DNA of 64,000 nt from Halorussus halophilus (lineage in GTDB: Archaea; Halobacteriota; Halobacteria; Halobacteriales; Haladaptataceae): positions 62,001 to 126,000 of the forward strand of contig NZ_CP044524.1 in the NCBI RefSeq assembly GCF_008831545.1. The letters run 5' to 3'. Below the pieces are notes generated by a model. That model did no database searches. It saw only the letters and a program-made list of their open reading frames with translations, and was not told the DNA's origin. Within the stretch, counting starts at the first letter, position 1, and each line of letters starts with the position of its first letter. Made by a program: the position numbers and the translations under genes. Shown one piece after another: positions 1 to 64,000 of the stretch.

Positions 1-1
1 G

Positions 2-1909
2 GAGTTGCCCGACGACGCCCACGAGCGACTGCTGGACGCCGCGGGCGACGAGTCGGCGTGGCGCGCCGTCACACGAGAATCGTGGTTTCGGGCCGCCCAA
101 TCGCTGGCCGACGAGGCGGCGTTCCTCCACTGGCGGTCGTCGTTCCCCGAGGTGTTCGACGCTGACGAGACAGATTCTGTCGGGGGCTTCGACGCCGTCG
201 TCGGCAACCCGCCGTACGTCAGGAATCGCGCGCTCGACGCCCAACTCAAGGCGTACTGCCGGGAGACGTTCGACTCCGCGGCGGGTGCCTACGACCTCTA
301 CGTCCCGTTCGTAGAACTGGCCTGCGACCTCGGGCGACACGTCTCGCTGGTCGTCCCGAACAAGTGGACGACGACCGAGTACGGGCGGGCGCTCCGCGAC
401 CAGTTGCTCGACCGCCACGCACTCCGGGAGATACTGAACGCGTCCGCGCCGTCTGTCTTCGCCGACGCGACCGTCTACCCCGTCGTCGTGACCGTTGACT
501 GCGAGAACGAGGAGGATTGCGAGAAACCGGTCCGCGTGAGACGTCCCGAGAACTGTCGCGCGCTGACCGACGCCCCCGTCACGACGGTGCCGCGCGCGCT
601 CATCGACCGGTTCGGTGGGCGAGTCATTCCGCTGGACTTCGACGGGGCGTTCGCCGACCTCGCGGCGGGCGTCCTCGACCAGTGTTTCCGGTTCGGCGAC
701 CACGTGCGGACGACCGAGGCGATTCACACCGGGAACGCTCGCGAAACGCTGGTAGTGGACGAGTGTAGCGACGCCGACTCGGACGGAGAGGACGACTGCC
801 ACCGACTCGTAGACGGCACCTGCGTAGACCGCTACCGACTCGACTGGGACGGCAGATGGATTCGCTACGACGACGGCTTGCTCGACGACGAGGCGGGCGA
901 GTACGCCGACCTCCGCGACCCGACTCAGTTCGCGGGCAAGAAGTTGTTCGTACGCGACATCAGCAAGCGACCGGTCGCGGTGTACGACGACGAGGATTTC
1001 TACGCGCTGAACACGCTGTACACCGTGCGAGAGCGCGACGATTCGGACCTCCCGCTGCGCTACCTGCTCGGGGTGTTCAACTCGGCGTTCGTCGCTCGGT
1101 ACTTCCGGCAGGTGTACGGCGGCACTCACGTCAGCGGCGACTACTTGCGATACAAGCCGAGTTTCACCGACGAGATTCCGGTGCCGGACCCCGACCCAGC
1201 GAGGGTCTCTCCGCGAGAAGTCGCGACTGATTCGGGTGTCGAGACAGCGGTGCCAGCAGACCCCGCCGACGCGATTGCGGAGTTGACCGAGCGACTACGG
1301 CCGTTATGCGACGAACGTGCGACTCTCGACACCGACGTACTCGACTACCTCTCGGAACTGACCGACGGTCCGAAGTTGAGCGAGTGGGGCGTCCCAGTCG
1401 CTGGCGTCGCGGAGACTATTCTCACGGAGACTGCCTGCGAGCGCGAGGGGTTGCGGGTCGGCATGGTCGAGTTCGAACGCGACGGCGTCACGCCCGTCCT
1501 CTCGGCGACTGCCCGCTACAAGCCGACAGAAAGCGACGACGCAACCGACCGCTGGGGGTTCGCCGAGACGGAACCGATTCCGGCGTTGTGGTTCCCAGAC
1601 CACAAAGAGTCAGCCGCGCTCCTCGAAGCGTTCGTTCCGGCCGCCGTCGAGCGGGCGAACGGCTTCGCGGAGTTTCGGGAGAACGCGACGAAGACGTACT
1701 CGCTGTTAGACCGTCTGCGAGGACTGCGACTGCCGGACGCCGAAACAGTCGCCGAGGAGTTCGCGCGCTTCGAGGAAGCGCGGGAGCGAGCCGAAACGCT
1801 GGACGACGAGATTGCAAGCGTCGAGGACGCCATCGACGGTATCGTCTATCGACTGTACGGGTTCGAAGAAAGCGAAATCGAGACGGTCGAGCAGTTGGCT
1901 AGTGAGTAA
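2..1909 (+). CDS. Eco57I-type restriction-modification DNA methylase, 5' end missing (partial)
   Basis: C-terminal 635 residues of a large N6-adenine methylase; the reading frame is open to the left edge, so the true start lies outside the window. The catalytic NPPY motif of amino-methyltransferases is in V-V-G-N-P-P-Y-V-R-N at about residues 65-74 of the visible part. It is followed by the usual alternating strands (V-S-L-V-V-P-N-K-W) and then a TaqI-like C-terminal specificity region (about residues 310-400, G-K-K-L-F-V-R-D-I) and a charged helical tail. Such haloarchaeal proteins are generally over 1000 residues and act as single-chain type IIG or orphan modification enzymes. A nuclease domain, if present, would be upstream of the window. 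No other defence gene lies to its right. Confidence 0.85.
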   Translation, partial: ELPDDAHERLLDAAGDESAWRAVTRESWFRAAQSLADEAAFLHWRSSFPEVFDADETDSVGGFDAVVGNPPYVRNRALDAQLKAYCRETFDSAAGAYDLYVPFVELACDLGRHVSLVVPNKWTTTEYGRALRDQLLDRHALREILNASAPSVFADATVYPVVVTVDCENEEDCEKPVRVRRPENCRALTDAPVTTVPRALIDRFGGRVIPLDFDGAFADLAAGVLDQCFRFGDHVRTTEAIHTGNARETLVVDECSDADSDGEDDCHRLVDGTCVDRYRLDWDGRWIRYDDGLLDDEAGEYADLRDPTQFAGKKLFVRDISKRPVAVYDDEDFYALNTLYTVRERDDSDLPLRYLLGVFNSAFVARYFRQVYGGTHVSGDYLRYKPSFTDEIPVPDPDPARVSPREVATDSGVETAVPADPADAIAELTERLRPLCDERATLDTDVLDYLSELTDGPKLSEWGVPVAGVAETILTETACEREGLRVGMVEFERDGVTPVLSATARYKPTESDDATDRWGFAETEPIPALWFPDHKESAALLEAFVPAAVERANGFAEFRENATKTYSLLDRLRGLRLPDAETVAEEFARFEEARERAETLDDEIASVEDAIDGIVYRLYGFEESEIETVEQLASE

Positions 1910-1923
1910 TCGCCTGCGGAGTC

Positions 1924-2457
1924 TCAGGCAAACTCGGGGAGTTCCTCGTCGTACCCCTGCTCGCGCGCTCGCTCCAGCAACTTCCCCACCACGTCCGACT
2001 TCGCCTTCGTGTACGCCTCTTGGTCGTCGGCGTGTGCCTTTAAGGCCTCTCGCTTTACTTCCTCGTACTCGCGGCGCTCGTCGGGATTGTCTTGGAGGAA
2101 GTCCCGGAAGACGAGTTGGTTGCGCACCTTGGCGTCGTCGCGGGTATGCATCTTCACGATGACGACGTGGTCCTCGCGTTCGTCAACGGCCACCTTGCAG
2201 TCGGGATAGTCGCCTTTGAGTTCGAAGTCGTCGTCGGTGAGTGTGGCGGCGGCAACGGACATCGATTCGGCGTCGGGGTACACCGCGATGATGTCCAACG
2301 CGGGTTTGCCCGGCACGTCCGGAATCGCGGTACTACCGACGTGGAAGATGCCGAGGAGGCCGTCGCCAGAAGCGTCGAGTACGCGTTCGCGTTCGGTTTC
2401 GTATCGGTCCGTCCAGACGGGGTCGGATTCGAAGGTTATCTGCTCTGTGAGATCCAT
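1924..2457 (-). CDS. GrpB/UPF0157 family nucleotidyltransferase-fold protein
   Basis: A 177-residue protein with the hallmarks of the GrpB (UPF0157) family: F-H-V-G-S-T-A-I-P-D-V-P-G-K-P at about residues 38-52, followed by L-D-I-I, the nucleotidyltransferase-like G-S-T and metal-binding D positions. The length is normal for the family. Members are sometimes fused to dephospho-CoA kinase in bacteria, but their substrate is not established. It ends 14 bases from the convergent methylase gene and is transcribed toward it. The start at 2457 is the first Met and gives the typical N-terminus. Function beyond the fold is unknown. Confidence 0.8.
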   Translation of the reverse strand: MDLTEQITFESDPVWTDRYETERERVLDASGDGLLGIFHVGSTAIPDVPGKPALDIIAVYPDAESMSVAAATLTDDDFELKGDYPDCKVAVDEREDHVVIVKMHTRDDAKVRNQLVFRDFLQDNPDERREYEEVKREALKAHADDQEAYTKAKSDVVGKLLERAREQGYDEELPEFA

Positions 2458-2571
2458 GGTGCGGCTTACGCTGATAGCAGCCGCTCCCGCAAAAGAATTG
2501 TGAAGTAAATTAACTTTACTCCTTTCTTACTATTTCGGTAGATAGGCTTTTAAACGTTTTGTCGGATGGCG

Positions 2572-3315
2572 TTACAGGTGTGGTTCGAGCGTCTCCGCGC
2601 GGAGCGTCCCGTGAACGTGGTCGAGCAGCGTTTGGAGGTTCTGAGTGTCCTCGCGGTTGTACTTCACGAGTCTGTCGAGCGCGGCGTCGTCGCCGCGCTC
2701 GTACTGGTGCCACAGACGCACGGCCTCGCGACCATCGACGCCCTCTTCTTCGCGACCGATGCCGACCTCCTGTTCGATGTTCTTCAGACCGCCGGAGAGT
2801 CCGACTTGCTTGCAGAGGTACAACAAATCGAGGTGTGGCGTCGTCACGTCGAGGTCAAAACAGTCCTCTAAAAATGGCTGGTCGAATCGCTTGCCGTTGA
2901 ACGAGACGAGCAGACTCGACTCGTCGAACTCCTCGCGGAGCGCGCCCGTGGTGAGATTGTCGCCCTGCACGTAGGTCCGAGTGTCGCCGTCTCGGTGGAC
3001 ACTGACGGTCGTGACTTTGTTGCGCGCGCTGTCGAGTCCGGTCGTCTCGATGTCGAAGAAGCACGCGTCCTGCGCGAAGTTCTCGTAGGCGCGCCAGAAC
3101 TCCTTGCTCGGCAGCGCGTCGCCGAAGTAGGCGGCGTCGCCGTCGTCCAGTCGCGGCCGGGCATTGTCGATGAATTCCCAGACGTTCTCGGTCGTCTTCG
3201 GCCCCAGCAGACCGTCTTCGAAGTCGTCCCAGTGGGTCACCCCCTGTTGCCAGAGTTTTCGCTCGGTGGCGGCCCCCACGCCGCGAGCGGCGATGAAACT
3301 GTTCTCGATGCGCAT
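2572..3315 (-). CDS. Ribonuclease H-like (DEDD) exonuclease domain protein with N-terminal helix-hairpin-helix
   Basis: A 247-residue protein. An N-terminal stretch (about residues 8-35, A-R-G-V-G-A-A-T-E-R-K-L) resembles a helix-hairpin-helix DNA-binding element. The rest is a YprB/RNase_H_2-type 3'-5' exonuclease fold with F-D-I-E-T at 87-91, F-N-G-K-R-F-D at 139-145 and Y-N-R-E-D-T at 219-224. These supply the four acidic residues of the DEDD active site, so the enzyme looks intact. A TATA-like box sits 26-33 bases upstream of the start. A role in DNA repair or RNA processing is plausible for the family but is inference here. It stands alone, 114 bases before the GrpB-family gene on the same strand. 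Confidence 0.8.
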   Translation of the reverse strand: MRIENSFIAARGVGAATERKLWQQGVTHWDDFEDGLLGPKTTENVWEFIDNARPRLDDGDAAYFGDALPSKEFWRAYENFAQDACFFDIETTGLDSARNKVTTVSVHRDGDTRTYVQGDNLTTGALREEFDESSLLVSFNGKRFDQPFLEDCFDLDVTTPHLDLLYLCKQVGLSGGLKNIEQEVGIGREEEGVDGREAVRLWHQYERGDDAALDRLVKYNREDTQNLQTLLDHVHGTLRAETLEPHL

Positions 3316-3340
3316 GAGAGGGAGTGGAGATTTCCAGTCA

Positions 3341-3348
3341 TATAAATT
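3341..3348 (-). promoter_or_regulatory. TATA-like box for the DEDD exonuclease gene
   Basis: On the minus strand the bases read AATTTATA, centred about 29 bases before the ATG at 3315. This is the spacing expected for a leaderless haloarchaeal transcript. Confidence 0.45.
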
Positions 3349-3449
3349 GCGTCAGTCGAGTGCGGGCTTGCGGTTTTTTGATACGACGAGACGGCGACAC
3401 GAATCGTCGAATCAGAACGTATCCGGTGGTCGCGTTCGTAGCCCCCGAC

Positions 3450-4121
3450 GTGCCCACAATCGACCTCACTCACCCACTGACCGAAGACGCCAGCGTCTAC
3501 CCGGGCGACCCGAAAATCGAACTCCGGCCACACGCCACGCACGAGGAAGACGGCTATCGCGTGACGGACCTCAGCCTCGGAAGCCACAGCGGCACGCACG
3601 TCGATGCGCCGAGTCACACCGAACCAGACGGGAAGACTTTGGACGAGTTCGACGTGTCGGCCTTCGAGTTCGACGCGCGACTCGTCGATTGTCGGGGAAA
3701 GTCCGCGCGCGAGGCGATTCGAGTCGAGGACTTGCCGGAGGACCTACCCGCCGACGCCGACACTGCTACCGACACCGACCTGCTCGTCTTCCACACCGAC
3801 TGGAGCGACCACTGGACTACTGAGAAATATCTCGACCATCCGTACCTCGCACCCGAGACGGCGCGGTGGTGTGCTGAACAGAATTTGAGCGTCGGACTCG
3901 ACGCGCTGAATCCCGACCCGACGCCGACCGAAAACGCGAGCGAAGAAGAGCCGACGGGCGTTCCGGCCCATCGGGCGTTGTTGGGGAGCAACTGCCTCGT
4001 CGTCGAGAACCTGACGAACCTCGACCGCCTCCCGGAGCGATTCGAGGTGCGAGCCTACCCCCTAGCGCTTGCGGGGGCGAGTGCTGACGGTGCGCCGGTG
4101 CGGGCCGTCGCGGAGTGGTAG
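3450..4121 (+). CDS. Cyclase family protein (kynurenine-formamidase-like metal hydrolase)
   Basis: A 223-residue protein of the cyclase/arylformamidase superfamily. It starts with the typical T-I-D-L-T-H-P-L and has the metal-binding motif H-S-G-T-H-V-D-A-P-S-H at residues 46-56. These enzymes use two metal ions to hydrolyse an amide or lactone bond, as in N-formylkynurenine hydrolysis; the true substrate is not clear here. I prefer the GTG at 3450 over an in-frame ATG at 3324, because the family N-terminus begins exactly there and the upstream residues are not conserved-looking. There is no kynurenine-pathway neighbour, so the formamidase role is only one option. Confidence 0.85.
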   Translation: MPTIDLTHPLTEDASVYPGDPKIELRPHATHEEDGYRVTDLSLGSHSGTHVDAPSHTEPDGKTLDEFDVSAFEFDARLVDCRGKSAREAIRVEDLPEDLPADADTATDTDLLVFHTDWSDHWTTEKYLDHPYLAPETARWCAEQNLSVGLDALNPDPTPTENASEEEPTGVPAHRALLGSNCLVVENLTNLDRLPERFEVRAYPLALAGASADGAPVRAVAEW

Positions 4122-4152
4122 TGTCAGTGTCGAACTCGTGGTGTCGGCTGTG

Positions 4153-4380
4153 TCAGTGTGTGGACGGAAGTACGTCTTTTACCGGGTAGAGGTCCTCGTG
4201 TATGCCCTCTGCGTCGCAGTCCTCGTTCGGGCATCGGTAGTACCACCCGTCTTCTGTGGCTTCTGACTCTTGGAATCGCTCTCCACATCGCCCGCAGTAG
4301 AGCAGCGAGTCGAAGTCGTCGGCGGAACGTGAAAGGTCAACTTTACTGTCAGTCTCTTGGCTCTGGAGCAGTTGCTGCAT
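4153..4380 (-). CDS. Small zinc-ribbon protein
   Basis: A 75-residue acidic protein with one zinc-ribbon: C-G-R-C-G at about 29-33 paired with Y-R-C-P-N-E-D-C at about 48-55, i.e. C-x2-C and C-x4-C knuckles. There is no other domain. A TATA-like box (CTTTTATAT on the minus strand) lies about 25 bases before the start, which supports a real, independently transcribed gene. Such small zinc-finger proteins are abundant in haloarchaea and most have no known partner; nucleic-acid or protein binding is the default guess. Confidence 0.7.
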   Translation of the reverse strand: MQQLLQSQETDSKVDLSRSADDFDSLLYCGRCGERFQESEATEDGWYYRCPNEDCDAEGIHEDLYPVKDVLPSTH

Positions 4381-4400
4381 AGTAGCCCCTTTGTGCCCAA

Positions 4401-4409
4401 ATATAAAAG
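4401..4409 (-). promoter_or_regulatory. TATA-like box for the small zinc-ribbon gene
   Basis: ATATAAAAG on the plus strand, read as CTTTTATAT on the coding strand, about 25 bases upstream of the ATG at 4380. Confidence 0.45.
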
Positions 4410-4487
4410 ACCCATCGGTCTTTCAACGGCCTGAACGGTCTGATTTCGAGGCATAGAGAATCGAGAGACGGCGCGGGGCCATTTAAG

Positions 4488-5516
4488 TTATCGGCTCCGC
4501 AGATACAGCACAGCAGTGATAGAAAGTAGCACGACCAGTCCACCCGCGAAGAAGAGTAAGCCAGGTGGCAGTCCGGCCGCCGCGCTAGCCCCGGCGTCGC
4601 CCGCGACCTGTGTCGTTTGCTCCGGCGCACCACTCGCTATCGTCGTGTCGGCCGCGGCGTCCTGGGTCGCCTCGGTGACGGTACGCAGAGTCGTATCGGC
4701 CGCTGCGTCCTGGGTCGTTCGCGCCGCTTCGGTCGTCTGAGTGGCGTCTCCCGCCATCTGCGTCGTCTGTGTCGCCTGCGCTTGCGTCGTGTCGCCTGCC
4801 GCCCGTGTCGTCTCTGCCCCCGCTTCCGTGGTCTGAGTCGCCTGCGCCTGCGTCGTATCGCCTGCCGCTTGCGTCGTCGTCCGGGCCGCTTCCTCCGTGG
4901 TCGCGCCGTCGTCTCCCGGACCGCCGTTCGGGCCACCCGATTCGCTGTTGGTGGTGCCGCTCGCGTTCCCGGTGTCGCTATCGTAGTCGATGTCCGAGCC
5001 CTGTGACGCCGTAGTCGTCGCTTGCGCCGCGCCCCCGCCGCTGCCGAAACTCGGCACGAACTCTCCCAGATTTCCGTTTCTGCCGAAGTACCCCTGAACG
5101 GCCAGACTCGACAGTCCGAGGATTCCAATCCCACCGAGAAGACTCGAAAGCGCAGATTCGAGGGCCGGACTCTCGTCGTCGTTTCCCGCGAGCAAGACCA
5201 GCGGCCCCGAGACGGGCGCGTACACCTTCATCTCGCGGCCCTTCTCGGAGTAGATAGTGTCCGCGACTTCCACGAGGTCTGCGTCCACGAGCTTTTCGAG
5301 GTGGTACCGGACGTTCTGGATAGAGGTGTCGGCCCGTTCGGCGAGGCCGGAGGGCGTTCCGGGTTCCTCGTAGAGCGCCGCCAGAATCTCGCGGGCCGTC
5401 TCGGACTGGAGGGCAGAGAGCAAGGCCTCAGCGTCGTCGCTATCGACGCCGATGACTCGCGGGTCACCGTCGTCGCCGACGCTGGAGTCTGGGGAGGAGG
5501 GCAAGAGGTCAGCCAT
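4488..5516 (-). CDS. Membrane-anchored ArsR/winged-helix regulator with Thr-rich outer segment
   Basis: A 342-residue protein. Residues about 28-105 form a winged-helix domain of the ArsR/HTH_20 type (S-E-T-A-R-E-I-L-A-A-L-Y then S-I-Q-N-V-R-Y-H-L-E-K-L). A hydrophobic segment follows (about 120-145). Then come some 150 residues made almost only of Thr, Ala, Gln, Gly, Asp and Ser, with repeats such as A-G-D-T-T-Q-A-Q-A-T-Q-T-T. A second hydrophobic helix ends in Y-L-R-S-R. With the HTH in the cytoplasm and the positive C-terminus inside, the Thr-rich part would be outside and could carry O-glycans. I chose the ATG at 5516 because an AT-rich TATA box lies 29 bases upstream and the longer in-frame ORF has no domain-like N-terminus. 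The gene stands alone, and its target is unknown. Confidence 0.75.
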   Translation of the reverse strand: MADLLPSSPDSSVGDDGDPRVIGVDSDDAEALLSALQSETAREILAALYEEPGTPSGLAERADTSIQNVRYHLEKLVDADLVEVADTIYSEKGREMKVYAPVSGPLVLLAGNDDESPALESALSSLLGGIGILGLSSLAVQGYFGRNGNLGEFVPSFGSGGGAAQATTTASQGSDIDYDSDTGNASGTTNSESGGPNGGPGDDGATTEEAARTTTQAAGDTTQAQATQTTEAGAETTRAAGDTTQAQATQTTQMAGDATQTTEAARTTQDAAADTTLRTVTEATQDAAADTTIASGAPEQTTQVAGDAGASAAAGLPPGLLFFAGGLVVLLSITAVLYLRSR

Positions 5517-5538
5517 ACCGACTTGTTGCTCAGGGTAG

Positions 5539-5550
5539 TAATATAATTTT
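5539..5550 (-). promoter_or_regulatory. TATA-like box for the membrane HTH regulator
   Basis: An AT-rich block (AAAATTATATTA on the minus strand) centred about 29 bases before the start at 5516. Confidence 0.5.
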
Positions 5551-5704
5551 GTCCCTCCCGCGTCGGCAGGATTCGAAAGTGGGGTGCGCGAGTCAAGAAA
5601 TCGGCACGAGGCATGGGAACTCGCGCCAAGATTTATTACAGTTCTCCATGATAGTCGCGTACCGTCACTACTCCGAACGTTACCGTTCATCTCCCCAACA
5701 ACAA

Positions 5705-6595
5705 ATGAAACCTGCACCGTTCGAATATCACAGACCGACGTCCGTCGCAGAGGCGGCGTCCCTCCTCGAAGCGCACGGCGACGCCGAGTTGCTCGCGGGC
5801 AACCAGTCGCTAGGAATCGTGATGGCGAACCGACTCGCCACACCCGACCACCTCATCGACCTGAACGCCGTCGAAGACCTCGATTACGTCGAGGAACGCG
5901 ACGGCGAAATCGCGGTCGGCGCGATGACGACCCACCGAACTATCGAGCGGTCGGCGTTGCTCGCCGACCGCCTCCCGATGCTTCCGGAGGCCGCAGAACA
6001 GATCGCCGGGCCGAGCGTCCGTAATCGCGGCACGCTCGGCGGCAGCGTCGGCGAGGCCGACCCGGCAGGCAACTACCCGGCGGCACTGCTCGCGCTCGAC
6101 GCAGACCTCGAACTCGTCTCCGAAGACGACTCGCGAACAGTGGCCATCGCGGACTACTTCATCGCGTACATGTTCACCGAACTGCGCGAAAACGAGATAA
6201 TCGCCGCCGCGACGGTTCCGACCGACCCCTTCCCCACGGAGCGAACCGGCATGGCGTTCCTCGAACTGAAACCCGCCGCACAGACGTGGCCGACTGTGAG
6301 CGCCGCGTCCGCGATTCGGGTGGACGACCCCGACGCCGCGGACCCCAAAGTCGAGGAGGCCCGCCTCGCGTTGGCGAACGCCGCCGACGTTCCCCTGCGA
6401 GTCGAGGAGGCAGAAGACGCCCTCGAAGGCGAACCGCTCTCCGAGGAGACGCTAGACGCCGCCGCGGACGCCGCGACGGCGGCGGCCAGACCCGAGGACG
6501 AGATGCACGCAGACAGCGACTTCAAGGAGGAAGTCGCGGGCGAGTACGCACGCCGCTCGCTTTCGACCTCCTACGAACGCGCGACGAACAACTGA
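5705..6595 (+). CDS. FAD-binding medium subunit of xanthine dehydrogenase/CO dehydrogenase family (CoxM-like)
   Basis: A 296-residue flavoprotein subunit of molybdenum hydroxylases. It passes electrons between the 2Fe-2S subunit and the final acceptor through FAD. The two FAD-binding signatures are visible: A-G-N-Q-S-L-G (about 37-43; the family usually has A-G-G-Q-S) and R-N-R-G-T-L-G-G-S-V (about 103-112). The C-terminal CO-dehydrogenase flavoprotein domain follows. The length is normal. The longer ORF from 5549 is not needed; the ATG at 5705 gives the standard M-K-P-A-P-F-E-Y start. A CoxG-like gene follows after 32 bases. The matching S and L subunits are about 12 kb away (20852-21388 and 18392-20851), so this pair is physically split from the catalytic genes. 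Confidence 0.88.
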   Translation: MKPAPFEYHRPTSVAEAASLLEAHGDAELLAGNQSLGIVMANRLATPDHLIDLNAVEDLDYVEERDGEIAVGAMTTHRTIERSALLADRLPMLPEAAEQIAGPSVRNRGTLGGSVGEADPAGNYPAALLALDADLELVSEDDSRTVAIADYFIAYMFTELRENEIIAAATVPTDPFPTERTGMAFLELKPAAQTWPTVSAASAIRVDDPDAADPKVEEARLALANAADVPLRVEEAEDALEGEPLSEETLDAAADAATAAARPEDEMHADSDFKEEVAGEYARRSLSTSYERATNN

Positions 6596-6627
6596 GACGG
6601 CCGACTTAGCTGAGAGATTCACAACAC

Positions 6628-7128
6628 ATGATGGAATTTGACGGCGAATTCGAATCCGAACTCCCCCGAGACGAACTGTGGAACTACTTCACCGACCCGG
6701 ACGTGCTGGGCGACTGTGCGCCGGGCTGTGACGGCATGACGATGAAGTCTCCCCACGAACTCACCGCGACTATCGCTGTGGGCGTCGGGAGCGTCAAGCC
6801 GACCTTCGACGTGGACGTAATCGTCACCAAGACCGAGGAACCGGGCGTGTTGGAGATGCAAGCCGACGGCAACGCCTCGCGCAACGCCTTCGACGCAGTC
6901 GCGGAGATGAACCTCAACGAGACCGAGGACGGCGGCACGCGCGCCGAGTGGTCTGCCTCCACGAACGTCTCGGGCATGATAGCCAGTCTGGGCCAGCGGG
7001 CGCTCGGCAGCGTGACGAACAAACTCGTCACCGACTTCTTCGAGGACTTAGAGGAGAAAGCCAAAGAAGGCGAGCCTGCCGAGTCGAAGTTGGAAGGTAA
7101 GCCCGACGCCGAAGCGTCGCTCGAATAG
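6628..7128 (+). CDS. CoxG-like SRPBCC protein (CO dehydrogenase subunit G family)
   Basis: A 166-residue SRPBCC/START-fold protein with the CoxG pattern: an N-terminal strand (M-E-F-D-G-E-F), W-N-Y-F-T-D-P-D-V-L at about 19-28, and a hydrophobic helix near the C-terminus (L-V-T-D-F-F-E-D-L-E). CoxG proteins are associated with molybdenum hydroxylases. Some recruit the enzyme to the membrane or help carry quinones, but the role here is by analogy only. It lies 32 bases after the FAD subunit on the same strand, so the two are probably co-transcribed. Two adjacent ATGs (6628, 6631) are possible starts. Confidence 0.85.
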   Translation: MMEFDGEFESELPRDELWNYFTDPDVLGDCAPGCDGMTMKSPHELTATIAVGVGSVKPTFDVDVIVTKTEEPGVLEMQADGNASRNAFDAVAEMNLNETEDGGTRAEWSASTNVSGMIASLGQRALGSVTNKLVTDFFEDLEEKAKEGEPAESKLEGKPDAEASLE

Positions 7129-7130
7129 GC

Positions 7131-7346
7131 TCACTCGCCTTCGAATCTGTCGCCGAACGACGACCCGAACAGCAGACCGAGCGTGAGTCCGAGAGAGCTT
7201 CCTATCGCCATCCCGAGCACGATGTTGTCGATGACGACGCCGAACGTAGTCCCGAGACCGGACCCGATTGCGAGACCGTAGCCGACTCCTAACGCGAGTA
7301 CCCGGTTCGGTTCGTCGTCGCTATCTTGATTCGTTGGGCCGACCAT
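7131..7346 (-). CDS. Small glycine-rich membrane protein (glycine-zipper type), paralogue 1
   Basis: A 71-residue protein: a short acidic N-terminus (N-Q-D-S-D-D-E-P-N) and then two hydrophobic stretches dense in Gly spaced every 3-4 residues (G-V-G-Y-G-L-A-I-G-S-G-L-G-T, and G-M-A-I-G-S-S-L-G-L-T). This is a glycine-zipper hairpin likely to pack in the membrane. It is clearly related in design to the 69-residue protein at 7886-8095, the other side of the GNAT gene. The stop is 2 bases from the convergent CoxG-like gene. Function unknown. Confidence 0.65.
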   Translation of the reverse strand: MVGPTNQDSDDEPNRVLALGVGYGLAIGSGLGTTFGVVIDNIVLGMAIGSSLGLTLGLLFGSSFGDRFEGE

Positions 7347-7381
7347 GAGAAGCCCTGTAGCGGGCAGCCACTTAGTTGGTG

Positions 7382-7819
7382 TTAGTCGTCCTGCGCGTAC
7401 GTCATCCGAACGAGTTCTTCGACGCCGCCCTCCGGAACCGCCAGTTCACCGTCGTACAACTCGAAACCGACCGACTCGTAGTACGGCACCAGCCCACTTC
7501 GACAGAGCAACGAGAGACCGACGACCGATTGTAGGTCGGGGTGAGAAACGACTGCTTCCATGAGCGTCTTCCCGAGTCCCTCCCCCCGGCGGTCGGCGGC
7601 GACGATAACGTCGAAGACGTTTGCGTAGTAGGTGTAATCGGTGATGACGCGCGCCGACGCGACGAGGTCGCCGTCGTCTTCGACGCCGACCGCGACCTCC
7701 GTCTCGGCGAGTGCTCTTCGAACGTCATCGACTTCGCGGTCCTCCCACCACTCGTACTCCTCGTAGAGGCCGCAGAGTTCTGGGGCGTCGTCGGGGGCCA
7801 GATTCCGAACAGTAGTCAT
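7382..7819 (-). CDS. GNAT family N-acetyltransferase
   Basis: A 145-residue single GNAT domain. The acetyl-CoA binding loop is A-A-D-R-R-G-E-G-L-G-K-T-L-M-E at about 73-87 (R/Q-x-x-G-x-G/A type). It is preceded by the strand V-I-V-A and followed by G-L-S-L-L-C-R-S-G-L-V-P-Y-Y-E-S-V-G-F, the usual Y-x-x-x-G-F motif. The acceptor substrate cannot be read from the sequence. It is sandwiched between two small paralogous glycine-zipper membrane genes on the same strand, with gaps of 35 and 66 bases, so the three may be one transcription unit. Confidence 0.85.
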   Translation of the reverse strand: MTTVRNLAPDDAPELCGLYEEYEWWEDREVDDVRRALAETEVAVGVEDDGDLVASARVITDYTYYANVFDVIVAADRRGEGLGKTLMEAVVSHPDLQSVVGLSLLCRSGLVPYYESVGFELYDGELAVPEGGVEELVRMTYAQDD

Positions 7820-7885
7820 CTGTGGCGTGTTTCACCTGCGCCAGATAATGCTCTTTCGCTGGCACGACACGAACTCTCGTGGAAT

Positions 7886-8095
7886 CTACTGCTCGGAGTC
7901 CTCGTCGGACATCGTTCCGAACGCGGCCCCGAACGCAGTGCCGAGCGCGATACCCATAGGAAGCCACAGACCTATGTCGTCGGTAGCGATGCCGATTGCC
8001 GTTCCGATGGCCGTCCCGAGCGCGATTCCGACGCCGATTCCGACACCGACGTTTCGTTCCTCGTCGTCCCGCTCGTCCTCCGTGGCGTTCGACAT
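7886..8095 (-). CDS. Small glycine-rich membrane protein (glycine-zipper type), paralogue 2
   Basis: A 69-residue protein with an acidic N-terminus (A-T-E-D-E-R-D-D-E-E-R-N) and two Gly-rich hydrophobic stretches (G-V-G-I-G-V-G-I-A-L-G-T-A-I-G-T, and M-G-I-A-L-G-T-A-F-G-A-A-F-G), ending acidic. The layout matches the protein at 7131-7346. This suggests duplication around the GNAT gene, or one conserved gene pair. Membrane hairpin predicted; function unknown. Confidence 0.65.
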   Translation of the reverse strand: MSNATEDERDDEERNVGVGIGVGIALGTAIGTAIGIATDDIGLWLPMGIALGTAFGAAFGTMSDEDSEQ

Positions 8096-8279
8096 GACCA
8101 GAGAGACGAGTGACGAGGTGATAAGTTCGAGCTTCGAGCGGACGACCCGGTGGCATCGAAGTCGGTTTCGAGACAGTCACCGACTGCCGAGAGTGGACAC
8201 AGAAACGTACGGACCTGTTCGTCGAGGACCACTCCGGAACCCGACGAAACTTTATCAATCGGGCGACATCAGCCAAACT

Positions 8280-8771
8280 GTGACCGGGCGAACGCACCTG
8301 ACGACCGCCGAGGAAGTCGAAGAAGAGGGGTCGTGGCTGTTCACCATTCGAGACGAGTACGACGAGTTAGACGAAGTACTACTGGTACCTTGCGACGGGA
8401 ACGGCGAGGAAAGCGAGGGCGACGATGGTGGGGGAAGCGAAGGTGACAAAGAAGCAGTGCAGGCGTGGATGAACCGCTGCACCCACGAATTCCAGCGACT
8501 CGACAGAGGCTTCGGCGCGGCGATGCGCGACGGACAGATAATCTGTCCGAAACACGGGTCGATGTTCGACTCCTGTTCGGGACACTGCGACAACGGCGAT
8601 GCCGCCGGAACGACGCTCCCCTCGGTGGACGTAGTGGTCGAGTTGGGGAACGTCTATCTGGTGGACGACGACGTGGAGTTCTCCCACGAAGGCAGTATCG
8701 AAGACGGCGAAGACGGCGAGGACGACGATGACGACGACATGCCGAGTTCGACTTCGCACCTGGGTTTGTAA
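8280..8771 (+). CDS. Rieske 2Fe-2S domain protein
   Basis: A 163-residue soluble protein with a Rieske cluster site: first half C-T-H and second half C-P-K-H, followed by F-D-S-C-S-G-H-C. Two Cys and two His would hold a 2Fe-2S cluster. Between strands there is an inserted acidic loop (G-N-G-E-E-S-E-G-D-D-G-G-G), and the C-terminus has an Asp run; both look like halophilic decorations. The GTG at 8280 fits the start of the domain, since the ORF to the left (from 7827) is antisense to the small membrane gene. Likely an electron-transfer ferredoxin of an oxygenase or a nitrite-reductase-small-subunit type; the partner is not evident nearby. Confidence 0.85.
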   Translation: MTGRTHLTTAEEVEEEGSWLFTIRDEYDELDEVLLVPCDGNGEESEGDDGGGSEGDKEAVQAWMNRCTHEFQRLDRGFGAAMRDGQIICPKHGSMFDSCSGHCDNGDAAGTTLPSVDVVVELGNVYLVDDDVEFSHEGSIEDGEDGEDDDDDDMPSSTSHLGL

Positions 8772-8872
8772 CGCGACCGGAAGCGATTTCTGTGCCTTGC
8801 CGGGTAACTGATGACTGAAAGAGAGCTACCTTGGTGGCCTTCGACTGCCGAACCGACGACGTGAAGTAGCGC

Positions 8873-10198
8873 TCACGGCGTCGATTCCTTCGTCGTGCGT
8901 CGTCGTTCCGCGCGGCGTTTGATTCCGCGCAACATCTTTCGCTCCATGACGAAATGTGCAGGCTCCCAGAAGACGTAGTCCAGTACGCTGCTGAGTACGG
9001 GCCGCCCTGCGAAGAGTCCGAGCGACGATTTTGCAGGCCGCGACCGCATTCGTGCGAGGAGGCGAGTCGTGTCTGCGTCTACTGTGTCGAGGACGAACGC
9101 CCACGTCCACGCTGGGTTTTCGCCCGGCGGTTGGAGGACGATTGCGCGCTCTGGGTCGAGTTGTACGACCCGAGGCACCGATTCAGGGGACTGGACGGGA
9201 TACTCCACAGGTGCGAGTCGAATCGTGTCGCCTTTGTCGAGGTGCTGGTACTCGGGAACGATTCGCTCGACGTTGTGGATGTCCGCACCGACCAGATTTT
9301 CGAGCCAGTCGTAGCTGTAGAATCCGCCGCGGTCTTGGCCGATTTGGACGAGCCACGGCCAGACTTCCTCGGCAGGGGCGTCGATTTCGACGGCGTGCGT
9401 GACCTGCTTCGTCGCGTCGGGAAGCAAGTCGTCGCCCGGTAACGATTCTGCTGCTTCTCCCTCGACTGTCCCCCAGCGGTTGTGCCACGGCCGCACCACG
9501 AAGTGGTAGACACCTGCGAGTGCGAATCCGGCGAGCAGTCCCAGTCCACGACTCCGCGAGCACGTGGAGTCCGTTTTCGGCACGCCCTCACTCGCCTCTC
9601 GTCGGTCTGTTTTCTCCGACAGTCGTGCCCGACTCTCGGCGTTCGTCGCCATCTGGTCGAGCGCGCGCGACATCAGATACCCAGCGAAGGGTCCGACGAC
9701 CCGCCAGTATCGCTGGAAGCTCTCCTGCGCTCGGTCGTCCGTCGTCGCGGTGCGGGCTTCGTACGAGAGAAGCGTTCGACCCTCACCGAACGGCCGGACT
9801 GAGAGACCAATTGCGAGTTTCGCGTACCCCGGTTCCGTGAACTCCCGAAATTCAGACGGGGCCACGCGTCGCCACTCGATTGCTGGCTGCCAGAACTTTC
9901 CGATTGCGCCGAAGACGTACTCCGCTCCCGGTTGCTCGTCTAGTCGAACCCACTCGCTCGTCTCGGGAACGTCGGCGATTCGCATCTGTTCGGGGTCGCG
10001 AGACGACTCGGTCCCGTGCAGTCGGTCGGAGACGACGCGCGGCAGGTCGCGCAACTGGCCGAGCGACCGGACGACCGGCCCGAGGTCCAACAGGTCGGTC
10101 GTCAACATCGCGTCGTAGGTGGTCTCCTGGTCGGCTTCCACGACTGTATGCCGGACCACCGTCTCGTCGTACTCCGGTAGGTACTGGTCGAGTAGCAT
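8873..10198 (-). CDS. Double SRPBCC-domain protein with a central membrane segment
   Basis: A 441-residue protein with two polyketide-cyclase-like (SRPBCC) regions. The first, about residues 10-195, contains A-I-G-K-F-W-Q-P-A-I-E-W. A hydrophobic stretch follows (L-G-L-L-A-G-F-A-L-A-G-V-Y, about 240-255). The second starts at about 290 (V-T-H-A-V-E-I-D-A-P-A-E-E-V-W-P-W-L-V-Q-I-G) and carries Y-S-Y-D-W-L-E-N-L, as in single-domain SRPBCC proteins of actinobacteria and archaea. The tail is basic (R-R-A-E-R-R-R). The start at 10198 (M-L-L-D-Q-Y-L) avoids an unconserved extension. The fold suggests binding of a hydrophobic ligand; no reaction can be assigned. Confidence 0.7.
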   Translation of the reverse strand: MLLDQYLPEYDETVVRHTVVEADQETTYDAMLTTDLLDLGPVVRSLGQLRDLPRVVSDRLHGTESSRDPEQMRIADVPETSEWVRLDEQPGAEYVFGAIGKFWQPAIEWRRVAPSEFREFTEPGYAKLAIGLSVRPFGEGRTLLSYEARTATTDDRAQESFQRYWRVVGPFAGYLMSRALDQMATNAESRARLSEKTDRREASEGVPKTDSTCSRSRGLGLLAGFALAGVYHFVVRPWHNRWGTVEGEAAESLPGDDLLPDATKQVTHAVEIDAPAEEVWPWLVQIGQDRGGFYSYDWLENLVGADIHNVERIVPEYQHLDKGDTIRLAPVEYPVQSPESVPRVVQLDPERAIVLQPPGENPAWTWAFVLDTVDADTTRLLARMRSRPAKSSLGLFAGRPVLSSVLDYVFWEPAHFVMERKMLRGIKRRAERRRTTKESTP

Positions 10199-10506
10199 CG
10201 GCCGTCGTCGTTCGCTCGATTTCCTAGTTCTCCGCTCGTTTGCTCCCCGCTCGTCGTTTCTCAAAATCCCCATCTTTCCACACCGAAGACCCCGTACGAC
10301 GGCGACGATAATAGAACGGACGGCGGGTCGAGCGATTACTGCCGAAAGTACGGTCTGTACTCAACAGTCCGACAGACGGGAGCGAAGGAGCGGGAAAGGA
10401 GGAGGAGCGGGAGGAAGAAGAAAAGGGTGGAGGAAGGAGAGGAAGAAGAAAAGGAGAGGACGAGACCGACAGAAAGCCTATACCGACCCATTCGCGTTAC
10501 ATTTTT
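10199..10506. other. Intergenic region with an 80-base polypurine tract
   Basis: No gene is evident in these 308 bases between divergently transcribed genes. From 10381 to 10460 the plus strand is almost pure purine (76 of 80), including 32 purines in a row at 10429-10460. It ends 46 bases before the start of the lipoprotein gene at 10507. Confidence 0.6.
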
Positions 10507-11388
10507 ATGGTCCCAAAGCGGTCACGTCGGTCGGTCCTCCAGACGGGTAGCGTTCTCGCTAGTGCAGTCGTCGCAGGATGCACGTCTTCGAGTACGGGCG
10601 ATTCGACGCAAACGACCAGCGAATCCCGGCATAGTGCAACGACTACCAGGCGACCGGAAACCGTGGTCGAGGAGTCGGGGACGTACGCTACGACCCCAAG
10701 CGGCCCGAAACAGTACCCCGACCGGCCCGCGGAACTCACCGAGAACGCCGTCGCGTCGTACGTAAAGCAGTTCGAACACGCCATCGTCTACAACTCGCTC
10801 CACGAGTCGGACGCCGAGACAGTCTCCGCCGACTGTACGTCCGTCTACGAGATGGCCGGTCACGGAGGTCATTACGCGCTTGCGACCTGTACCGGGTCCG
10901 CGAGATACAGTGACGGAGTGTACGCTGACCACGGCCAACTCCCCTCGTTCTACTACGTCAGCGACGAGTTGACCGTGCGCGTCGAGGACCTCTCGGACCG
11001 CTACGGAAACTGCGAGAACGTGTTCGCATCCGAAAATGCCAGCGAAAACGTCGAGCAACCCTGCGAAGGCCGAACTGCTGGCTACCGCGTCTACAATCTC
11101 GATACTGAAACTCATACGCTGTCGGTGACCGTCGAATTCCTCGGAGACGAGACGCCCACGGAGATGTTCAGTGCGGAGTATTCGCTTGGGTCAGTTTCAG
11201 GCATCCTCCAAGAGAGCGTCACCTATCGCCGGGGAGAGTACCGTATCACAGCCACGCTCGGGAGTGGAGTCCAGACTACCAGCCGGTGGACCGTCGGCGG
11301 CGCAGGGTATGGACGGTACGAAACGTCTCTCGTCGTAAGCCCGGCCGGGGGCGTGTCGATACGTAAACCCCCGTTCGCCAGTTTGTAG
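10507..11388 (+). CDS. Twin-arginine lipoprotein of unknown function, paralogue A
   Basis: A 293-residue secreted protein. The N-terminus K-R-S-R-R-S-V-L-Q-T-G with a hydrophobic stretch ending V-V-A-G-C (Cys25) is a Tat signal with a lipobox; a Ser/Thr-rich linker follows. The mature part contains P-D-R-P-A-E-L-T-E-N-A-V, a Y-F/Y-V-S-D-E-L-T-V-R-V-E strand and a beta-rich C-terminus. The P-A-E-L-T region and the V-x-D/N-x-x-V-x-x-E strand are also found in the lipoprotein at 17825-18325, so the two are probably paralogues. Each has Cys residues in the mature part that may pair outside the cell. It is preceded by the polypurine tract. Function unknown. Confidence 0.75.
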   Translation: MVPKRSRRSVLQTGSVLASAVVAGCTSSSTGDSTQTTSESRHSATTTRRPETVVEESGTYATTPSGPKQYPDRPAELTENAVASYVKQFEHAIVYNSLHESDAETVSADCTSVYEMAGHGGHYALATCTGSARYSDGVYADHGQLPSFYYVSDELTVRVEDLSDRYGNCENVFASENASENVEQPCEGRTAGYRVYNLDTETHTLSVTVEFLGDETPTEMFSAEYSLGSVSGILQESVTYRRGEYRITATLGSGVQTTSRWTVGGAGYGRYETSLVVSPAGGVSIRKPPFASL

Positions 11389-11464
11389 CGACTGAGCTAC
11401 CACAGAACCAATTCAAACCGAGACCACCGCCGGATTCATTCTGCTGTAAGCCCAAGCAGTATCG

Positions 11465-12802
11465 ATGCGTTCGTCACCGCCCGGCCCGCGGGGAGAGCCA
11501 CTGTTCGGCAGTAGTCGCCGCTACGCCCGGGACCCCTTCAGATTCCTCTCGGCACTCGAAGAAGCGTACGGCGACGTCGTGCAGTTCGACCTCGGGCCGC
11601 TGAACACGCACCTCGTCACCGACCCCGTCGATATCGAGCGCGTGCTCGTCTCGGAAGCCCACAAGTTCCAGAAACCCGACTTCCAGAGCGACGCGCTCGG
11701 CGACCTCCTCGGGAAGGGACTGCTCCTCAGCGAGGGTCAAACGTGGCGCAAGCAGCGTCAACTCGCAAACCCGGCGTTCGACGCGAATCGACTGCTCGGG
11801 TTCGCCGACCGAATCGTCGCCCACAACGACGACCTGCTCGCCGGTTGGACCGACGGTGCCGAGGTGGACGTCGAGCAGGACATGACGGAAGTCACGCTGG
11901 CAGTCATCGCCGACCTCATGCTCGGCACCGATTTGAACGATAGACGCGTCGAGACCATCCGAAAGGCACTGCTCCCGCTCGGCAGGCGTTTCGGACCCGA
12001 CCCTGTCCGATTCGCCGCGCCGGGGTGGCTCCCGCTGCCCGGCGACAGCGACTACCGCAACGCGCTCGAAACGATGGACAGCGTAATCGACGACATCGTC
12101 GCCGAACGCCGCGGTACCCACGGCGACCCCGAAACTGACGACGGACCGAACGACCTGCTGTCGATTCTCCTCCGCGCGCAGGACCGCGGCAAGCAAACAG
12201 ACCGCCAGATACGCGACGAGGTGATGACGATGCTCTTAGCGGGTCACGACACGACCGCCCTCACGCTGACCTACACGTGGTACCTGCTCTCCCAACACCC
12301 CGAGGTCGAGCAGCGAGTCCACGAAGAAATCGACGAGGTACTCGATGGGGACCCGCCAGCGACGACTGACGTGAGCGAACTGTCGTACGTCGAACGCGTC
12401 ATCGACGAGTCGATGCGTCTCTACCCGCCGGTGTACACGATGTTCCGCGAGGCGACCGAACCTGTCGTCCTCGGTGGCTATCGAATTCCGGAAGGAGCGG
12501 CCATCATGGTCTCGCAGTGGGCGATGCACCGCTCCGAGCGGTACTGGGACGACCCCGACGCGTTCGACCCGGACCGCTGGACGCGCGACGAGGACCGACC
12601 GCGCTTCGCGTACTTCCCGTTCGGCGGCGGACCGCGCCACTGCATCGGCAAACACCTCGCTAAACTCGAAGCGAAACTCATCCTCGCTCGGACGGCACAA
12701 CAGTATCGACTCGAATACGCCCGGGAGAACGAACCGGAACTGTGGCCGACGCTGACGATGCACCCCCGAGACGGGATGCCGATGGACCTCCACGAACGCT
12801 GA
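11465..12802 (+). CDS. Cytochrome P450
   Basis: A 445-residue soluble P450 with all core motifs: I-helix oxygen-activation motif A-G-H-D-T-T at 259-264, E-x-x-R (E-S-M-R) at 315-318, and the heme-binding loop F-P-F-G-G-G-P-R-H-C-I-G with the axial Cys at 393. The N-terminus begins with the P-P-G-P-R-G hinge and lacks a membrane anchor. Haloarchaeal P450s are thought to hydroxylate lipids or carotenoid-like substrates, but the substrate is not predictable here. No ferredoxin or reductase lies next to it; the Rieske protein 2.7 kb upstream is unlikely to be a dedicated partner. The gene appears monocistronic. Confidence 0.95.
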   Translation: MRSSPPGPRGEPLFGSSRRYARDPFRFLSALEEAYGDVVQFDLGPLNTHLVTDPVDIERVLVSEAHKFQKPDFQSDALGDLLGKGLLLSEGQTWRKQRQLANPAFDANRLLGFADRIVAHNDDLLAGWTDGAEVDVEQDMTEVTLAVIADLMLGTDLNDRRVETIRKALLPLGRRFGPDPVRFAAPGWLPLPGDSDYRNALETMDSVIDDIVAERRGTHGDPETDDGPNDLLSILLRAQDRGKQTDRQIRDEVMTMLLAGHDTTALTLTYTWYLLSQHPEVEQRVHEEIDEVLDGDPPATTDVSELSYVERVIDESMRLYPPVYTMFREATEPVVLGGYRIPEGAAIMVSQWAMHRSERYWDDPDAFDPDRWTRDEDRPRFAYFPFGGGPRHCIGKHLAKLEAKLILARTAQQYRLEYARENEPELWPTLTMHPRDGMPMDLHER

Positions 12803-12850
12803 TTCGGGACGTTACAAACTGGCGTTACAAACGAGAACTACAAATCAACG

Positions 12851-13141
12851 TCACAAACAGTCGAACCACTCAGTTGCGCGTTCGAAGTCGAACCGAACGA
12901 CTGCATCGACGAACTGCAACCACTGCTTAGCCTCCTCGAAGATGTCGATATCGACGGTAGCTTTGACTTCGCCGTTTGGGGCGATGATTTGCCACGTCCT
13001 CGATTGGCTATCGGCGTGCTTTCGGGTAATCGTGTGTTGCCGATATCGGACGGTGCTGGCCCCTGGTTGCCTGGCGGTGTATAGGTCTCGGAGTTGTCTC
13101 CGTCCCTGCTTGAGTTCGTGTTGTGTTCGGCGTGAACTCAT
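12851..13141 (-). CDS. Hypothetical small basic protein
   Basis: A 96-residue protein. The N-terminal 50 residues are rich in Arg/Gln/Thr (S-S-R-R-T-Q-H-E-L-K-Q-G-R-R-Q) and the C-terminal half is more regular (K-A-T-V-D-I-D-I-F-E-E-A-K-Q-W-L-Q-F-V-D-A). The composition is less acidic than its neighbours, which hints at recent arrival or a nucleic-acid role. No recognisable domain. The base composition around 12800-13550 is more AT-rich than flanking genes. Confidence 0.45.
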   Translation of the reverse strand: MSSRRTQHELKQGRRQLRDLYTARQPGASTVRYRQHTITRKHADSQSRTWQIIAPNGEVKATVDIDIFEEAKQWLQFVDAVVRFDFERATEWFDCL

Positions 13142-13346
13142 GGGTCGATAGGAGAGACGGCATCCATCGGAAAAAGGCTAAGCCATGTCCGGAGTGAAAG
13201 TGAAAGTGGTACTGATTCGAATCAAATGGCGTGTTTGGACGCTTCGTGGCTGGACGACGGTGAATTGGTTTACTGTGGTGCGTCCGAAGTGAACCGCCAG
13301 TAATCGACAGTAATATCAGCAATCTGTCCAATTTTTGGGCTTGCTC

Positions 13347-13529
13347 GTGGAAAACATCAACATCACGCAGACGCTCACGCTATGGTTCGCCGCAATGATA
13401 TTCCTCCAAACAGGCTCTGGAAACTCGAATCCGCTCGTCTTGCTCTCAGTCTCCGTGGCAATCGCGCTGAGTTACATCATCCCTCTGTACCTACTCGGTG
13501 CAATCGCTCTCGCCATGCGGGACTCTTGA
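13347..13529 (+). CDS. Hypothetical small membrane protein
   Basis: About 60 residues with two hydrophobic helices (L-T-L-W-F-A-A-M-I-F-L and L-V-L-L-S-V-S-V-A-I-A-L-S-Y-I-I-P-L-Y-L-L). The start is uncertain: TTG at 13335 or 13341, or GTG at 13347. Low complexity of evidence: it is open, hydrophobic, and fills a gap between two genes. No function can be given. Confidence 0.35.
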   Translation: MENINITQTLTLWFAAMIFLQTGSGNSNPLVLLSVSVAIALSYIIPLYLLGAIALAMRDS

Positions 13530-13571
13530 GCGTCCGAAAAAAAGCAGAAAACGTGCGTACGTTCGAACGAT

Positions 13572-14582
13572 CTACAGTCCAGCGTACGGACCGCCCTTCG
13601 CCTCGGCAAGTCGTTCGACCTGCTCGTCGGAGAGGTCGATTTCGGCAGCAGCGAGATTCTCTTCGAGTTGCTCGACAGTCCGGGCACCGACGATTGGTGC
13701 AGTGACGCCATCACGATGCATGAGCCACGCGAGCGCAGCCTGGGCGGGCGTCGCATCCACTTCCTCGGCCACGGCGTCAAGTTCGTCGTGCACGTCGAAG
13801 TTCGTCTCGTTGAGGTAGTTGTTCTCGAAGCGACTGTCCTCTACGGCCCGAGACTCGCCGGTTAGCCCGTCGGCGCGCGAGTACTTGCCGGTCAGGAAGC
13901 CTTGCCCGAGCGGACTCCACGGACACACCGCACGCTCTTCGTGGCGAGCCATCTCCAAGTAGTCGCCCTCGATTTCGCGGTCAACGAGGTTGTAACGCGG
14001 CTGTAGCACGGTGAACTGCTCCCAGCCCTCGGCGCGAGCAATCTCGTTCGCCTTCGCCACCTTCCACGCGTTCGGGCGGAGCGTCGAGGCACCGAGATAC
14101 TGGACTTTCCCTTCCTCTACGAGCGCGTTGAGCGTCTTCATCATCTCCCGAGCGGAGGTCTGGTCGTCCCACCGGTGGATGTACAGTACGTCCACGTAGT
14201 CGGTGTCCAACCGCTCCAAAATCTTCTCGGTGCGGTGCCGGAGGTTCTTGCGGTTGGTCCCCCGACTGTTCGGATCGCCGTCTCGAATCTGCCAGTAAAT
14301 CTTCGACGCGATAGTGTAGCGTTCGCGGTCCCGGTCTTCGAGCCAGTCGCCGATCCACTCCTCTGACTTCCCGCCGCCGTACACGTCGGCCGTGTCAATG
14401 TATCGACCGCCAGCCTGCTCGTAGGCGTCGAGCAGTTCGTGGGCGCGAGCCTCGTCGATTTCGACGTTGCCTTCTTCGGTCTCCTTCCCGAAGCGCCACG
14501 TGCCAAACTGTAGTTCGCTCGTCTGCAAGCCCGTGCCACCTAACTGGACGAAGTCGAGGTCGAGTGCTTCCAAGTCGGTCAT
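13572..14582 (-). CDS. Aldo/keto reductase
   Basis: A 336-residue (alpha/beta)8 NAD(P)H oxidoreductase that reduces carbonyl groups. The catalytic tetrad is visible: Asp63 and Tyr68 in D-T-A-D-V-Y-G, Lys94 in I-A-S-K-I-Y, and His136 in Y-I-H-R-W-D. The C-terminal cofactor region P-I-V-G-A-R-T-V-E-Q-L is typical. I take the ATG at 14582 (M-T-D-L-E-A-L), which gives the normal family length; an in-frame ORF extends upstream across the UspA promoter and is spurious. It is divergent from the UspA gene with 196 bases between. Confidence 0.92.
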   Translation of the reverse strand: MTDLEALDLDFVQLGGTGLQTSELQFGTWRFGKETEEGNVEIDEARAHELLDAYEQAGGRYIDTADVYGGGKSEEWIGDWLEDRDRERYTIASKIYWQIRDGDPNSRGTNRKNLRHRTEKILERLDTDYVDVLYIHRWDDQTSAREMMKTLNALVEEGKVQYLGASTLRPNAWKVAKANEIARAEGWEQFTVLQPRYNLVDREIEGDYLEMARHEERAVCPWSPLGQGFLTGKYSRADGLTGESRAVEDSRFENNYLNETNFDVHDELDAVAEEVDATPAQAALAWLMHRDGVTAPIVGARTVEQLEENLAAAEIDLSDEQVERLAEAKGGPYAGL

Positions 14583-14747
14583 GAACGAGTGTCGATTGGG
14601 TCGATGTTCGGAAAAGGGTTCAGCAACCGGCAGGCGATGATGGGGTCGCTCGTGAGTCGTCGTGCACTCGATAGACTCCGACCGCCGAATCGGCAGGAGG
14701 GTGAAAGAACCGAGAGAACACCTGAACGAGTAGAATATCGGCGGTAG

Positions 14748-14756
14748 AATTTTAAT
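14748..14756 (+). promoter_or_regulatory. TATA-like box for UspA gene
   Basis: AATTTTAAT, about 27 bases upstream of the ATG at 14779. This spacing argues for that start rather than the upstream in-frame TTG/ATG at 14755. Confidence 0.5.
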
Positions 14757-14778
14757 GTCGAACGAGAAATCGTTCGCC

Positions 14779-15210
14779 ATGTACGACTCGATTCTACTCC
14801 CGACGGACGGGAGCGAGGGAGCGCAAGCAGGGGTCAGAGCAGGCTTGGAACTCGCGGCAGAGAGCGATGCCACCGTACATACGCTCTACGTAATCGACGA
14901 GCGCCACGTCACCCGAGAGTACGACTACGTCGTCGAAGACGCAGAGGAGGAAGCAGAGCAGGCCGTCGAACGCGTCGAAGCGGCCGCCCGAGAGATGGGC
15001 GTCGAAGTCGAGAAGCACGTCCGCTGGGGGATTCCCCACGAGGAAATTCTGGACGCGATTACGGCGTACGACGTGGACCTCGTGACGATGGGGACGCATG
15101 GTCGAACGGGACTCGACCGCCTGCTACATTTAGGGAGCGTAACCGAGCGCGTCGTTCGACAGTCGTCCGTCAAAATACTCACCGTGCCGATAGATTCGCC
15201 AGCCGAGTGA
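14779..15210 (+). CDS. Universal stress protein (UspA family)
   Basis: A 143-residue single Usp domain. It begins M-Y-D-S-I-L-L-P-T-D-G-S, and the ATP-binding loop is G-T-H-G-R-T-G-L-D-R-L at about 108-118, continuing G-S-V-T-E-R-V. This is the G-2x-G-9x-G-S/T signature of ATP-binding members. UspA proteins respond to energy and stress states; the specific trigger is unknown. The start is set by the TATA-like box 27 bases upstream. The gene is divergent from the aldo/keto reductase and convergent with the lipoprotein at 15218, 7 bases after its stop. Confidence 0.92.
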   Translation: MYDSILLPTDGSEGAQAGVRAGLELAAESDATVHTLYVIDERHVTREYDYVVEDAEEEAEQAVERVEAAAREMGVEVEKHVRWGIPHEEILDAITAYDVDLVTMGTHGRTGLDRLLHLGSVTERVVRQSSVKILTVPIDSPAE

Positions 15211-15217
15211 CGGTCCA

Positions 15218-15829
15218 CTACAGCGCCCCCACTCGAACGTGTTCCGCGTAAACCGGCACCGTCCGAGAGTATTCGTCGCCGTCGAGCGAAACGGTCACGT
15301 TCGCCGACTTGGGCGCGTTGTCGGCGAGTTTCGAGAGCGATAGCGACGGCGTCACCGTTTCGTCGTCTTCGACTCGGGTGGCGACGCTGAGCGTGATGGC
15401 CATGTCGCCGTTGAAGAACCCGGGAGCGTCGCCCATCCCGGACCCGAAATCGTCCGTCTCCAGACGCTTCTCCGTTACTTCTCGGACTTTCTCCAAGCCG
15501 ACTTCGGCAGACTCGATGGACCCCCACTGCTCGAAGGGCATCGTTTCGAAGGACTCCGGGCCGTCACCGCTCATCGTCGCGACGAACCGAACCGTCCGGT
15601 TCGACGGAAAGTACTCGATATTGTCTTCGTATCCGGGGCTGTCCGTCACCTCGCGACTCGCTGAGATGGGGTCGCCACGACACCGTACTGGTTTCTCTGG
15701 ACGGTGATTCGCGGAACGAGTGTCTCCCGCATCACTCCGACCACTGCCAATCGTGTTCTGGTCGAGACAACCACCGAGACCGAGCGTCGATGCTGACGCG
15801 AACGCCGAGAGGAGGGCACGTCGGTTCAC
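15218..15829 (-). CDS. Twin-arginine lipoprotein of unknown function
   Basis: A 203-residue protein. The N-terminus V-N-R-R-A-L-L-S-A-F, followed by a hydrophobic stretch ending L-G-L-G-G-C, is a Tat-type signal with a lipobox. The mature part is beta-rich with an N-R-T-V-R-F-V-A-T-M strand and a C-terminal V-T-V-S-L-D-G-D-E-Y strand, likely an extracellular Ig-like or similar domain. The GTG at 15829 places the signal at the N-terminus; the longer ORF adds only eight residues. No family recognised. Confidence 0.65.
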   Translation of the reverse strand: MNRRALLSAFASASTLGLGGCLDQNTIGSGRSDAGDTRSANHRPEKPVRCRGDPISASREVTDSPGYEDNIEYFPSNRTVRFVATMSGDGPESFETMPFEQWGSIESAEVGLEKVREVTEKRLETDDFGSGMGDAPGFFNGDMAITLSVATRVEDDETVTPSLSLSKLADNAPKSANVTVSLDGDEYSRTVPVYAEHVRVGAL

Positions 15830-15961
15830 GAGTACAGGTTGCCAGAGCAACACAAAAGCTTCGGGGAATCGAAATCGGATTCGCTCGGTTACCTCTCGCT
15901 CGGCGGTCGGTCTGCGGTCACGACGGGTGGGCTAGCACGCGACGAGAAAGACGAGGCAGGT

Positions 15962-17377
15962 TCACGCAGTCGGCGTGACGTTCTGATTCCGGCGGAAGCG
16001 GTTCTCCGGGTCGTACTCGTCTTTCAGTTCGACGAGTCGCTCGTAGTTCTCGCGGTAGGCGGCCTGCTCTTCGCCCACTTCCTCCGGGATGAAGTTCGCG
16101 TACACCCCACCAGTGGCGTGCGGTTTCATCGCCTCGTACAGTTCCCGTGCCCACTCGATGCACTCGTCGTCCATCGCCGGGTCCTCCCAGCGCGTGTGCA
16201 GGTTCATCAGGAACTCCGCGTCGCGGTGCGGGTAGGCTGTCGCGTCCACCGGCACGTCGTTGATGGCCCCGCCGAGGTGCGCGACGGCGATTTCCGACAA
16301 CGGCGTCGGTATCTTCTCGCCGTACTCGACGAAGTTCTCTATCATGCCGTCGGTCATCTCCACGAAGTTGTGTGACTTCCAGTAGTTGCGGGCACCGGGT
16401 GCGAGCAGGCCGTCGAACGCGCTCTGCCACTCGGCGTACTGGTGTGGCGTGATGGCGTCGGCGACGGGGTCACCTAGCTCTCGCAGTGGTTTCACTGCCT
16501 CCTCGCCGTCGGCCACGTCACCTGCGTAGAACACAGCGAACAGCAACACCTTCTTCCCATGCCACTCCTCCGCCAAGAACGGCAACGGCGGCGCGTGGCG
16601 AATGACGAACCACGCGGCCAACTCTTCGGGTGCGTCGGCGACGACTTCGCGATATTCCCGCAGTCGGTCGGCGGCGTCCTCGAACGGGTGAACGAGCGCG
16701 CCCGACAGCACCTCCGGACCGACCGGATGCAAGTCGAACTCGAAGTTCGTCACGACACCGAAGTTGCCGCCACCGCCGCGGACGCCCCAGAACAGGTCTT
16801 CGTTCTCTTCCTCGCTGGCGCGGCGGAGCGTTCCGTCAGCGGTGACTATGTCTACGGCCCGAAGGTTGTCCGCAGTCAAGCCGTACTTGCGCGAGAGCCA
16901 CCCGAACCCGCCGCCGAGCGTGAGTCCCGCGATGCCGGTCGTGGAGTTGTAGCCCACCGGCGTGGCGAGACCGAACGCCTGTGCTTCGTGGTCGAACTCG
17001 TTGAGGACGACGCCGGGTTCGACCTGCGCGACTTTCGCGCCGGGGTCGATTCGCACCGACTTCATCTGCGAGCAGTCGATGACGAACCCGTCGTCGGTGA
17101 CTGCGTTGCCCGCGATGTTGTGCCCGCCGCCGTAGACGGAGACGAGCAGGTCGTTGTCGGCGACGAAGTTCACGGAGGCCATCACGTCGGCCGCGCCCGC
17201 ACAGCGGGCGATGGCCGCCGGATAGCGGTCTATCATCGCGTTCCACACCGTGCGCGCCTCGTCGTATGCTGGGTCGTCGGGTAGGAGTAAATCGCCTCGT
17301 AGTGTCTCTCCGAACTCTCTGAGCGATTCCGCTGGTACCGATGGTGGTCGTTGCTCTGGCATTTGAACCCCCGGCAT
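15962..17377 (-). CDS. FAD-binding oxidoreductase of the berberine-bridge-enzyme/VAO family
   Basis: A 471-residue flavoenzyme. The FAD_binding_4 domain spans about residues 45-215 with V-Y-G-G-G-H-N-I-A-G; His86 is the usual site of covalent 8-alpha FAD attachment. Next comes T-G-I-A-G-L-T-L-G-G-G-F-G-W-L. The BBE domain is at the C-terminus (L-K-D-E-Y-D-P-E-N-R-F-R-R-N-Q-N). The Cys that gives a second covalent link in some plant members is not evident (Y-N-S-T-T-G). Such enzymes oxidise sugars or alcohols with oxygen as acceptor. An alternative start is M-P-E-Q-R at 17362; an AT-rich box (CTATATCAATAG) lies just upstream. Confidence 0.9.
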   Translation of the reverse strand: MPGVQMPEQRPPSVPAESLREFGETLRGDLLLPDDPAYDEARTVWNAMIDRYPAAIARCAGAADVMASVNFVADNDLLVSVYGGGHNIAGNAVTDDGFVIDCSQMKSVRIDPGAKVAQVEPGVVLNEFDHEAQAFGLATPVGYNSTTGIAGLTLGGGFGWLSRKYGLTADNLRAVDIVTADGTLRRASEEENEDLFWGVRGGGGNFGVVTNFEFDLHPVGPEVLSGALVHPFEDAADRLREYREVVADAPEELAAWFVIRHAPPLPFLAEEWHGKKVLLFAVFYAGDVADGEEAVKPLRELGDPVADAITPHQYAEWQSAFDGLLAPGARNYWKSHNFVEMTDGMIENFVEYGEKIPTPLSEIAVAHLGGAINDVPVDATAYPHRDAEFLMNLHTRWEDPAMDDECIEWARELYEAMKPHATGGVYANFIPEEVGEEQAAYRENYERLVELKDEYDPENRFRRNQNVTPTA

Positions 17378-17455
17378 GACTGATAATGGCTATTGATATA
17401 GTGGCTCCCTAACCACCGGTAACTGAGTCACCAACTGCCACCTTTTTTCTCGGCG

Positions 17456-17790
17456 GGTGGCGACGGTGCGCTCCGCGCACCTGCCACCGCTTCTCGAAAA
17501 AATGTGGATCAAAAATCGACGCGCGAAATCCGAGCGCGGAGCGCACGGATTTCACACGTCTACATCGCGCTTGTGCGACTGCCGCACCGCAACCGCAGCA
17601 GCCACACGCCTCCCCACCCGATTCGCTCATCCACCGGAAGAGTTCGCACCGATGGACGCAAAACGTCCATCGAGCCTTCAGTCACTTCGTTCCTGAAGAC
17701 TTCGCTTGGCTTTCGAGCGGTGGCTCACATTCGTTCGCCAAGACCTCGCACGGAGTCGGCGCGACACGAAGGTCGCGCCAGCGCACGCCA
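17456..17790 (+). repeat. Intergenic structured repeat, copy A
   Basis: No gene in 17378-17824. The region is a chain of short hairpins: GGTGCGC/GCGCACC (17465-17481), GAAATCCG/CGGATTTC (17525-17553), GATGGACG/CGTCCATC (17651-17671), CTTCAG/CTGAAG with loop TCACTTCGTTC (17676-17698), CTTGGC/GCCAAG (17705-17742), and GGCGCGAC/GTCGCGCC with loop ACGAAG (17758-17779), followed by AGCGCACGCC. The segment GCCACACGCCTCCCC at 17601-17615 is shared with copies at 23.5, 27.0 and 53.0 kb. Confidence 0.8.
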
Positions 17791-17824
17791 TAGGGCCTGT
17801 GTCATCTGTCCAAGTACCTGGTAA

Positions 17825-18325
17825 TCAAGTCGTTTCGGTCGTCGTGTTCCACCGTTCGACGACCACACCACCATCTCTGGGGTCGGTCGTGCGGTTCTCT
17901 GGGTGTTCCAACTTGACGACCGTGGAGTCGTTTACGAAGTAGTTGGCTCTGACGAAACCGTCGCCGACGGCAACTTGGCCGTCGTGACAACTGTAGGTGC
18001 TGATACCACCCGAAACGTGGACGACGTACCCCGTCTTGGTTCGGTTCACGAGCGACCCTTGCGCGTTGACGTTCAACTCAGTCTCCGCGTTCTTGCGCTC
18101 TTCGTTCCACGTCGTCGCGTTCTCGTAGGCCACGGCGAACTCGACTGCCGTCTCGTTCGTCAGTTCCGCGGGCTTCTCGGGGAGTGACTTCTTCGAGAAG
18201 TGCTTGGTCGGTGGACAGCCGTCGGTAGTCGTTTCTCTCGGCGAAGTCCCGACTCCGCTCGATGCACAACCCGAGAGCAGGACACAGAGCGCGAGGAGGA
18301 GGAGGTCAATCCGGGTGCGTCTCAT
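17825..18325 (-). CDS. Secreted lipoprotein of unknown function, paralogue B
   Basis: A 166-residue protein with a Sec-type lipoprotein signal (R-R-T-R-I-D-L-L-L-L-A-L-C-V-L-L-S-G-C). The mature part has P-E-K-P-A-E-L-T-N-E-T-A, a region with N-E-E-R-K-N-A-E-T, G-Y-V-V-H-V-S-G-G, and Y-F-V-N-D-S-T-V-V-K-L-E. These match, in order and spacing, features of the Tat lipoprotein at 10507-11388 (P-A-E-L-T, then Y-V-S-D-E-L-T-V-R-V-E), so the two are probably paralogues with different signal peptides. Two Cys (C-P-P and S-C-H-D-G) may form a disulfide. Function unknown. Confidence 0.7.
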   Translation of the reverse strand: MRRTRIDLLLLALCVLLSGCASSGVGTSPRETTTDGCPPTKHFSKKSLPEKPAELTNETAVEFAVAYENATTWNEERKNAETELNVNAQGSLVNRTKTGYVVHVSGGISTYSCHDGQVAVGDGFVRANYFVNDSTVVKLEHPENRTTDPRDGGVVVERWNTTTETT

Positions 18326-18391
18326 ACGTGACAGTAGCGGCGTTGAAACAATAAATCGGGCGAAGAGTGAAACGTTCCTTTCAGCCAGCGA

Positions 18392-20851
18392 CTACTCCTC
18401 TCCCTCCACCTGCCGAATCCGTTCCCGAATCCGGTTCGGCGTAAACGGAATCTGGTCGGCCCTGACACCGAGCGGTTCCAGCGCGGCGTTGATGGAGCAG
18501 GCGAGACTCGCCGGGCCGTCAATCATGCCGCCCTCGCCCGTTCCCTTCGCGCCCGTCGCGGTGAACGGCGAGGGCGTCTCGGTGTGTTCTAACTCCAACT
18601 CCGGAATGTGCTCGATGGACGGCAGTTTGTAGTCGAACAGCGTGATGGCCTGCGGTTGGCCCGACTCGTCATAGCCGAATTCTTCCTGAAGCGCCGCGCC
18701 GATGCCCTGCGCGAGGCCGCCGTGGGCTTGTCCCTCGACGATGGTCGGGTTGAGTTGCGTCCCGCAGTCCCGCAACGAGTAGAACTTCAAAATATCGACT
18801 TCGCCGGTCTTCGTGTCCACCTCGACGATTGGCGCGTTCGCGGCGAACGCGGCAGTCGGGTAGACGGGGAGTTTCTTCGACAGTGCTTCGTCGAACTGCT
18901 CCAACTGCGTCGTCGGATGCTCGTAGTCGTAGCTCGCGCGAGTGAGACCAGATTCGTCGTCCTGCGCCGCGAGTTCCGCGAGTGAGAGCGTCTCCTCGCC
19001 ACCGCCATCGACGCGCACCACTGCGCCGTCGCGGTAGGTCACGTCGTCTTCGTCGCAGTCCCACGTCTCGGCGGCTAAACGCTCCAAATTCGAGACGAGT
19101 TCCTTGCCCAATCCTTGCGCTGCCCCCGAAAGCATCACGGCCATGCGAGACGCCGCGGTGCCGTACTCGGTCGGTGCGGTCTCGCTGTCCAAGTACCCCA
19201 CTTCGATGTCGCTCGGCAGCACACCCAACTCGTCAGCGAGCAGTTGGCTTACGAGCGTCTGGTGGCCCTGCCCCGACGTATCGGTCGCGAGATACGCCTT
19301 CACGGTACCGTCTGGTCGAATCTCCGCGCGGAGGTGTTCGGGCAGTTCCGCCACGTCCTCTCGGTTGCGTTCTTCTAATCCCTCTCTATCCGAGCGCTGG
19401 CGGTCGGTCCAGTCAGAGCCGCTCACGCCCGGTTCGATGTGGACCGTGGGGCGCACACCGCGGTACTTGCCTTCCTCGCGCTTCTGCTCCACGGTTTCGG
19501 GGTCCAACAGGCCGCCGTCGCGCTCCTCCTCGATTCGTTGCTGGACGTGTGCCAGCGCCGCGGGGAAGTCCCCCGAGTCGTAGATGTTCTTCGAGGGAAG
19601 TTGATACGGCATCTGGTGGGCTTCGATGAGGTTCCGGCGCCGCAACTCGTCGGGGTCTATCCCGAGTGCTTCGGCGGCGTCGTCTACCAGCATTTCGAGT
19701 GCGTAGAGGTGCGAGGGAACGCCGAAGCCGCGATACGCCGTCTGGCAGGTCTTGTTCGTCAACACGAGGTCGTACTCGTAGCGGGCGTCCTGTACGTCGA
19801 AGGCGTTGGTGAGAACTGAGAGGGGTTTGAGGACTTGATTCACCGGATATCGGGGCCACGCGCCAAAGTCGTCCACGAACCAGAAGTCCAGCGCGCGAAT
19901 CGTCCCGTCGTCGTCCAGCGCGACTTTCACGTCGTATTCGCGCTCCGTAGAGTGCATGTCCCCGCCCTGCAAGTTCTCGATGCGGTCCTCCACGAAGGTC
20001 ACTGGTTTGTTCAGTTCCTTACTCGCCATCGCGGCCAGACAACAGTACCGATGGATGGCGATTTTCGTCCCGAAGCTCCCGCCCACGTCCGGCGGCACGT
20101 CGAGGTTCACGTCGTCGGGGTCGTAGCCGAGCGTCTCGTAGACGGTGTCGTCCACGAGCGTGTGCAGTTGGATGTTGCAGTCGATGTCGAAGCTATCGGT
20201 GTCGTCGTCGTACTGGGCGACGACGCCTGCCGTTTCGAGCGGAACGCCCGAGATGCGACCCCACGAGTAGGACTTCTCGATTACGTGGTCGGCCTCCTCG
20301 AACGCCGAATCAGGGTCGCCGAAGACCAGTTCCTCGTGGTCGCCGACGTTCGTGCCGAACTCTTCGTGGACCACCACCTCGTCTTCACGGGCCTCTCGGG
20401 GGTCCACCACGCAGTCGAGTTGGTCGTATTTCACGTTCACGAGGTCCACCACGTCTTCGGCGACGTAGCGGTCGTCGGCGATGACCGCGACGACTGGTTC
20501 GCCGACGTAGCGCGCCCGGCCGTCGGCCAGCGACCACTCCTCGAATCCTTCGAGTCCGGCGGGCATCGGGTTGTACTCGGCCTTGATGTCCTCGGCGGTC
20601 AACACGAGGTGACAGCCGGGATGGTCCTCGGCCTCGCTGGTGTCGATGTCCACGATGTCGGCGTGCGGGTGAACGCTCCGCAGGAGCGCCATGTGAAGCG
20701 AGTCTTCGGGAGCCTTGTCGTGGATGTACTCGGCCTCGCCGGTGAGGATGCGGTGGTCCTCGACGCGGGCCATGCCACTCCCCGTGAATCGCTCTTTTTT
20801 CGTCTCTGTCTCGCCCTCTTCAGCAGCGTCGGTTCGTGCGTGCGAACTCAT
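18392..20851 (-). CDS. Molybdopterin-binding large subunit, xanthine dehydrogenase/CO dehydrogenase family (CoxL-like, form II type)
   Basis: An 819-residue catalytic subunit of a molybdenum hydroxylase. The N-terminal aldehyde-oxidase domain (hammerhead) covers about 30-150. Moco-binding motifs are D-V-G-G-S-F-G-T-K at about 256, A-Y-R-G-F-G-V-P at about 370 and G-A-K-G-T-G-E-G-G at about 770, the last carrying the general-base Glu. True CO dehydrogenases (form I) have A-Y-R-C-S-F-R; here A-Y-R-G-F-G marks the form II/xanthine-dehydrogenase-like group, so CO oxidation is not supported and the substrate is unknown. The gene starts at the base next to the stop of the 2Fe-2S subunit gene, a tightly coupled pair. 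Maturation genes (MobA-like, XdhC) lie just beyond. Confidence 0.93.
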   Translation of the reverse strand: MSSHARTDAAEEGETETKKERFTGSGMARVEDHRILTGEAEYIHDKAPEDSLHMALLRSVHPHADIVDIDTSEAEDHPGCHLVLTAEDIKAEYNPMPAGLEGFEEWSLADGRARYVGEPVVAVIADDRYVAEDVVDLVNVKYDQLDCVVDPREAREDEVVVHEEFGTNVGDHEELVFGDPDSAFEEADHVIEKSYSWGRISGVPLETAGVVAQYDDDTDSFDIDCNIQLHTLVDDTVYETLGYDPDDVNLDVPPDVGGSFGTKIAIHRYCCLAAMASKELNKPVTFVEDRIENLQGGDMHSTEREYDVKVALDDDGTIRALDFWFVDDFGAWPRYPVNQVLKPLSVLTNAFDVQDARYEYDLVLTNKTCQTAYRGFGVPSHLYALEMLVDDAAEALGIDPDELRRRNLIEAHQMPYQLPSKNIYDSGDFPAALAHVQQRIEEERDGGLLDPETVEQKREEGKYRGVRPTVHIEPGVSGSDWTDRQRSDREGLEERNREDVAELPEHLRAEIRPDGTVKAYLATDTSGQGHQTLVSQLLADELGVLPSDIEVGYLDSETAPTEYGTAASRMAVMLSGAAQGLGKELVSNLERLAAETWDCDEDDVTYRDGAVVRVDGGGEETLSLAELAAQDDESGLTRASYDYEHPTTQLEQFDEALSKKLPVYPTAAFAANAPIVEVDTKTGEVDILKFYSLRDCGTQLNPTIVEGQAHGGLAQGIGAALQEEFGYDESGQPQAITLFDYKLPSIEHIPELELEHTETPSPFTATGAKGTGEGGMIDGPASLACSINAALEPLGVRADQIPFTPNRIRERIRQVEGEE

Positions 20852-21388
20852 CTATGCTTCTTCCTCCTCGTCCACCGTGCTTTCACCGTCCATCCGGTCG
20901 GCCGCGCGCAACACCGCGTCGTAGATGTTCTGGTAGCCAGTGCAGCGACAGATGTTGTCCGCGAGTCCCTTCTCGACGGCTTCCTTGGAGGGGTCGGGGT
21001 TCTCGTCCAGCAGTTCCTTGCTCGCCATCACGAACCCGCTGGTACAGAAGCCACACTGCAAGGCGTGTTCCTCGTGGAACGCCTCCTGAATCGGGTGGAG
21101 CGCGCCGTCCTCGGCGAGTCCCTCGACAGTCTCGATTTCGGTGCCGTCGGCCTGCACCGCGTAGGTGAGACACGACTTGACAGCCTGTCCGTCCATCAGA
21201 ACAGTACAGGCCCCACAGACACCGTGTTCACAGCCGACGCGGACCCCCCGGAGGTCTTGGGCGTCACGGAGGAAGTCCGAAAGTTTGTGGCGCGGTTCCA
21301 CCTCCGCAGAGACGGATTCACCGTTGATAGAGAGTGAAATGTCCTCGGTCGGCCGGTCGAGAGACCCCGACGTGTCGTCAGCACTCAT
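20852..21388 (-). CDS. 2Fe-2S small subunit of the molybdenum hydroxylase (CoxS-like)
   Basis: A 178-residue protein with a plant-type ferredoxin domain (C-E-H-G-V-C-G-A-C-T, then a fourth Cys in V-K-S-C) and a C-terminal four-helix 2Fe-2S domain (C-G-F-C-T-S-G-F and C-R-C-T-G-Y). All eight cluster Cys are present. It carries electrons from the Mo site to FAD. Its stop abuts the start of the large subunit with no gap, so they form an operon. The matching FAD subunit is not adjacent; the best candidate is at 5705-6595. Confidence 0.95.
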   Translation of the reverse strand: MSADDTSGSLDRPTEDISLSINGESVSAEVEPRHKLSDFLRDAQDLRGVRVGCEHGVCGACTVLMDGQAVKSCLTYAVQADGTEIETVEGLAEDGALHPIQEAFHEEHALQCGFCTSGFVMASKELLDENPDPSKEAVEKGLADNICRCTGYQNIYDAVLRAADRMDGESTVDEEEEA

Positions 21389-21532
21389 GGTAGGTACTCA
21401 CGTATTTCCGGTCAGCGCATAAACGTTGCGCCGAATCGGGGGACGACGGCCCCTGACCCGACCCAATCAGTTGCGGTGGCAGTCCCCGTCAGTTGCCGAA
21501 ACGTTTTGATGTGGGGGTGTGCAAATCGCGGT

Positions 21533-22123
21533 ATGATGCTCGGAGTTCTGCTCGCCGCCGGAACCGGGTCACGGTTCGGCGACGGGAACGAACTACTGGC
21601 CGAAATAGACGGCGAACCGGTCGTCTCACACGCCGCACGGACGCTGACGGCCTCCGGCGTCGATGCGGTCGTCGCCGTCGTCGGACACGAACGCGAACTG
21701 GTCGAGGGCGCGCTTCCCGACGATGTAGACGTACTCTACAACACGGACTTCGAGGATGGCCAGAGCACGTCGGTGAAGCTCGCTGCCGAGTTCGCCCGCA
21801 AGCGCGAGGCCGACGCGGCGCTGTTCGCGCTCGGCGACATGCCGCGCGTCTCAGTCGAAACTGTCGAAGCACTCCTCGCAGCGTACCGCGACGGAGACGG
21901 TGATATCGTCGTCCCCAGATACGAGGGCGAACGTGGCAATCCAGTGCTGTTCGACGCTGCGTACTTCGACGCGCTGGCGGAGGTAGAGGGCGACACGGGC
22001 GGCCGCGAACTTATCGAATCGGAAGCAGAATCGGGAGCAGTCGCGTGGGTGGACGTCGAGGACGCCGGCGTTCGCCAAGATATCGACACCCGCGAAGATT
22101 TAGAGACGCTTCGCGGCGAGTGA
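21533..22123 (+). CDS. MobA-like nucleotidyltransferase of molybdenum-hydroxylase maturation (MocA/CoxI type)
   Basis: A 196-residue NTP-transferase fold protein: L-L-A-A-G-T-G-S-R-F-G-D-G at about 5-17, F-A-L-G-D-M-P-R at about 98-105, and R-G-N-P-V-L-F near 140. The family adds CMP or GMP to molybdopterin. In this family the P-loop-like motif is usually followed by N-K-L-L; here it reads G-N-E-L-L, so the conserved Lys is Glu. The gene is divergent from the S-L subunit operon and 9 bases from the convergent XdhC gene. This context supports a role in cofactor maturation, but activity with the Glu substitution is uncertain. Confidence 0.85.
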   Translation: MMLGVLLAAGTGSRFGDGNELLAEIDGEPVVSHAARTLTASGVDAVVAVVGHERELVEGALPDDVDVLYNTDFEDGQSTSVKLAAEFARKREADAALFALGDMPRVSVETVEALLAAYRDGDGDIVVPRYEGERGNPVLFDAAYFDALAEVEGDTGGRELIESEAESGAVAWVDVEDAGVRQDIDTREDLETLRGE

Positions 22124-22132
22124 GGACGAGAA

Positions 22133-23296
22133 CTATTCTGCCCGGGGGTGAATCGACGCCTCGCTCTCGCTCAAGCGAGTCCCGTCCCTATCGTTGCTCA
22201 CCGCTAGCACCTCGCTCACGACGCTGAGCGCCACCTGCGCGGGTTCACCTCCTCCCAAATCCAGTCCGACTGGCGTGGAGATACGGTCGAGTTGCGATTT
22301 GGTGAGTTCGACGCCGTCCTCGGCGAGCGCGTCGCGCAGTTCGTCGAATCGCTTTCGTGGCCCCATCAATCCGACGTATGGAACTGCCGTGTCGAGCAGA
22401 GCTTCGACCGCGAGGCGGTCGTCCACGAAGTTGTGCGACATCAGCACGGCGTAGGTATCTGCGGCGCGTTCGATGCAGGAGTCGAGGTCGGTCGGGTGCG
22501 TAGCGACCACGCGGTCTGCGGCCGGGAACCGCTTGGCGTCGGCCTGTGCGCCGCGCGCGGTGGCGACGGCGACGCGAAAGCCAGCCTCGCGGGCGAATCG
22601 CGTCACGGGCCGCACGTCGCGGCCGCCGCCGAAGACGAACAGCGTCGGCACTGGTTCGAGGCCGTCTACGAACAGTTCGACCGTGCCGCGCTCCGTCTCG
22701 ACTTCGAGGGTATCAGAGCGACCGTGTTCGGCGAATTCGCGGGCTTGTTGGGTGACTTGGGTGAGGATTTCTTCGGGGATTTCGGGTCGGGGGTCAGTGG
22801 CTGTGAAGGAGCCATCGGCGAAGAGTACGCGCGCGCCGACTGCTACGTCGGAATGCTCGGTGGCGACCACGGTGACCAGCGCGACTCGCTCGCCGTCTGT
22901 GAGTCGGTCGAGGGCCGCGCGGAAACTCGTGTCCGCCGGTTCGACCAGCACGTCGATGACGCCGTTGCACCCCAGTCCGAAGTTCCACGTGTCGTCGTCG
23001 CTCGTCAGGTCGAACGTCTCGCGGCGGGGGCCGTTCTGCGTGACCTGCGTTGCGATTTCGGCGACAGGGCCTTCGAGACAGCCAGCGGTGATGGCTCCGG
23101 TCGTTTCGGGGGCGCTGGCGTCGAGAGTGGTGGTGTTCGGGAGTACCATCTTCGCGCCGGGGCGACGGTACGCCGAGCCTTCGACGGCCGTCACGGTCGC
23201 GACGGCGGCGGGCGCGTCTGCATCGAGTGCGTCGCGGAGCGCGGTGCGGACTGTGGGCGTACTCGCGTCCCACGCTTCCGACGCTTGGTCGTCCAT
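22133..23296 (-). CDS. xdhC: XdhC family molybdenum-cofactor maturation protein
   Basis: A 387-residue XdhC/CoxF protein. The N-terminal XdhC domain contains V-E-G-S-A-Y-R-R-P-G-A-K-M at about 42-54, A-G-C-L-E-G-P-V at about 83 and F-G-L-G-C-N-G-V at about 118. The C-terminal Rossmann domain starts near residue 220 (L-F-V-F-G-G-G) and includes A-V-L-M-S-H-N-F, V-G-L-M-G-P-R-K-R and a G-L-D-L-G-G-G-E-P-A-Q-V-A end. XdhC binds the Mo cofactor and helps its sulfuration and insertion into XDH-family enzymes. It lies next to the MobA-like gene and near the L and S subunits. Confidence 0.93.
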   Translation of the reverse strand: MDDQASEAWDASTPTVRTALRDALDADAPAAVATVTAVEGSAYRRPGAKMVLPNTTTLDASAPETTGAITAGCLEGPVAEIATQVTQNGPRRETFDLTSDDDTWNFGLGCNGVIDVLVEPADTSFRAALDRLTDGERVALVTVVATEHSDVAVGARVLFADGSFTATDPRPEIPEEILTQVTQQAREFAEHGRSDTLEVETERGTVELFVDGLEPVPTLFVFGGGRDVRPVTRFAREAGFRVAVATARGAQADAKRFPAADRVVATHPTDLDSCIERAADTYAVLMSHNFVDDRLAVEALLDTAVPYVGLMGPRKRFDELRDALAEDGVELTKSQLDRISTPVGLDLGGGEPAQVALSVVSEVLAVSNDRDGTRLSESEASIHPRAE

Positions 23297-23472
23297 GGGG
23301 CGTGATAGCTAATCTGCGTATTTAGGTGTTGGTGTAGAGGTCCGAACCTCTGTCGAACGTCCTACTGCTTCGAGAGAGATTCGACCGACTCTGTTGCGTC
23401 GGTGGTCAACTTCGGAATGGAGAAGGATGAAACATCAGTCGTGTTATCTGTATTGAAAAAGGAGCAGTGAGA

Positions 23473-23655
23473 CTAGCGACTCCCGAAACCGATGAGAAAC
23501 CGCACCGCACGGCACGAGCCACACGCCTCCTCACCCGACTCGCTCGCCCCACTTGTTCGTGATTACCGAAAAGCGAAGCCCTTTCGAACGACTCCGCTCG
23601 TTGAAGACGTCGCGCAGGGAGGGTCGCGGCACGAAGCCGCGACCAGCGCATGCCG
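23473..23655 (+). repeat. Intergenic structured repeat, copy B
   Basis: Lies in the 414-base gene-free gap 23297-23711. It begins CTAGCGACTCCCGAAACC, continues GAGAAACCGCACCGC and GCCACACGCCTCCTCACCCG, and ends with the hairpin GGTCGCGGC-ACGAA-GCCGCGACC (23622-23644) and AGCGCATGCC. The end hairpin has the same ACGAA loop and the same trailing sequence as copy A but a different stem. No coding signal; nothing else recognised in the gap. Confidence 0.75.
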
Positions 23656-23711
23656 ATGGAGAAAGCGAAGAGTGGCGAAATCAGGGAGTGCGCTCACCAG
23701 GCCGCAGCTAC

Positions 23712-23870
23712 CTACATTTCGACGCCATCGACGGAGAGAAACAACACCACGACCAAGAGCGTGAGGAGCGCGCCAGGAGGTCCCAGCACTTCGAAGGCGA
23801 CGAATCCGACGAGGACGAAGAGGAGAAACCGAATGTGGCGCAGTTGGGTGTGGAGGAGGTCGTCTGCCAT
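23712..23870 (-). CDS. Hypothetical small membrane protein
   Basis: About 52 residues starting M-A-D-D-L-L-H-T-Q-L-R-H, then two short hydrophobic helices (F-L-L-F-V-L-V-G-F-V-A-F and A-L-L-T-L-L-V-V-V-L-F-L). The design (short charged N-terminus, two helices) is common among uncharacterised haloarchaeal membrane proteins. It sits 54 bases before the stop-side of the lipoprotein hydrolase. Function unknown. Confidence 0.55.
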   Translation of the reverse strand: MADDLLHTQLRHIRFLLFVLVGFVAFEVLGPPGALLTLLVVVLFLSVDGVEM

Positions 23871-23924
23871 ACGTTTTCCCGCTCGTCCGATAGACAAAGT
23901 TCTGTTCATGTCGTGAAATTGGCC

Positions 23925-25292
23925 TCACTCACCGAGCGCGTCGTCGAAGAAAGCCAGTGTCTCGTGCCACGCGTCGGCGTTCGCGCGAGCGTTCGCCTCC
24001 TGACTGCCGCCGTAGACGTTGTACTGATTCCTCGAGGTTCCGGCGGTCGGAAGGTAGGGGTAGCGCATGTAGTGGCCTGCGCCCTCGTGGCTGTCGTGGC
24101 GGTACTTGTGGGAGTAGCTGTTGGCATCCAGTCGCTCGACGACTCGCTCCGAGAGCCTCGCCGATGGCCACCGCTGGTCGTCAGTGACCGACACCAAATA
24201 CATCGACGCGTCGGCGTCCTCGACTGGAATAGCTGCAGTCGCAATCTCGTCGTCGCTGGCCTTCGAGAGTGCCGGTTCGTAGTATGGGAGCGACGGCGCG
24301 GGTGGCGGTCCGGGGTCCGCGTCTGCGAGTTCCAGAAACGGCACTGGCTCGCCGCCGACCGACCACGCGGAGGTGTCTGCCGGAGCGCGACCGTAGCTGA
24401 GCCCCTCCCAGACGACGCCGCTCGGGACCCACCCGACGACCGCGCCGAGATTCTCGTTCCGACTGGCGAGCAAAAGCGCGAGCGCGCCACCTCTGGAGAA
24501 GCCGAAGACGCCGAGCTTTTGACCAGCGACCCGATTCTGCTCCTGGAGCCACTCCACCGCCGTTTCGGCGTACTCCACCGGCACCTCGCTCAGCGTGTCC
24601 GGAATCGGGTCGGGGTCGCCGAAGTACTGGAGCGCTAACGTGGCGAACCCCCGCGAGGCCAGCAGTCTCGCCGTCGCCAGGTGTGGCTTCCCGCCAGCAC
24701 CGTGGAGGTGCAGGATTGCTGGTGCGGGTTCCGAACCGGGCGGCAGAAACAACTTCCCGACGAGGTCTCCGTGGTCGATTGCTCGCTCCTCGATTTCAGG
24801 GTCGAACAGTCTACGCGCCGTCGTCGCTTCGGCGACTGACTCGCCATCGACTTCGGCGGTGAGTGTGACCTCGTAACTCTCCTCGCCGGGGGCGAAGATG
24901 GCTTCCGGCGGGAGTTGCTGGTCCGACTTCGCGTCCGCCGGTCGCTTCGACCAAAACAGCCCCATCGGGTCGGCGTCCTCGTAGGTGCCCTCGACTGGGG
25001 GCTGTTCGCCGACGACGAGCGTTCCGTCGTCGCCGACTTCGAAGCGGGCGCGGGACTCCCACTGGCCGCCAGTTTTTGCGTTCGACTGCTGGTTCTGCGA
25101 CTGTGCCGACGCCCGAACGACGACCGAGGCTTCCGATTCGAGACCGTCGAGTTCGACGCGGATTTCCTCGTCGGTGAGCGCGTTCGTCGGGACGGAAATT
25201 TGGGGGTCGGTCGTCGTCCCGCTACAGCCTGCGAGCGTCGAGAGACCGACAGTACCGAGCAGACCCAGCAAGTCGCGTCGAGTGGGATGCAT
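23925..25292 (-). CDS. Tat lipoprotein with acyl-CoA thioesterase/BAAT-type alpha/beta hydrolase domain
   Basis: A 455-residue protein. The N-terminus M-H-P-T-R-R-D-L-L-G-L-L-G with lipobox S-T-L-A-G-C is a Tat lipoprotein signal. An N-terminal Ig-like thioesterase/BAAT domain (about 30-190) is followed by an alpha/beta hydrolase with A-I-L-H-L-H-G-A-G-G, nucleophile elbow V-F-G-F-S-R-G-G, and a C-terminal G-A-G-H-Y candidate His. Relatives are intracellular acyl-CoA thioesterases or acyltransferases; this one is on the cell surface, so another ester or thioester substrate is likely. The ORF upstream of 25292 is out-of-context coding and ignored. Confidence 0.85.
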   Translation of the reverse strand: MHPTRRDLLGLLGTVGLSTLAGCSGTTTDPQISVPTNALTDEEIRVELDGLESEASVVVRASAQSQNQQSNAKTGGQWESRARFEVGDDGTLVVGEQPPVEGTYEDADPMGLFWSKRPADAKSDQQLPPEAIFAPGEESYEVTLTAEVDGESVAEATTARRLFDPEIEERAIDHGDLVGKLFLPPGSEPAPAILHLHGAGGKPHLATARLLASRGFATLALQYFGDPDPIPDTLSEVPVEYAETAVEWLQEQNRVAGQKLGVFGFSRGGALALLLASRNENLGAVVGWVPSGVVWEGLSYGRAPADTSAWSVGGEPVPFLELADADPGPPPAPSLPYYEPALSKASDDEIATAAIPVEDADASMYLVSVTDDQRWPSARLSERVVERLDANSYSHKYRHDSHEGAGHYMRYPYLPTAGTSRNQYNVYGGSQEANARANADAWHETLAFFDDALGE

Positions 25293-25372
25293 CGAGTGTG
25301 TGCGGGAAGTTGGAAGCCGACCGAGGACCATACGCTGAGTAGTCAGGTAAAGTACAAAATTCCTGTGTCGGC

Positions 25373-26572
25373 TTACTCGGATTCGCCGAACACGCCTTCC
25401 TCGGCCAGTCGCTCGATTTCGGCTTCGGAGTAGCCCAACTCTCGGAACACGTCGCGGTTGTCCTCGCCGAGTTTCGGCGGTGCGGAGTCGAACCCGCTCT
25501 CTGCGTGGGCGAAGTTGAGGGGGTGTTCGATGACGGGAATTTCTCGGTCGCCCTCCTCGATTTCGGTGAGGACGCCGCGCGCTTCTGTCTGCTCGTTGTG
25601 AAGCGCGTCCTCGACGCCCCACACGGGGCCTGCGGGGATACCGGCGTCCTCGACGAGAATCTCCATCCACTCGTCGGTGGTCTTCTGAGTCAGTTCTGCT
25701 TCGATTTCCGTTTCGAGGGCGTCCATGTGCTCTACTCGGTCGGCGTTCGTCTCGAAGCGTGAATCCTCGGCGAGTTCCGGGCGGTCGATCGCCTCGGTGA
25801 ACGTCCGCCAGAGCTTCTGGTTCAAACAGGCGACGTTGACGTGGCCGTCCTTGGTCTCGTAGGTCTGGTACGGTGCCAGCACGGGGTCTTTGGTCCCCAT
25901 CCGAGTCGGCGTCTCTCCGGCGAACACCTTCCCGGCCTGCTTCGTGAGCCACGGCAGTGTGGCGTCGAGCATCCCGAGGTCGATGTACTCACCTTCTCCC
26001 GTACGTTCGCGCTTGTAGAGCGCGCTCGTGATGCCGAATCCAGCCCACATGCCCGTGATGAGGTCCGTCTGGGGCAGACCGACCTTCGCTGGTGGGCGGT
26101 CTGGCTCGCCGGTGACGCTCATGATGCCGCTCATGCCCTGCACGAGCAGGTCGTAGCCTGGTCGCTGGCTGTAGGGTCCGGTCTGACCGAACGCGGAGAT
26201 GGCGCAGTAGACGATGTCGTCGTTCAGGTCCCGGATGGTCTCGTAATCGACGCCCAACCGCTCGGCGGTGCCGGGCCGGTAGTTCTGGACGAACACGTCG
26301 GCCTTCTCCACGAGGTCGTAGAGTGCGTCGAGTCCGGCGTCTGCTTTGAGGTTCAACTCGATACTCCGCTTGCCGTAGTTGACCGTCCAGAAATACGGGG
26401 ACTCGCCGTCTACGAAGGGCGGTCCGGAGTGACGGTTGTCGTCGCCCGCGTCCGGTCGCTCAACCTTCACAACCTCTGCGCCCTGGTTAGCGAGCATCAG
26501 CGTGGCGAACCCACCAGTGACGAACGTCGAGAGGTCGAGAACCTTGACGTCCTCTAGGATTTTGTCTGGCAT
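25373..26572 (-). CDS. CaiB/BaiF family (type III) CoA-transferase
   Basis: A 399-residue family III CoA-transferase. It begins L-E-D-V-K-V-L-D-L-S-T-F-V and has the typical G-A-E-V-V-K-V-E-R-P-D at about 30-40, Y-F-W-T-V-N-Y-G-K-R-S near 61-71, and G-L-P-Q-T-D-L near 165, where the catalytic Asp lies. These enzymes move CoA between acyl-CoA and a free acid. The substrate pair is unknown. The neighbouring divergent gene is a TPP enzyme; formyl-CoA transferase and oxalyl-CoA decarboxylase are such a pair elsewhere, but nothing here proves that chemistry. Confidence 0.92.
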   Translation of the reverse strand: MPDKILEDVKVLDLSTFVTGGFATLMLANQGAEVVKVERPDAGDDNRHSGPPFVDGESPYFWTVNYGKRSIELNLKADAGLDALYDLVEKADVFVQNYRPGTAERLGVDYETIRDLNDDIVYCAISAFGQTGPYSQRPGYDLLVQGMSGIMSVTGEPDRPPAKVGLPQTDLITGMWAGFGITSALYKRERTGEGEYIDLGMLDATLPWLTKQAGKVFAGETPTRMGTKDPVLAPYQTYETKDGHVNVACLNQKLWRTFTEAIDRPELAEDSRFETNADRVEHMDALETEIEAELTQKTTDEWMEILVEDAGIPAGPVWGVEDALHNEQTEARGVLTEIEEGDREIPVIEHPLNFAHAESGFDSAPPKLGEDNRDVFRELGYSEAEIERLAEEGVFGESE

Positions 26573-26753
26573 GGCTCAGTGGGGGTGTGGAGTCGGTAAA
26601 AAGATTGGGAGCGCGGAAATCCAGACGGGGGTGACTACTCTGGCTTCGTCGAATCCCCGCTCGTCAGTGCTGTAACGAAGGATGGTGTCGTCGTCTCTGC
26701 TTTCGATTAGGGAGTTAAACGACGAGAAGCTAATTAGAAGGTGAACGACGAGC

Positions 26754-26850
26754 AGCTAGCTACTCCCGAAACTAAGGGGAAACCGCACCGCGGCCGCACC
26801 GACTGAGCCACACGCTCGCGGCGAATGCCACTCGCTATTCGAGACCCGCT
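26754..26850 (+). repeat. Intergenic structured repeat, copy C1 (short)
   Basis: Starts GCTAGCTACTCCCGAAAC, then GGGGAAACCGCACCGC and GAGCCACACGC. It is followed directly by copy C2 in the opposite orientation. Both lie in the 789-base gap between the divergent CoA-transferase and TPP-enzyme genes. Confidence 0.7.
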
Positions 26851-26889
26851 CTCCGCACTGCTCGCGCGCCGAGTGGACTGCTCTGTTTC

Positions 26890-27160
26890 GCGTATTTCCA
26901 CGTTCCAAGTGGCGCGCGGGAGCGACGACAGGAGCGACTCGCGCGAGGTCTGCACGAGCGACGCGAGTGCAGGCTCGCCAGAGCTTGCTCTGGCGGTGGA
27001 CGAGCGAACGGACGTGAGCGAGTCGGCTGGGGAGGCGTGTGGCTCGTGCGGTGCTGTGGGGTGCTGTGGGGTGCTGTGGGGTGCTGTGGGGTGCTGTGGG
27101 GTGCTGTGGGGTTGCGGTGCGGTCTCTCCTTGGTTTCGTGCGAGCAGGAAGCTTCAGAGA
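26890..27160 (-). repeat. Intergenic structured repeat, copy C2 (inverted), with 10-bp tandem array
   Basis: On the minus strand: ACCGCACCGC, then a CCCACAGCAC array, GCACGAGCCACACGCC, and hairpins GCCAGAGC/GCTCTGGC (26977-26994) and CTGCAC/GTGCAG with loop TCGCGTCGCTC (26950-26972), followed by ACCTCGCGCG. The hairpin order and the GAGC spacer match copies D and F. Confidence 0.75.
27051..27110 (+). repeat. Six perfect tandem copies of a 10-bp unit
   Basis: GTGCTGTGGG repeated six times without change, inside copy C2. In other copies of the family the same segment (CAGCACC on the other strand) occurs once or twice. Too short and without spacers, so not a CRISPR array. Confidence 0.9.
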
Positions 27161-27361
27161 AGGAAATCATCTTCCGAGAAGTTAGAGCAGGAAGCTTCAC
27201 TGACGCAGATGATGAAGCTCCCACTCAATCGACTCCCATTCGAACAGCGCCACTTCGCCAACACTCCTCCCCGAAGCGACAAACCAAAGTCACGCGCCCC
27301 TGTCGGTTCAGGCAGATATCGCCATGCCTACGCCAACCACCCCACAGGAGACCCGAGAACG

Positions 27362-29059
27362 ATGACACACACCAACGAAGCCCTCGTCTCCGAACTCGAA
27401 GCCCTCGGCGTCGAGTACGTCTTCGGCTACCCTGGCGGCCGAGTAATCGAACTGCTGGACGAACTTCCGGACTCCGACATCGACGTAGTTCGCCCCCGAG
27501 ACGAGCGCGAGGGGAGCGTCATGGCCGAGATGTACGGCCGCCTCACCCAGACGCCGGGCGTGCTGGCCGGACAGGGGCCGTGGATTGGCAGCCTCGGTAC
27601 CATCGGCCAGATGGAGGCCCGCCTGTCTTCCTCGCCGATGGTCGTCCTCACCGAAGCCAGCGAGCGCGGCGACTACTCGACGCTCGCGCCCTACCAGCAG
27701 TCCCGCGGCGACTACGGCGGTCTCGACCTCCCCAAGATTCTCGACGGCGTGACCAAAGAACACTGGTTCCCGCGCTCGCCCACCGAGACGATTCGCAGTA
27801 CCCAACTTGCATTCAAGCACGCCACGGCGGGGAGACCCGGTCCCACGGCGGTCATCCTCGACGGTGACGCCATCACCGAGGACATGCCCGAGGACCCCAC
27901 GCCGCCGGTCTGGGAGGCCAACGAGCAGGTCCAGAATTGGGACAGCGGCCCCACGGAGGAGGACACCCAAACCGCCGCAGACGCTCTGGCAAACGCCGAG
28001 CGGCCGGTCATCATCGCGGGTAACGGCGTTCACGCCGCGCAAGCGTACGACGAACTCCAAGCTGTCGCGGAAGCCTACGATGCAATCGTCGCCACCTCGT
28101 ATCTCGGAAAGTCCACGGTTCCGGAGACGCACGACCTCGCGGCGGGCGTCATCGGCTCGTTCGGCCACGAAGGTGCGAATCAGGTCGTCAGCGAGGCCGA
28201 CGCACTGCTCGTCGTCGGCTGTCGGATGAACCCGATGGACACCAACTGGCAGGCTCCGAGTTTCATCCGCCCGGACGAGCAGACCATCATCCACGCCGAC
28301 ATCGACACCCGCAACGCCGGGTGGGTCTACCCCGCCGACGTGGGGCTCATCGGCGACGCCAAGGAGAGTTTGAAGGCACTCGAAGAGGCCGGTAGCGGAA
28401 CGAACGACTGGGCACAGTCGCGTGCCGCCGAGGCACGCGAGTCCTTCGAGACCGAGGCGTGCGAGAGCGACGACGTGCCACTCAAACCCCAGCGCGCCGT
28501 GAAGGAAATCGAGGGCGTCGTAGACGAGGACACCATCGTCACCGCCGACTCGGGCAACAACCGCTTCTGGCTGTTGAACTATCTCCAGACGCCTGCAATT
28601 CGGACCTACTTCGGCTCCGGTGGTGTGGGCGGCATGGGTTGGGCGACTCCCGCCGCAGTCTCGGCGGCCATCACCACAGACAAAGACGTCATCGGCGTCG
28701 CTGGCGACGGCGGGTTCACGATGACCATGACTAGCGTCGAAATCGCCGTCGAGCAAGGCGTCGCGCCCACCTTCGTCGTGCTGAACGACACGAGTCTCGG
28801 CATGGTCCGCCAGATGCAGGAGGAAGACGGCGACATCGCGGGCGTGGAGTTCCACGACACCGACTTCGTGAAAGTCGCGGAGGGCTTCGGAGCAGACGGA
28901 CGGCGGGTTACTGAGCCGTCGGAATTGAGCGGGGCGCTTCAGGAGGCGAAAGCGTCGGACGTGCCGACGGTCATCGACGTTCGAATCGACCGCGAGGAAG
29001 ACATGGCCGAGCAGTTACAGTCGTCGTTCTACGCGGAAGTCGGTGGACTGCACGAGTAG
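27362..29059 (+). CDS. Thiamine-pyrophosphate enzyme of the acetolactate synthase family
   Basis: A 565-residue TPP enzyme with three domains: PYR (about 1-165), a central nucleotide-fold domain (about 190-325) and PP (about 355-545). The TPP-activating Glu is in R-D-E-R-E-G-S-V near residue 45. The Mg/TPP motif is G-V-A-G-D-G-G-F-T-M-T-M near 445, ending L-N-D-T-S-L-G-M. It could be an acetolactate synthase paralogue, a 2-oxoacid decarboxylase or an acyl-CoA-type lyase; no regulatory subunit is adjacent, which argues against a biosynthetic role. The start at 27362 gives the family N-terminus (V-S-E-L-E-A-L-G-V-E-Y-V-F-G); the in-frame ORF upstream runs through the intergenic repeat. Confidence 0.9.
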   Translation: MTHTNEALVSELEALGVEYVFGYPGGRVIELLDELPDSDIDVVRPRDEREGSVMAEMYGRLTQTPGVLAGQGPWIGSLGTIGQMEARLSSSPMVVLTEASERGDYSTLAPYQQSRGDYGGLDLPKILDGVTKEHWFPRSPTETIRSTQLAFKHATAGRPGPTAVILDGDAITEDMPEDPTPPVWEANEQVQNWDSGPTEEDTQTAADALANAERPVIIAGNGVHAAQAYDELQAVAEAYDAIVATSYLGKSTVPETHDLAAGVIGSFGHEGANQVVSEADALLVVGCRMNPMDTNWQAPSFIRPDEQTIIHADIDTRNAGWVYPADVGLIGDAKESLKALEEAGSGTNDWAQSRAAEARESFETEACESDDVPLKPQRAVKEIEGVVDEDTIVTADSGNNRFWLLNYLQTPAIRTYFGSGGVGGMGWATPAAVSAAITTDKDVIGVAGDGGFTMTMTSVEIAVEQGVAPTFVVLNDTSLGMVRQMQEEDGDIAGVEFHDTDFVKVAEGFGADGRRVTEPSELSGALQEAKASDVPTVIDVRIDREEDMAEQLQSSFYAEVGGLHE

Positions 29060-29160
29060 AGAAGCGTCTTCTCGGGCTACTTTTTCCGTAACGACCAGGC
29101 GAATCGCGTAGGAGGTTGCCAGAAGATTTTATCGTGGCGACCCCGAATTTCAACTCGAAC

Positions 29161-29388
29161 ATGGGCATAGATTCAGCGGTGAATCGTCTGTCGTCGCCCG
29201 GCCTGTTTCGGCTCGTTCTCTTGCTGTTCGTCGTGACGGTCGCCCAGAGTTTCCTCTTCCACTCGTTCTGGGACAGCGACGACCTCGACGACGATTCGAA
29301 GTACCTGTTGCCGAAAACAGCGATTACGTCTATCGCGTACATCATCGTAGTAGCGACCATAGCGGTCGCGTTTCACGTGTTATCGTGA
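29161..29388 (+). CDS. Hypothetical small membrane protein
   Basis: A 75-residue protein with two hydrophobic helices (L-F-R-L-V-L-L-L-F-V-V-T-V-A and I-T-S-I-A-Y-I-I-V-V-A-T-I-A-V-A-F) separated by an acidic loop (W-D-S-D-D-L-D-D-D-S-K-Y). No family recognised. A T-rich stretch (AGATTTTATCG) about 30 bases upstream of the ATG may be its promoter. Confidence 0.6.
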   Translation: MGIDSAVNRLSSPGLFRLVLLLFVVTVAQSFLFHSFWDSDDLDDDSKYLLPKTAITSIAYIIVVATIAVAFHVLS

Positions 29389-29510
29389 ACGCGTGCAAAC
29401 TGGCGGTGCCGAGGGATGAATCTCCGGTCCGAAACAGCCGTAGAGGAGCGAGCTACTCACCGTCGGCCGACTCGGAAAACCTTTTCCCGTCTTGCAGATA
29501 TTTGTAATCT

Positions 29511-30479
29511 ATGACCGACACAGAAACCGTACTCGTCACGGGCGGCACCGGCTTCATCGGCTCCTACGTCGCGAAGGACCTCGTGGACCACGGCCACGAC
29601 GTGGTGGCCTACGACCTCTCGACGGACACCGACATCCTCGAAAAGCTCGGCGTCGCTGACGACGTGGAAGTCGTTCGGGGCGACCTCACCGACTCGACGA
29701 GCGTCGTCCGCGCAGTGAAGGAGAGTGGCGCGACCCGAATCGTCCACCTCGCGGCGCTCCTCACGTCGCTCGCGCGTGACAACCCGCGCTCGGCGGCGGA
29801 AGTGAACATCTTGGGCACGAACAACGTCTTCGAGGCCGCGCGAACCTTGGACGATCAGGTCGAGCGCGTGGCGTGGGCGTCCAGCGCGGCCGTCTACGCG
29901 CCGCCGACGAACTACGATAACGACTGGGTAGACGAGGAAGACCTCGTCTACCCCGACACGCTCTACGGCGCGACCAAGGAGTACAACGAGCATCAGGCGA
30001 AAGTCTACTTCGAAGACTACGACCTGAGCCACGTCGGCCTGCGACCGACCGTCGCGTACGGTCCCTACCGCGAGACCGGCGGCTCTGCGTTCCTCGCGAA
30101 CATCATCGAGAAACCCGCCGTCGGCGAGTCGTTCTCGGTGGAGTACGGCGACCAGGTCATCGACTGGCAGCACGTCGAGGACATCGCCCAAGCGTTCCGC
30201 AAGGCCGCCTTCGCGCCGGAAGAGGACCTGAGTCAGCGCATCTACAACGTTCGGGGAGAGGTGGCGTCGATTCGAGAGGCCGCAGAGACGGTCGAGAAAA
30301 TCATGCCCGACGCCGACATCGAGGTCAGCGACGAGGGCGAACTGCCGTGGACCCAGAAGCTCGACATGACGGACGCGCAGGAAGACTTGGGTTACGACCC
30401 TGCCTACGACCTCGAAAACGGCTTCCGCAAGTACATCGACGTGCTTCGAGAAGAGGCAGGACTCGAAGCCTTGGAATAG
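29511..30479 (+). CDS. NAD-dependent epimerase/dehydratase (extended SDR)
   Basis: A 322-residue extended short-chain dehydrogenase. The NAD-binding motif T-G-G-T-G-F-I-G is at residues 10-17. The catalytic residues are Ser in W-A-S-S-A-A-V-Y and Tyr/Lys in L-Y-G-A-T-K-E-Y. This group includes UDP-sugar 4-epimerases, but nearest-neighbour substrates cannot be set; no glycosyltransferase cluster is adjacent. The ATG at 29511 directly precedes the Rossmann strand. A possible TATA-like TATTTGTA lies close to the start. Confidence 0.9.
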   Translation: MTDTETVLVTGGTGFIGSYVAKDLVDHGHDVVAYDLSTDTDILEKLGVADDVEVVRGDLTDSTSVVRAVKESGATRIVHLAALLTSLARDNPRSAAEVNILGTNNVFEAARTLDDQVERVAWASSAAVYAPPTNYDNDWVDEEDLVYPDTLYGATKEYNEHQAKVYFEDYDLSHVGLRPTVAYGPYRETGGSAFLANIIEKPAVGESFSVEYGDQVIDWQHVEDIAQAFRKAAFAPEEDLSQRIYNVRGEVASIREAAETVEKIMPDADIEVSDEGELPWTQKLDMTDAQEDLGYDPAYDLENGFRKYIDVLREEAGLEALE

Positions 30480-30553
30480 CGGGCGGGCCGGAGAATCGGT
30501 GACGACAGTAGCTATTTTTAGGAGGTCGGCGTACGGCGTCCGGGGAGAGAAGA

Positions 30554-31435
30554 ATGACACGACCAGTCACGAAGAGCGGGGAGACTCGGCGCTACGACAG
30601 ACGAACTGCACTCAAGACGATTGGCACGGGACTGTTTGCAACGGGGCTGTCGGGAACGGCGCTCGCACAGGATGGATTTCCGCCCACTGCTCGCACCGAC
30701 TGGGGTAAGCCCCAGCGACTCGGGGCGGGGACCGCAGCAACGTTTCTGACGACGGGCGACGAGGGGCGAGCACGCTACCTCGGTATCTGGTTCACCGCCG
30801 AGGCGCTCGAAGCACTTCCAGAAGATGCCGACGAAGCGCCGAGTCACATTACGACACTGCCGCTTCCAGCGGTGGCGAGTTCGACTCCGTTCGAGTGGGT
30901 CGCGGTCGATTGGAACCCAGAGGGCCACATCCCCGAAGCGGTCTACGACGTGCCACACTTCGACTTCCACTTCTACTTTGCCGACCAGGAGACTGTCGAG
31001 CAACGAGTCCCGCCGGGCGAGTGCGACGCCGACGGTGACGGAACGGTCGATTTCGACGTTCCCTGTGCGGTGCAGGAGACGGGAACGAAACCGCTACCGC
31101 AAGCACAGAAACCACCGGGGTACGTCTCGACCCAAGAGACGGTGCCCGTCATGGGCGACCACTGGGTGGACCCGAACGCGCCAGAGTTCACTGGTGAACC
31201 GTTCACCTACACGTGGATTTGGGGGTCGTTCGACGGACAACTGTGGTTCATGGAACCGATGGTGTCTGCGGCGTTCCTTCGAGAACTCCGGGGGAAGGTG
31301 CAGGCGGACATCTCGATGCCAGCCGCGTTCCCAGAGGCAGGTCGCTATCCGACGCGGTACGTGGTTCGATACCTTCGAAATCAAGACGCCTACGCCGTGG
31401 TGTTGCGGAATTTCCGACAGTTCGACGCGTCGTAG
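30554..31435 (+). CDS. Tat-secreted protein, possibly TTHB210-like (DUF5602) family
   Basis: A 293-residue exported protein. It has a Tat signal (Y-D-R-R-T-A-L-K-T-I-G, cleavage after T-A-L-A), then a domain with L-G-I-W-F-T-A-E-A-L at about 79, H-F-D-F-H-F-Y-F at about 135, a C-D-A-D-G-D-G-T-V-D-F-D Ca-type acidic loop with two Cys, and G-D-H-W-V-D. The H-F-D-F-H-F motif and the overall layout recall proteins annotated as TTHB210-like; I give that only as a possibility. The cluster of His and Asp suggests metal binding. Its last 46 bases overlap the convergent methyltransferase gene. Confidence 0.7.
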   Translation: MTRPVTKSGETRRYDRRTALKTIGTGLFATGLSGTALAQDGFPPTARTDWGKPQRLGAGTAATFLTTGDEGRARYLGIWFTAEALEALPEDADEAPSHITTLPLPAVASSTPFEWVAVDWNPEGHIPEAVYDVPHFDFHFYFADQETVEQRVPPGECDADGDGTVDFDVPCAVQETGTKPLPQAQKPPGYVSTQETVPVMGDHWVDPNAPEFTGEPFTYTWIWGSFDGQLWFMEPMVSAAFLRELRGKVQADISMPAAFPEAGRYPTRYVVRYLRNQDAYAVVLRNFRQFDAS

Positions 31436-32163
31436 ACGGCGACGAAGGTCTCGGAACCGGCTTCCGGGTCAGTTCCGTCGTACCAGCCGAACACGTCCAG
31501 CGATAGCCCCAACACCTCACAGACACCCGACAGAAATTTCGGGTCGTGGTCGTAGAGTCTGTGCGTGTCCACGAAGAACTCGCCGCCCGGTGTGAAGACG
31601 AGCGAGTCCCACTGGAACTCCGACTCGCCGCGCTCGTGAACGTGGGTCAGACGGGCGTACGTTCCATCCTCGGACGGATAGCTGTGCAACCGTGGTCCCG
31701 AGTCTTCCACGTCCGTCGTCAGTTGGTCGAAGACCAGTAGGCCGCCGTCGGCAAGTGCGTCTGCCAGCGTCCGGAGACTCGGCGCAACGTCGTCGTGCGA
31801 GAGGTGGTTGAGGACGGTGAACGGCAACCAGACGAAGTCGTATTCTCCTTCGACTTCGAGGTCGGGAAGTTCCCCGACTCGAAACTCGGCGTCGGACTTC
31901 GTGCGAGCGTGTTCTACCATCGCGGGATACTTATCGACGCCAGTGACCTCGAACCCCGCCTCACTGAGGCGTTTACTGTGTTCGCCGGTGCCACAACCGA
32001 CGACGAGGGCGCGCGGGTGGTCCGTCCCGCCGGTCTCTGTGGTTCCGGTGTCGGCGTACTCCTCGAACTTCGAGCGGACGAATTCGACTTCCGCGTCGTA
32101 TTCCTTGGTCGCGTACAGTGCGTCGTACACGTCGGGACGGTCCGCGTAGAGTGCTTCGCTCAT
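31390..32163 (-). CDS. Class I SAM-dependent methyltransferase
   Basis: A 257-residue methyltransferase. Motif I is A-L-V-V-G-C-G-T-G-E-H-S at about 52-63, motif II acidic residue in V-T-G-V-D-K-Y, and the post-motif region Y-D-F-V-W-L-P-F-T-V-L-N-H-L. Similar proteins methylate small molecules or glycopeptide sugars; the substrate is unknown. The start at 32163 (M-S-E-A-L-Y-A-D-R-P) matches the family N-terminus Y-D-x-L-Y. The 3' end overlaps the convergent Tat protein gene by 46 bases. Confidence 0.88.
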   Translation of the reverse strand: MSEALYADRPDVYDALYATKEYDAEVEFVRSKFEEYADTGTTETGGTDHPRALVVGCGTGEHSKRLSEAGFEVTGVDKYPAMVEHARTKSDAEFRVGELPDLEVEGEYDFVWLPFTVLNHLSHDDVAPSLRTLADALADGGLLVFDQLTTDVEDSGPRLHSYPSEDGTYARLTHVHERGESEFQWDSLVFTPGGEFFVDTHRLYDHDPKFLSGVCEVLGLSLDVFGWYDGTDPEAGSETFVAVYDASNCRKFRNTTA

Positions 32164-32222
32164 AGATTCGTCTTCGTGAAACGACACGAAAAAGGCGTCA
32201 ATCAGGCAGATTCGTCTGCGGA

Positions 32223-32594
32223 TTACTCGTCGTCCGCTCGAATCCCGTCGTCTTTCACGTTCGGCGCGCCGACGACCAACAGTGTCGAAGACTCGGTCGC
32301 TTCCAGTTGTCGCCACGTCTCTGGCGGCACGGCCAGAAAGTCGCCCTCGCTGATTTCGAAGGATTCCTCGTCGTCGTCCTGCCCGACAGCCACGACGAAC
32401 TCGCCAGCGAGGACGTAGTGCAGTTCCTCCTGCTCGTCTTGGCGGTGCCAGTTGGTCGCCTCGCCCGTCTCGAACTCCCAGACGTTCGGGCGCATCTGCT
32501 GAGTCCGGAGTTCGTAGCCGACCGCTCTGAGGTCCGCTTCCGCGTCGTCGAGTTCGCGCGATTCAAGTTCAGAGAGTGTCGTCTTGGCGTACAT
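32223..32594 (-). CDS. Cupin domain protein
   Basis: A 123-residue single cupin. Motif 1 has W-H-R-Q-D-E-Q-E-E-L-H-Y-V-L-A-G at about 48-63, with the metal-binding His and Glu residues; motif 2 is G-D-F-L-A-V-P-P-E-T-W-R near 85-96, where the usual His of motif 2 is not evident. The fold suggests binding of a small ligand or metal. The start at 32594 (M-Y-A-K-T-T-L) gives the normal cupin length. It is 59 bases upstream of the methyltransferase start on the same strand, so they may be co-expressed. Confidence 0.85.
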   Translation of the reverse strand: MYAKTTLSELESRELDDAEADLRAVGYELRTQQMRPNVWEFETGEATNWHRQDEQEELHYVLAGEFVVAVGQDDDEESFEISEGDFLAVPPETWRQLEATESSTLLVVGAPNVKDDGIRADDE

Positions 32595-32643
32595 CGCTGA
32601 GAGTACGAAGTGCGACGGCAAAAAGGGTACAGTACCTTCCAAT

Positions 32644-33045
32644 CTACGCAATCGGTTCTTCGGTCGGTCTCGCCCGACGCCCTTTGATGGCACTCCCGAT
32701 TGCACCGCCGATGGCACCGGGAATGGCGTAGAGGGCTACGATGATGAAGTAGACGAGCGCGAACCCGAGGCCGAAGATGCCCGCGAACAACGTCCCGAAG
32801 ACGAGAAAGAGGATACCGAGGACGATTGCGCCGAGCGTCGTCGCCACTGCGCCGTTGAGCGCGCCGTTCCCGTAGTCGCCCCCGGCGACGTACCCCGCGG
32901 CGAGACCAGCGACGAGACCGGAGAGTCCTTGCCCGATTACCGGTAGGGTGTCGCTGGTGAACGGAATCGCCGCCCCGCCGAGCAGTCCGATGACGATGCT
33001 AGTCACGATTCCGACGGCCACCGCGCGCCAGTTGATGTTCGCCAT
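32644..33045 (-). CDS. DUF5518-type small multi-pass membrane protein
   Basis: A 133-residue hydrophobic protein with three to four helices: A-V-A-V-G-I-V-T-S-I-V-I-G-L-L-G, L-S-G-L-V-A-G-L-A-A-G-Y-V-A-G-G, I-V-L-G-I-L-F-L-V-F-G and a Gly-rich tail. The G-L-V-A-G-L-A-A-G-Y-V-A-G-G-D-Y-G-N-G-A region, with N-G-A following, is characteristic of the haloarchaeal DUF5518 group, as I recall it. Function unknown. The start at 33045 is preferred to 33066 because of the N-terminus. Confidence 0.7.
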   Translation of the reverse strand: MANINWRAVAVGIVTSIVIGLLGGAAIPFTSDTLPVIGQGLSGLVAGLAAGYVAGGDYGNGALNGAVATTLGAIVLGILFLVFGTLFAGIFGLGFALVYFIIVALYAIPGAIGGAIGSAIKGRRARPTEEPIA

Positions 33046-33292
33046 AGTTCGACGGTAAACGAGCATCGGAATCGGTTTAGTTATTTTTCGCTTTCCAACG
33101 TCTTACGTCCGATTAAATCGGCAGTACGGTAGAAACCTCGTCGTAGTATTTCAAATCTGCACCGTGATAGTTGCTTCTTCCGAGTCGAACGGAACGAATT
33201 CGAGCGTGGCCGGGCGTCGCCTGAGACGAGAAATCAGGTCGTGCCGATACACAACGAAGCATTAATAGTCGGAAACTCGCAACTGGCCGTCG

Positions 33293-33685
33293 ATGGAACT
33301 GAACCACGGTCGGCGGACGACTGCCGTCTTCCTGTCGATACTCTACCCCGGCCTCGGACACGCCTACGTCCGGTCGTGGCGACGGGCACTGTGCTGGTAT
33401 CTCGGTGGATTCGGCCTCCTACTGGTCGCTTCTCCAGAGCTACTCGCGGCGGTGTTCGGAACTCAGGGCGTCGAGGCATTGCTCGAAGCGTCTCGACAGA
33501 TTCCAGTCGAGACGCTCGTCGCCGTCGTCATCAGCGTTCGCGTCCTCGGGACTGCAGACGTGTGGCTACTGCTCACGCGGCGAGCGCGAAGCGACGGGAG
33601 AGCTCACTGCGAGTCGTGCGCGCGAGAGAGCGACCCGGATATCGACTTCTGTCCGTGGTGTCTCGACGCGGCCGAGGGGCAGTAA
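33293..33685 (+). CDS. Small membrane protein with C-terminal zinc ribbon
   Basis: A 130-residue protein. Two to three hydrophobic helices (A-V-F-L-S-I-L-Y-P-G-L-G-H-A-Y and R-A-L-C-W-Y-L-G-G-F-G-L-L-L-V) are followed by a zinc ribbon (C-E-S-C ... F-C-P-W-C) at residues about 105-123. The L-Y-P-G-L-G-H-A-Y pattern resembles TM2/P-G-L-G-Q-x-Y repeats of small membrane proteins. A TATA-like ATTAATAG lies about 30 bases before the ATG. Function unknown. Confidence 0.75.
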   Translation: MELNHGRRTTAVFLSILYPGLGHAYVRSWRRALCWYLGGFGLLLVASPELLAAVFGTQGVEALLEASRQIPVETLVAVVISVRVLGTADVWLLLTRRARSDGRAHCESCARESDPDIDFCPWCLDAAEGQ

Positions 33686-33694
33686 TCGAAATTT

Positions 33695-34291
33695 CTACTG
33701 GGTCTGGCTGTACGTCTCGACCCACTCCTGTAGCGTGATGCCCATCGCGGATTGGGTGATGGCGTTCGAACTCGCGGAGTTCGCGCTCTTGACGAGTTCC
33801 GCTTCGAGCGTGCGCTTGGGCACCTCACCGAGGAAGTGCGGAATCGCCCGCTGGACGGCGAGCGGACAGCCGACTTCGTGTGCCAGCGCGTAGCCCGAGA
33901 GCGAGTGGGGAATTTCCTCGGTGGCGTAGGTCGGGTCCGGTTCGCGCAACGTCTCGTCGTCTACGTGGTCCACGTACTCGTAGCACTTGCCCACGTCGTG
34001 GAGCAGGCACGCGGCCCGAATCACGTCGAGGTCGGGGTCCGCGCCGTGGAACTCGCGCTGTTCCTCGGCGGACTTCACCGCGATGCGCGTGACCCCGCGA
34101 ACGTGTTCGACGTTCGTGACCTCGTGGATGTTCCACGCGTAGGGGATGTCGAACACGTCTCGCCACCCGCCGCGTTCGAGGCCGAGGACCCACGCCTCGG
34201 TGACCTGCTCGCGGAGAGACTCGCTCTCGATGTCTGCGATTTCGGGGAAGGCATCGCGGACCTGCTCGTGGAAGTCGCTGTCGTCTGTCAT
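33695..34291 (-). CDS. HD domain metal-dependent phosphohydrolase-like protein
   Basis: A 198-residue HD-family protein. H-E-V-T-N-V-E-H-V-R-G-V near 56-67 is followed by A-A-C-L-L-H-D-V-G-K-C near 90-100, the HD signature. A further Asp in the C-terminal half would complete the site. These proteins hydrolyse nucleotides or phosphoesters, but the substrate is not clear. Start at 34291 (M-T-D-D-S-D-F). It is 9 bases from the convergent zinc-ribbon membrane gene. Confidence 0.85.
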   Translation of the reverse strand: MTDDSDFHEQVRDAFPEIADIESESLREQVTEAWVLGLERGGWRDVFDIPYAWNIHEVTNVEHVRGVTRIAVKSAEEQREFHGADPDLDVIRAACLLHDVGKCYEYVDHVDDETLREPDPTYATEEIPHSLSGYALAHEVGCPLAVQRAIPHFLGEVPKRTLEAELVKSANSASSNAITQSAMGITLQEWVETYSQTQ

Positions 34292-34367
34292 CGGCCGAAA
34301 CGTGGACTGCATCCGGGAATATAGTTTCGGGGTTCCGATGTCGGGTAGCGGTTCAGGGAGTCGCGCT

Positions 34368-35057
34368 TCAGGAGAGTCGCGTTTCAATCGCTATCACTCG
34401 TTCGCCGAAATCGCCGCCGACTTCGAAGCGGTACCGGCGGCCCTGCTCGACAGAGTTCGCCATTTGCTCGGTGGTCAGATACGTGCGTTGCCGCGGCCCG
34501 TCGTCGAGGACTCGGTGTGCGAGAACGAGACGATAGCGCGTCTCACCATCGGTTTGGGTCTTCTCCATTTTATCCACTCTCCCAGCCCGTCGTATTCGTC
34601 CGAAACTCTGAATCGAGGGCCGGTTCGTCACGCCGACTTGGAACCCCACATCGTCGCCGACCAGCACGCGGTTGAAGCTCTGGCGGCCGGTGTTGTAATC
34701 CACGAGGTCGCCGCTATCGACGCCGGTGAGGTGCGTCTCCGTTCGTTGGCGCAGTCGCACCTGATACTGGAGGTCGGCGTAGTCGCTCGCCAGTCGTTCG
34801 TGAACGGCAGACGGAACGGTGCGATTGGCGGAGTCTCGTTCGGCGAGCAACTGCTCGATTCTGGCGTCCTCGACGCGAACTCGCTTCGCGTTCGTCCACA
34901 GGAGCGGTCGGTACGATTCGCCGTCGCTGGCGAGAACGCGACGCGCTCGTATCGTCCCCTCGACCGGCGGGAGGGGATGAGCCGTTCCCCCGAGACAGCC
35001 AGCAGATGCGGTCAGCGTAGAGAGTCCACAGACTCCGAGAAACGACCGTCTGTCCAT
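34368..35057 (-). CDS. Twin-arginine lipoprotein of unknown function
   Basis: A 229-residue protein starting M-D-R-R-S-F-L-G-V-C-G-L, with lipobox T-A-S-A-G-C, a compact Tat lipoprotein signal. The mature part has no recognisable domain; it contains V-G-F-Q-V-G-V-T-N-R-P-S and a C-terminal strand G-G-D-F-G-E-R-V-I-A-I-E-T, possibly a beta fold. It precedes the HD gene on the same strand with a 76-base gap. Confidence 0.65.
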   Translation of the reverse strand: MDRRSFLGVCGLSTLTASAGCLGGTAHPLPPVEGTIRARRVLASDGESYRPLLWTNAKRVRVEDARIEQLLAERDSANRTVPSAVHERLASDYADLQYQVRLRQRTETHLTGVDSGDLVDYNTGRQSFNRVLVGDDVGFQVGVTNRPSIQSFGRIRRAGRVDKMEKTQTDGETRYRLVLAHRVLDDGPRQRTYLTTEQMANSVEQGRRYRFEVGGDFGERVIAIETRLS

Positions 35058-35159
35058 TGGAGCAATAGTCACAGAACAGCGACAAATCGTTTCTGGCTAC
35101 CGGTCAGTCGGGACCGGTTCTGTGCGTGATTTTATCCCGTATCGTGTGGTACGTTATCT

Positions 35160-36416
35160 ATGGCCACTGAACAGCCGCGAGAGAGTCGTCACGAGGAAAT
35201 CGCCGCGATATGCGAGCGAAAAGCGGGCGGGGTGAGCGAGACGCGAGACGAGGCAGACAAGTACACCGTCGTCGGTGCCGCCCGGCGAGGCACCTACGCG
35301 AACTGGCTGACGCCAATCGAGGAACACTTCGTCTGCCACCGGAACGACATCCCGGACATCGACGCCGACGCGTGGGCGGTCTCACTCAGAGGCGACGTAG
35401 ACGCAGACTCGAACACGGACCTCACGATGGCGGAAATCAGGGACGACTATCCGACGGTTGCAGTCGCACACACCATGGAGTGTGCGGGCAATGGCCGCGG
35501 TCAGCATCGGCCCGAAACGGGGAGCGTCCAGTGGGGCTACGAGGCCGCTGGCACCGCCTTCTGGACCGGCACGCCGGTCAGTTCGATTCTCCGTGAACAG
35601 GGTGTGAAGTCGCCCGCGGGGAAGTGGCTCACCGCTATCGGCGGAGACCCCTCGGACGGCGACGACGTGTTCGCGCGGTCGATTCCGCTCTCGAAGGCGC
35701 TCGACGACTGCATTTTGGCGTACGAGATGAACGGCGAACCGCTTCCTGAAGAGCATGGTTTTCCGGTTCGCCTCATCGTCCCCGGTTGGTACGGCGTGAA
35801 CAACGTCAAGTGGGTCGAGGAGTTGCGAGTCACGGACTCGATGGTCACCGAAGGGTCGCTGGACAGACCGGGCGAACACGCCTACTGGCAACAGGTCTCC
35901 TACCGACTCCACCCCGAAGGTGTCGAACCCGACGCGTTGGAAACCATCGACACGTTCGACACCTGGGAGCAACTCGAAGGCGCGGTCGAACACCCATACA
36001 CGTTCGACGTGAACGTGATGTCGCTCGTCGGCGCGCCCGACGGCGAATCGCCCGTGACGCCGAAATCGGACGGCACGGTCGAAGTTCGCGGCGTCGCGTG
36101 GGCGGGTGACGACGCTGTCGAGAAGATAGAAATTTCGGCCGACGGCGGCGAGAGTTGGGCCAACGGGGAACTGTTCGGTCCCGAATATACCGGTGCGTGG
36201 CGACTGTTCCGGTACGACTGGGAACCAGACGTGGGAACTCACAGGTTGCTATCGCGGGCAACCGACGAACTGGGAAGGCGACAGCCAGCGAGCATTTCGG
36301 AACCGGAAGCGTGGCGCGAGGCACTCCCCAACGACGAGTTCCCGTGGAACGAGGGCGGGTTCGCGGCGAACGCCTACGAACCGAACGGTGTGGAAGTCGA
36401 AGTAGAGAAGAACTAA
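35160..36416 (+). CDS. Sulfite-oxidase-family molybdopterin enzyme
   Basis: A 418-residue molybdoenzyme. The Moco-binding domain (about 55-230) has the Mo-ligand Cys108 in H-T-M-E-C-A-G-N-G-R. A Mo-co dimerisation domain follows (about 285-400, V-R-G-V-A-W-A-G-D-D ... I-S-A-D-G-G-E-S-W). There is no Tat or Sec signal, so it appears cytoplasmic, unlike most prokaryotic sulfite dehydrogenases. Acidic residues and the E-A-A-G-T-A-F-W-T-G-T-P-V stretch match haloarchaeal relatives. No cytochrome or heme subunit is next to it; the electron acceptor is unknown. Sulfite is the family's classic substrate, not proven here. Confidence 0.9.
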   Translation: MATEQPRESRHEEIAAICERKAGGVSETRDEADKYTVVGAARRGTYANWLTPIEEHFVCHRNDIPDIDADAWAVSLRGDVDADSNTDLTMAEIRDDYPTVAVAHTMECAGNGRGQHRPETGSVQWGYEAAGTAFWTGTPVSSILREQGVKSPAGKWLTAIGGDPSDGDDVFARSIPLSKALDDCILAYEMNGEPLPEEHGFPVRLIVPGWYGVNNVKWVEELRVTDSMVTEGSLDRPGEHAYWQQVSYRLHPEGVEPDALETIDTFDTWEQLEGAVEHPYTFDVNVMSLVGAPDGESPVTPKSDGTVEVRGVAWAGDDAVEKIEISADGGESWANGELFGPEYTGAWRLFRYDWEPDVGTHRLLSRATDELGRRQPASISEPEAWREALPNDEFPWNEGGFAANAYEPNGVEVEVEKN

Positions 36417-36422
36417 CCGCGA

Positions 36423-37145
36423 CTACTCGGTCGTCTCGTCTTTCTGTACGGTCTCCTGTCCGATGAAGCGCGGTCGCTTGTCGATGGCGAGGAAGTTGTC
36501 CACGTCTTCGCGCGCTTCTTTCGCCTTGCCCTTCGCGGGGTCGTAGTCGCGGCTTCCCTCGCTCCCGAGCGCGTCGTAGAGTTTGTCCAAGTCCTCGAAG
36601 TAGAGTTCCGCGATGCCGTCGAACTCGGCGTTCTCGGGGTCTGTTGGGAGTACCGTCGCGTAGCGGACCACGCCGTCGATTTCGCGGGCGATGGGCGTGT
36701 GATTGTTCTGCCAGTACTCGACGAACTCCTCGTGGGTCATGTCGTCCTGCCGAACGAGGAACGCCGAGTGCTTGTAGAGGCCGTCGGTGTCGCCGTCTAC
36801 CTCGTCCTTTTGGATGATTTCCTCGCCGATGAATCGGGGTCGTCGCTCGATGTCGAGGAAGTTGTTCACGTCTTCGCGGGCTTCCTTCGCCTTGCCCTTC
36901 GCGGGGTCGTAGTCGCGGCTTCCCTCGCTCCCGAGCGCGTCGTGGAGCGCGTCGAGGTCGTCGAAGTAGAGTTCCGCGAGCCCGTCGAACTCGGCGTTCT
37001 CGGAGTCCGTCGGGAGGACGGTCTGGTAGCGCGTGACGCCCTCGATTTCCCGCGCGATTGGCGTGTGGTTGTTCTGCCAGTAGTCTACGAACTCCTCGTG
37101 TGTCATGTCGTCCTGCCGGACGAGAAGGGCGACGTGCTTGTACAT
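36423..37145 (-). CDS. Tandemly duplicated EthD-domain protein
   Basis: A 240-residue protein made of two almost identical EthD domains: residues 1-115 and about 123-240. Each has H-x-x-L-V-R-Q-D-D-M-T-H-E-E-F-V-x-Y-W, N-N-H-T-P-I-A-R-E-I and an R-D-Y-D-P-A-K-G-K-A-K-E-A-R tail. EthD belongs to the dimeric ferredoxin-like barrel fold, where two domains usually form the active dimer; here the duplication could make a single-chain pseudo-dimer. EthD relates to ether degradation in some bacteria, but related proteins have other roles. The two halves are very similar also at the DNA level, which implies recent duplication or gene conversion. Its stop lies 6 bases after that of the sulfite-oxidase-type gene. 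Confidence 0.9.
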   Translation of the reverse strand: MYKHVALLVRQDDMTHEEFVDYWQNNHTPIAREIEGVTRYQTVLPTDSENAEFDGLAELYFDDLDALHDALGSEGSRDYDPAKGKAKEAREDVNNFLDIERRPRFIGEEIIQKDEVDGDTDGLYKHSAFLVRQDDMTHEEFVEYWQNNHTPIAREIDGVVRYATVLPTDPENAEFDGIAELYFEDLDKLYDALGSEGSRDYDPAKGKAKEAREDVDNFLAIDKRPRFIGQETVQKDETTE

Positions 37146-37271
37146 GGTACTTATTGCGTCGAGCGGTACGTTCATAAAAGGCCCGGAGGGCGTTCGAACT
37201 CGAATGTCTGTGCCGGTTCCAAACTGCGCTCTGCCCAAAACTTATGCTGTCACCCTTAGAAAACGAACACG

Positions 37272-37610
37272 ATGTCCTCCACGTACGGCAGGCGGTCCAG
37301 ACCGCTCGGCGTCACCATCATCTGTCTCGTCGGGTTCTTGAGCGCGTTCTTTAGCTTGTTCAAACTGCTCGGAGTGATGGGAACCGGCGGTCCCGCCGCC
37401 GTCTTCGGACTCGTCGGTCTGGTGCTGCTGGTCGGGAAAGTAATCGTCCTGTTCGGCCTCTGGACGCTCCAGAAGTGGGGCTACACGTGGTCCGTACTAC
37501 TCTACTCGCTGAGCGCACTGCTGAATTTAGTGACGTTCAGCGTCTTCGGCCTCGTAATCGACGTCCTCCTCGTCGTCTACCTGATGAGCAAAGCCGACCA
37601 CTTCCGGTAG
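37272..37610 (+). CDS. Small four-helix membrane protein
   Basis: A 112-residue protein with about four hydrophobic helices: G-V-T-I-I-C-L-V-G-F-L-S-A-F-F, A-A-V-F-G-L-V-G-L-V-L-L-V-G, the Y-T-W-S-V-L-L-Y-S-L-S-A-L-L-N region, and V-I-D-V-L-L-V-V-Y-L-M. A Leu-W-Thr-Leu-Gln-Lys-Trp turn separates helices. It resembles general small integral-membrane families (DoxX-like or DUF-type) but I cannot name one. Divergent from the EthD gene with 126 bases between. Confidence 0.65.
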   Translation: MSSTYGRRSRPLGVTIICLVGFLSAFFSLFKLLGVMGTGGPAAVFGLVGLVLLVGKVIVLFGLWTLQKWGYTWSVLLYSLSALLNLVTFSVFGLVIDVLLVVYLMSKADHFR

Positions 37611-37671
37611 TCCCCAACGCTGCGGCCGACTTTCACCTACTTTGATAATCGACCTCCGAGTACCAACTGGC

Positions 37672-38946
37672 ATGGGATTCTATCAGCGCGACTTCATGGA
37701 AGGCACCCGTGGCACGATGGGCGTCGATTGGGAGGAACGCATCGACTTCCAGCGGATGCGGGAGGAACGCAAAGAGCGCGCACTCGAACGCATGCAGGAC
37801 GCCGGACTCGGCAGCATGCTCCTCATCAACGACCCGAACGTCCGGTACGTGACCGGGTTGGCGATGACCGGCGGGAGCGGTGCGGACCACTACACGCTTC
37901 TCACCGAAGACGGCGACGTGGTCCACTGGGACACGGCCGACCACGCGAGCAACCAGCGGTTCAACTGCCCGTGGCTGGACGACATTCGGTACGCTTGCCC
38001 CGGTCTCGGCAACGTTCCACGCGCCTCTGGTCGGGACTCAGCACGCAGTTGGCTCAAAGGCAAGATGGCCGATTTGGTCGTCGAAGCGATGGAAGAGTAC
38101 GGCGTCCACAAAGAACCGATGGGCATCGACGTAGGCAGTCAGGGCCTCATCTCGAAGTTCGAAGACCGTGGCGTGGACGTTCGCACCAGCGAGTGCGCGC
38201 AGGTCATGGAGGACGCCCGGAAGGTCAAGACCCGCGACGAAATCGAGTGTCTCCGCATGGTCGCCGCGCTCTGTGAGGCAGGGTTCCAGCGCATCACCGA
38301 GACGGCCAAGCCCGGCATGCGCGAATCGGAGGTTTGGGGCGAGGCCACGCAGGAACTGTGGCGACTCGGCGCGATGGTGCAGGGTGGCTACGTCACCTCC
38401 GGCCCGAACACGTGGCCGAAGCATCAGGCGAACACGACCGACCGCGTGATGCGGCCGGGCGACATCGTCTACGCCGACTTCTACAACATCGGCTTCATGG
38501 GCTATCGCTCGTGTTACTACCGAACGTTCTCCTTGGGCGAACCGACCCAAGCACAGAAAGAGGCCTACGAACTGGCCCGTGACGACCTCTACGACGTGCT
38601 GGAACGAATCGAACCGGGAGCCACGACGGACGAAATCTGCAAAGGCTTCCCGGACGAGGAGGGCGAGCACATGGACTGGTACGGCGCGGAGGACTTCTGG
38701 GAGATGACGACCAACCACTGGGCGCACGGTTTGGGTCTTCAACTGTACGAGGTCCCCATGATTTGGCGCGGCATCTCGCCGGACCACCCCATCGAAATCG
38801 AGGAAGGCATGACGATGGCCGTCGAGACGATGCGCCCCGCCGACAATCAGGGCGTCCGCGTCGAGGAGATGGTCGTCGTTCGCGAGAACGGCGTCGAAAT
38901 TCTGAGCCAGTGGCCCGTCGAGGAAATCACGACTATCGAACACTGA
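37672..38946 (+). CDS. M24 (creatinase/aminopeptidase P-like) family protein with altered metal site
   Basis: A 424-residue pita-bread-fold protein. The N-terminal creatinase_N domain (about 30-170) is followed by the M24 domain. First metal-ligand Asp269 is in I-V-Y-A-D-F. Next comes G-Y-R-S-C-Y-Y-R-T-F; peptidases have G-x-x-x-D-x-T-R-T-F, so the second Asp position is Cys281. A His (N-H-W-A-H-G-L-G-L) and two Glu (M-A-V-E-T-M-R-P and V-R-V-E-E-M) are kept. So it may bind one metal or none and may not be a peptidase; creatinase is a metal-free relative. Substrate unknown. Start ATG 37672 chosen for the normal family length. Confidence 0.85.
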   Translation: MGFYQRDFMEGTRGTMGVDWEERIDFQRMREERKERALERMQDAGLGSMLLINDPNVRYVTGLAMTGGSGADHYTLLTEDGDVVHWDTADHASNQRFNCPWLDDIRYACPGLGNVPRASGRDSARSWLKGKMADLVVEAMEEYGVHKEPMGIDVGSQGLISKFEDRGVDVRTSECAQVMEDARKVKTRDEIECLRMVAALCEAGFQRITETAKPGMRESEVWGEATQELWRLGAMVQGGYVTSGPNTWPKHQANTTDRVMRPGDIVYADFYNIGFMGYRSCYYRTFSLGEPTQAQKEAYELARDDLYDVLERIEPGATTDEICKGFPDEEGEHMDWYGAEDFWEMTTNHWAHGLGLQLYEVPMIWRGISPDHPIEIEEGMTMAVETMRPADNQGVRVEEMVVVRENGVEILSQWPVEEITTIEH

Positions 38947-38989
38947 GCGGTTCGCTCGCTGAAATTTCGTTTGGGGAGGTTTCGAGAGA

Positions 38990-39262
38990 TGAATTACGAC
39001 CTGTGACGCGCTCGTCTGTGTTTTCGTAATGGCGCGCGAAGTCCGCCCAGCGGGTGGACCGCGCGAAGTCTTGGCGAACGGATGTGAGCCAAGGCTCGAA
39101 AGACGAGTAGAGCGAAGTCTTTCGGTGGATGAGCAATGAGCTTGGAAGACGCGACTCGTCGCGTCTTCCGGAATCGAGTCGCGCAGTCGGGTGGGAGGGA
39201 TGTGGCTTATGCGGTGCTGTGCGGTGCGGTCTCTCATAGGCACCGGAAGTAGCTAGCTTCGA
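38990..39262 (-). repeat. Intergenic structured repeat, copy D
   Basis: In the 457-base gene-free gap between convergent genes. Read on the minus strand: AGCTAGCTACTTCCGGTGCC, GAGACCGCACCGCACAGCACC, CCACATCCCTCCCACCCGA, a palindrome (39144-39169), CGAAAGAC/GTCTTTCG (39097-39124), CTTGGC/GCCAAG with loop TCACATCCGTTC (39070-39093), then ACTTCGCGCG and a last hairpin around 39042-39060. The module order is the same as in copy F. Confidence 0.8.
39144..39169. repeat. 26-bp perfect palindrome in repeat copy D
   Basis: Two 12-base arms (GGAAGACGCGAC and GTCGCGTCTTCC) separated by 2 bases. It sits where other copies have GGAAGAC-type stems, so it can form a strong hairpin or cruciform. Confidence 0.9.
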
Positions 39263-39403
39263 GTTGTCTACAGAGTTAGACCAGACTTACACGGATTTTT
39301 CAAAAAGAGACTAGCTACCTCCACCTGAAACACTCGAACCGGTGGAAACAGTCGAAGCTACCGAACCGCGCGAAGCGTCAGACGATAGATAGAGGGGACC
39401 CAC

Positions 39404-39547
39404 TCATCCGATCCACATCGCTAGCAAGAACAGCATCGCGACCATCCCGACCAGTATCAAAGCTGGCTTCAAGACGTTCAAAATCGTGTCGTCCGGCTCT
39501 TCCGGGCCGGAACTGCTGGTGCTGGCAGGACGTTCCATACAGGCCAT
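39404..39547 (-). CDS. Very small membrane protein (47 aa), UspA-flanking paralogue 1
   Basis: A 47-residue (or 44-residue from the ATG at 39538) protein. A short N-terminus with Ser/Thr and P-E-E-P-D-D-T-I-L is followed by L-K-P-A-L-I-L-V-G-M-V-A-M-L-F-L-L-A, a single hydrophobic helix ending W-I-G. The pattern P-D-D-x-I-x-x-x-x-K-P-A-L-x-L-x-G-M is also in the protein at 40510-40665 on the other side of the UspA gene, so it is a real gene family. Function unknown. Confidence 0.75.
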   Translation of the reverse strand: MACMERPASTSSSGPEEPDDTILNVLKPALILVGMVAMLFLLAMWIG

Positions 39548-39604
39548 TTTCTATCAAACGGTAAAAGTTTCGTGGCCACGGACCAGAAGTACAGCAAACC
39601 GCCA

Positions 39605-40462
39605 CTACCGAACCGTCACGACCGGAACTGGCGAGGAGCGAAGCAACTTCTGAGTGACGCTTCCGACGAGAATCCGGTCTACGTCGCGCTTCCCTGTGGC
39701 TCCCATCACGACGAGGTCTGCGCCTTCGTCTTCGACGTAATCGAGGAGTTCTTTGGCTGGCTTCCCGCGCTCGACTCGTTCGACGACCGATTCGAGGCCA
39801 GCGTCTCTCGCAGTTTCGGCGCTCTCGGAGACCGCGGTCTCTGCCGTCTCTCGAATTTGTTCGTCCGAGACTGCCGAGCGAACGTCGATACCCAGCGAGG
39901 AGGTGTCGGCGACCGAGACGACGTGGAGCGTCCCGTCGAGTTCCCTCGTGAGGGACGCCGCAAAGTTCGTCGCTCGCTCGGCAGATTTGCTTCCGTCGGT
40001 CGCCATCACGACGTTCTCGTACGGGAACGCCGGACGGTCCTCGCCCATGCGGACGGTGAGCACCGGCACCGACGAGAGACGGACGACCTTCTCGGTCACG
40101 CTTCCGAGGAGGTACCGGGAGAGACCGCTCCGCCCCCGTGTCGGCATCACCACGAGGTCGATGCCACGCGACTCGGCGTACTCCGCAATCGTCGGAGCGG
40201 GGTCGCCCTGCACGACGACGGTCTCGTACTCGACTCCCGCGTCCGAGAGGTCAGACGCTACCGCGTCGGTGACGTTCTCGCCTTCGCGTTCGAGGGCGTC
40301 CACCACTTCCGTACCGACGACAGTCACGCTGTCCCGGGTCGTGTCTGCGACGTTCAGCACGTGAATTTTCGCGTCGAACTGTCGCGCGATGTCTGCGGCG
40401 TGTTCGACGGCGGCGTCCGCGCCGTCGCTCCCGTCTACCGGTACCAGAATTTCGTCGTACAT
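39605..40462 (-). CDS. Two-domain universal stress protein
   Basis: A 285-residue protein made of two Usp domains. The first starts M-Y-D-E-I-L-V-P-V-D-G-S and has P-T-R-G-R-S-G-L-S-R-Y-L-L-G-S; the second starts V-V-M-A-T-D-G-S-K-S-A and has G-A-T-G-K-R-D-V-D-R-I-L-V-G-S. Each carries the ATP-loop form, the second with a changed spacing. It is bracketed by two tiny paralogous membrane proteins on the same strand (39404-39547 and 40510-40665), gaps 57 and 47 bases, so the three are likely one transcription unit. Confidence 0.93.
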   Translation of the reverse strand: MYDEILVPVDGSDGADAAVEHAADIARQFDAKIHVLNVADTTRDSVTVVGTEVVDALEREGENVTDAVASDLSDAGVEYETVVVQGDPAPTIAEYAESRGIDLVVMPTRGRSGLSRYLLGSVTEKVVRLSSVPVLTVRMGEDRPAFPYENVVMATDGSKSAERATNFAASLTRELDGTLHVVSVADTSSLGIDVRSAVSDEQIRETAETAVSESAETARDAGLESVVERVERGKPAKELLDYVEDEGADLVVMGATGKRDVDRILVGSVTQKLLRSSPVPVVTVR

Positions 40463-40509
40463 GATTCAATAGCGACAGTAGAACCGCCATCGACAATAGA
40501 GTTTCCCGG

Positions 40510-40665
40510 CTATCCGAGGAAGTACAGCAACAGGAAGAACACGACGAGCATCCCCAGCAGTACCAACGCGGGCTTGAACGTCTCGAAGATGGAATCGTCC
40601 GGCCCATCGAGGTCGGAGTCGTCTGTCGAAACCTGTGGCCCGCCGACACCTCCTGAGTCTACCAT
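40510..40665 (-). CDS. Very small membrane protein (51 aa), UspA-flanking paralogue 2
   Basis: A 51-residue protein: a soluble 25-residue head (V-D-S-G-G-V-G-G-P-Q-V-S-T-D-D-S) and then D-G-P-D-D-S-I-F-E-T-F-K-P-A-L-V-L-L-G-M followed by a hydrophobic helix ending Y-F-L-G. The P-D-D-S-I-F-E-T-F-K-P-A-L-V-L-L-G-M core matches the protein at 39404-39547. Presence in two copies around one gene supports both being translated. It may anchor the UspA protein; this is inference. Confidence 0.8.
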   Translation of the reverse strand: MVDSGGVGGPQVSTDDSDLDGPDDSIFETFKPALVLLGMLVVFFLLLYFLG

Positions 40666-40757
40666 AGCCGAACACTCTCGCCGACGAGGAAAGGTTTTGT
40701 GGCACAGCCAACATCTTCCTTATAAAGCATTAAGACGGCCCCGACCCTCTTCCCGCT

Positions 40758-41762
40758 ATGAAACTCGGGACGGGACTGTTCACCTGCCAGCGGCGGCCGG
40801 ACGACGACCGCACCACGAGCGAGATTTACGACGAGATGCTCACGCTCGGTCGGGCCATCGACCAGTCGGGCCTCGACAGCGCGTGGGTGTCCGAACACCA
40901 CTTCGCCGACGACGGCTACCTCTCGGCGACGATGCCCACACTCGGCGCGCTGGCCACCGAAACTGAGAACGTGGAGTTGGGCACGTGCATCGCGCTCGCG
41001 CCGCTGTACGACTCGGTTCGACTGGCGGAGGACGCCGCGACGGTGGACGCGCTCGCCGACGGGCGACTCACGATGGGTCTCGCAATCGGGTCGAACCCCG
41101 AGGAGTTCGAACAGTTCGGCGTCCCGCGCGAGGAGCGCGTCGAGCGCATGACCGACGCCACGGAAGTGCTTCGCGCCTCGTGGTCGGACGGCCCGCTGGA
41201 CTACGACGCCGAGTTCCACGACGTGTCGCCCGACGCGAACGTGACTCCGAAACCCGACGACTCGATTCCCATCATGTACGGCGGCGCGGCCAAGCCCGCG
41301 GTCCGCAGAGCGGCCCGCGTCGCCGACGCGTGGTGTGCGCCGTCCTCGATTTCAATCGAAGGCGTCCGCAAGCGCAAGGAGGACATCGAGAGAGTCCGGG
41401 AGAAAGAGGACATCGACGGCGACTTCGAAGTCTATCTGCTTCAGCACGGCTTTATCGGGGATTCCAAAGAAGACGCGTGGGAGCAGATGAAAGACGGCTA
41501 CCTCTACATCCAGCGTCGCTACGCCGAGATTTTCTCCGGCGAGGAAGTCGAGGAGTTGCCCGACGAGCGCAAGCAGGAACTCAAAGAGCAGGCCATCTTC
41601 GGCACACCCGAACAGGTCGTCGAACAGTTGGAGGAGTACCGTGAGGCACTCGGCGACGACGTTCACTTCATCTTCCGCACGTACCACCCCGGCATCGGCA
41701 CCGACCGGATGGTCGAGTGCGTCGAACGACTCGGTTCGGAAGTCGCACCGCACTTTCGGTAA
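40758..41762 (+). CDS. LLM-class flavin-dependent oxidoreductase (F420- or FMN-dependent)
   Basis: A 334-residue bacterial-luciferase-like TIM barrel. Visible features: A-W-V-S-E-H-H-F at about 37-44, L-G-T-C-I-A-L-A-P-L-Y near 75-85, the R-L-A-E-D-A-A-T-V-D region near 90, and the G-G-A-A-K-P-A-V-R-R-A-A-R-V near 176. Members use FMN or F420 for monooxygenation or hydride transfer; haloarchaea have F420, so either is possible. It precedes the ABC importer by about 120 bases, not clearly part of that operon. Confidence 0.9.
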   Translation: MKLGTGLFTCQRRPDDDRTTSEIYDEMLTLGRAIDQSGLDSAWVSEHHFADDGYLSATMPTLGALATETENVELGTCIALAPLYDSVRLAEDAATVDALADGRLTMGLAIGSNPEEFEQFGVPREERVERMTDATEVLRASWSDGPLDYDAEFHDVSPDANVTPKPDDSIPIMYGGAAKPAVRRAARVADAWCAPSSISIEGVRKRKEDIERVREKEDIDGDFEVYLLQHGFIGDSKEDAWEQMKDGYLYIQRRYAEIFSGEEVEELPDERKQELKEQAIFGTPEQVVEQLEEYREALGDDVHFIFRTYHPGIGTDRMVECVERLGSEVAPHFR

Positions 41763-41854
41763 GAGACAAACGTTTACTCGTTTGCTCGTTATTTTGTTGG
41801 TTCGAGCGTCGAGCTGGCTACTTTATCCGAGGACGGTCCGAAACTACATAATGA

Positions 41855-41866
41855 TTTATTATATAT
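41855..41866 (+). promoter_or_regulatory. AT-rich TATA box of the amino-acid ABC importer operon
   Basis: TTTATTATATAT, centred about 24 bases before the ATG at 41884. It is the most AT-rich promoter-like block in the window and fits a leaderless start of a strongly expressed solute-binding protein. Confidence 0.6.
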
Positions 41867-41883
41867 GCTTCCGCCTTACCAGT

Positions 41884-43164
41884 ATGGGACGAGTGAACAA
41901 CCCACAAAATGATGGCGTGTTGTCAGCGGAGCAGTCCAACGACGGACGGTCTTCGCGTCGGACGTTTCTCAGACTGACGGGAGTTGCTGGCGCGGGTGCG
42001 CTCGCAGGCTGTACCGGGAGCGTCGGCAACCTCGGAAATCAGGGCGTCGGGACGGTCAGATACGGGGTACTCAGTCCGATGACCGGACCGTACGGGGGAC
42101 TCGCGCAGGGCCAGCGAGCAGGGGCACGATTGGCTGTCGAACACGTCAACAATAGCGACCAGTACGACTTCGAAATCGAGGCGTTCTACGACGACACCGA
42201 AGCGACTCCGGCGACCGGTCGCCGAAAAGCCCAGAAGGTCGTAGACCAGAACGACGTGTCGTATCTCATGGGCGCGATTTCGAGTTCGACCGCGCTGGCG
42301 CTCAACGACTTCGCCGAGAGCGAGGAGATAATCTACAATCCGGGCGCGGCCGCTGTCGCCATCACGGGCGAGCAGTGCAACGAGTACGTCTTCCGCGCGG
42401 AGACGAGCGCCGCTCAAATCGCCGAAGCGATGGCTCCGTGGACGGTCCAGAACGTCGGCACGAAGACGTGGTTCCACATCGCCGACTACGCCTACGGCAA
42501 CTCCGTCTTGGAAGAGTGGCGCTCTCGCATGTCGGCGACGAGCGACCAGTTCGAAGAGGTCGGCGTCTCCCGGTCGCAGTTGGGCGCGACGAACTTCGGG
42601 TCGTTCATCAGCCAAATCAGCAACTCAGACGCGGAACTCGTCGTCCTCGGCATGACCGGCGGCGACCTCATCAACTTCGTCAAACAGGCCGCGAATCAGG
42701 GGCTGAAAGAGGACGTCGCGCTCGTCGGGCCAACGATGACGTTCTCCGTCGTGCTGAACGCGCTCGGCGGCGTGGCGGCCGGAACCTACGGCGGCGTGCG
42801 CTACCTGCCGAAACTCGAAACGGGTGACAATCAGGAGTTCGTCAGCGCGTATCAGGACGCCAACGACGGCCCGCCGGACAACTTCGCTCGGGTCGCCTAC
42901 GACTCGATTCGGATGACTGCACAGGGCATTCAGGAGGCCGGAACGAACGACCCAGAGGAAGTCAAAGACACCCTCGCAGGGTTAGAGGTGGACAGCCTCT
43001 TCGGCCCGAACCAGTTCCGCGAGTGCGACCACCAAGCCATGAATCCAGTCTGGGCGGGCGAGAACGTCGCCGCGAACGGCGACTCGGTGAACGTCGAACT
43101 GCGCACGAAGATCGAAGGCCCGGACGCCATCCCACCGTGCAACGAGACCGGGTGTAGCCTCTGA
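41884..43164 (+). CDS. ABC transporter substrate-binding protein (branched-chain amino-acid type, Tat lipoprotein)
   Basis: A 426-residue solute receptor. The N-terminus S-S-R-R-T-F-L-R-L-T-G-V-A-G-A-G-A-L-A-G with Cys is a Tat lipoprotein signal. The periplasmic-binding-protein type 1 fold (Peripla_BP_6) starts near residue 58 with V-R-Y-G-V-L-S-P-M-T-G-P-Y-G. It binds the substrate outside the cell and delivers it to the permease. Specificity for branched-chain amino acids is typical, but urea or amide-type substrates are known in this family too. It is first in the operon and its stop lies 2 bases before the permease ATG. Confidence 0.93.
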   Translation: MGRVNNPQNDGVLSAEQSNDGRSSRRTFLRLTGVAGAGALAGCTGSVGNLGNQGVGTVRYGVLSPMTGPYGGLAQGQRAGARLAVEHVNNSDQYDFEIEAFYDDTEATPATGRRKAQKVVDQNDVSYLMGAISSSTALALNDFAESEEIIYNPGAAAVAITGEQCNEYVFRAETSAAQIAEAMAPWTVQNVGTKTWFHIADYAYGNSVLEEWRSRMSATSDQFEEVGVSRSQLGATNFGSFISQISNSDAELVVLGMTGGDLINFVKQAANQGLKEDVALVGPTMTFSVVLNALGGVAAGTYGGVRYLPKLETGDNQEFVSAYQDANDGPPDNFARVAYDSIRMTAQGIQEAGTNDPEEVKDTLAGLEVDSLFGPNQFRECDHQAMNPVWAGENVAANGDSVNVELRTKIEGPDAIPPCNETGCSL

Positions 43165-43166
43165 TA

Positions 43167-45164
43167 ATGGTCACGCTACCGGGGGTCGCGGAGCAACTGC
43201 TGAACGGTCTCACCATCGGGATGGTGTACGTCCTGATAGCCGCCGGGTTGTCGGTCATCTTCGGCGTGATGGACGTCATCAACTTCGCGCACGGGGAACT
43301 GTTCGCGCTCGGCGCGTACTTCGCGTTCGCGCTGGCCGCGCCGCTCGGCGGCGCGGGGTTCTGGGTCGCCCTCGTGGTCGCACCCCTGCTGGTCGCCGTC
43401 GTTGGGGTCGCACTCGAACGACTCACGCTCCGACCACTGTACGACCGGAATCCGCTGTATCACATCCTCCTGACGTTCGGGCTGGTGTTGATACTGAACG
43501 ACGTCATCACGGGTATCTGGGGCAAGCAGGCCAAGCCGTTCGGCCCACCGGCGATTCTCGACGGACCGGTGACGATTCTGGGCGTCACGAACTCGCTCTA
43601 CAGCTACTTCATCATCGCCTTCGGCGCGCTCCTCGCGCTCGCCACGTGGTGGGCGCTCAACGAGACCAGATTCGGCCTCGTCGTTCGCGCCGGGTCGCAG
43701 GACCGCGAGATGGTCCGGAACCTCGGTATCGACATCGACCGCTACTACACACTCGTCTTCGGCGCGGGCGCGGCGCTCGCCGCCGCCGCTGGCGTCGTCT
43801 TGGGAGCGTATCAGAACGTCAATCCCGGAATGGGCAACTCCGTAATCATCCCGGCGTTCGTCATCGTCGTCTTGGGAGGTTTGGGAAGCTTCCGCGGCGC
43901 AGTCGTCGGCGGACTGTTCGTCGGCGTCGTCCAGACGCTCGCCCGGACGTACACCCCGTTTCTGGAGGGTCTCGTCGTCTTCGCGCTGATGATTGCCGTG
44001 TTGCTCGTCAAACCCGAGGGGTTGTTCGGCAGTTCGGTCGCCGGGGCGGACGAATCAGAGGCCGAACTGCTCGCCGGTCGAAACCGAGGTGTGCTGACGG
44101 GCAGACAGCGGTTCAGACTCGGTGCAGTCGTCGTCGGATTGCTCGCAATCGTCCCCTTCGGCGTGGAGGTGCTGTACTCGGAGTACGCGCTGACGCTACT
44201 GACGGAAGTCCTCATCTGGGCGCTGTTCGCTCTCAGCCTCGACTTCGTGCTGGGCTACGCGGGTCTCGTCTCGCTCGGTCACGCGCTGTTCTACGGCACC
44301 GGCGCGTACGCCGCAGTGCTGACGCTCCTGCACGTCAACTCCTCGGCGTTCGTCGCGCTGGGGGCCGCCGTCGTGGTCTGTGCGGCCATCGCGTGGGTCA
44401 TCGGCTACCTCTCGATTCGCGTCTCGGGGGTGTACTTCGCCATGATTACGCTGGCGTTCGCCCAATTGTTCTACAACGCCGTCGTCAAGTTCGACTGGAC
44501 CGGCGGCAGTGACGGCCTCTTCGGTGCCGACGTACTCTACGGCATCGGCAGTTTCAGCATGGAACTGGACGACATCGCCGAGATGGTGCCGTTCTTCACC
44601 GAGGACGCGCTGTTCTACTACTTCCTGCTGGCGACCGTGGTGAGTTCGTACCTTCTAGCGAGGAGAATGATGCGGGCACCGTTCGGGAGCGTCCTCCAGT
44701 CGATTCGCGAGAGCGAGCGCCGCGCGGAGTTCGTCGGCTACGACGTGACCGCGTACAAGCGACGAGCCTTCGTCGTCAGCGGTGCGCTCGCCGGACTTGC
44801 TGGCGGCCTGTTCGCCATCGACAACGGCTACGCGGCCCGGTCACTGCTCAATTGGCTGAACTCCGGGGAGGTCATCGTGATGACCGTTCTCGGCGGCATG
44901 GGCACGCTGTACGGCCCGATGGTCGGCGCGGGCGTCTTCATCGGGTTCGAGGACGTGCTGTCGTCGTACACCGACCACTGGCAACTGGTGCTCGGCGTCA
45001 TCTTCGTCGTCTTCGTCATCGCACTCCCGCGAGGACTCGTCTCGCTTCCAGAGAAAGCACTGGACGTGACCAGCGACTTGGGAGGCGGGAGACGGCCCGA
45101 CGAGGCCGGGCGGCCCGAAGAGTCCGACCCACTTGGCGAAACTGACCGGGAGGTGAACGAGTGA
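43167..45164 (+). CDS. livHM: Fused LivH-LivM branched-chain amino-acid ABC permease
   Basis: A 665-residue permease that joins two subunits usually encoded by separate genes. Residues about 1-290 are LivH-like (I-G-M-V-Y-V-L-I-A-A-G-L-S-V-I-F-G-V and F-V-I-V-V-L-G-G-L-G-S-F-R-G). Residues about 330-640 are LivM-like (L-D-F-V-L-G-Y-A-G-L-V-S-L-G-H-A, and T-V-L-G-G-M-G-T-L-Y-G-P). A linker of roughly 45 residues rich in acid (D-E-S-E-A-E-L-L-A-G-R-N) joins them. Each half has 8-10 helices. The gene overlaps the downstream LivG ATG by one base, so translation is coupled. Confidence 0.93.
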   Translation: MVTLPGVAEQLLNGLTIGMVYVLIAAGLSVIFGVMDVINFAHGELFALGAYFAFALAAPLGGAGFWVALVVAPLLVAVVGVALERLTLRPLYDRNPLYHILLTFGLVLILNDVITGIWGKQAKPFGPPAILDGPVTILGVTNSLYSYFIIAFGALLALATWWALNETRFGLVVRAGSQDREMVRNLGIDIDRYYTLVFGAGAALAAAAGVVLGAYQNVNPGMGNSVIIPAFVIVVLGGLGSFRGAVVGGLFVGVVQTLARTYTPFLEGLVVFALMIAVLLVKPEGLFGSSVAGADESEAELLAGRNRGVLTGRQRFRLGAVVVGLLAIVPFGVEVLYSEYALTLLTEVLIWALFALSLDFVLGYAGLVSLGHALFYGTGAYAAVLTLLHVNSSAFVALGAAVVVCAAIAWVIGYLSIRVSGVYFAMITLAFAQLFYNAVVKFDWTGGSDGLFGADVLYGIGSFSMELDDIAEMVPFFTEDALFYYFLLATVVSSYLLARRMMRAPFGSVLQSIRESERRAEFVGYDVTAYKRRAFVVSGALAGLAGGLFAIDNGYAARSLLNWLNSGEVIVMTVLGGMGTLYGPMVGAGVFIGFEDVLSSYTDHWQLVLGVIFVVFVIALPRGLVSLPEKALDVTSDLGGGRRPDEAGRPEESDPLGETDREVNE

Positions 45165-45985
45165 TGGCCGGAAGCGAAACAGCGTCAGCAGACGAGTCGA
45201 GCGACTACCACTCGACGACCGACCCAGTCTTGCGAACCGAGAACCTGACGAAGCGGTTCGGCAGTTTCACCGCAGTAGACGAAGTGAACCTCACGATTCC
45301 GGACGGCGAGTTCCGGAGCGTCATCGGCCCCAACGGAGCAGGCAAGACGACACTGTTCAACTGCATCACGGGCGCGCTCACCCCCTCAGAAGGACGGGTG
45401 TTCCTCCGAGAGTCGGACGTGACGAGACTCCCACCACACGAGCGCGTCCATCGCGGGATGGGCCGGTCGTTCCAGATTAGCACCGTCTTCGGCGGCCTGT
45501 CGGTGCGCGAGAACGTGCGACTGGCCGCCCAATCAGTGGCCGAAGAGCGCGGCGGGATTTCGGCCCCGCAGAAGTTGTTCAGGCCGACTGGTCGTTTTTC
45601 GGCCATCAACGAGCGAACCGACGACGTGCTGTCCGAAATCGGTCTCGCAGAGCGTGCCGAAGAGTCGGCGCGGAATCTGGCTCACGGCGACCGCAGGCGA
45701 TTAGAGTTGGGCCTCGTGCTGGCGACCGACCCCGAACTCGTGTTGCTGGACGAACCGACCGCCGGGATGGGCAGCGAGGAGACCCAGCGGACGATTCGAC
45801 TCATCGAAGACGTACTCGCCGACCGGACGCTGTTGCTCATCGAACACGACATCGACCTCGTGATGAACCTCTCCGACGAGATTACGGTGCTGAACCGCGG
45901 GCAAGTGCTGGCAACTGGTTCGCCCGAGCGAATTGCGAGTGACGAAGCAGTTCAGCAGGCGTACCTGGGAGGTGTGCGAGAATGA
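45164..45985 (+). CDS. livG: ABC transporter ATP-binding protein, LivG type
   Basis: A 273-residue ATPase. Walker A is G-P-N-G-A-G-K-T-T (about 56-64), the signature reads L-A-H-G-D-R-R-R-L-E (the family usually has L-S-x-G), and Walker B is L-V-L-L-D-E-P-T-A-G-M. It energises the importer from the cytoplasm. The ATG at 45164 shares one base with the permease stop; an in-frame GTG at 45161 is less likely. Its stop overlaps the LivF ATG by four bases (ATGA). Confidence 0.95.
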   Translation: MAGSETASADESSDYHSTTDPVLRTENLTKRFGSFTAVDEVNLTIPDGEFRSVIGPNGAGKTTLFNCITGALTPSEGRVFLRESDVTRLPPHERVHRGMGRSFQISTVFGGLSVRENVRLAAQSVAEERGGISAPQKLFRPTGRFSAINERTDDVLSEIGLAERAEESARNLAHGDRRRLELGLVLATDPELVLLDEPTAGMGSEETQRTIRLIEDVLADRTLLLIEHDIDLVMNLSDEITVLNRGQVLATGSPERIASDEAVQQAYLGGVRE

Positions 45986-46746
45986 GCGGAGAGCGAGCGA
46001 ATGAGAATCGATTGGACGCCGGGGCCTGCGAGGACCCACTTCTCGACGTGTCCGGCGTTTTCGCAGGCTACGGCGGCACGGAAGTTCTCCACGGCGTCTC
46101 GCTCTGTGTCCAACCGGGCGAAATCGTCTCGCTGGTCGGGCGCAACGGCGCGGGCAAGACGACGACGCTCCGCTCCATCGTGGGTAACGTCACGCCGACT
46201 GCGGGGACGGTCACGTTCCACAGCGAGGACGTGACCCACCTCCCGGCCGAGGAGACGGTACGACGGAACGTCGCGTTCGTGCCGGAAGAACGACGAGTGT
46301 TTCCCGGACTCACAGTCGAAGAGAACCTGCAAGTAGGCCATCTCGGCGGCGGCGACACGGCGACTCGGCGAGACCCCGAGGAGGTGCTGTCGGAGTTCGA
46401 GAACCTGAACGACTACCGCGACAGGAAGGGCGCGGCGTTGTCCGGCGGCGAACAGCAGATGCTCGCCATCGCCCGCGCGCTGGTCGGTGGCGCTGACTTG
46501 CTGTTGCTCGACGAACCCACAGAGGGACTCGCGCCCTACGTCGTCCGGCAAGTCGAGGAGCTAGTTGCGGACCTGAACGACGACGGCACGGCCGTCTTGC
46601 TGGTCGAGCAGAACGTCAACGTCGCGCTCGAACTGGCCGACCGCCACTACGTCTTGGACCGCGGGGAAATCGTCTACCACGGCACGAGCGAGCAGTTACA
46701 GGACAACGAAGAGGTGCTGGACCGCCATCTCGGCGTCTCGATGTGA
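45982..46746 (+). CDS. livF: ABC transporter ATP-binding protein, LivF type
   Basis: A 254-residue ATPase: Walker A G-R-N-G-A-G-K-T-T, signature L-S-G-G-E-Q-Q-M-L-A-I-A-R, Walker B L-L-L-L-D-E-P-T-E-G-L-A-P. It pairs with LivG to drive the fused permease. The ATG overlaps the LivG stop (ATGA), so four coupled genes form one importer: receptor, fused permease, LivG, LivF. Confidence 0.95.
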   Translation: MSGERANENRLDAGACEDPLLDVSGVFAGYGGTEVLHGVSLCVQPGEIVSLVGRNGAGKTTTLRSIVGNVTPTAGTVTFHSEDVTHLPAEETVRRNVAFVPEERRVFPGLTVEENLQVGHLGGGDTATRRDPEEVLSEFENLNDYRDRKGAALSGGEQQMLAIARALVGGADLLLLDEPTEGLAPYVVRQVEELVADLNDDGTAVLLVEQNVNVALELADRHYVLDRGEIVYHGTSEQLQDNEEVLDRHLGVSM

Positions 46747-46833
46747 GCGGCTTCCGGGTGTCGTGAGCGGTTCCCTACGCAGAACTCCGTCTTCGTTCCC
46801 TACGCTTATCACGGCGTGGGTCGTTTTCCGGGT

Positions 46834-47043
46834 ATGGCTTCCACGTGGCGACAACTGCTCCCGCAGTTTCTCATCATGCTGCTGTTGTACTTCGTCGGCG
46901 TCTTCGCGCTCGAAGCGATCGGAGTAAACGGCTTCCTCCCACGAATCGGAGTTGCACTGATAGTCGCGTTCGGGTATCCGTCGCTGTTACGGCGGATGGG
47001 TCGCGCGCCGCCAGCGTGGGACCGAGGAACGCGAGAGGAGTAG
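46834..47043 (+). CDS. Hypothetical small membrane protein
   Basis: A 69-residue protein with two hydrophobic helices (Q-F-L-I-M-L-L-L-Y-F-V-G-V-F-A-L-E and I-G-V-A-L-I-V-A-F-G-Y-P-S-L-L) and a basic/proline tail (R-R-M-G-R-A-P-P-A-W). It follows the ABC operon by 87 bases; it is not clearly part of it. Function unknown. Confidence 0.55.
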   Translation: MASTWRQLLPQFLIMLLLYFVGVFALEAIGVNGFLPRIGVALIVAFGYPSLLRRMGRAPPAWDRGTREE

Positions 47044-47063
47044 AATCGTACTTCTCTTGAAAC

Positions 47064-47163
47064 GGTGGGCGCGACTTCGCGCACCGAGAAATCAGTGAAG
47101 GTGCGCGATTCTGGCATCCGTCACGGCGCGGCGCGGTCTCATTTGTATCGGGAGTAGCTAGCC
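47064..47163 (-). repeat. Intergenic structured repeat, copy E (truncated)
   Basis: On the minus strand it begins GCTAGCTACTCCCGATAC, then GAGACCGCGCCGCGCCG and a GCGCACC...GGTGCGC hairpin resembling copy A. The GCCACACGCC segment and the paired-hairpin module are missing, so it is a partial copy. Next to it (47160-47250) is a low-complexity run rich in CACTCCACTC-type units. Confidence 0.6.
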
Positions 47164-47302
47164 TCTTCACTTGACTCACCACTTTATCACTCCACTCAGC
47201 ACTTCTTCGCTCCACCCACCACCTCACTCCACTCACTGTTACCACGTCTAGTTCTGCTGTCTCCCATCCGCTACCAAACACTCCCATCCCTGAAACTCCG
47301 AT

Positions 47303-47461
47303 TCACTCCGGTTCGATAGCCACCAGATGCTCGTGGGAGACGTAGCCCATCTCTTCGCCCTCGGCGTCGAACAGCAGGACGCCGTACTCCAGTTCTTCGA
47401 AGCCCTCGCAACTGATGTGTCTCGGTTCGGTGTCCCATTCGACGGTGTAGACGACTTTCAT
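47303..47461 (-). CDS. Conserved-looking 52-residue acidic protein
   Basis: A 52-residue protein: M-K-V-V-Y-T-V-E-W-D, then I-S-C-E-G-F-E-E-L-E-Y-G-V-L-L-F, and G-Y-V-S-H-E-H-L-V-A-I-E-P-E at the end. Beta strands alternate with turns, all codons use the strong GC3 bias, and it is strongly acidic like a halophile protein, so it is likely translated. No domain recognised. It is convergent with the small membrane gene at 46834-47043. Confidence 0.65.
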   Translation of the reverse strand: MKVVYTVEWDTEPRHISCEGFEELEYGVLLFDAEGEEMGYVSHEHLVAIEPE

Positions 47462-47499
47462 CGGCCGCGGTACGACGACCAAATTCTAAAAACTGACCC

Positions 47500-47913
47500 T
47501 CAACTCGACAACAACAACACCGCGCCCACCGCCAGCACGATACCCGCCACGTCCTTCAGGTCCACTGTCTCGCCGAGGAACACCACGCCAATCGCCGCGG
47601 CGACCACGAAGTACAGCGCCGTGACCGTCGTCACAACAGACGACCGGCCGCTTTCGAGCGCGCTGTAGTAGCTCACCGCGCCGATACCGGAGAAGAGGCC
47701 GCCCGCGACAGCGTAACCGACCCCAGCACCTGAAAGGTTCGGCGTGGTTCCTTGCGCCAAAATGTAGCCCACTGCGACTGTGATTCCGGCGACGTAGGAG
47801 AGCACCATCGCCACCTCTGGGGCGAGCGTCCGCGTGGCGAACTCCGCGAACACCGCCCAGAGGCCCCACGTCACCATGCCAACTACCGCAAACAACAGTG
47901 CCGTCCGAGCCAT
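47500..47913 (-). CDS. EamA/DMT-type half transporter (single domain)
   Basis: A 137-residue membrane protein with four to five helices, one EamA repeat. The N-terminal helix L-F-A-V-V-G-M-V-T-W-G-L-W-A-V-F-A-E-F-A and the C-terminal A-I-G-V-V-F-L-G-E-T-V-D-L-K-D-V-A-G-I-V-L-A-V-G match the drug/metabolite-transporter superfamily. Full-size members have two repeats, so this would dimerise, as small multidrug-type members do. The start at 47913 is at M-A-R-T-A-L-L-F. The substrate is unknown. Confidence 0.85.
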   Translation of the reverse strand: MARTALLFAVVGMVTWGLWAVFAEFATRTLAPEVAMVLSYVAGITVAVGYILAQGTTPNLSGAGVGYAVAGGLFSGIGAVSYYSALESGRSSVVTTVTALYFVVAAAIGVVFLGETVDLKDVAGIVLAVGAVLLLSS

Positions 47914-48054
47914 GCGCGAGCATTGGCAGGTACCGAGAAAGGGATTCGGATACCGGTTCCACTGTCCGCAGGCACCGCCTACGACTGCGCAGGACTCGCC
48001 TGCACTCGGGCAGTCGGCGTATAACAAACTCCGTCGCACACGCCACTGGCGCGC

Positions 48055-49470
48055 ATGAGAGCGTTTCTGCTGGCTGTGTTGGTCGTCGGTGCGAGCCTCG
48101 TCGGTGCGGTTCCGGCGAGTGCGAATTCCGTGGACGACCGCGCACCATCCGAATTCGACCGCGCAACTTCCGAGTTCGACCGCACACCGCCCGAGTTACC
48201 CGAGCAGTGGCGACACACCTACGGCGGCGAGGGCAACGACATGTTCTCCGACCTCGTGCGAACCGACGACGGCGGCTACCTCGTCGTCGGGTGGAAGGGT
48301 GGCGACGACCTCGACGGTTGGGTCGTCAAGGTTGATGGCGCGGGCGAGAAGCAGTGGGAGAAGACCTTCGGCACGGACGGAACCGACCGCTTCTGGGGCG
48401 TGGCCACGACCGACGAGGGGTACCTGCTGGCGGGCCGAACCGACACGGAGAACGGTCCGAACGGCTGGATTCTCGAACTCGACGCGGAGGGCGAAGTCCA
48501 GCGCGAACGAACGCCCGACACGGGCGCGTTCTACGCCGTCGAGCGCGACGACACGAACTTCCTGCTCGCAGGCTGGACCCGCGGCGACAGCGGCGTCGAG
48601 GGCTGGGCGACGAAACTCGACGCGAACGGGACAGAACTGTGGAGCAACGCCTACCCGGCACCTGACGGTTACAAGAAATCCTACCTCCGCGCGGTCGTTC
48701 CCACCGACGACGGCTACTACCTCGCCGGAAAAATCGAGGGCGACAGCGACGACATGGTGGCGATGAAAATCGATGCCGACGGAACCCAGCAGTGGAGCGC
48801 GACCGCTGGAGGCGCCGAGCGCGACGACGTGTGGGCGGCCGCACCGGCCGACACAGGGTTCGTCGTAGCTGGCGAAACCGAATCCGGAAGCGACGGCCCG
48901 CGAGACGGGTGGCTCGTGAAGTTCAGCGCAGACGGCGACAAAGAGTGGGAGCAGACGCCGGGCGGGAGTGGCGTCGATTGGCTCGACTCGGCGATGCAGA
49001 CCGACGACGGGTTCGTCTTCACCGGCAGTTCGACCACCGGCACCATCGGCGGCGCGGACGGCTACGTGCTGGCGACAGACGCCGACGGCGAGACCCGCTG
49101 GGAGTCGTACTACGGTACGGACTCGTGGGACAAGCCGTGGCCACACATCCGCGGTCACGACGGCGGCTACGTCCTCGCAGGCGCGAGTTCCGGCGACGGC
49201 GCGGCGGGCAAAGACGGGTGGATTCTACAGATTGGCGAGGGTGGAGACGCAGCGACGAGTGACGAGACGACGGAATCGACGACAGTCGAGTCGGAGACGA
49301 CGAGAGACGGTGTGAACGACAGCGCGTCCGACACCACCGAGAACGACGCGCTCGCCGCGGACACCGAGACGGCGGCGGAAGAAGGGTCGGCGGCCAGCGA
49401 AGTTCCTGGATTTGGCGTGGTTACGGCACTGCTCGCGCTCCTCGCGGCGGCGTTGCTCGCTCGTCGGTAG
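48055..49470 (+). CDS. Secreted PGF-CTERM surface protein with beta-propeller-like repeats
   Basis: A 471-residue exported protein. It has a Sec signal (L-L-A-V-L-V-V-G-A-S-L-V-G-A-V-P-A-S-A). The body has about seven repeats of roughly 45-50 residues with D-D-G-G-Y-L-V-V-G-W, D-G-W-V-V-K-V-D and similar lines (D-E-G-Y-L-L-A-G-R, T-G-F-V-V-A-G-E, D-D-G-F-V-F-T-G). A Thr/Glu-rich linker follows, then the end E-V-P-G-F-G-V-V-T-A-L-L-A-L plus R-R. This is a PGF-CTERM signal, processed by archaeosortase for lipid anchoring. Likely an extracellular adhesion or binding protein; no ligand known. Confidence 0.93.
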   Translation: MRAFLLAVLVVGASLVGAVPASANSVDDRAPSEFDRATSEFDRTPPELPEQWRHTYGGEGNDMFSDLVRTDDGGYLVVGWKGGDDLDGWVVKVDGAGEKQWEKTFGTDGTDRFWGVATTDEGYLLAGRTDTENGPNGWILELDAEGEVQRERTPDTGAFYAVERDDTNFLLAGWTRGDSGVEGWATKLDANGTELWSNAYPAPDGYKKSYLRAVVPTDDGYYLAGKIEGDSDDMVAMKIDADGTQQWSATAGGAERDDVWAAAPADTGFVVAGETESGSDGPRDGWLVKFSADGDKEWEQTPGGSGVDWLDSAMQTDDGFVFTGSSTTGTIGGADGYVLATDADGETRWESYYGTDSWDKPWPHIRGHDGGYVLAGASSGDGAAGKDGWILQIGEGGDAATSDETTESTTVESETTRDGVNDSASDTTENDALAADTETAAEEGSAASEVPGFGVVTALLALLAAALLARR

Positions 49471-49552
49471 CCGACAGCAATAATTATCTAGAAAAATATA
49501 CTACTCGAAACAAACCAGTTCCCCGATAGTTAGTTTGTCTGGTGAGTGACGA

Positions 49553-49984
49553 TCAGTTCCGGAGCGTTACGCCCTCGTTCCGGAGCAGTCGGCGAACGTG
49601 GCCGACCGAGTAGGAGACGCCGAACTCGCGCTCGATGTGCTGTTGGACGAGTTCGGGCGTCCAGGCCGACTTGTCGTAGCCGTAGGATTCCGGCGTTTGC
49701 TCGACTGCAGTGAAAAGCGACTGGCGGTCCGGACCGGCGAGTTCCGAGGGACGGCCGGGCCGGTCGTCGTCTGCGACTGCCGCGTTCAGCGGTTTCTCCG
49801 CGAGGCGGTCCAACCAGTAGTAGAGCGTCGATTTCGGGATGTCGTACCGCTCGGCGAGTTCCGAGACCGGGACGCCATCCTTGTACGCGATTGCGATCAT
49901 CAACCGCTTGGTCTCCTTCGCTCCTTCGACGCTGTCGAGTTTCTCTCGGAGCGTCGCGCCCGAGACGCCTTCGAGCTTATCCAT
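49553..49984 (-). CDS. Stand-alone helix-turn-helix protein of IS630-transposase N-terminal type
   Basis: A 143-residue protein with two HTH regions: about 25-60 (G-V-P-V-S-E-L-A-E-R-Y-D-I-P-K-S-T-L-Y-Y) and about 105-140 (W-T-P-E-L-V-Q-Q-H, S-V-G-H-V-R-R-L-L). It matches the DNA-binding half of IS630-type transposases, with no DDE catalytic half on either side and no terminal repeats seen. It has a TATA-like box 27 bases upstream (GTTATAAAC on the minus strand). It is either a fragment of an IS or a domesticated regulator. Confidence 0.75.
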   Translation of the reverse strand: MDKLEGVSGATLREKLDSVEGAKETKRLMIAIAYKDGVPVSELAERYDIPKSTLYYWLDRLAEKPLNAAVADDDRPGRPSELAGPDRQSLFTAVEQTPESYGYDKSAWTPELVQQHIEREFGVSYSVGHVRRLLRNEGVTLRN

Positions 49985-50006
49985 GAGTGTGAATTTTCAC
50001 ATCCTT

Positions 50007-50015
50007 GTTTATAAC
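50007..50015 (-). promoter_or_regulatory. TATA-like box for the orphan HTH gene
   Basis: GTTATAAAC on the minus strand, about 27 bases before the start at 49984. Confidence 0.45.
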
Positions 50016-50118
50016 TGTATTCGTTCACGTTTAGGCGAATCCCGCTCGACGACCCCGCTGGCGGCACCGTTCGCGCCGCCGGTCGCACAGTCGGCAACGT
50101 CTCGGGGGTTCCCCCGTC

Positions 50119-50126
50119 GTTTATGG
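50119..50126 (+). promoter_or_regulatory. TATA-like box for galactonate dehydratase gene
   Basis: GTTTATGG, about 27 bases before the ATG at 50150. Confidence 0.35.
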
Positions 50127-50149
50127 ACTCCGGGCCGTAGCCTGCCACG

Positions 50150-51298
50150 ATGGAGATTACCGACTACGAACTGTTCGAACTGCCGCCCCGATGGCTCTTC
50201 CTCCGCGTCGAGACCAGCGACGGACTGGTCGGGTGGGGCGAACCCGTCGTGGAAGGACGCGCCCACACGGTCAGGGCGGCCGTCGAGGAACTGATGGACG
50301 GCTACCTGCTCGGCGAGGACCCGCTCCGCATCGAGGACCACTGGCAGACGATGTACCGCGGCGGATTTTATCGCGGCGGACCAGTACTCATGTCGGCCAT
50401 CGCAGGCATCGACCAAGCCCTCTGGGACATCAAGGGCAAACACTTCGGCGCGCCGGTCTACGAACTGCTCGGCGGGAAGGCCCGCGACAGAGTGAGAGTG
50501 TACCAGTGGGTCGGGGGCGACAGACCCGCAGACGTCGGCGAGGCGGCGAAAGAGAAAGTAGACGCTGGGTTCACCGCGCTGAAGATGAACGCCACGCCGG
50601 AACTCCGTCGCATCGACTCACCCGCCGCGATTGCAGAGGCGGAGAATCGACTCGCAGAGGTACGTGAGGCAGTCGGCGACGAAGTTGACATCGGCGTCGA
50701 TTTCCACGGCCGAGTGGCGAAGTCGATGGCGAAGAAACTCGCGGCCGCGTTGGAACCGTACGACCCCATGTTCGTCGAGGAACCGGTGCTTCCGGAACAC
50801 AACGACGCACTGCCGGAAATCGCGAATCACACGACGACGCCAATCGCCACGGGCGAACGGATGTACTCTCGCTGGGACTTCAAGGAAGTGTTCGAGTCGG
50901 GTGCCGTGGACGTGATTCAACCCGACCTGAGCCACGCGGGCGGGATTTCGGAAGTCAAGAAAATCGCCTCGATGGCGGAAGCCTACGACGTTGCGCTCGC
51001 GCCCCACTGTCCGCTCGGGCCTATCGCGCTGGCCTCCTGCGTGCAGGTGGACGCTTGCACGCCGAACGCACTGATTCAGGAGCAGAGCCTCGACATTCAC
51101 TACAACGAGACGAGCGACGTGCTAGACTATCTGTCCGACCCCTCGGTGTTCGAGTACGAAGAGGGATACGTCGCGCTCCCCGAAGAACCGGGCCTCGGCA
51201 TCGAGATAGACGAGACAGTCGTCCGGGAGCGCGCTGGCGACGTGGACTGGCACAACCCCGTCTGGCGACACGACGACGGGAGCGTCGCGGAGTGGTGA
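50150..51298 (+). CDS. dgoD: D-galactonate dehydratase (mandelate racemase/enolase superfamily)
   Basis: A 382-residue enolase-superfamily dehydratase that removes water from D-galactonate to give 2-keto-3-deoxygalactonate. It is strikingly close to bacterial DgoD: the start M-E-I-T-D-Y-E-L, G-G-F-Y-R-G-G-P-V-L-M-S-A-I-A-G-I-D-Q-A, A-P-H-C-P-L-G-P-I-A-L-A, and the end N-P-V-W-R-H-D-D-G-S-V-A-E-W. Mg ligands are D-F-H-G-R, F-V-E-E-P-V and T-G-E-R-M. The catalytic His is in A-P-H-C-P-L. The close match to E. coli DgoD suggests transfer from bacteria. The next gene begins 2 bases after its stop. It may serve a galactose or related sugar-acid pathway; a kinase or aldolase gene is not in the window. 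Confidence 0.93.
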   Translation: MEITDYELFELPPRWLFLRVETSDGLVGWGEPVVEGRAHTVRAAVEELMDGYLLGEDPLRIEDHWQTMYRGGFYRGGPVLMSAIAGIDQALWDIKGKHFGAPVYELLGGKARDRVRVYQWVGGDRPADVGEAAKEKVDAGFTALKMNATPELRRIDSPAAIAEAENRLAEVREAVGDEVDIGVDFHGRVAKSMAKKLAAALEPYDPMFVEEPVLPEHNDALPEIANHTTTPIATGERMYSRWDFKEVFESGAVDVIQPDLSHAGGISEVKKIASMAEAYDVALAPHCPLGPIALASCVQVDACTPNALIQEQSLDIHYNETSDVLDYLSDPSVFEYEEGYVALPEEPGLGIEIDETVVRERAGDVDWHNPVWRHDDGSVAEW

Positions 51299-51299
51299 G

Positions 51300-51638
51300 A
51301 TGCCGGAGCCACTTGCGGCATTTGGGGACGTGGAACTGACCGAGGAGGACACGGAGTTGGTGGAGCGCCACCAGCAGGTGGTTCGAGACCACGAGAATCT
51401 GTCCGTCGATGGACTGGTCTACGAGTACCGCACGCAGTTCCATCAGGACCCGCTGGTAGAGCAGGACGAGACGGCGTATTATTTGTCGGTTCGTGGGCAC
51501 GTCTGGGACGAGTTCGCGGACGCGATGGGTGTGGGTGACGAAGCGTTGGAGCGCCTGAAGGGGATTCACGAAGCGCAGTTTGAGGCGACTGTCGGGAGTC
51601 CGGCAGAAAGCGAGGCGATGGTGCTGACGAAGGAGTAA
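51300..51638 (+). CDS. Hypothetical protein coupled to dgoD
   Basis: A 112-residue acidic helical protein (E-L-T-E-E-D-T-E-L-V-E-R-H-Q-Q, Y-Y-L-S-V-R-G-H-V-W-D-E-F). No membrane segment or known motif. The ATG at 51300 lies 2 bases after the dgoD stop, so translation is probably coupled and the protein may act in the same process. Function unknown. Confidence 0.6.
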   Translation: MPEPLAAFGDVELTEEDTELVERHQQVVRDHENLSVDGLVYEYRTQFHQDPLVEQDETAYYLSVRGHVWDEFADAMGVGDEALERLKGIHEAQFEATVGSPAESEAMVLTKE

Positions 51639-51709
51639 GTTCGAGCGCCGGTACACGAGACACCAACTGACCGACACATTATTTTGGGATTAGTCAGTAG
51701 ACACGAACG

Positions 51710-52123
51710 ATGTTTCCCCCGCGCCCCGACCTCGTGGAGCGAAACGAGGGGCAACTGTACGTCGCGCTGATTTTCTACGGCACGGTCGCAGTCGTGGTAC
51801 TCACCGGCCTGCTGTCGGACGGGTCGGCCTCGGTACTCGAACCCCTCGTCGCTCTCTGGAGTGTCGTCGCAACCATCAGTATCGGGATATACGCCTCCGA
51901 AACCGTTCGGCGGCAGTTGTCTCGGTTGTATCACCCTCTACTGGCGGGACTGCTTCTCGTGCCCTCTCTCGCCGGGTGGTACGTCGCCTACGAGCGACAG
52001 ATGACGGTTACAAAGAGCGCATTCGTCGTGTTGGCACTGGTAATCGGCGTCCTGTTCGTCAGCATTCGCGGGAAGACGACGTACCGATACGTCCGGTCCC
52101 GACTCGGCCGAAACCAGTCGTAG
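51710..52123 (+). CDS. Hypothetical four-helix membrane protein
   Basis: A 137-residue protein with about four helices: L-Y-V-A-L-I-F-Y-G-T-V-A-V-V-V-L-T-G, A-L-W-S-V-V-A-T-I-S-I-G-I-Y-A, L-L-A-G-L-L-L-V-P-S-L-A-G-W-Y-V and A-F-V-V-L-A-L-V-I-G-V-L-F-V. It ends basic (Y-V-R-S-R-L-G-R-N). A TATA-like ATTATTTTGG is about 28 bases before the ATG. Function unknown. Confidence 0.6.
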   Translation: MFPPRPDLVERNEGQLYVALIFYGTVAVVVLTGLLSDGSASVLEPLVALWSVVATISIGIYASETVRRQLSRLYHPLLAGLLLVPSLAGWYVAYERQMTVTKSAFVVLALVIGVLFVSIRGKTTYRYVRSRLGRNQS

Positions 52124-52155
52124 ATTTTTATCGTCGGTCGTCGTTGCTGTAGTCG

Positions 52156-52242
52156 ATGAGGAGTATACTCAGGAATCGGCAGACCGACGAGCAGGTGCGG
52201 CAGGTGACTGAACCAACCACCGAACGGAGAGGTGAGCACTGA
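52156..52242 (+). CDS. Possible 28-residue leader ORF upstream of hemG
   Basis: An ATG at 52156 opens a 28-codon frame (M-R-S-I-L-R-N-R-Q-T-D-E-Q, ending E-R-R-G-E-H) whose TGA shares its last base with the ATG of the flavodoxin gene (TGATG). It ends in a GGAGAGGTG that could serve as Shine-Dalgarno for the next gene. Too short to be sure it is translated. Confidence 0.35.
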   Translation: MRSILRNRQTDEQVRQVTEPTTERRGEH

Positions 52243-52787
52243 TGGCGCGCGTCCTGCTCCTCTACGGAACGACCGAGGGCCAGACTGCGACCATCGCCGA
52301 GCGAATCGCAGACGTACTGGCTGACAACGGCCACGAACCGACGCTCGTCCACACGAAGCACTTGCCCGACGGCTTCTCGTTGGGCGACTACGACGCCGCG
52401 GTCATCGGGGCGTCGATTCACGCCGGAACGCACCAGAAGTACGTGCGGGAGTTCGTCAAGGCTCACGCCGCGGAACTGAACGAGATGCCTTCGGCGTTCT
52501 ACTCGGTGAGTCTGACTGCAGCGACAGGGACTCAAGAAGCGTGGGACACCGCACGGGAGATGTTGGAGGACTTCCTCGCCGAGACAGGTTGGGAACCGGA
52601 CGCGACGGCGGTCGTACCGGGCGCGCTCAAGTACAGCGAGTACGGCGTCCTCAAGCGCTTCATGATGAAACGAATCGCCGGAGAGGCCGGTGGGGATACG
52701 GATACGTCCCGGGACTACGAGTACACCGACTGGAACGAGGTGGCGGAGTTTGCGAAGGAGTTTGGAGAGTCTTTGAATACGGAGTGA
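52242..52787 (+). CDS. hemG: Flavodoxin-domain protein (HemG-type protoporphyrinogen oxidase)
   Basis: A 181-residue flavodoxin-fold protein. The FMN phosphate loop is L-Y-G-T-T-E-G-Q-T-A-T-I at about 6-17. The F-Y-S-V-S-L-T-A and R-F-M-M-K-R-I-A regions are those of menaquinone-dependent protoporphyrinogen IX dehydrogenase (HemG), the next-to-last step of heme synthesis. Other flavodoxin roles are possible. The ATG overlaps an upstream small ORF by one base, and near-identical short repeats lie on each side of the gene. Confidence 0.8.
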   Translation: MARVLLLYGTTEGQTATIAERIADVLADNGHEPTLVHTKHLPDGFSLGDYDAAVIGASIHAGTHQKYVREFVKAHAAELNEMPSAFYSVSLTAATGTQEAWDTAREMLEDFLAETGWEPDATAVVPGALKYSEYGVLKRFMMKRIAGEAGGDTDTSRDYEYTDWNEVAEFAKEFGESLNTE

Positions 52788-52858
52788 GGGGAGATGAGTG
52801 GCGGCAGGTGACAGAAACCACCGAAAAGACCCGGTGACAGAAACCACGGGGTGGGACT

Positions 52859-52909
52859 GAAAGAGGCCGGGCGCTCGCTTCCGCAGGACGTGAGCGTCCG
52901 GGGGCTTTC
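52859..52909 (+). other. Stem-loop downstream of hemG
   Basis: Left arm 52859-52878 and right arm 52890-52909, each 20 bases, with an 11-base loop. Fifteen of 20 positions pair as Watson-Crick, and two mismatches are G-U pairs in RNA. The flanking GGTGACAGAAACCAC is duplicated at 52807-52821 and 52833-52847. May be a terminator or other RNA structure. Confidence 0.5.
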
Positions 52910-52952
52910 TACGAAGTAGTCGTAGCCGCTACTTCTTTTCGAACTGAGTCGC

Positions 52953-53210
52953 AGCTAGCTACTCCCGGTGCCGAGAAGACCGCACCACACAGCACCGCGA
53001 CGGCCACACCCTCCCCAACCGATTCGCTCACATTCGTTCGCTCATCCACCGGAAGACTTCGCTTCGCTCGTCTTCCGAGCCTTCGGCCACTTCGTTCCCG
53101 AAGACCTCGCACGGGTTTGGCGCGACACGAGGCACCGACGGACAAACCGCGTCCGTCGAGCCTGCGTTCACATCGTTCACGCAGACCGCGCAAGCGCGCG
53201 CCGGTTGCAA
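52953..53210 (+). repeat. Intergenic structured repeat, copy F (most complete)
   Basis: Lies in the 534-base gap between hemG and the SDR gene, which holds no gene I can support. It begins AGCTAGCTACTCCCGGTGCC, then GAGAAGACCGCACCAC, CAGCACCGC and GGCCACACCCTCCCCAACCG. Two rounds of the paired-hairpin module follow: GGAAGAC/GTCTTCC (53051-53076), GAGC, CTTCGG/CCGAAG (53081-53103), ACCTCGCACGGG; then GACGGAC/GTCCGTC (53137-53157), GAGC, CTGCGT/ACGCAG (53162-53184), ACCGCGC. Confidence 0.85.
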
Positions 53211-53321
53211 AGTCGTAGTTCAGAGCGAATCGACTCCGGACAATCCAACTCTCGAATTCATCGGTTAACAATTCTAGCGCGAGTCCCAGCAGTAAAACCC
53301 CTACACGCCGACGGTGTTCGC

Positions 53322-54095
53322 ATGAACAGATTCCAAGACTCCACAGTCTTAGTCACCGGTTCGACCAGAGGCATCGGCGAGGGCGTCGCCAAGCGGTTCG
53401 CGCGCGAGGGTGCGGCCGTCGTGGTCACAGGACGCACGGCCGAAGACGGCGAACAGACAGCCGAGGAAATCCGCGAGTCGGGCGGCGAAGCGACGTTCGT
53501 GAAGGCAGACATGCGCGACCCGGACGACGTCGCTGCGCTCGTGGACGCGACTGCCGAGGAGTACGACGGTCTCGACGTGCTCGTCAACAACGCGGGCGTA
53601 GAGACGAACACCTCAGTCACGGACGCGACGATGGACGACTGGAACCTCGTCCTCGAAACCGACTTCCGAGCGTACTGGCTCGCCGCCAAGCGCGCCGTCT
53701 CGCACATGGACGAGGGAGCCATCGTCAACGTCTCTTCGAATCACGCCAAACTGACGATGCCGGAGATGTTCCCGTACAACGCCGTGAAGGCCGGAATCGA
53801 TGGGATGACGCGCGCGATGGCGCTCGATTTAGGTCCGGAGATTCGCGTCAACACTGTTAACCCCGGCTGGGTCGCCATCGACCGCACCGAAGCGGACCTC
53901 TCGGAGTCGAAACGCCGAGAACTCGAATCGATCCATCCGGTCGGCCGCCTCGGCGAACCGGCAGACGTCGCAGGTGCAGTGGCGTTCCTGGCCAGCGACG
54001 ACGCGGGCTACGTGACCGGAACGAACCTGTTGGTAGACGGCGGTCGTACTGCCGTCATGCAGGACGACACCTTGCCGGACTACAGTGAACGGTGA
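53322..54095 (+). CDS. Short-chain dehydrogenase/reductase (SDR, classical)
   Basis: A 257-residue NAD(P)-dependent dehydrogenase. Motif T-G-S-T-R-G-I-G at about 11-18 binds the cofactor, V-L-V-N-N-A-G-V is at about 84-91, and the catalytic Ser (N-V-S-S-N-H) and Y-N-A-V-K are in place. The end has V-T-G-T-N-L-L-V-D-G-G. Substrate not predictable; it lies 3 kb from dgoD and could be a sugar dehydrogenase, but this is inference. The start at 53322 follows the repeat copy F. Confidence 0.92.
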   Translation: MNRFQDSTVLVTGSTRGIGEGVAKRFAREGAAVVVTGRTAEDGEQTAEEIRESGGEATFVKADMRDPDDVAALVDATAEEYDGLDVLVNNAGVETNTSVTDATMDDWNLVLETDFRAYWLAAKRAVSHMDEGAIVNVSSNHAKLTMPEMFPYNAVKAGIDGMTRAMALDLGPEIRVNTVNPGWVAIDRTEADLSESKRRELESIHPVGRLGEPADVAGAVAFLASDDAGYVTGTNLLVDGGRTAVMQDDTLPDYSER

Positions 54096-54207
54096 GCAGA
54101 AGAGCAGGAAATACAATCGAGTTCACTACTCGTTCTAGTTTCCTAGGGAGGGGTGTTTTTGTAGAAGGACTGTATGTATGGCGTAACGAAATCACTGGGA
54201 GCCAGAT

Positions 54208-54573
54208 ATGACAGACAACGAAACAACCACGCTCGAACGGGCGGAGTCGTTCGACAGAAACGGACGCGCCGCCTACCGAGTCGAAGACGACGAGCACCAA
54301 AGTCTGGCGACGACGCTCGTCACGGCAATTTCAGAACTCGTCGAGTGCGACCCGGTGGACGAAGCCTACACGCTCTACGACTCCGTAGACCCCGAGGCCT
54401 TGGAAAAGCTGTTCTCCGATAAACACGACGGGACGCCTCGAACGGGCGGCTTCGTCGTCTTCGAAGTCGAAGGCTGTCGCGTCGAAGTGTGGGCGCAGGG
54501 CGACCACCTCGTCTACGAACCGGCCGAGTCGTCGGAGTTGGTTGGGAAACCGGAAGCGTCGTCCACGACTTAG
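54208..54573 (+). CDS. HalOD1 output-domain protein
   Basis: A 121-residue protein. The HalOD1 domain (about 28-105) is seen in S-L-A-T-T-L-V-T-A-I-S-E-L, D-P-V-D-E-A-Y-T-L-Y-D-S-V-D-P-E-A-L-E-K-L and G-F-V-V-F-E-V-E-G-C-R-V-E-V. HalOD1 is a haloarchaea-specific domain found alone or with response-regulator receivers. Its partner and output are not known. Stand-alone here. Confidence 0.85.
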   Translation: MTDNETTTLERAESFDRNGRAAYRVEDDEHQSLATTLVTAISELVECDPVDEAYTLYDSVDPEALEKLFSDKHDGTPRTGGFVVFEVEGCRVEVWAQGDHLVYEPAESSELVGKPEASSTT

Positions 54574-54656
54574 GAACTTTCATTCCGAAGACGTGTCCGA
54601 TTCGACTTACGAAAAGATGATGACTGCGTAGGGAAAGCCACTGCTACAGAGAGTAA

Positions 54657-54908
54657 ATGAGAGACGACGTCGCGACGTTCTCGGAGATGTTCACCGCGTA
54701 CCCGTTCCGGACGGCCCTCGCCAGTTTCGGTCCCGTCATGTTCGGGACAGCCCAATTGCTGAACGGTTACGTCAACGACGTTCCTATCACGCGAGCGGGA
54801 CTGTTTACCGTGGTGATGGTCGCCGCGGCGGTGCTGGTCACGCAGTATCACCTCGTGGAGTTCCGAAAGACGAGGCTTCGACGGCGGTTCGGGTTCTCTG
54901 ACGACTGA
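54657..54908 (+). CDS. Hypothetical two-helix membrane protein
   Basis: An 83-residue protein with two hydrophobic stretches (R-T-A-L-A-S-F-G-P-V-M-F-G-T-A and A-G-L-F-T-V-V-M-V-A-A-A-V-L-V) and a basic end (F-R-K-T-R-L-R-R-R-F-G). Stop is 4 bases from the convergent S9 peptidase stop. No family recognised. Confidence 0.55.
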   Translation: MRDDVATFSEMFTAYPFRTALASFGPVMFGTAQLLNGYVNDVPITRAGLFTVVMVAAAVLVTQYHLVEFRKTRLRRRFGFSDD

Positions 54909-54912
54909 TAGC

Positions 54913-56952
54913 TCAATACGTCTCGAACCACTCCGCTATCTGTTCGAGTCGGTGGACCGCCCTGTCGGGGTCGCCGATATTGTGATGTTCGGCCGGGTAG
55001 ACGACGAGTCTCGCGGGCACGTCCTGTTTCTTCGCGCCGACGTACAGTTGCTCGCTCTGAGAGGGCGGACAGCGCCAGTCTTCGCCCCCGGCAGTGACGA
55101 GCAGTGGCGTCGAGAGGTCCCCAAGGTCGGTGATGCTAGACGACTCGTCGTACGCTTCGGGGTTCTCCCACGGGACGCCGTAGTCGTTCTCCCACCAGAC
55201 GTGGCTGTCGTCCGTGCCGAACGCCGACCGGAAGTCGTAGACGCCGTGTTCGGCCGCCGCCGCGGCAAAGCGGTCGGTCTGGGTGACGAGGTAGCCAGTC
55301 GTGATACCGCCGTACGAGAAGCCAGTCGCGTACAGTCGCTCGGGGTCGGCCCACCCGCGCTCGACCAGTTCCTCGACGCCCGCGAGCACATCGGCTGGTT
55401 CGTGGCTCCCCCACTCGCCGCGAATACACTCGCTGAACTGCTGGCCGTACGAGGAACTCCCGCGATAGTTCACCCGCAGGACGGCGTACCCCTGTCCGGT
55501 GAAGTAGGAGTACTCGAAGTCGAACGTCGGCGCGTCGTAGGAGACAGGGCCGCCGTGTATCGACGCGACGAGCGGCAGGGGGTCGTCTTCGTCGGGGGAA
55601 AAAGTAGCCGGGAGGTATGCGACAGCCTCGATTTCCGCGTCGCCGGATTCGAAGGTGACCCGACGCGTCTGGGGCAACTCCTTCTCTGCGAGCGTCTCCG
55701 AGTTCAGTTCGGTGAGTTGCGTGGAGTCACCGAATTTGGAATCGACTGCGAACACGTCCTTGCCCGCCTTCGGGTCCGAGAAGACGACTGCCGCGGTGCC
55801 ACCCCGCATGTCGAACCCTTCGATAGTTCTGTCGCGTCCCTGCGCGTCGAAGATTCTCTTGGGGCTTTCGGAGGAGCGAAACCGCGCAAGTCGCGTCAGT
55901 CCCTCGTCGCCGATTGCGCCGACGATGTTGTCGTCGCCACTCTCGCCCTCGTAGTCGCCGCAGGCCCACGCGATGTCGCCCCACTGGGCGTTCGCCACCG
56001 GGCGGTCGAGGTCACCGGACCACGACTCGTATCCGGTGGATTCGCCGCCTGCTGTGACGTACACCTCCTCCGGGGCGTACCAGTTGTCGGGGTCCTTGCC
56101 GACGAACGCGAGTCGTTCTCCAGAGGGATGCCAACGCAGGTGCGCGGCAGTCAGGTCCGAGTCCGTGACTTTCCGCAAGTCAGAGCCGTCCGGCGCTACG
56201 GTGTACACGTCCATCACGTAGTTGTCGTCCGGGCGCTCGGTGCGGTTCGAGAGGAAGGCGATTCTGTCACCCTCGGGCGACCACGCAGGTGCCATTCCGA
56301 CCGCTGGTTCCCACGCGCCGCCATCGACGTAGGCGTCGTCCAGTCGCTCGGTGTCGCGCGTCTCGCAGTCCACGACGAAGAGGTAGGTTCGCACGTCGTC
56401 GAGCCACCCCTGTCCGTCGAACTTGTGCTGGAGGCGCTCGGTGACTATCGGGCCGTCGTCGCGCCGTGAGTCGAGATACTCGCGCTGGTCGTCGGTCGGG
56501 TCGCGGGCCGCGACGACGAGGCGCTCGCTGTTCGGTCCCCAGTCGAATCCTCGTGCGCCCTCCTCGAAGTCGGTGAGTTGGCGCGCGTCACCGCCGCGTT
56601 CGAGGTCGAACGACCAGATTTGGGGCTTCGGTTCCTCCTCGTCGGCGGGGTCGTCCTCGGTGTCCTCACTCTCCCGATTCACGGCGAGTTCGCGGTCTCG
56701 CTCCCGAGTCGCGCTGAAGGCGAGTTTCGCGCCGTCGGGCGACCACGTCGGCGCGCTCGCCTCCGAAGCACGAGAGAGGCGATGGGGGTCGCTGGACCCG
56801 TCAGTCGGCACGACGAACAGCGAACTGAGACGGTCGTCTGTCTCGCGGTCGAACTCGTCGGCGACGAACGCGACTCGGTCGCCGCTCGGGGAGACGGCGA
56901 CATCCGTGACCAGCGAGAGGTCGTAGAACTCCTCGGCCTCGAAAGCGTCCAT
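54913..56952 (-). CDS. S9-family peptidase (prolyl oligopeptidase/acyl-aminoacyl-peptidase-like)
   Basis: A 679-residue serine peptidase. The N-terminal WD40-like beta-propeller (about 15-400) carries S-P-S-G-D-R-V-A-F, W-S-P-D-G-A-K-L-A-F, W-S-P-E-G-D-R-I-A-F. The alpha/beta hydrolase follows (about 440-679): nucleophile G-F-S-Y-G-G, Asp in G-G-E-D-W-R-C-P and His in P-A-E-H-H-N. Cytoplasmic; it cleaves short peptides. A 14-base tandem repeat lies upstream (56993-57062). The start at 56952 excludes an in-frame extension that runs through that repeat. Confidence 0.95.
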   Translation of the reverse strand: MDAFEAEEFYDLSLVTDVAVSPSGDRVAFVADEFDRETDDRLSSLFVVPTDGSSDPHRLSRASEASAPTWSPDGAKLAFSATRERDRELAVNRESEDTEDDPADEEEPKPQIWSFDLERGGDARQLTDFEEGARGFDWGPNSERLVVAARDPTDDQREYLDSRRDDGPIVTERLQHKFDGQGWLDDVRTYLFVVDCETRDTERLDDAYVDGGAWEPAVGMAPAWSPEGDRIAFLSNRTERPDDNYVMDVYTVAPDGSDLRKVTDSDLTAAHLRWHPSGERLAFVGKDPDNWYAPEEVYVTAGGESTGYESWSGDLDRPVANAQWGDIAWACGDYEGESGDDNIVGAIGDEGLTRLARFRSSESPKRIFDAQGRDRTIEGFDMRGGTAAVVFSDPKAGKDVFAVDSKFGDSTQLTELNSETLAEKELPQTRRVTFESGDAEIEAVAYLPATFSPDEDDPLPLVASIHGGPVSYDAPTFDFEYSYFTGQGYAVLRVNYRGSSSYGQQFSECIRGEWGSHEPADVLAGVEELVERGWADPERLYATGFSYGGITTGYLVTQTDRFAAAAAEHGVYDFRSAFGTDDSHVWWENDYGVPWENPEAYDESSSITDLGDLSTPLLVTAGGEDWRCPPSQSEQLYVGAKKQDVPARLVVYPAEHHNIGDPDRAVHRLEQIAEWFETY

Positions 56953-56992
56953 ATCGGACCGTCGAAGGGGAGGCGTAAGAACGTACGGGCAC

Positions 56993-57062
56993 GGGCAAGG
57001 CGAAGTGGGCAAGGCGAAGTGGGCAAGGCGAAGTGGGCAAGGCGAAGTGGACAAGGCGAAGC
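56993..57062 (+). repeat. Five tandem copies of a 14-bp unit upstream of the S9 peptidase
   Basis: GGGCAAGGCGAAGT is repeated four times exactly (56993-57048) and once with two changes (57049-57062). It is in the 147-base gap before the S9 gene start at 56952, so it overlaps the region where promoter elements are expected. Confidence 0.9.
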
Positions 57063-57099
57063 GGGCGTCGAACCGTTCGGCGTCGCCTGCCGAGAAACC

Positions 57100-58176
57100 T
57101 TACTCGTACTGGATCGACTCGACGGTGATTCTGGTCGCCTCGACGTCCTCGACGAACGCGCCCCACCCGCCGATAGTCCAGTCCTCGTCCCCGTCAGCGA
57201 GGTGCAGCGATACCTGTCCCGCGAGTTGCGCGAGCGGGATGTGTTCGCCGCTCGCGGTCGAGACGCCCGCGTAGGTCGCTTCCGTAATCGTTCCCGAGAC
57301 GTTCTGTCGCACGCCGGTTCCCGTCTCGTATCCGCGGACGCTGACTTCGATGGTCGCGCCGTCGGCGAGCAGCGGTTCGATGTCCCGCACACACTGACGG
57401 ATGTTGGTGTACAGAATCGGCGGGTCTTCGGACCGTTCGGAGACGATTACGTCCCACACCTCCCACAGCGACGTGAGGAAGAACCAGTGGAAGACGTACG
57501 TCAAACTGTAGTCGTCTACCAGCACGCCGTACTGGTTCACCGAATGGGCTTGCGGAGCGAAACACGCCTGCGTGCGGTCTACCAGCGCGAGAAATGGCGA
57601 GGGAAGTGTCCGGTGGCGCATCTGTGTCACAGTCCCCGACAGCGCGTCGTCGTCGGGAAGGTCTGACTCGTCGGCCGCGTGAATCGAGACTTTCACGACG
57701 GCGTCGTTGTCGTGCGCAGCGGCGAGCGCGGGACGCAACTCTTCGAACTCGGCGGGCGAGAGCGCGATTTGCACCTCGTTTTCGGCTTCGGCGACGAGTG
57801 TGCGCGCCCTGTCCAGTACCGTCTCGAATCGGTTGACGATGCTCACCATGTGGTCGTCCACCGGCGGGCGCTCCCAGCGTTCCTCTATCTCTTCGGCCGC
57901 CGCGGCGAGCGTCGCGGCCTGTCCACGGATGTTCGCCAGCACGTCTCCGGGGTCGTTGGCGCGGGCGTGGAGGCTGTCCTGTTCGTACGTCTCGATGTAT
58001 CCGTCCGTCTCCAAGTCGCGGAGAACGTCGTAGATGCGCGCTTGTGGGACCGAGCAGGCGTCCGCGATTTCGACGGCAGAAGCCTTCCCCAACTCCAGCA
58101 CTGCGACGTAGGCGTCGGACTGATACTGCGAGAGTCCAGCGGATTCCAGCGCCGCTTGGAGTTCCTCGGTCTCCAT
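57100..58176 (-). CDS. TrmB family transcriptional regulator
   Basis: A 358-residue regulator. An N-terminal TrmB winged helix (about 8-75: S-A-V-E-I-A-D-A-C-S-V-P-Q-A-R-I-Y-D-V-L) is followed by a coiled linker and a C-terminal sugar-sensor-type region (about 110-350) with Q-Y-G-V-L-V-D-D-Y-S-L-T. TrmB-family proteins of archaea sense sugars and regulate transport or glycolytic genes. The target here is unknown. Same strand as the S9 gene, 147 bases upstream of it. Confidence 0.93.
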   Translation of the reverse strand: METEELQAALESAGLSQYQSDAYVAVLELGKASAVEIADACSVPQARIYDVLRDLETDGYIETYEQDSLHARANDPGDVLANIRGQAATLAAAAEEIEERWERPPVDDHMVSIVNRFETVLDRARTLVAEAENEVQIALSPAEFEELRPALAAAHDNDAVVKVSIHAADESDLPDDDALSGTVTQMRHRTLPSPFLALVDRTQACFAPQAHSVNQYGVLVDDYSLTYVFHWFFLTSLWEVWDVIVSERSEDPPILYTNIRQCVRDIEPLLADGATIEVSVRGYETGTGVRQNVSGTITEATYAGVSTASGEHIPLAQLAGQVSLHLADGDEDWTIGGWGAFVEDVEATRITVESIQYE

Positions 58177-58300
58177 TCAAGCAAGTCGATGGCTCTCACC
58201 CCAGTTAAGCGCACTCATTCTCTCGGTTCGAATGACACGAGAACAGTATTGCAGATTGCATGCACAACAGTTATCCTTCTAAGGGACGTAGCGAACGGTG

Positions 58301-58717
58301 ATGAACGACGCAGACGACCTCGAATCGATACGCGAACAGAAGCGCGAGCAGTTGCAAGAGCAAGTCGAAACCGAGGGCGAAGAAGCGACCGACGAGTCGT
58401 TCGACGAACCAGTTTCCGTGACGGACGAAGCCCAGTTCGCCGAACTGACTGACGACCACGACGTCGTCCTCGTGGACTTCTACGCCGACTGGTGTGGACC
58501 CTGCAAGATGCTCGAACCGACCGTCGAGTCCGTTGCGGCGAATACAGACGCGGTTGTGGCGAAAGTAGACGTAGACGTTCACCAAGGGCTGGCGAACCAA
58601 CACGGCGTTCGCGGTGTCCCGTCGCTCGTCCTCTACGCCGACGGCGAGCAAGTCGAGCAACTCGTCGGGGTGCAGGACGAATCGACGCTGACGAGACTCA
58701 TCGAACGGTACGCCTAA
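58301..58717 (+). CDS. Thioredoxin with charged N-terminal extension
   Basis: A 138-residue protein. Residues 1-40 are a charged extension (L-E-S-I-R-E-Q-K-R-E-Q-L-Q-E-Q, likely a helix); a thioredoxin domain follows with active site W-C-G-P-C at 64-68 and the cis-Pro in V-P-S-L. It reduces protein disulfides in the cytoplasm. ATG at 58301 or GTG at 58298 are equally possible. Divergent from TrmB. Confidence 0.94.
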   Translation: MNDADDLESIREQKREQLQEQVETEGEEATDESFDEPVSVTDEAQFAELTDDHDVVLVDFYADWCGPCKMLEPTVESVAANTDAVVAKVDVDVHQGLANQHGVRGVPSLVLYADGEQVEQLVGVQDESTLTRLIERYA

Positions 58718-58965
58718 ACGAAGGTTCCCGTCGAGTGCGGCCAATGTGGCACTTTGCCCGTATTGTTGCAGACTCAGAGAGCGGTCGCAGCGCGCGATGA
58801 AATTGTGCATTTGAAGCACTACTACTAAGTACCAGTAGTCGCTACCCCTCGTTGTCAGAGGGACGACGACTCTCCCTGCACGGTGGACATCGCCCGCATC
58901 TTTTCGTCCGACTCCCCTTTCTGTCCCGCAGTGGTTAAGGTGGCCGACAGTCGAGCAACTCAGTG

Positions 58966-59523
58966 ATGGGCTTTCACACGTTCGACCCCGGCAGAGCCGA
59001 TAAACTCGAAGACGAATCGCGGTACCGCTACTGCTCGCGCGAAGAGTTGGTCGCGGCACTCGGACCCGACGAAGCGGACACCGTCGCGGACCTCGGGAGC
59101 GGAACCGGGTTCTACACCGACGACGTGGCTCCGTTCGTCGCGGAGGTGCGCGCCGTGGACGTACAGTCGGAGATGCACGACCTCTATCGAGAGAAAGGCG
59201 TCCCGACGAACGTCGAACTCGTCACCGCGAACGTCGAGGACCTGCCGTTCGGCGATTCGGCACTCGACGGCGCGTTCTCGACGATGACCTTCCACGAGTT
59301 CGCGGGCAACGGCGACGCACTCGGAGAGGTCGCGCGCGTCCTCGCCGACGGCGCTCGGTTCGTGGTCGCCGACTGGACCGCGAGCGGCGACGGCGAGAGC
59401 GGCCCGCCGACCGACGAACGCTACGACCGCGACCGAGCGGTCGAGATGCTCGAAGACGCCGGCTTCGAGATACTGCGCGCCGACGAGCGACCCGAGACCA
59501 TGCTCGTCGTCGCTCGCCGGTAA
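58966..59523 (+). CDS. Class I SAM-dependent methyltransferase (UbiE/COQ5-like)
   Basis: A 185-residue methyltransferase_11-type protein. Motif I is V-A-D-L-G-S-G-T-G-F-Y-T at about 39-50; the acidic residue after the next strand is in R-A-V-D-V-Q-S-E-M; then V-E-D-L-P-F-G-D-S-A-L-D. No substrate clue. GTG 58963 is a second start option. Its stop lies 7 bases from the convergent alpha/beta hydrolase gene. Confidence 0.88.
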   Translation: MGFHTFDPGRADKLEDESRYRYCSREELVAALGPDEADTVADLGSGTGFYTDDVAPFVAEVRAVDVQSEMHDLYREKGVPTNVELVTANVEDLPFGDSALDGAFSTMTFHEFAGNGDALGEVARVLADGARFVVADWTASGDGESGPPTDERYDRDRAVEMLEDAGFEILRADERPETMLVVARR

Positions 59524-59530
59524 ACAGTCG

Positions 59531-60358
59531 TTACTGGACCAACTCACTCCGAGCGAGGAGCTCCCGTAACGCAGTTGTGAAGAACTCCGGGTTGTCGAGG
59601 TTCGACGCGTGTCCACCGCCGGGTACGACGCGGACGGTAACCTCGGCGTTCGAAAGTTGGTCGGCCAATCGCTCGGCGCTGTCTGCCACGGCCGACGGGA
59701 CGTGTTCGCCGTGCAAGACGAGCGTCGGCGCAGTGACCGCGGAGAGTTCGACCTCGGATTTCGGGAACCGAGCGGTCGCATCGGCGATCTTGACGAACTC
59801 CTCGTGGGGAATCGTCGGCGCGTTCTCCATCAGTCGTTGGACGGTCACTTGGTCGCCAGCGATTCCGGGAAAGAGGCGATTGCCGACCCAGAGTTGCCAC
59901 CGATTCAGTGTCTCGTAGTTGATGAGACGGTCCAGTCGAGCGAGGAATCTGAGGTTCGCCATGGCGAGTCGGCCGGTCAAGGGCTGGGGACCTGTAGCGA
60001 ACGTATCGGCGAGCACGAGTCCGGCAACTCTTTCGGGGTGAGAAGCGGCGAATGCCTGGGCGACAGCACCGCCCATCGAGAGGCCACAGACCAACACCCG
60101 GTCGAGGCCGAGCGCGTCCAGCAGTGCGTCTAAGTCCGCCGCAAACAGGTCGATAGAGTACGGATTCACGTCGGACCCGCCGGTACGCCCGTGGCCGCGA
60201 ACGTCGTAGGCGATGGTCGTGTACGCATCGCTGAGGGCGTCCATCTGAGGCCCCCACATCGTGGTACTCATGGCCATCCCGTGGACGAACACGATTGGTG
60301 GGCCACTGCCACGTCGCTCGTAGTACGTCTCGATGTCGTCCGTCTGGACAGTGGGCAT
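59531..60358 (-). CDS. Alpha/beta hydrolase (3-oxoadipate enol-lactonase-like)
   Basis: A 275-residue alpha/beta hydrolase. The oxyanion loop is F-V-H-G-M-A at about 24-29, the nucleophile Ser94 in C-G-L-S-M-G-G, and the His in P-G-G-G-H-A-S near 248. Tyr-rich lid regions follow. Substrate could be a lactone or ester; PcaD-type activity is the best-known in this group but no aromatic pathway gene is near. Confidence 0.88.
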   Translation of the reverse strand: MPTVQTDDIETYYERRGSGPPIVFVHGMAMSTTMWGPQMDALSDAYTTIAYDVRGHGRTGGSDVNPYSIDLFAADLDALLDALGLDRVLVCGLSMGGAVAQAFAASHPERVAGLVLADTFATGPQPLTGRLAMANLRFLARLDRLINYETLNRWQLWVGNRLFPGIAGDQVTVQRLMENAPTIPHEEFVKIADATARFPKSEVELSAVTAPTLVLHGEHVPSAVADSAERLADQLSNAEVTVRVVPGGGHASNLDNPEFFTTALRELLARSELVQ

Positions 60359-60511
60359 GAAAGAGTCTACGTTCCCGACAGAGATAACAGCTCTCGGCGG
60401 TAGCTACCAGCAGAAGAAACGAGGAATTAACTGCCGAACCATCGACACTCCGACAGTGAGGGACGACCGTTACGTTCGACGCTCAGGGCGTCGAGGAGTA
60501 CGCGACGAGCG

Positions 60512-62062
60512 ATGACCGACGAGCAGAGGAACGACGGACAATCGACCGACCGCCAGTCGAACGCGGAACGGTCGAACGACCGTGCAGTCGCGTTCGGGGT
60601 CGTGCTGGGCGCGACCGCACTGACGCTCGTCGTCGCCGCCGCACCGACGCCTGCTGGCCTCTCGCCGAACGGACAGCGAGCGCTCGCGACCGCACTGTTT
60701 GCCGCCGTCCTCTGGATTACGGGAGCGCTTCCGCTCCCGGTAACGGCGCTGACCGTCCCAGTGTGGCTGACCGTGCTAGGGGTCTCGCCGACGCTCGAAG
60801 AACCGCTCGCAGGGTTCGCTGACCCCGTGGTCTTCCTCTTTCTAGCGACGTTCGTCCTCGCCGCCGCGCTCCAGAAGCACGGACTGGACCGTCGAGTAGC
60901 GCTCCGATTGCTCGGCGCAGTCGGGCGGACGCCCCACCGAATCGTCCTCGGCGTGATGGTGACGACTGCCGTGCTGTCGATGGTCATCTCGAACACCGCG
61001 ACTGTCGCGTTGATGGCCCCCGTCGCGCTAGGAATCGTCCAGCAGGGAGAGAATGCGAGTGAAAACTTCCAGACCGCCACGATGCTCGGCGTCGCCTACG
61101 CGGGGAGTATCGGCGGCATCGGCACGCTCGTCGGGACGCCACCGAACGCCATCGTCGTCGCGGCGCTCCGCGACGCGGGCTACGAAATCGGCTTCTTGCA
61201 GTGGCTCGCGGTCGGACTCCCTGTCGTCGTCGTGACGCTCCCGGTCGCGTGGTACGTGCTGATTCGACTCTATCCACTGGAAGACGTGGAGGTCGCGAAG
61301 AGAGCGAACTTCGGCACTGACGAAATGGGCACGACGACCCCCGCGGGCCGCCGCGTCGCCGCGGTGTTCGCGGCGACGGCAGGACTGTGGATACTGGGCG
61401 GTACAGGCGCGCTCTTCGAGAGCGTGCTGTCCCCGCGTTGGTACACCACCCTGTTCGGTGGTCTCGGCCCGTCGATAGTCGGACCCGGCGCGTATCAGGG
61501 GCTGACTTACTTCGTCCTCGTCGGCATGGCGGCGATTCCAGTGCTCTTCCTCGTGGGCGGCATCGAGTGGGACGACGTAGCGGGCATCGACTGGGGGACG
61601 CTCATCTTGTTCGGCGGCGGTCTCTCGCTGGCGAACGCGCTCGGCGAGACGGGTGCGACCGACTGGTTGGCGACGCTGGTATTGGGGTCACTCGGCGACG
61701 CGCCGCTGGTCGTCCTCCTCGGAGCCATCGTCGTGTTGACCGTCGCACTGAGCGAACTCGCCTCGAACACGGCGACTGCCGCACTGCTCGCGCCGATTCT
61801 TATCGAGGTCGGACGCGCGCTCGGGGGCGTCGCTGGTGGGTTGGAGGCCGCCGTCCTCCTGCCGCTCACCTGTGCCATCGCCGCGAGTTACGGCTTCGCC
61901 TTGCCGGTCGCGACGCCGCCGAACGCTATCGTCTTCGGCACCGGCGAAGTGACGCGCGGCCAGATGCTCCGTGCTGGCGGCCTGCTCGACGTGCTGTTCG
62001 TCTTCGTGACGACCGGACTGGTCGTCGTTTTGGCAGCGGTAGTGTGGCCGGGAATCGTCTGA
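60512..62062 (+). CDS. SLC13/DASS family divalent anion:Na+ symporter
   Basis: A 516-residue membrane protein with about 12 helices in two repeats. The two family signature S-N-T motifs are present: M-V-I-S-N-T-A-T-V-A-L-M-A-P and L-A-S-N-T-A-T-A-A-L-L-A-P, each followed at a distance by a P-P-N-A-I-V motif (G-T-P-P-N-A-I-V-V and A-T-P-P-N-A-I-V-F). These form the Na+ and carboxylate sites. Substrate could be dicarboxylate, citrate or sulfate. It is 38 bases upstream of the formate-dehydrogenase-type gene on the same strand. Confidence 0.92.
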   Translation: MTDEQRNDGQSTDRQSNAERSNDRAVAFGVVLGATALTLVVAAAPTPAGLSPNGQRALATALFAAVLWITGALPLPVTALTVPVWLTVLGVSPTLEEPLAGFADPVVFLFLATFVLAAALQKHGLDRRVALRLLGAVGRTPHRIVLGVMVTTAVLSMVISNTATVALMAPVALGIVQQGENASENFQTATMLGVAYAGSIGGIGTLVGTPPNAIVVAALRDAGYEIGFLQWLAVGLPVVVVTLPVAWYVLIRLYPLEDVEVAKRANFGTDEMGTTTPAGRRVAAVFAATAGLWILGGTGALFESVLSPRWYTTLFGGLGPSIVGPGAYQGLTYFVLVGMAAIPVLFLVGGIEWDDVAGIDWGTLILFGGGLSLANALGETGATDWLATLVLGSLGDAPLVVLLGAIVVLTVALSELASNTATAALLAPILIEVGRALGGVAGGLEAAVLLPLTCAIAASYGFALPVATPPNAIVFGTGEVTRGQMLRAGGLLDVLFVFVTTGLVVVLAAVVWPGIV

Positions 62063-62100
62063 GGGGAAATGCTTAGCAACTCCGCGTTGCACGCGAGAGT

Positions 62101-64000
62101 ATGGTTGGGGACGACAGTAGTGGCGAGACGGGTCGGGGGCACGTCACCGACGAGAAGACCATCTGCCCGTTCTGCGGGGTCGGCTGTGGGGTTCGGTACG
62201 ACCCAGAGCAGGGGAAGGGCGTCGGCTGGAACGCGCCCGTCAACCGCCGCGGTGAACTCTGTCCGAAGGGCGTGGCGGCGTTCGACACCGAAGGCCACGA
62301 CCAGCGGTTGACCGCGCCGCTCGTTAGAAATTCTGCAGGCGAACTCGTCGAAGCCTCGTGGAGCGAGGCACTCGACAAAGTAGAGAGTGGGTTTCGTGAA
62401 ATTCTCGACTCGCACGGCCCTGACGCCCTCGCCTTCTTCGCCTCCTCGAACTGCACCAACGAGGAGAACTACCTCGTCCAGAAACTCGCGCGAGCACTCG
62501 GCACGAACAACGTGGACAACTGCTCGCGCCTCTGTCACTCCTCGACGGTCGCCGCGATGACCGACCGCTTCGGCACGGGCGCGATGACCAACAGCATCGC
62601 AGACCTGCCCGACGCCGAGGCGTTTCTGGTCGCGGGTGCCAACCCGGCCGAACAACATCCGGTCATCTTCAGTTCCTACGTCGCACCCGCGCTGAAGCGC
62701 GGGGCGACGCTGATTCACGTGGACCCGCGGGCGAACGCGACGACGAGGTACGCGGACTACCACCTGCCGGTGAAGCCGGGGTACGACATTCCGCTGTTGA
62801 ACGCGATGTGCGCTGTGGCGGTGCGCGAAAATCTGGCCGACGAGGTGTTTCTGGCCGAGCGCGTCGAAGGAGTCGCGGAGTTCCGCGAGTGGCTCGAATC
62901 GGTGGACGTAGACGCCGCCGCGGAGTTAGCAGGCGTGGACCCGTCCGAGTTGAGAGACGCGGCGCACGACTACGCAGGGGTCGAGCGAGCCGCGGTGTTT
63001 ACTGGGATGGGAATGAGCCAGCACCACTGCGGCACGGCGAACGTCCACGCGCTGTTGAACCTCGCGCTCCTGACGGGCAACGTCGGCAAGCGCGGTGCGG
63101 GGGTCAACCCGCTCCGCGGGAAGAACAACGTGCAGGGTGCTGGCGACGTGGGCGCGCTGCCCGACACCTTGCCGGGGTACCGAGACGTGACCGACGACGA
63201 GGGCCGCGAAACAATTTCGGAGGTGTGGGGATTCGAGCCGCCGAAGACGCCGGGACTGACCGAAGTCGAAGCGACCCACCGGTTCGGCGACGAAGTGCGC
63301 GGCGCGTTCGTCCTCGGCGAGAACATCGCCGCGACGGAACCGAACGCGAATCGGGTCGCGGCGCAACTCGATTCGCTCGACCTGCTCGTCGTGCAGGACA
63401 TCTTCCCCACGGAGACGACAGCCCACGCTGACGTAGTGTTGCCCGCGAGTTCGTGGGCCGAGAAAGCGGGGACGGTGACGAACACCGACCGGCAGGTCCA
63501 GCGGATGCGCGCCGTCGCGGAGCTGCCCGGTGACGCTCGGCGCGACTTCGAACTGTTGTGCGAACTGGGTAAGCGGCTGGTCGGGGACGAAATCTCGTTC
63601 GACTACACTGGACCGAGAGACGTGTTCGAAGAGTTGACCAGCGTCACCCCGATTTACGGCGGGATGAGCTACGAGGGAATCGGCGAGGGGAGCCAACAGT
63701 GGCCGTTCCCCGAGGACGCAGAGTCGGGCGAAGCGGTACTCCACCGCGAGACCTTCGGTGACGGGTCGAAACGCGCACGATTGGAACCGGTCGAACACGT
63801 CGAACCCGCCGACGAGGTCGGCGACGACGAACTCGTACTGACGACAGGACGAGTCCTCTCACACTACAACAGCGGCGCGGTGACGCGCCGGTCCGGCATC
63901 CTTACACGACTCCGGAGCGAGGACGCGCTCCAGATTCACCCCGACGACGCCAGCGCACGAGGCATCGACGGCGGTGACCGAGTGGTCGTGGAGAACGACC
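62101..64000 (+). CDS. fdhA: Formate dehydrogenase alpha-type molybdopterin oxidoreductase, 3' end missing (partial)
   Basis: At least 633 residues; the gene runs off the window. A 4Fe-4S site near the N-terminus (C-P-F-C-G-V-G-C at 22-29 plus C54), then a molybdopterin domain. The active-site region reads N-C-S-R-L-C-H-S-S-T, with Cys145-His146 where formate dehydrogenases have Sec/Cys-His, so the Mo ligand is Cys. The end of the visible part starts the molybdopterin dinucleotide-binding domain (T-T-G-R-V-L-S-H-Y-N-S-G). Start at 62101 gives a normal N-terminus. Best match is FdhA/FdhF; related assimilatory nitrate reductases lack the C-H pair. No beta subunit visible in the window. Confidence 0.92.
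   Translation, partial: MVGDDSSGETGRGHVTDEKTICPFCGVGCGVRYDPEQGKGVGWNAPVNRRGELCPKGVAAFDTEGHDQRLTAPLVRNSAGELVEASWSEALDKVESGFREILDSHGPDALAFFASSNCTNEENYLVQKLARALGTNNVDNCSRLCHSSTVAAMTDRFGTGAMTNSIADLPDAEAFLVAGANPAEQHPVIFSSYVAPALKRGATLIHVDPRANATTRYADYHLPVKPGYDIPLLNAMCAVAVRENLADEVFLAERVEGVAEFREWLESVDVDAAAELAGVDPSELRDAAHDYAGVERAAVFTGMGMSQHHCGTANVHALLNLALLTGNVGKRGAGVNPLRGKNNVQGAGDVGALPDTLPGYRDVTDDEGRETISEVWGFEPPKTPGLTEVEATHRFGDEVRGAFVLGENIAATEPNANRVAAQLDSLDLLVVQDIFPTETTAHADVVLPASSWAEKAGTVTNTDRQVQRMRAVAELPGDARRDFELLCELGKRLVGDEISFDYTGPRDVFEELTSVTPIYGGMSYEGIGEGSQQWPFPEDAESGEAVLHRETFGDGSKRARLEPVEHVEPADEVGDDELVLTTGRVLSHYNSGAVTRRSGILTRLRSEDALQIHPDDASARGIDGGDRVVVEND

Follow-up and report, generated by a model that had tools for sequence, protein, structure and literature searches.

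A dispersed non-coding repeat of Halobacteria with covarying hairpin stems and strand-polar loop motifs

Copies and architecture of the element

Copies A, C, D and F of a hairpin-bearing repeat lie in the window, by which we mean the whole 64-kb stretch of Halorussus halophilus DNA that was analysed. Their features, in window coordinates, are as follows.

52954..53202, plus strand: copy F, a half-unit running from the GCTAGCTACTCCCG end to GCGCGCC (from the sequence and 80 home-genome matches)
53026..53041, plus strand: P1 hairpin of copy F, GC-TCACATTCGTTC-GC, loop TC-AC..GT-TC (from the sequence and a class-wide alignment by eye)
53050..53077, plus strand: P2a, first hairpin of the optional double-hairpin module, CGGAAGAC/GTCTTCCG
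53081..53103, plus strand: P2b, second hairpin of the module, CTTCGG/CCGAAG, the hairpin originally noted
53136..53184, plus strand: second double-hairpin module, nested in the P3 loop of copy F, with hairpins at 53136-53158 and 53162-53184 (CTGCGT/ACGCAG)
17577..17789, plus strand: copy A, a half-unit, with outer P2b at 17721-17740 and P3 at 17758-17779
17650-17698, plus strand: double hairpin of copy A, nested in the P2a loop
26754..27130, minus strand: copy C, two half-units in inverted orientation, with P2a at 26976-26995 and P2b at 26950-26972 (CTGCAC/GTGCAG)
39031..39257, minus strand: copy D, a half-unit, with P2a at 39097-39124 and P2b at 39070-39093 (CTTGGC/GCCAAG)

These hairpins are parts of a non-coding element of 100-600 bp that is scattered through the home genome. 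A blastn query with 52960-53225 gave 80 matches there, at no fewer than 40 loci, and forty home-genome loci were retrieved as stretches for comparison. The half-unit reads GCTAGCTACTCCCG - GACCGCACCGCACAGCACCGC - GCCACACCCTCCCCARCCGAYT - P1 hairpin - CATCC, followed by an optional double hairpin (P2a-GAGC-P2b), CTCGCRCGG, the P3 hairpin and GCGCGCC. Many Halorussus copies are made of two inverted half-units that meet at GCGCGCC, a quasi-palindrome of 250-600 bp with side hairpins; outside Halorussus, half-units make up most of the copies seen. Half-units have no terminal inverted repeats, and inverted ends are confined to the double copies.

A sequence-only reading had drawn attention to five hairpins of this kind. 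All five were present, with their arms and positions as it described, and GAGC stood 5' of each. It had also placed ACYTCGC or a variant on the 3' side; this held for four of the five, as ACYTCGC itself, while the hairpin at 53162 has ACCGCGC instead. Copy A carries an additional hairpin that was missing from its list (17721-17740, TGGC-TCACATTCGTTC-GCCA).

Could any one of these features serve as the signal? The 64-kb window holds 343 perfect stems of at least 6 bp with loops of 3-14 nucleotides, and a lone 6-bp hairpin is unremarkable. The exact loop 11-mer by itself was rejected, being unenriched in the window: with up to two mismatches allowed it occurred 19 times, against 23.3 in shuffles. 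The anchored pattern GAGC..ACYTCGC was likewise set aside, since on its own, in whole genomes, it mostly reflects chance (283 matches versus 256 when the pattern is reversed, with a second comparison giving a similar picture). What sets the hairpins apart is that these features recur together in copy after copy, at one place in a repeated module.

Several peculiarities of individual copies were also seen. In copy C a tandem array of CCCCACAGCA units lies within the conserved CAGCACC segment (window 27050-27110), a local expansion that the other copies inspected do not show. At four loci (L017, L030, L053 and L058) P1 has an insert between direct repeats, for example GCGGTCCTCA...GCGGTCCTCA, the common form being CGCTCA...CGCTCA; this could be an insertion footprint. 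Adjoining copy F, at 52854-52913, is a second haloarchaeal repeat, GGGACTGAAAGG(G)GC ... GGGGGCTTTC (reverse GCCCCTTTCAGTCCCACC), which is found likewise at L033, L112, L107 and L126. It may represent a separate family of repeats, perhaps one linked to the element.

Compensated stems and a strand-polar loop

When 48 P2b copies were taken with fixed flanks and unconstrained arms, 4.83 of the six stem positions were paired, compared with 3.24 after the arms were re-dealt among copies (maximum 3.69 in 2000 shuffles). The sequence-only reading had staked its case on covariation persisting as more copies were aligned, and it did. In a 36-row alignment with eight scored pairs, two of them within the "loop," the covariation score was 0.627, against 0.199 +/- 0.024 for shuffled rows (reached in 0 of 500). 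Doubly changed cells numbered 69 versus 22.5, and 95.5% of cells were paired versus 71.4%. Sliding the partner by one to three columns destroyed the signal (score at most 0.13). The aligned copies are related and the shuffles ignore descent, a weakness that affects neither these slid controls nor the in-place compensation in Natrinema described next.

Natrinema mahii (L130) and N. versiforme (L168) carry the element at the same spot with collinear flanks. Their P3 stems are CTATCC/GGATAG versus CTCCCC/GGGGAG, two pairs having been compensated, around an identical loop, TCACTAGCGTTC. The claim that stems differ between copies and still pair is statistically supported, and it extends to orthologous copies. 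Across 205 elements we counted 66 different paired 5' arms around TC-NN-tip-NN-TC loops.

The loop, which had been called constant, is not: it is partly paired, covaries and has a variable tip. Its form is TC-RC-tip-GY-TC, that is, TC, two covarying pairs around a tip of 3-4 nucleotides, and TC again. The third and ninth positions pair and covary (A-T in 18 sequences, G-C in 15); the next pair inward is C-G, with a few T-A. Read on the opposite strand, the loop becomes GA-RC-cap-GY-GA, a GA/GA mismatch capped by cGNAg, cGNNAg or cGNABg. These three caps are reportedly the stable DNA loops selected by Hirao and by Nakano and Bevilacqua. GNRA is the RNA counterpart of such DNA caps. GCGAAGC is exceptionally stable in DNA (PMC6582339), as is d(GNA) closed by C-G (PMC5815330).

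Every hairpin with a 2x2 mismatch was counted across 1.2 Mb of loci. The commonest type was TC/TC, which is GA/GA on the opposite strand: it accounted for 113 hairpins with three-base tips, versus 23 for the next unrelated type. Three-base tips had the form TNC (GNA opposite) in 75 of the 113, against 48 of 837 other hairpins. Four-base tips fitted GNNA or GNAB in 30 of 43 TC/TC hairpins, compared with 70 of 794 elsewhere. Within the 205 elements, the GA/GA step and caps pointed one way in every case, 105 to 0. Conservation of cap and mismatch could come partly from the shared descent of cassettes. The long, perfect P1 cassettes at L169 and L244 show three-base tips facing either way (GAA or TTC, GGA or TTC), which looks like inversion of the tip through the hairpin.

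Compensated stems need not mean that the structure is used. Replication could copy a mutation from one arm of a quasi-palindrome to the other by template switching, and such arm-to-arm correction fits two observations: nearly every stem position shows all four Watson-Crick pairs, and tips in both orientations (GAA at L169, TTC at L244) are what hairpin inversion would give. It predicts no strand preference, however, and the GA/GA step and caps are polar throughout. A mismatch step flanked by pairs on both sides has been retained rather than corrected, and the residual stem mismatches are themselves biased, with 23 A.C to 9 G.T on the plus strand (p=0.02) and hence mostly G.T on the other. We regard templated correction as unlikely to be the explanation. 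These strand-specific features argue that templated copying alone is insufficient, though it may contribute, and arm correction may have helped to make stems perfect. The sequence-only reading had offered selection on structure or a copying process that templates the arms; the compensatory stems and the conserved loop on which it rested stand, while the two causes were not cleanly separated.

Is the folded molecule RNA? If the minus strand encoded a structured non-coding RNA that had spread as a repeat, the strong covariation would be expected, and a tandem GA/GA together with G.U on one strand would also suit RNA; the minus strand taken as RNA gave a z of about -2.6. Against such an RNA, Rfam covariance models found no match even at permissive thresholds. 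Its loops would be expected to favor GNRA, yet the tips are GNA and GNNA/GNAB, and GNRA was without preference among four-base GNNA tips (14 of 33); loop type is the one feature by which we distinguished DNA from RNA. The flanking genes lie in mixed orientation, inverted double elements would put both orientations into one molecule, and presence is patchy even inside genera. We consider the RNA explanation unlikely. Folding energy was rejected as a means of choosing the strand: the minus strand is more stable, but only as its composition predicts. A regulatory or terminator role was rejected as well, on the mixed orientations of flanking genes (from crude gene calls). On balance, these results favor a fold formed by DNA, and by one strand in particular.

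Range, presence and absence, and cassette turnover

An exact core 20-mer occurred in 99 of 292 Halobacteria genomes and in 38 of 77 genera, with zero matches for the reversed-pattern control. Copy number per genome ran from 0 to 109, and presence was patchy even inside genera. The 22-mer CCTCCCCARCCGAYTCGCTCAC matched Natrinema, Haloterrigena, Natronococcus, Natronorubrum, Halorussus, Haladaptatus, Halococcus, Halogranum, Halosimplex and others; among the matches listed, at least 80, all records were haloarchaeal. Near-identical copies were found in Halorussus amylolyticus, and the element is also on a few haloarchaeal megaplasmids. What had been described as a module does repeat, but it belongs to a class-wide and apparently mobile element, not to a local one. 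A viral origin was rejected: the viral contigs of IMG/VR had no match, and one phage match was at chance level.

The arrangement of copies varied among genomes. On contig C1 of G267, which belongs to the Natrinema group, roughly nine copy pairs stand back to back (minus then plus) and 100-200 bp apart, for example 144851/145031, 171604/171798 and 642025/642143, which is the opposite arrangement to that of the inverted doubles in the home genus. On contig C1 of G241, nine of ten exact core copies lie on the same strand, a possible replication-strand bias. The idea was dropped because the bias, suggestive there at 9:1, is absent in G267 (57:52).

We traced the flanks of eleven G267 copies in five related species. 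The element beside L227 is missing in five relatives, in which about 80 bp separate one flank from the other; at other sites it is present in some species and absent in others. Downstream of the gene that copy D follows, 16 loci from 15 relatives lack the element, and in G012 the genes that neighbor copy D are nearly adjacent. No target duplication or exact boundary was readable at the sites compared, because the flanks have diverged.

Elements shared between species differ in turn by whole hairpin cassettes, nested in loops and present or absent at the same point. A double hairpin lies in P1 of L244 and not of L243; cassettes in L123, L177 and L212 are missing in partner loci; and hairpin pairs differ as units between L104 and L212, L119 and L123, and L243 and L244. 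Whether elements and cassettes were gained or lost at a given site is something we infer from these comparisons.

Might the copies benefit the host, as REP-like sites for a host protein that binds them or organizes the chromosome? They are intergenic, numerous and partly retained in place across species, as such sites would be. Half of the genera and most of the sampled genomes do without the element, however, and copies come and go. A host-beneficial role is thus very improbable.

A proposed folded DNA strand and known systems like it

We give a probability of about one half to the reading that the element is non-coding, transposase-less mobile DNA whose folded single strand is kept and probably serves as substrate for an enzyme provided in trans. 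The strand opposite CCTCCCC, once single-stranded, would fold into a multi-hairpin structure, each side hairpin being a stem, a GA-GA mismatch step, two pairs closed by C-G and a GNA-type cap. Such a fold would be maintained with any pairing stem allowed, the GA/GA step and cap acting as the conserved signal. The folded strand would probably be taken up by a transposase or another single-strand DNA enzyme. Action of such an enzyme in trans would account for the dispersal, the presence and absence at orthologous sites and the strand polarity, and also for the gain, loss and nesting of hairpin cassettes. Single-stranded DNA would then be the active form, a protein would read the fold, and spread would occur by transposition in trans. 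A more specific version, which we hold only tentatively, is a class-wide archaeal mobile DNA element that is recognized mainly by its fold and grows as double-hairpin cassettes enter its loops, with an as yet undescribed enzyme of single-stranded DNA moving it.

Covariation is usually taken as a mark of functional RNA; here it occurs in a mobile repeat with DNA-stabilizing caps. It may therefore be a natural record of selection on the folding of chromosomal single-stranded DNA. The element offers hundreds of natural variants with which recognized DNA folds could be tested, as well as a lead to the enzyme that spreads hairpins in haloarchaea.

A search of the open-access literature found papers on PATEs and SMRs and no description of this element. 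Our best reading is that it resembles REPINs, PATEs/SMRs and mitochondrial double-hairpin elements, with no link found to IS605-type transposons. The PATEs of Haloquadratum are transposase-free, with near-terminal palindromes and no target duplications, and SMR-A repeats of about 110 bp target those palindromes (PMC3119063). Like the PATEs and SMRs of Haloquadratum walsbyi, the element is haloarchaeal, palindrome bearing and without a transposase, and it has repeats inside the palindromes of repeats (PMC3119063). At 100-600 bp it is too short for a transposase, as PATEs are, and it is rich in hairpins. It differs in having free stems with fixed caps, a class-wide range and several side hairpins.

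Could it be a PATE, that is, a deletion derivative of an IS200/IS605-type element moved by TnpA, its palindromes invaded by other small mobile repeats? The nested cassettes do resemble SMR-A insertions in PATE palindromes. Yet in 32 TnpA/TnpB loci from four element-rich genomes we found neither the ends nor the hairpins and palindromes of the element, save for a separate copy near a TnpB gene in L317, and many Halorussus copies have inverted ends. IS605 ancestry was rejected, since the ends do not match in these 32 loci. Y1 domains were found in G000, G267 and G209, with no link to the element's hairpins, and G001 carries the element with no Y1 transposase match. We consider a PATE origin quite improbable. 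As for MITE traits, inverted ends occur in double copies only and no duplication was readable, the comparison being with IS605-type transposons only.

Bacterial REP sequences form short hairpins. REPINs and REP sequences are dispersed and non-autonomous, and occur singly or in inverted pairs (PMC3116915). The element is similarly intergenic and dispersed, with hairpins single or in inverted pairs; no RAYT-like partner was found for it. Unlike in REPINs, its conserved sequence lies in the caps and not in the stems, and it is multibranched and nested. The element might work as PATEs or REPINs do, but with no IS605 link and no Y1 domain in G001 we assign it to neither.

Mitochondrial double-hairpin elements, repetitive and hairpin forming, also have tandem hairpins, whole units of which may be present or missing, and their copies differ by complementary substitutions (PMC2800124). 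They are organellar and unrelated in sequence, whereas the cassettes described here sit within a larger conserved archaeal element. The palindromes of Streptomyces telomeres share DNA hairpins with variable stems, conserved GNA caps and compensatory changes (PMC7205883). They mark the ends of linear chromosomes, whereas our element is a dispersed internal repeat; still, they are the closest known case of GNA-capped DNA hairpins with compensatory stems.
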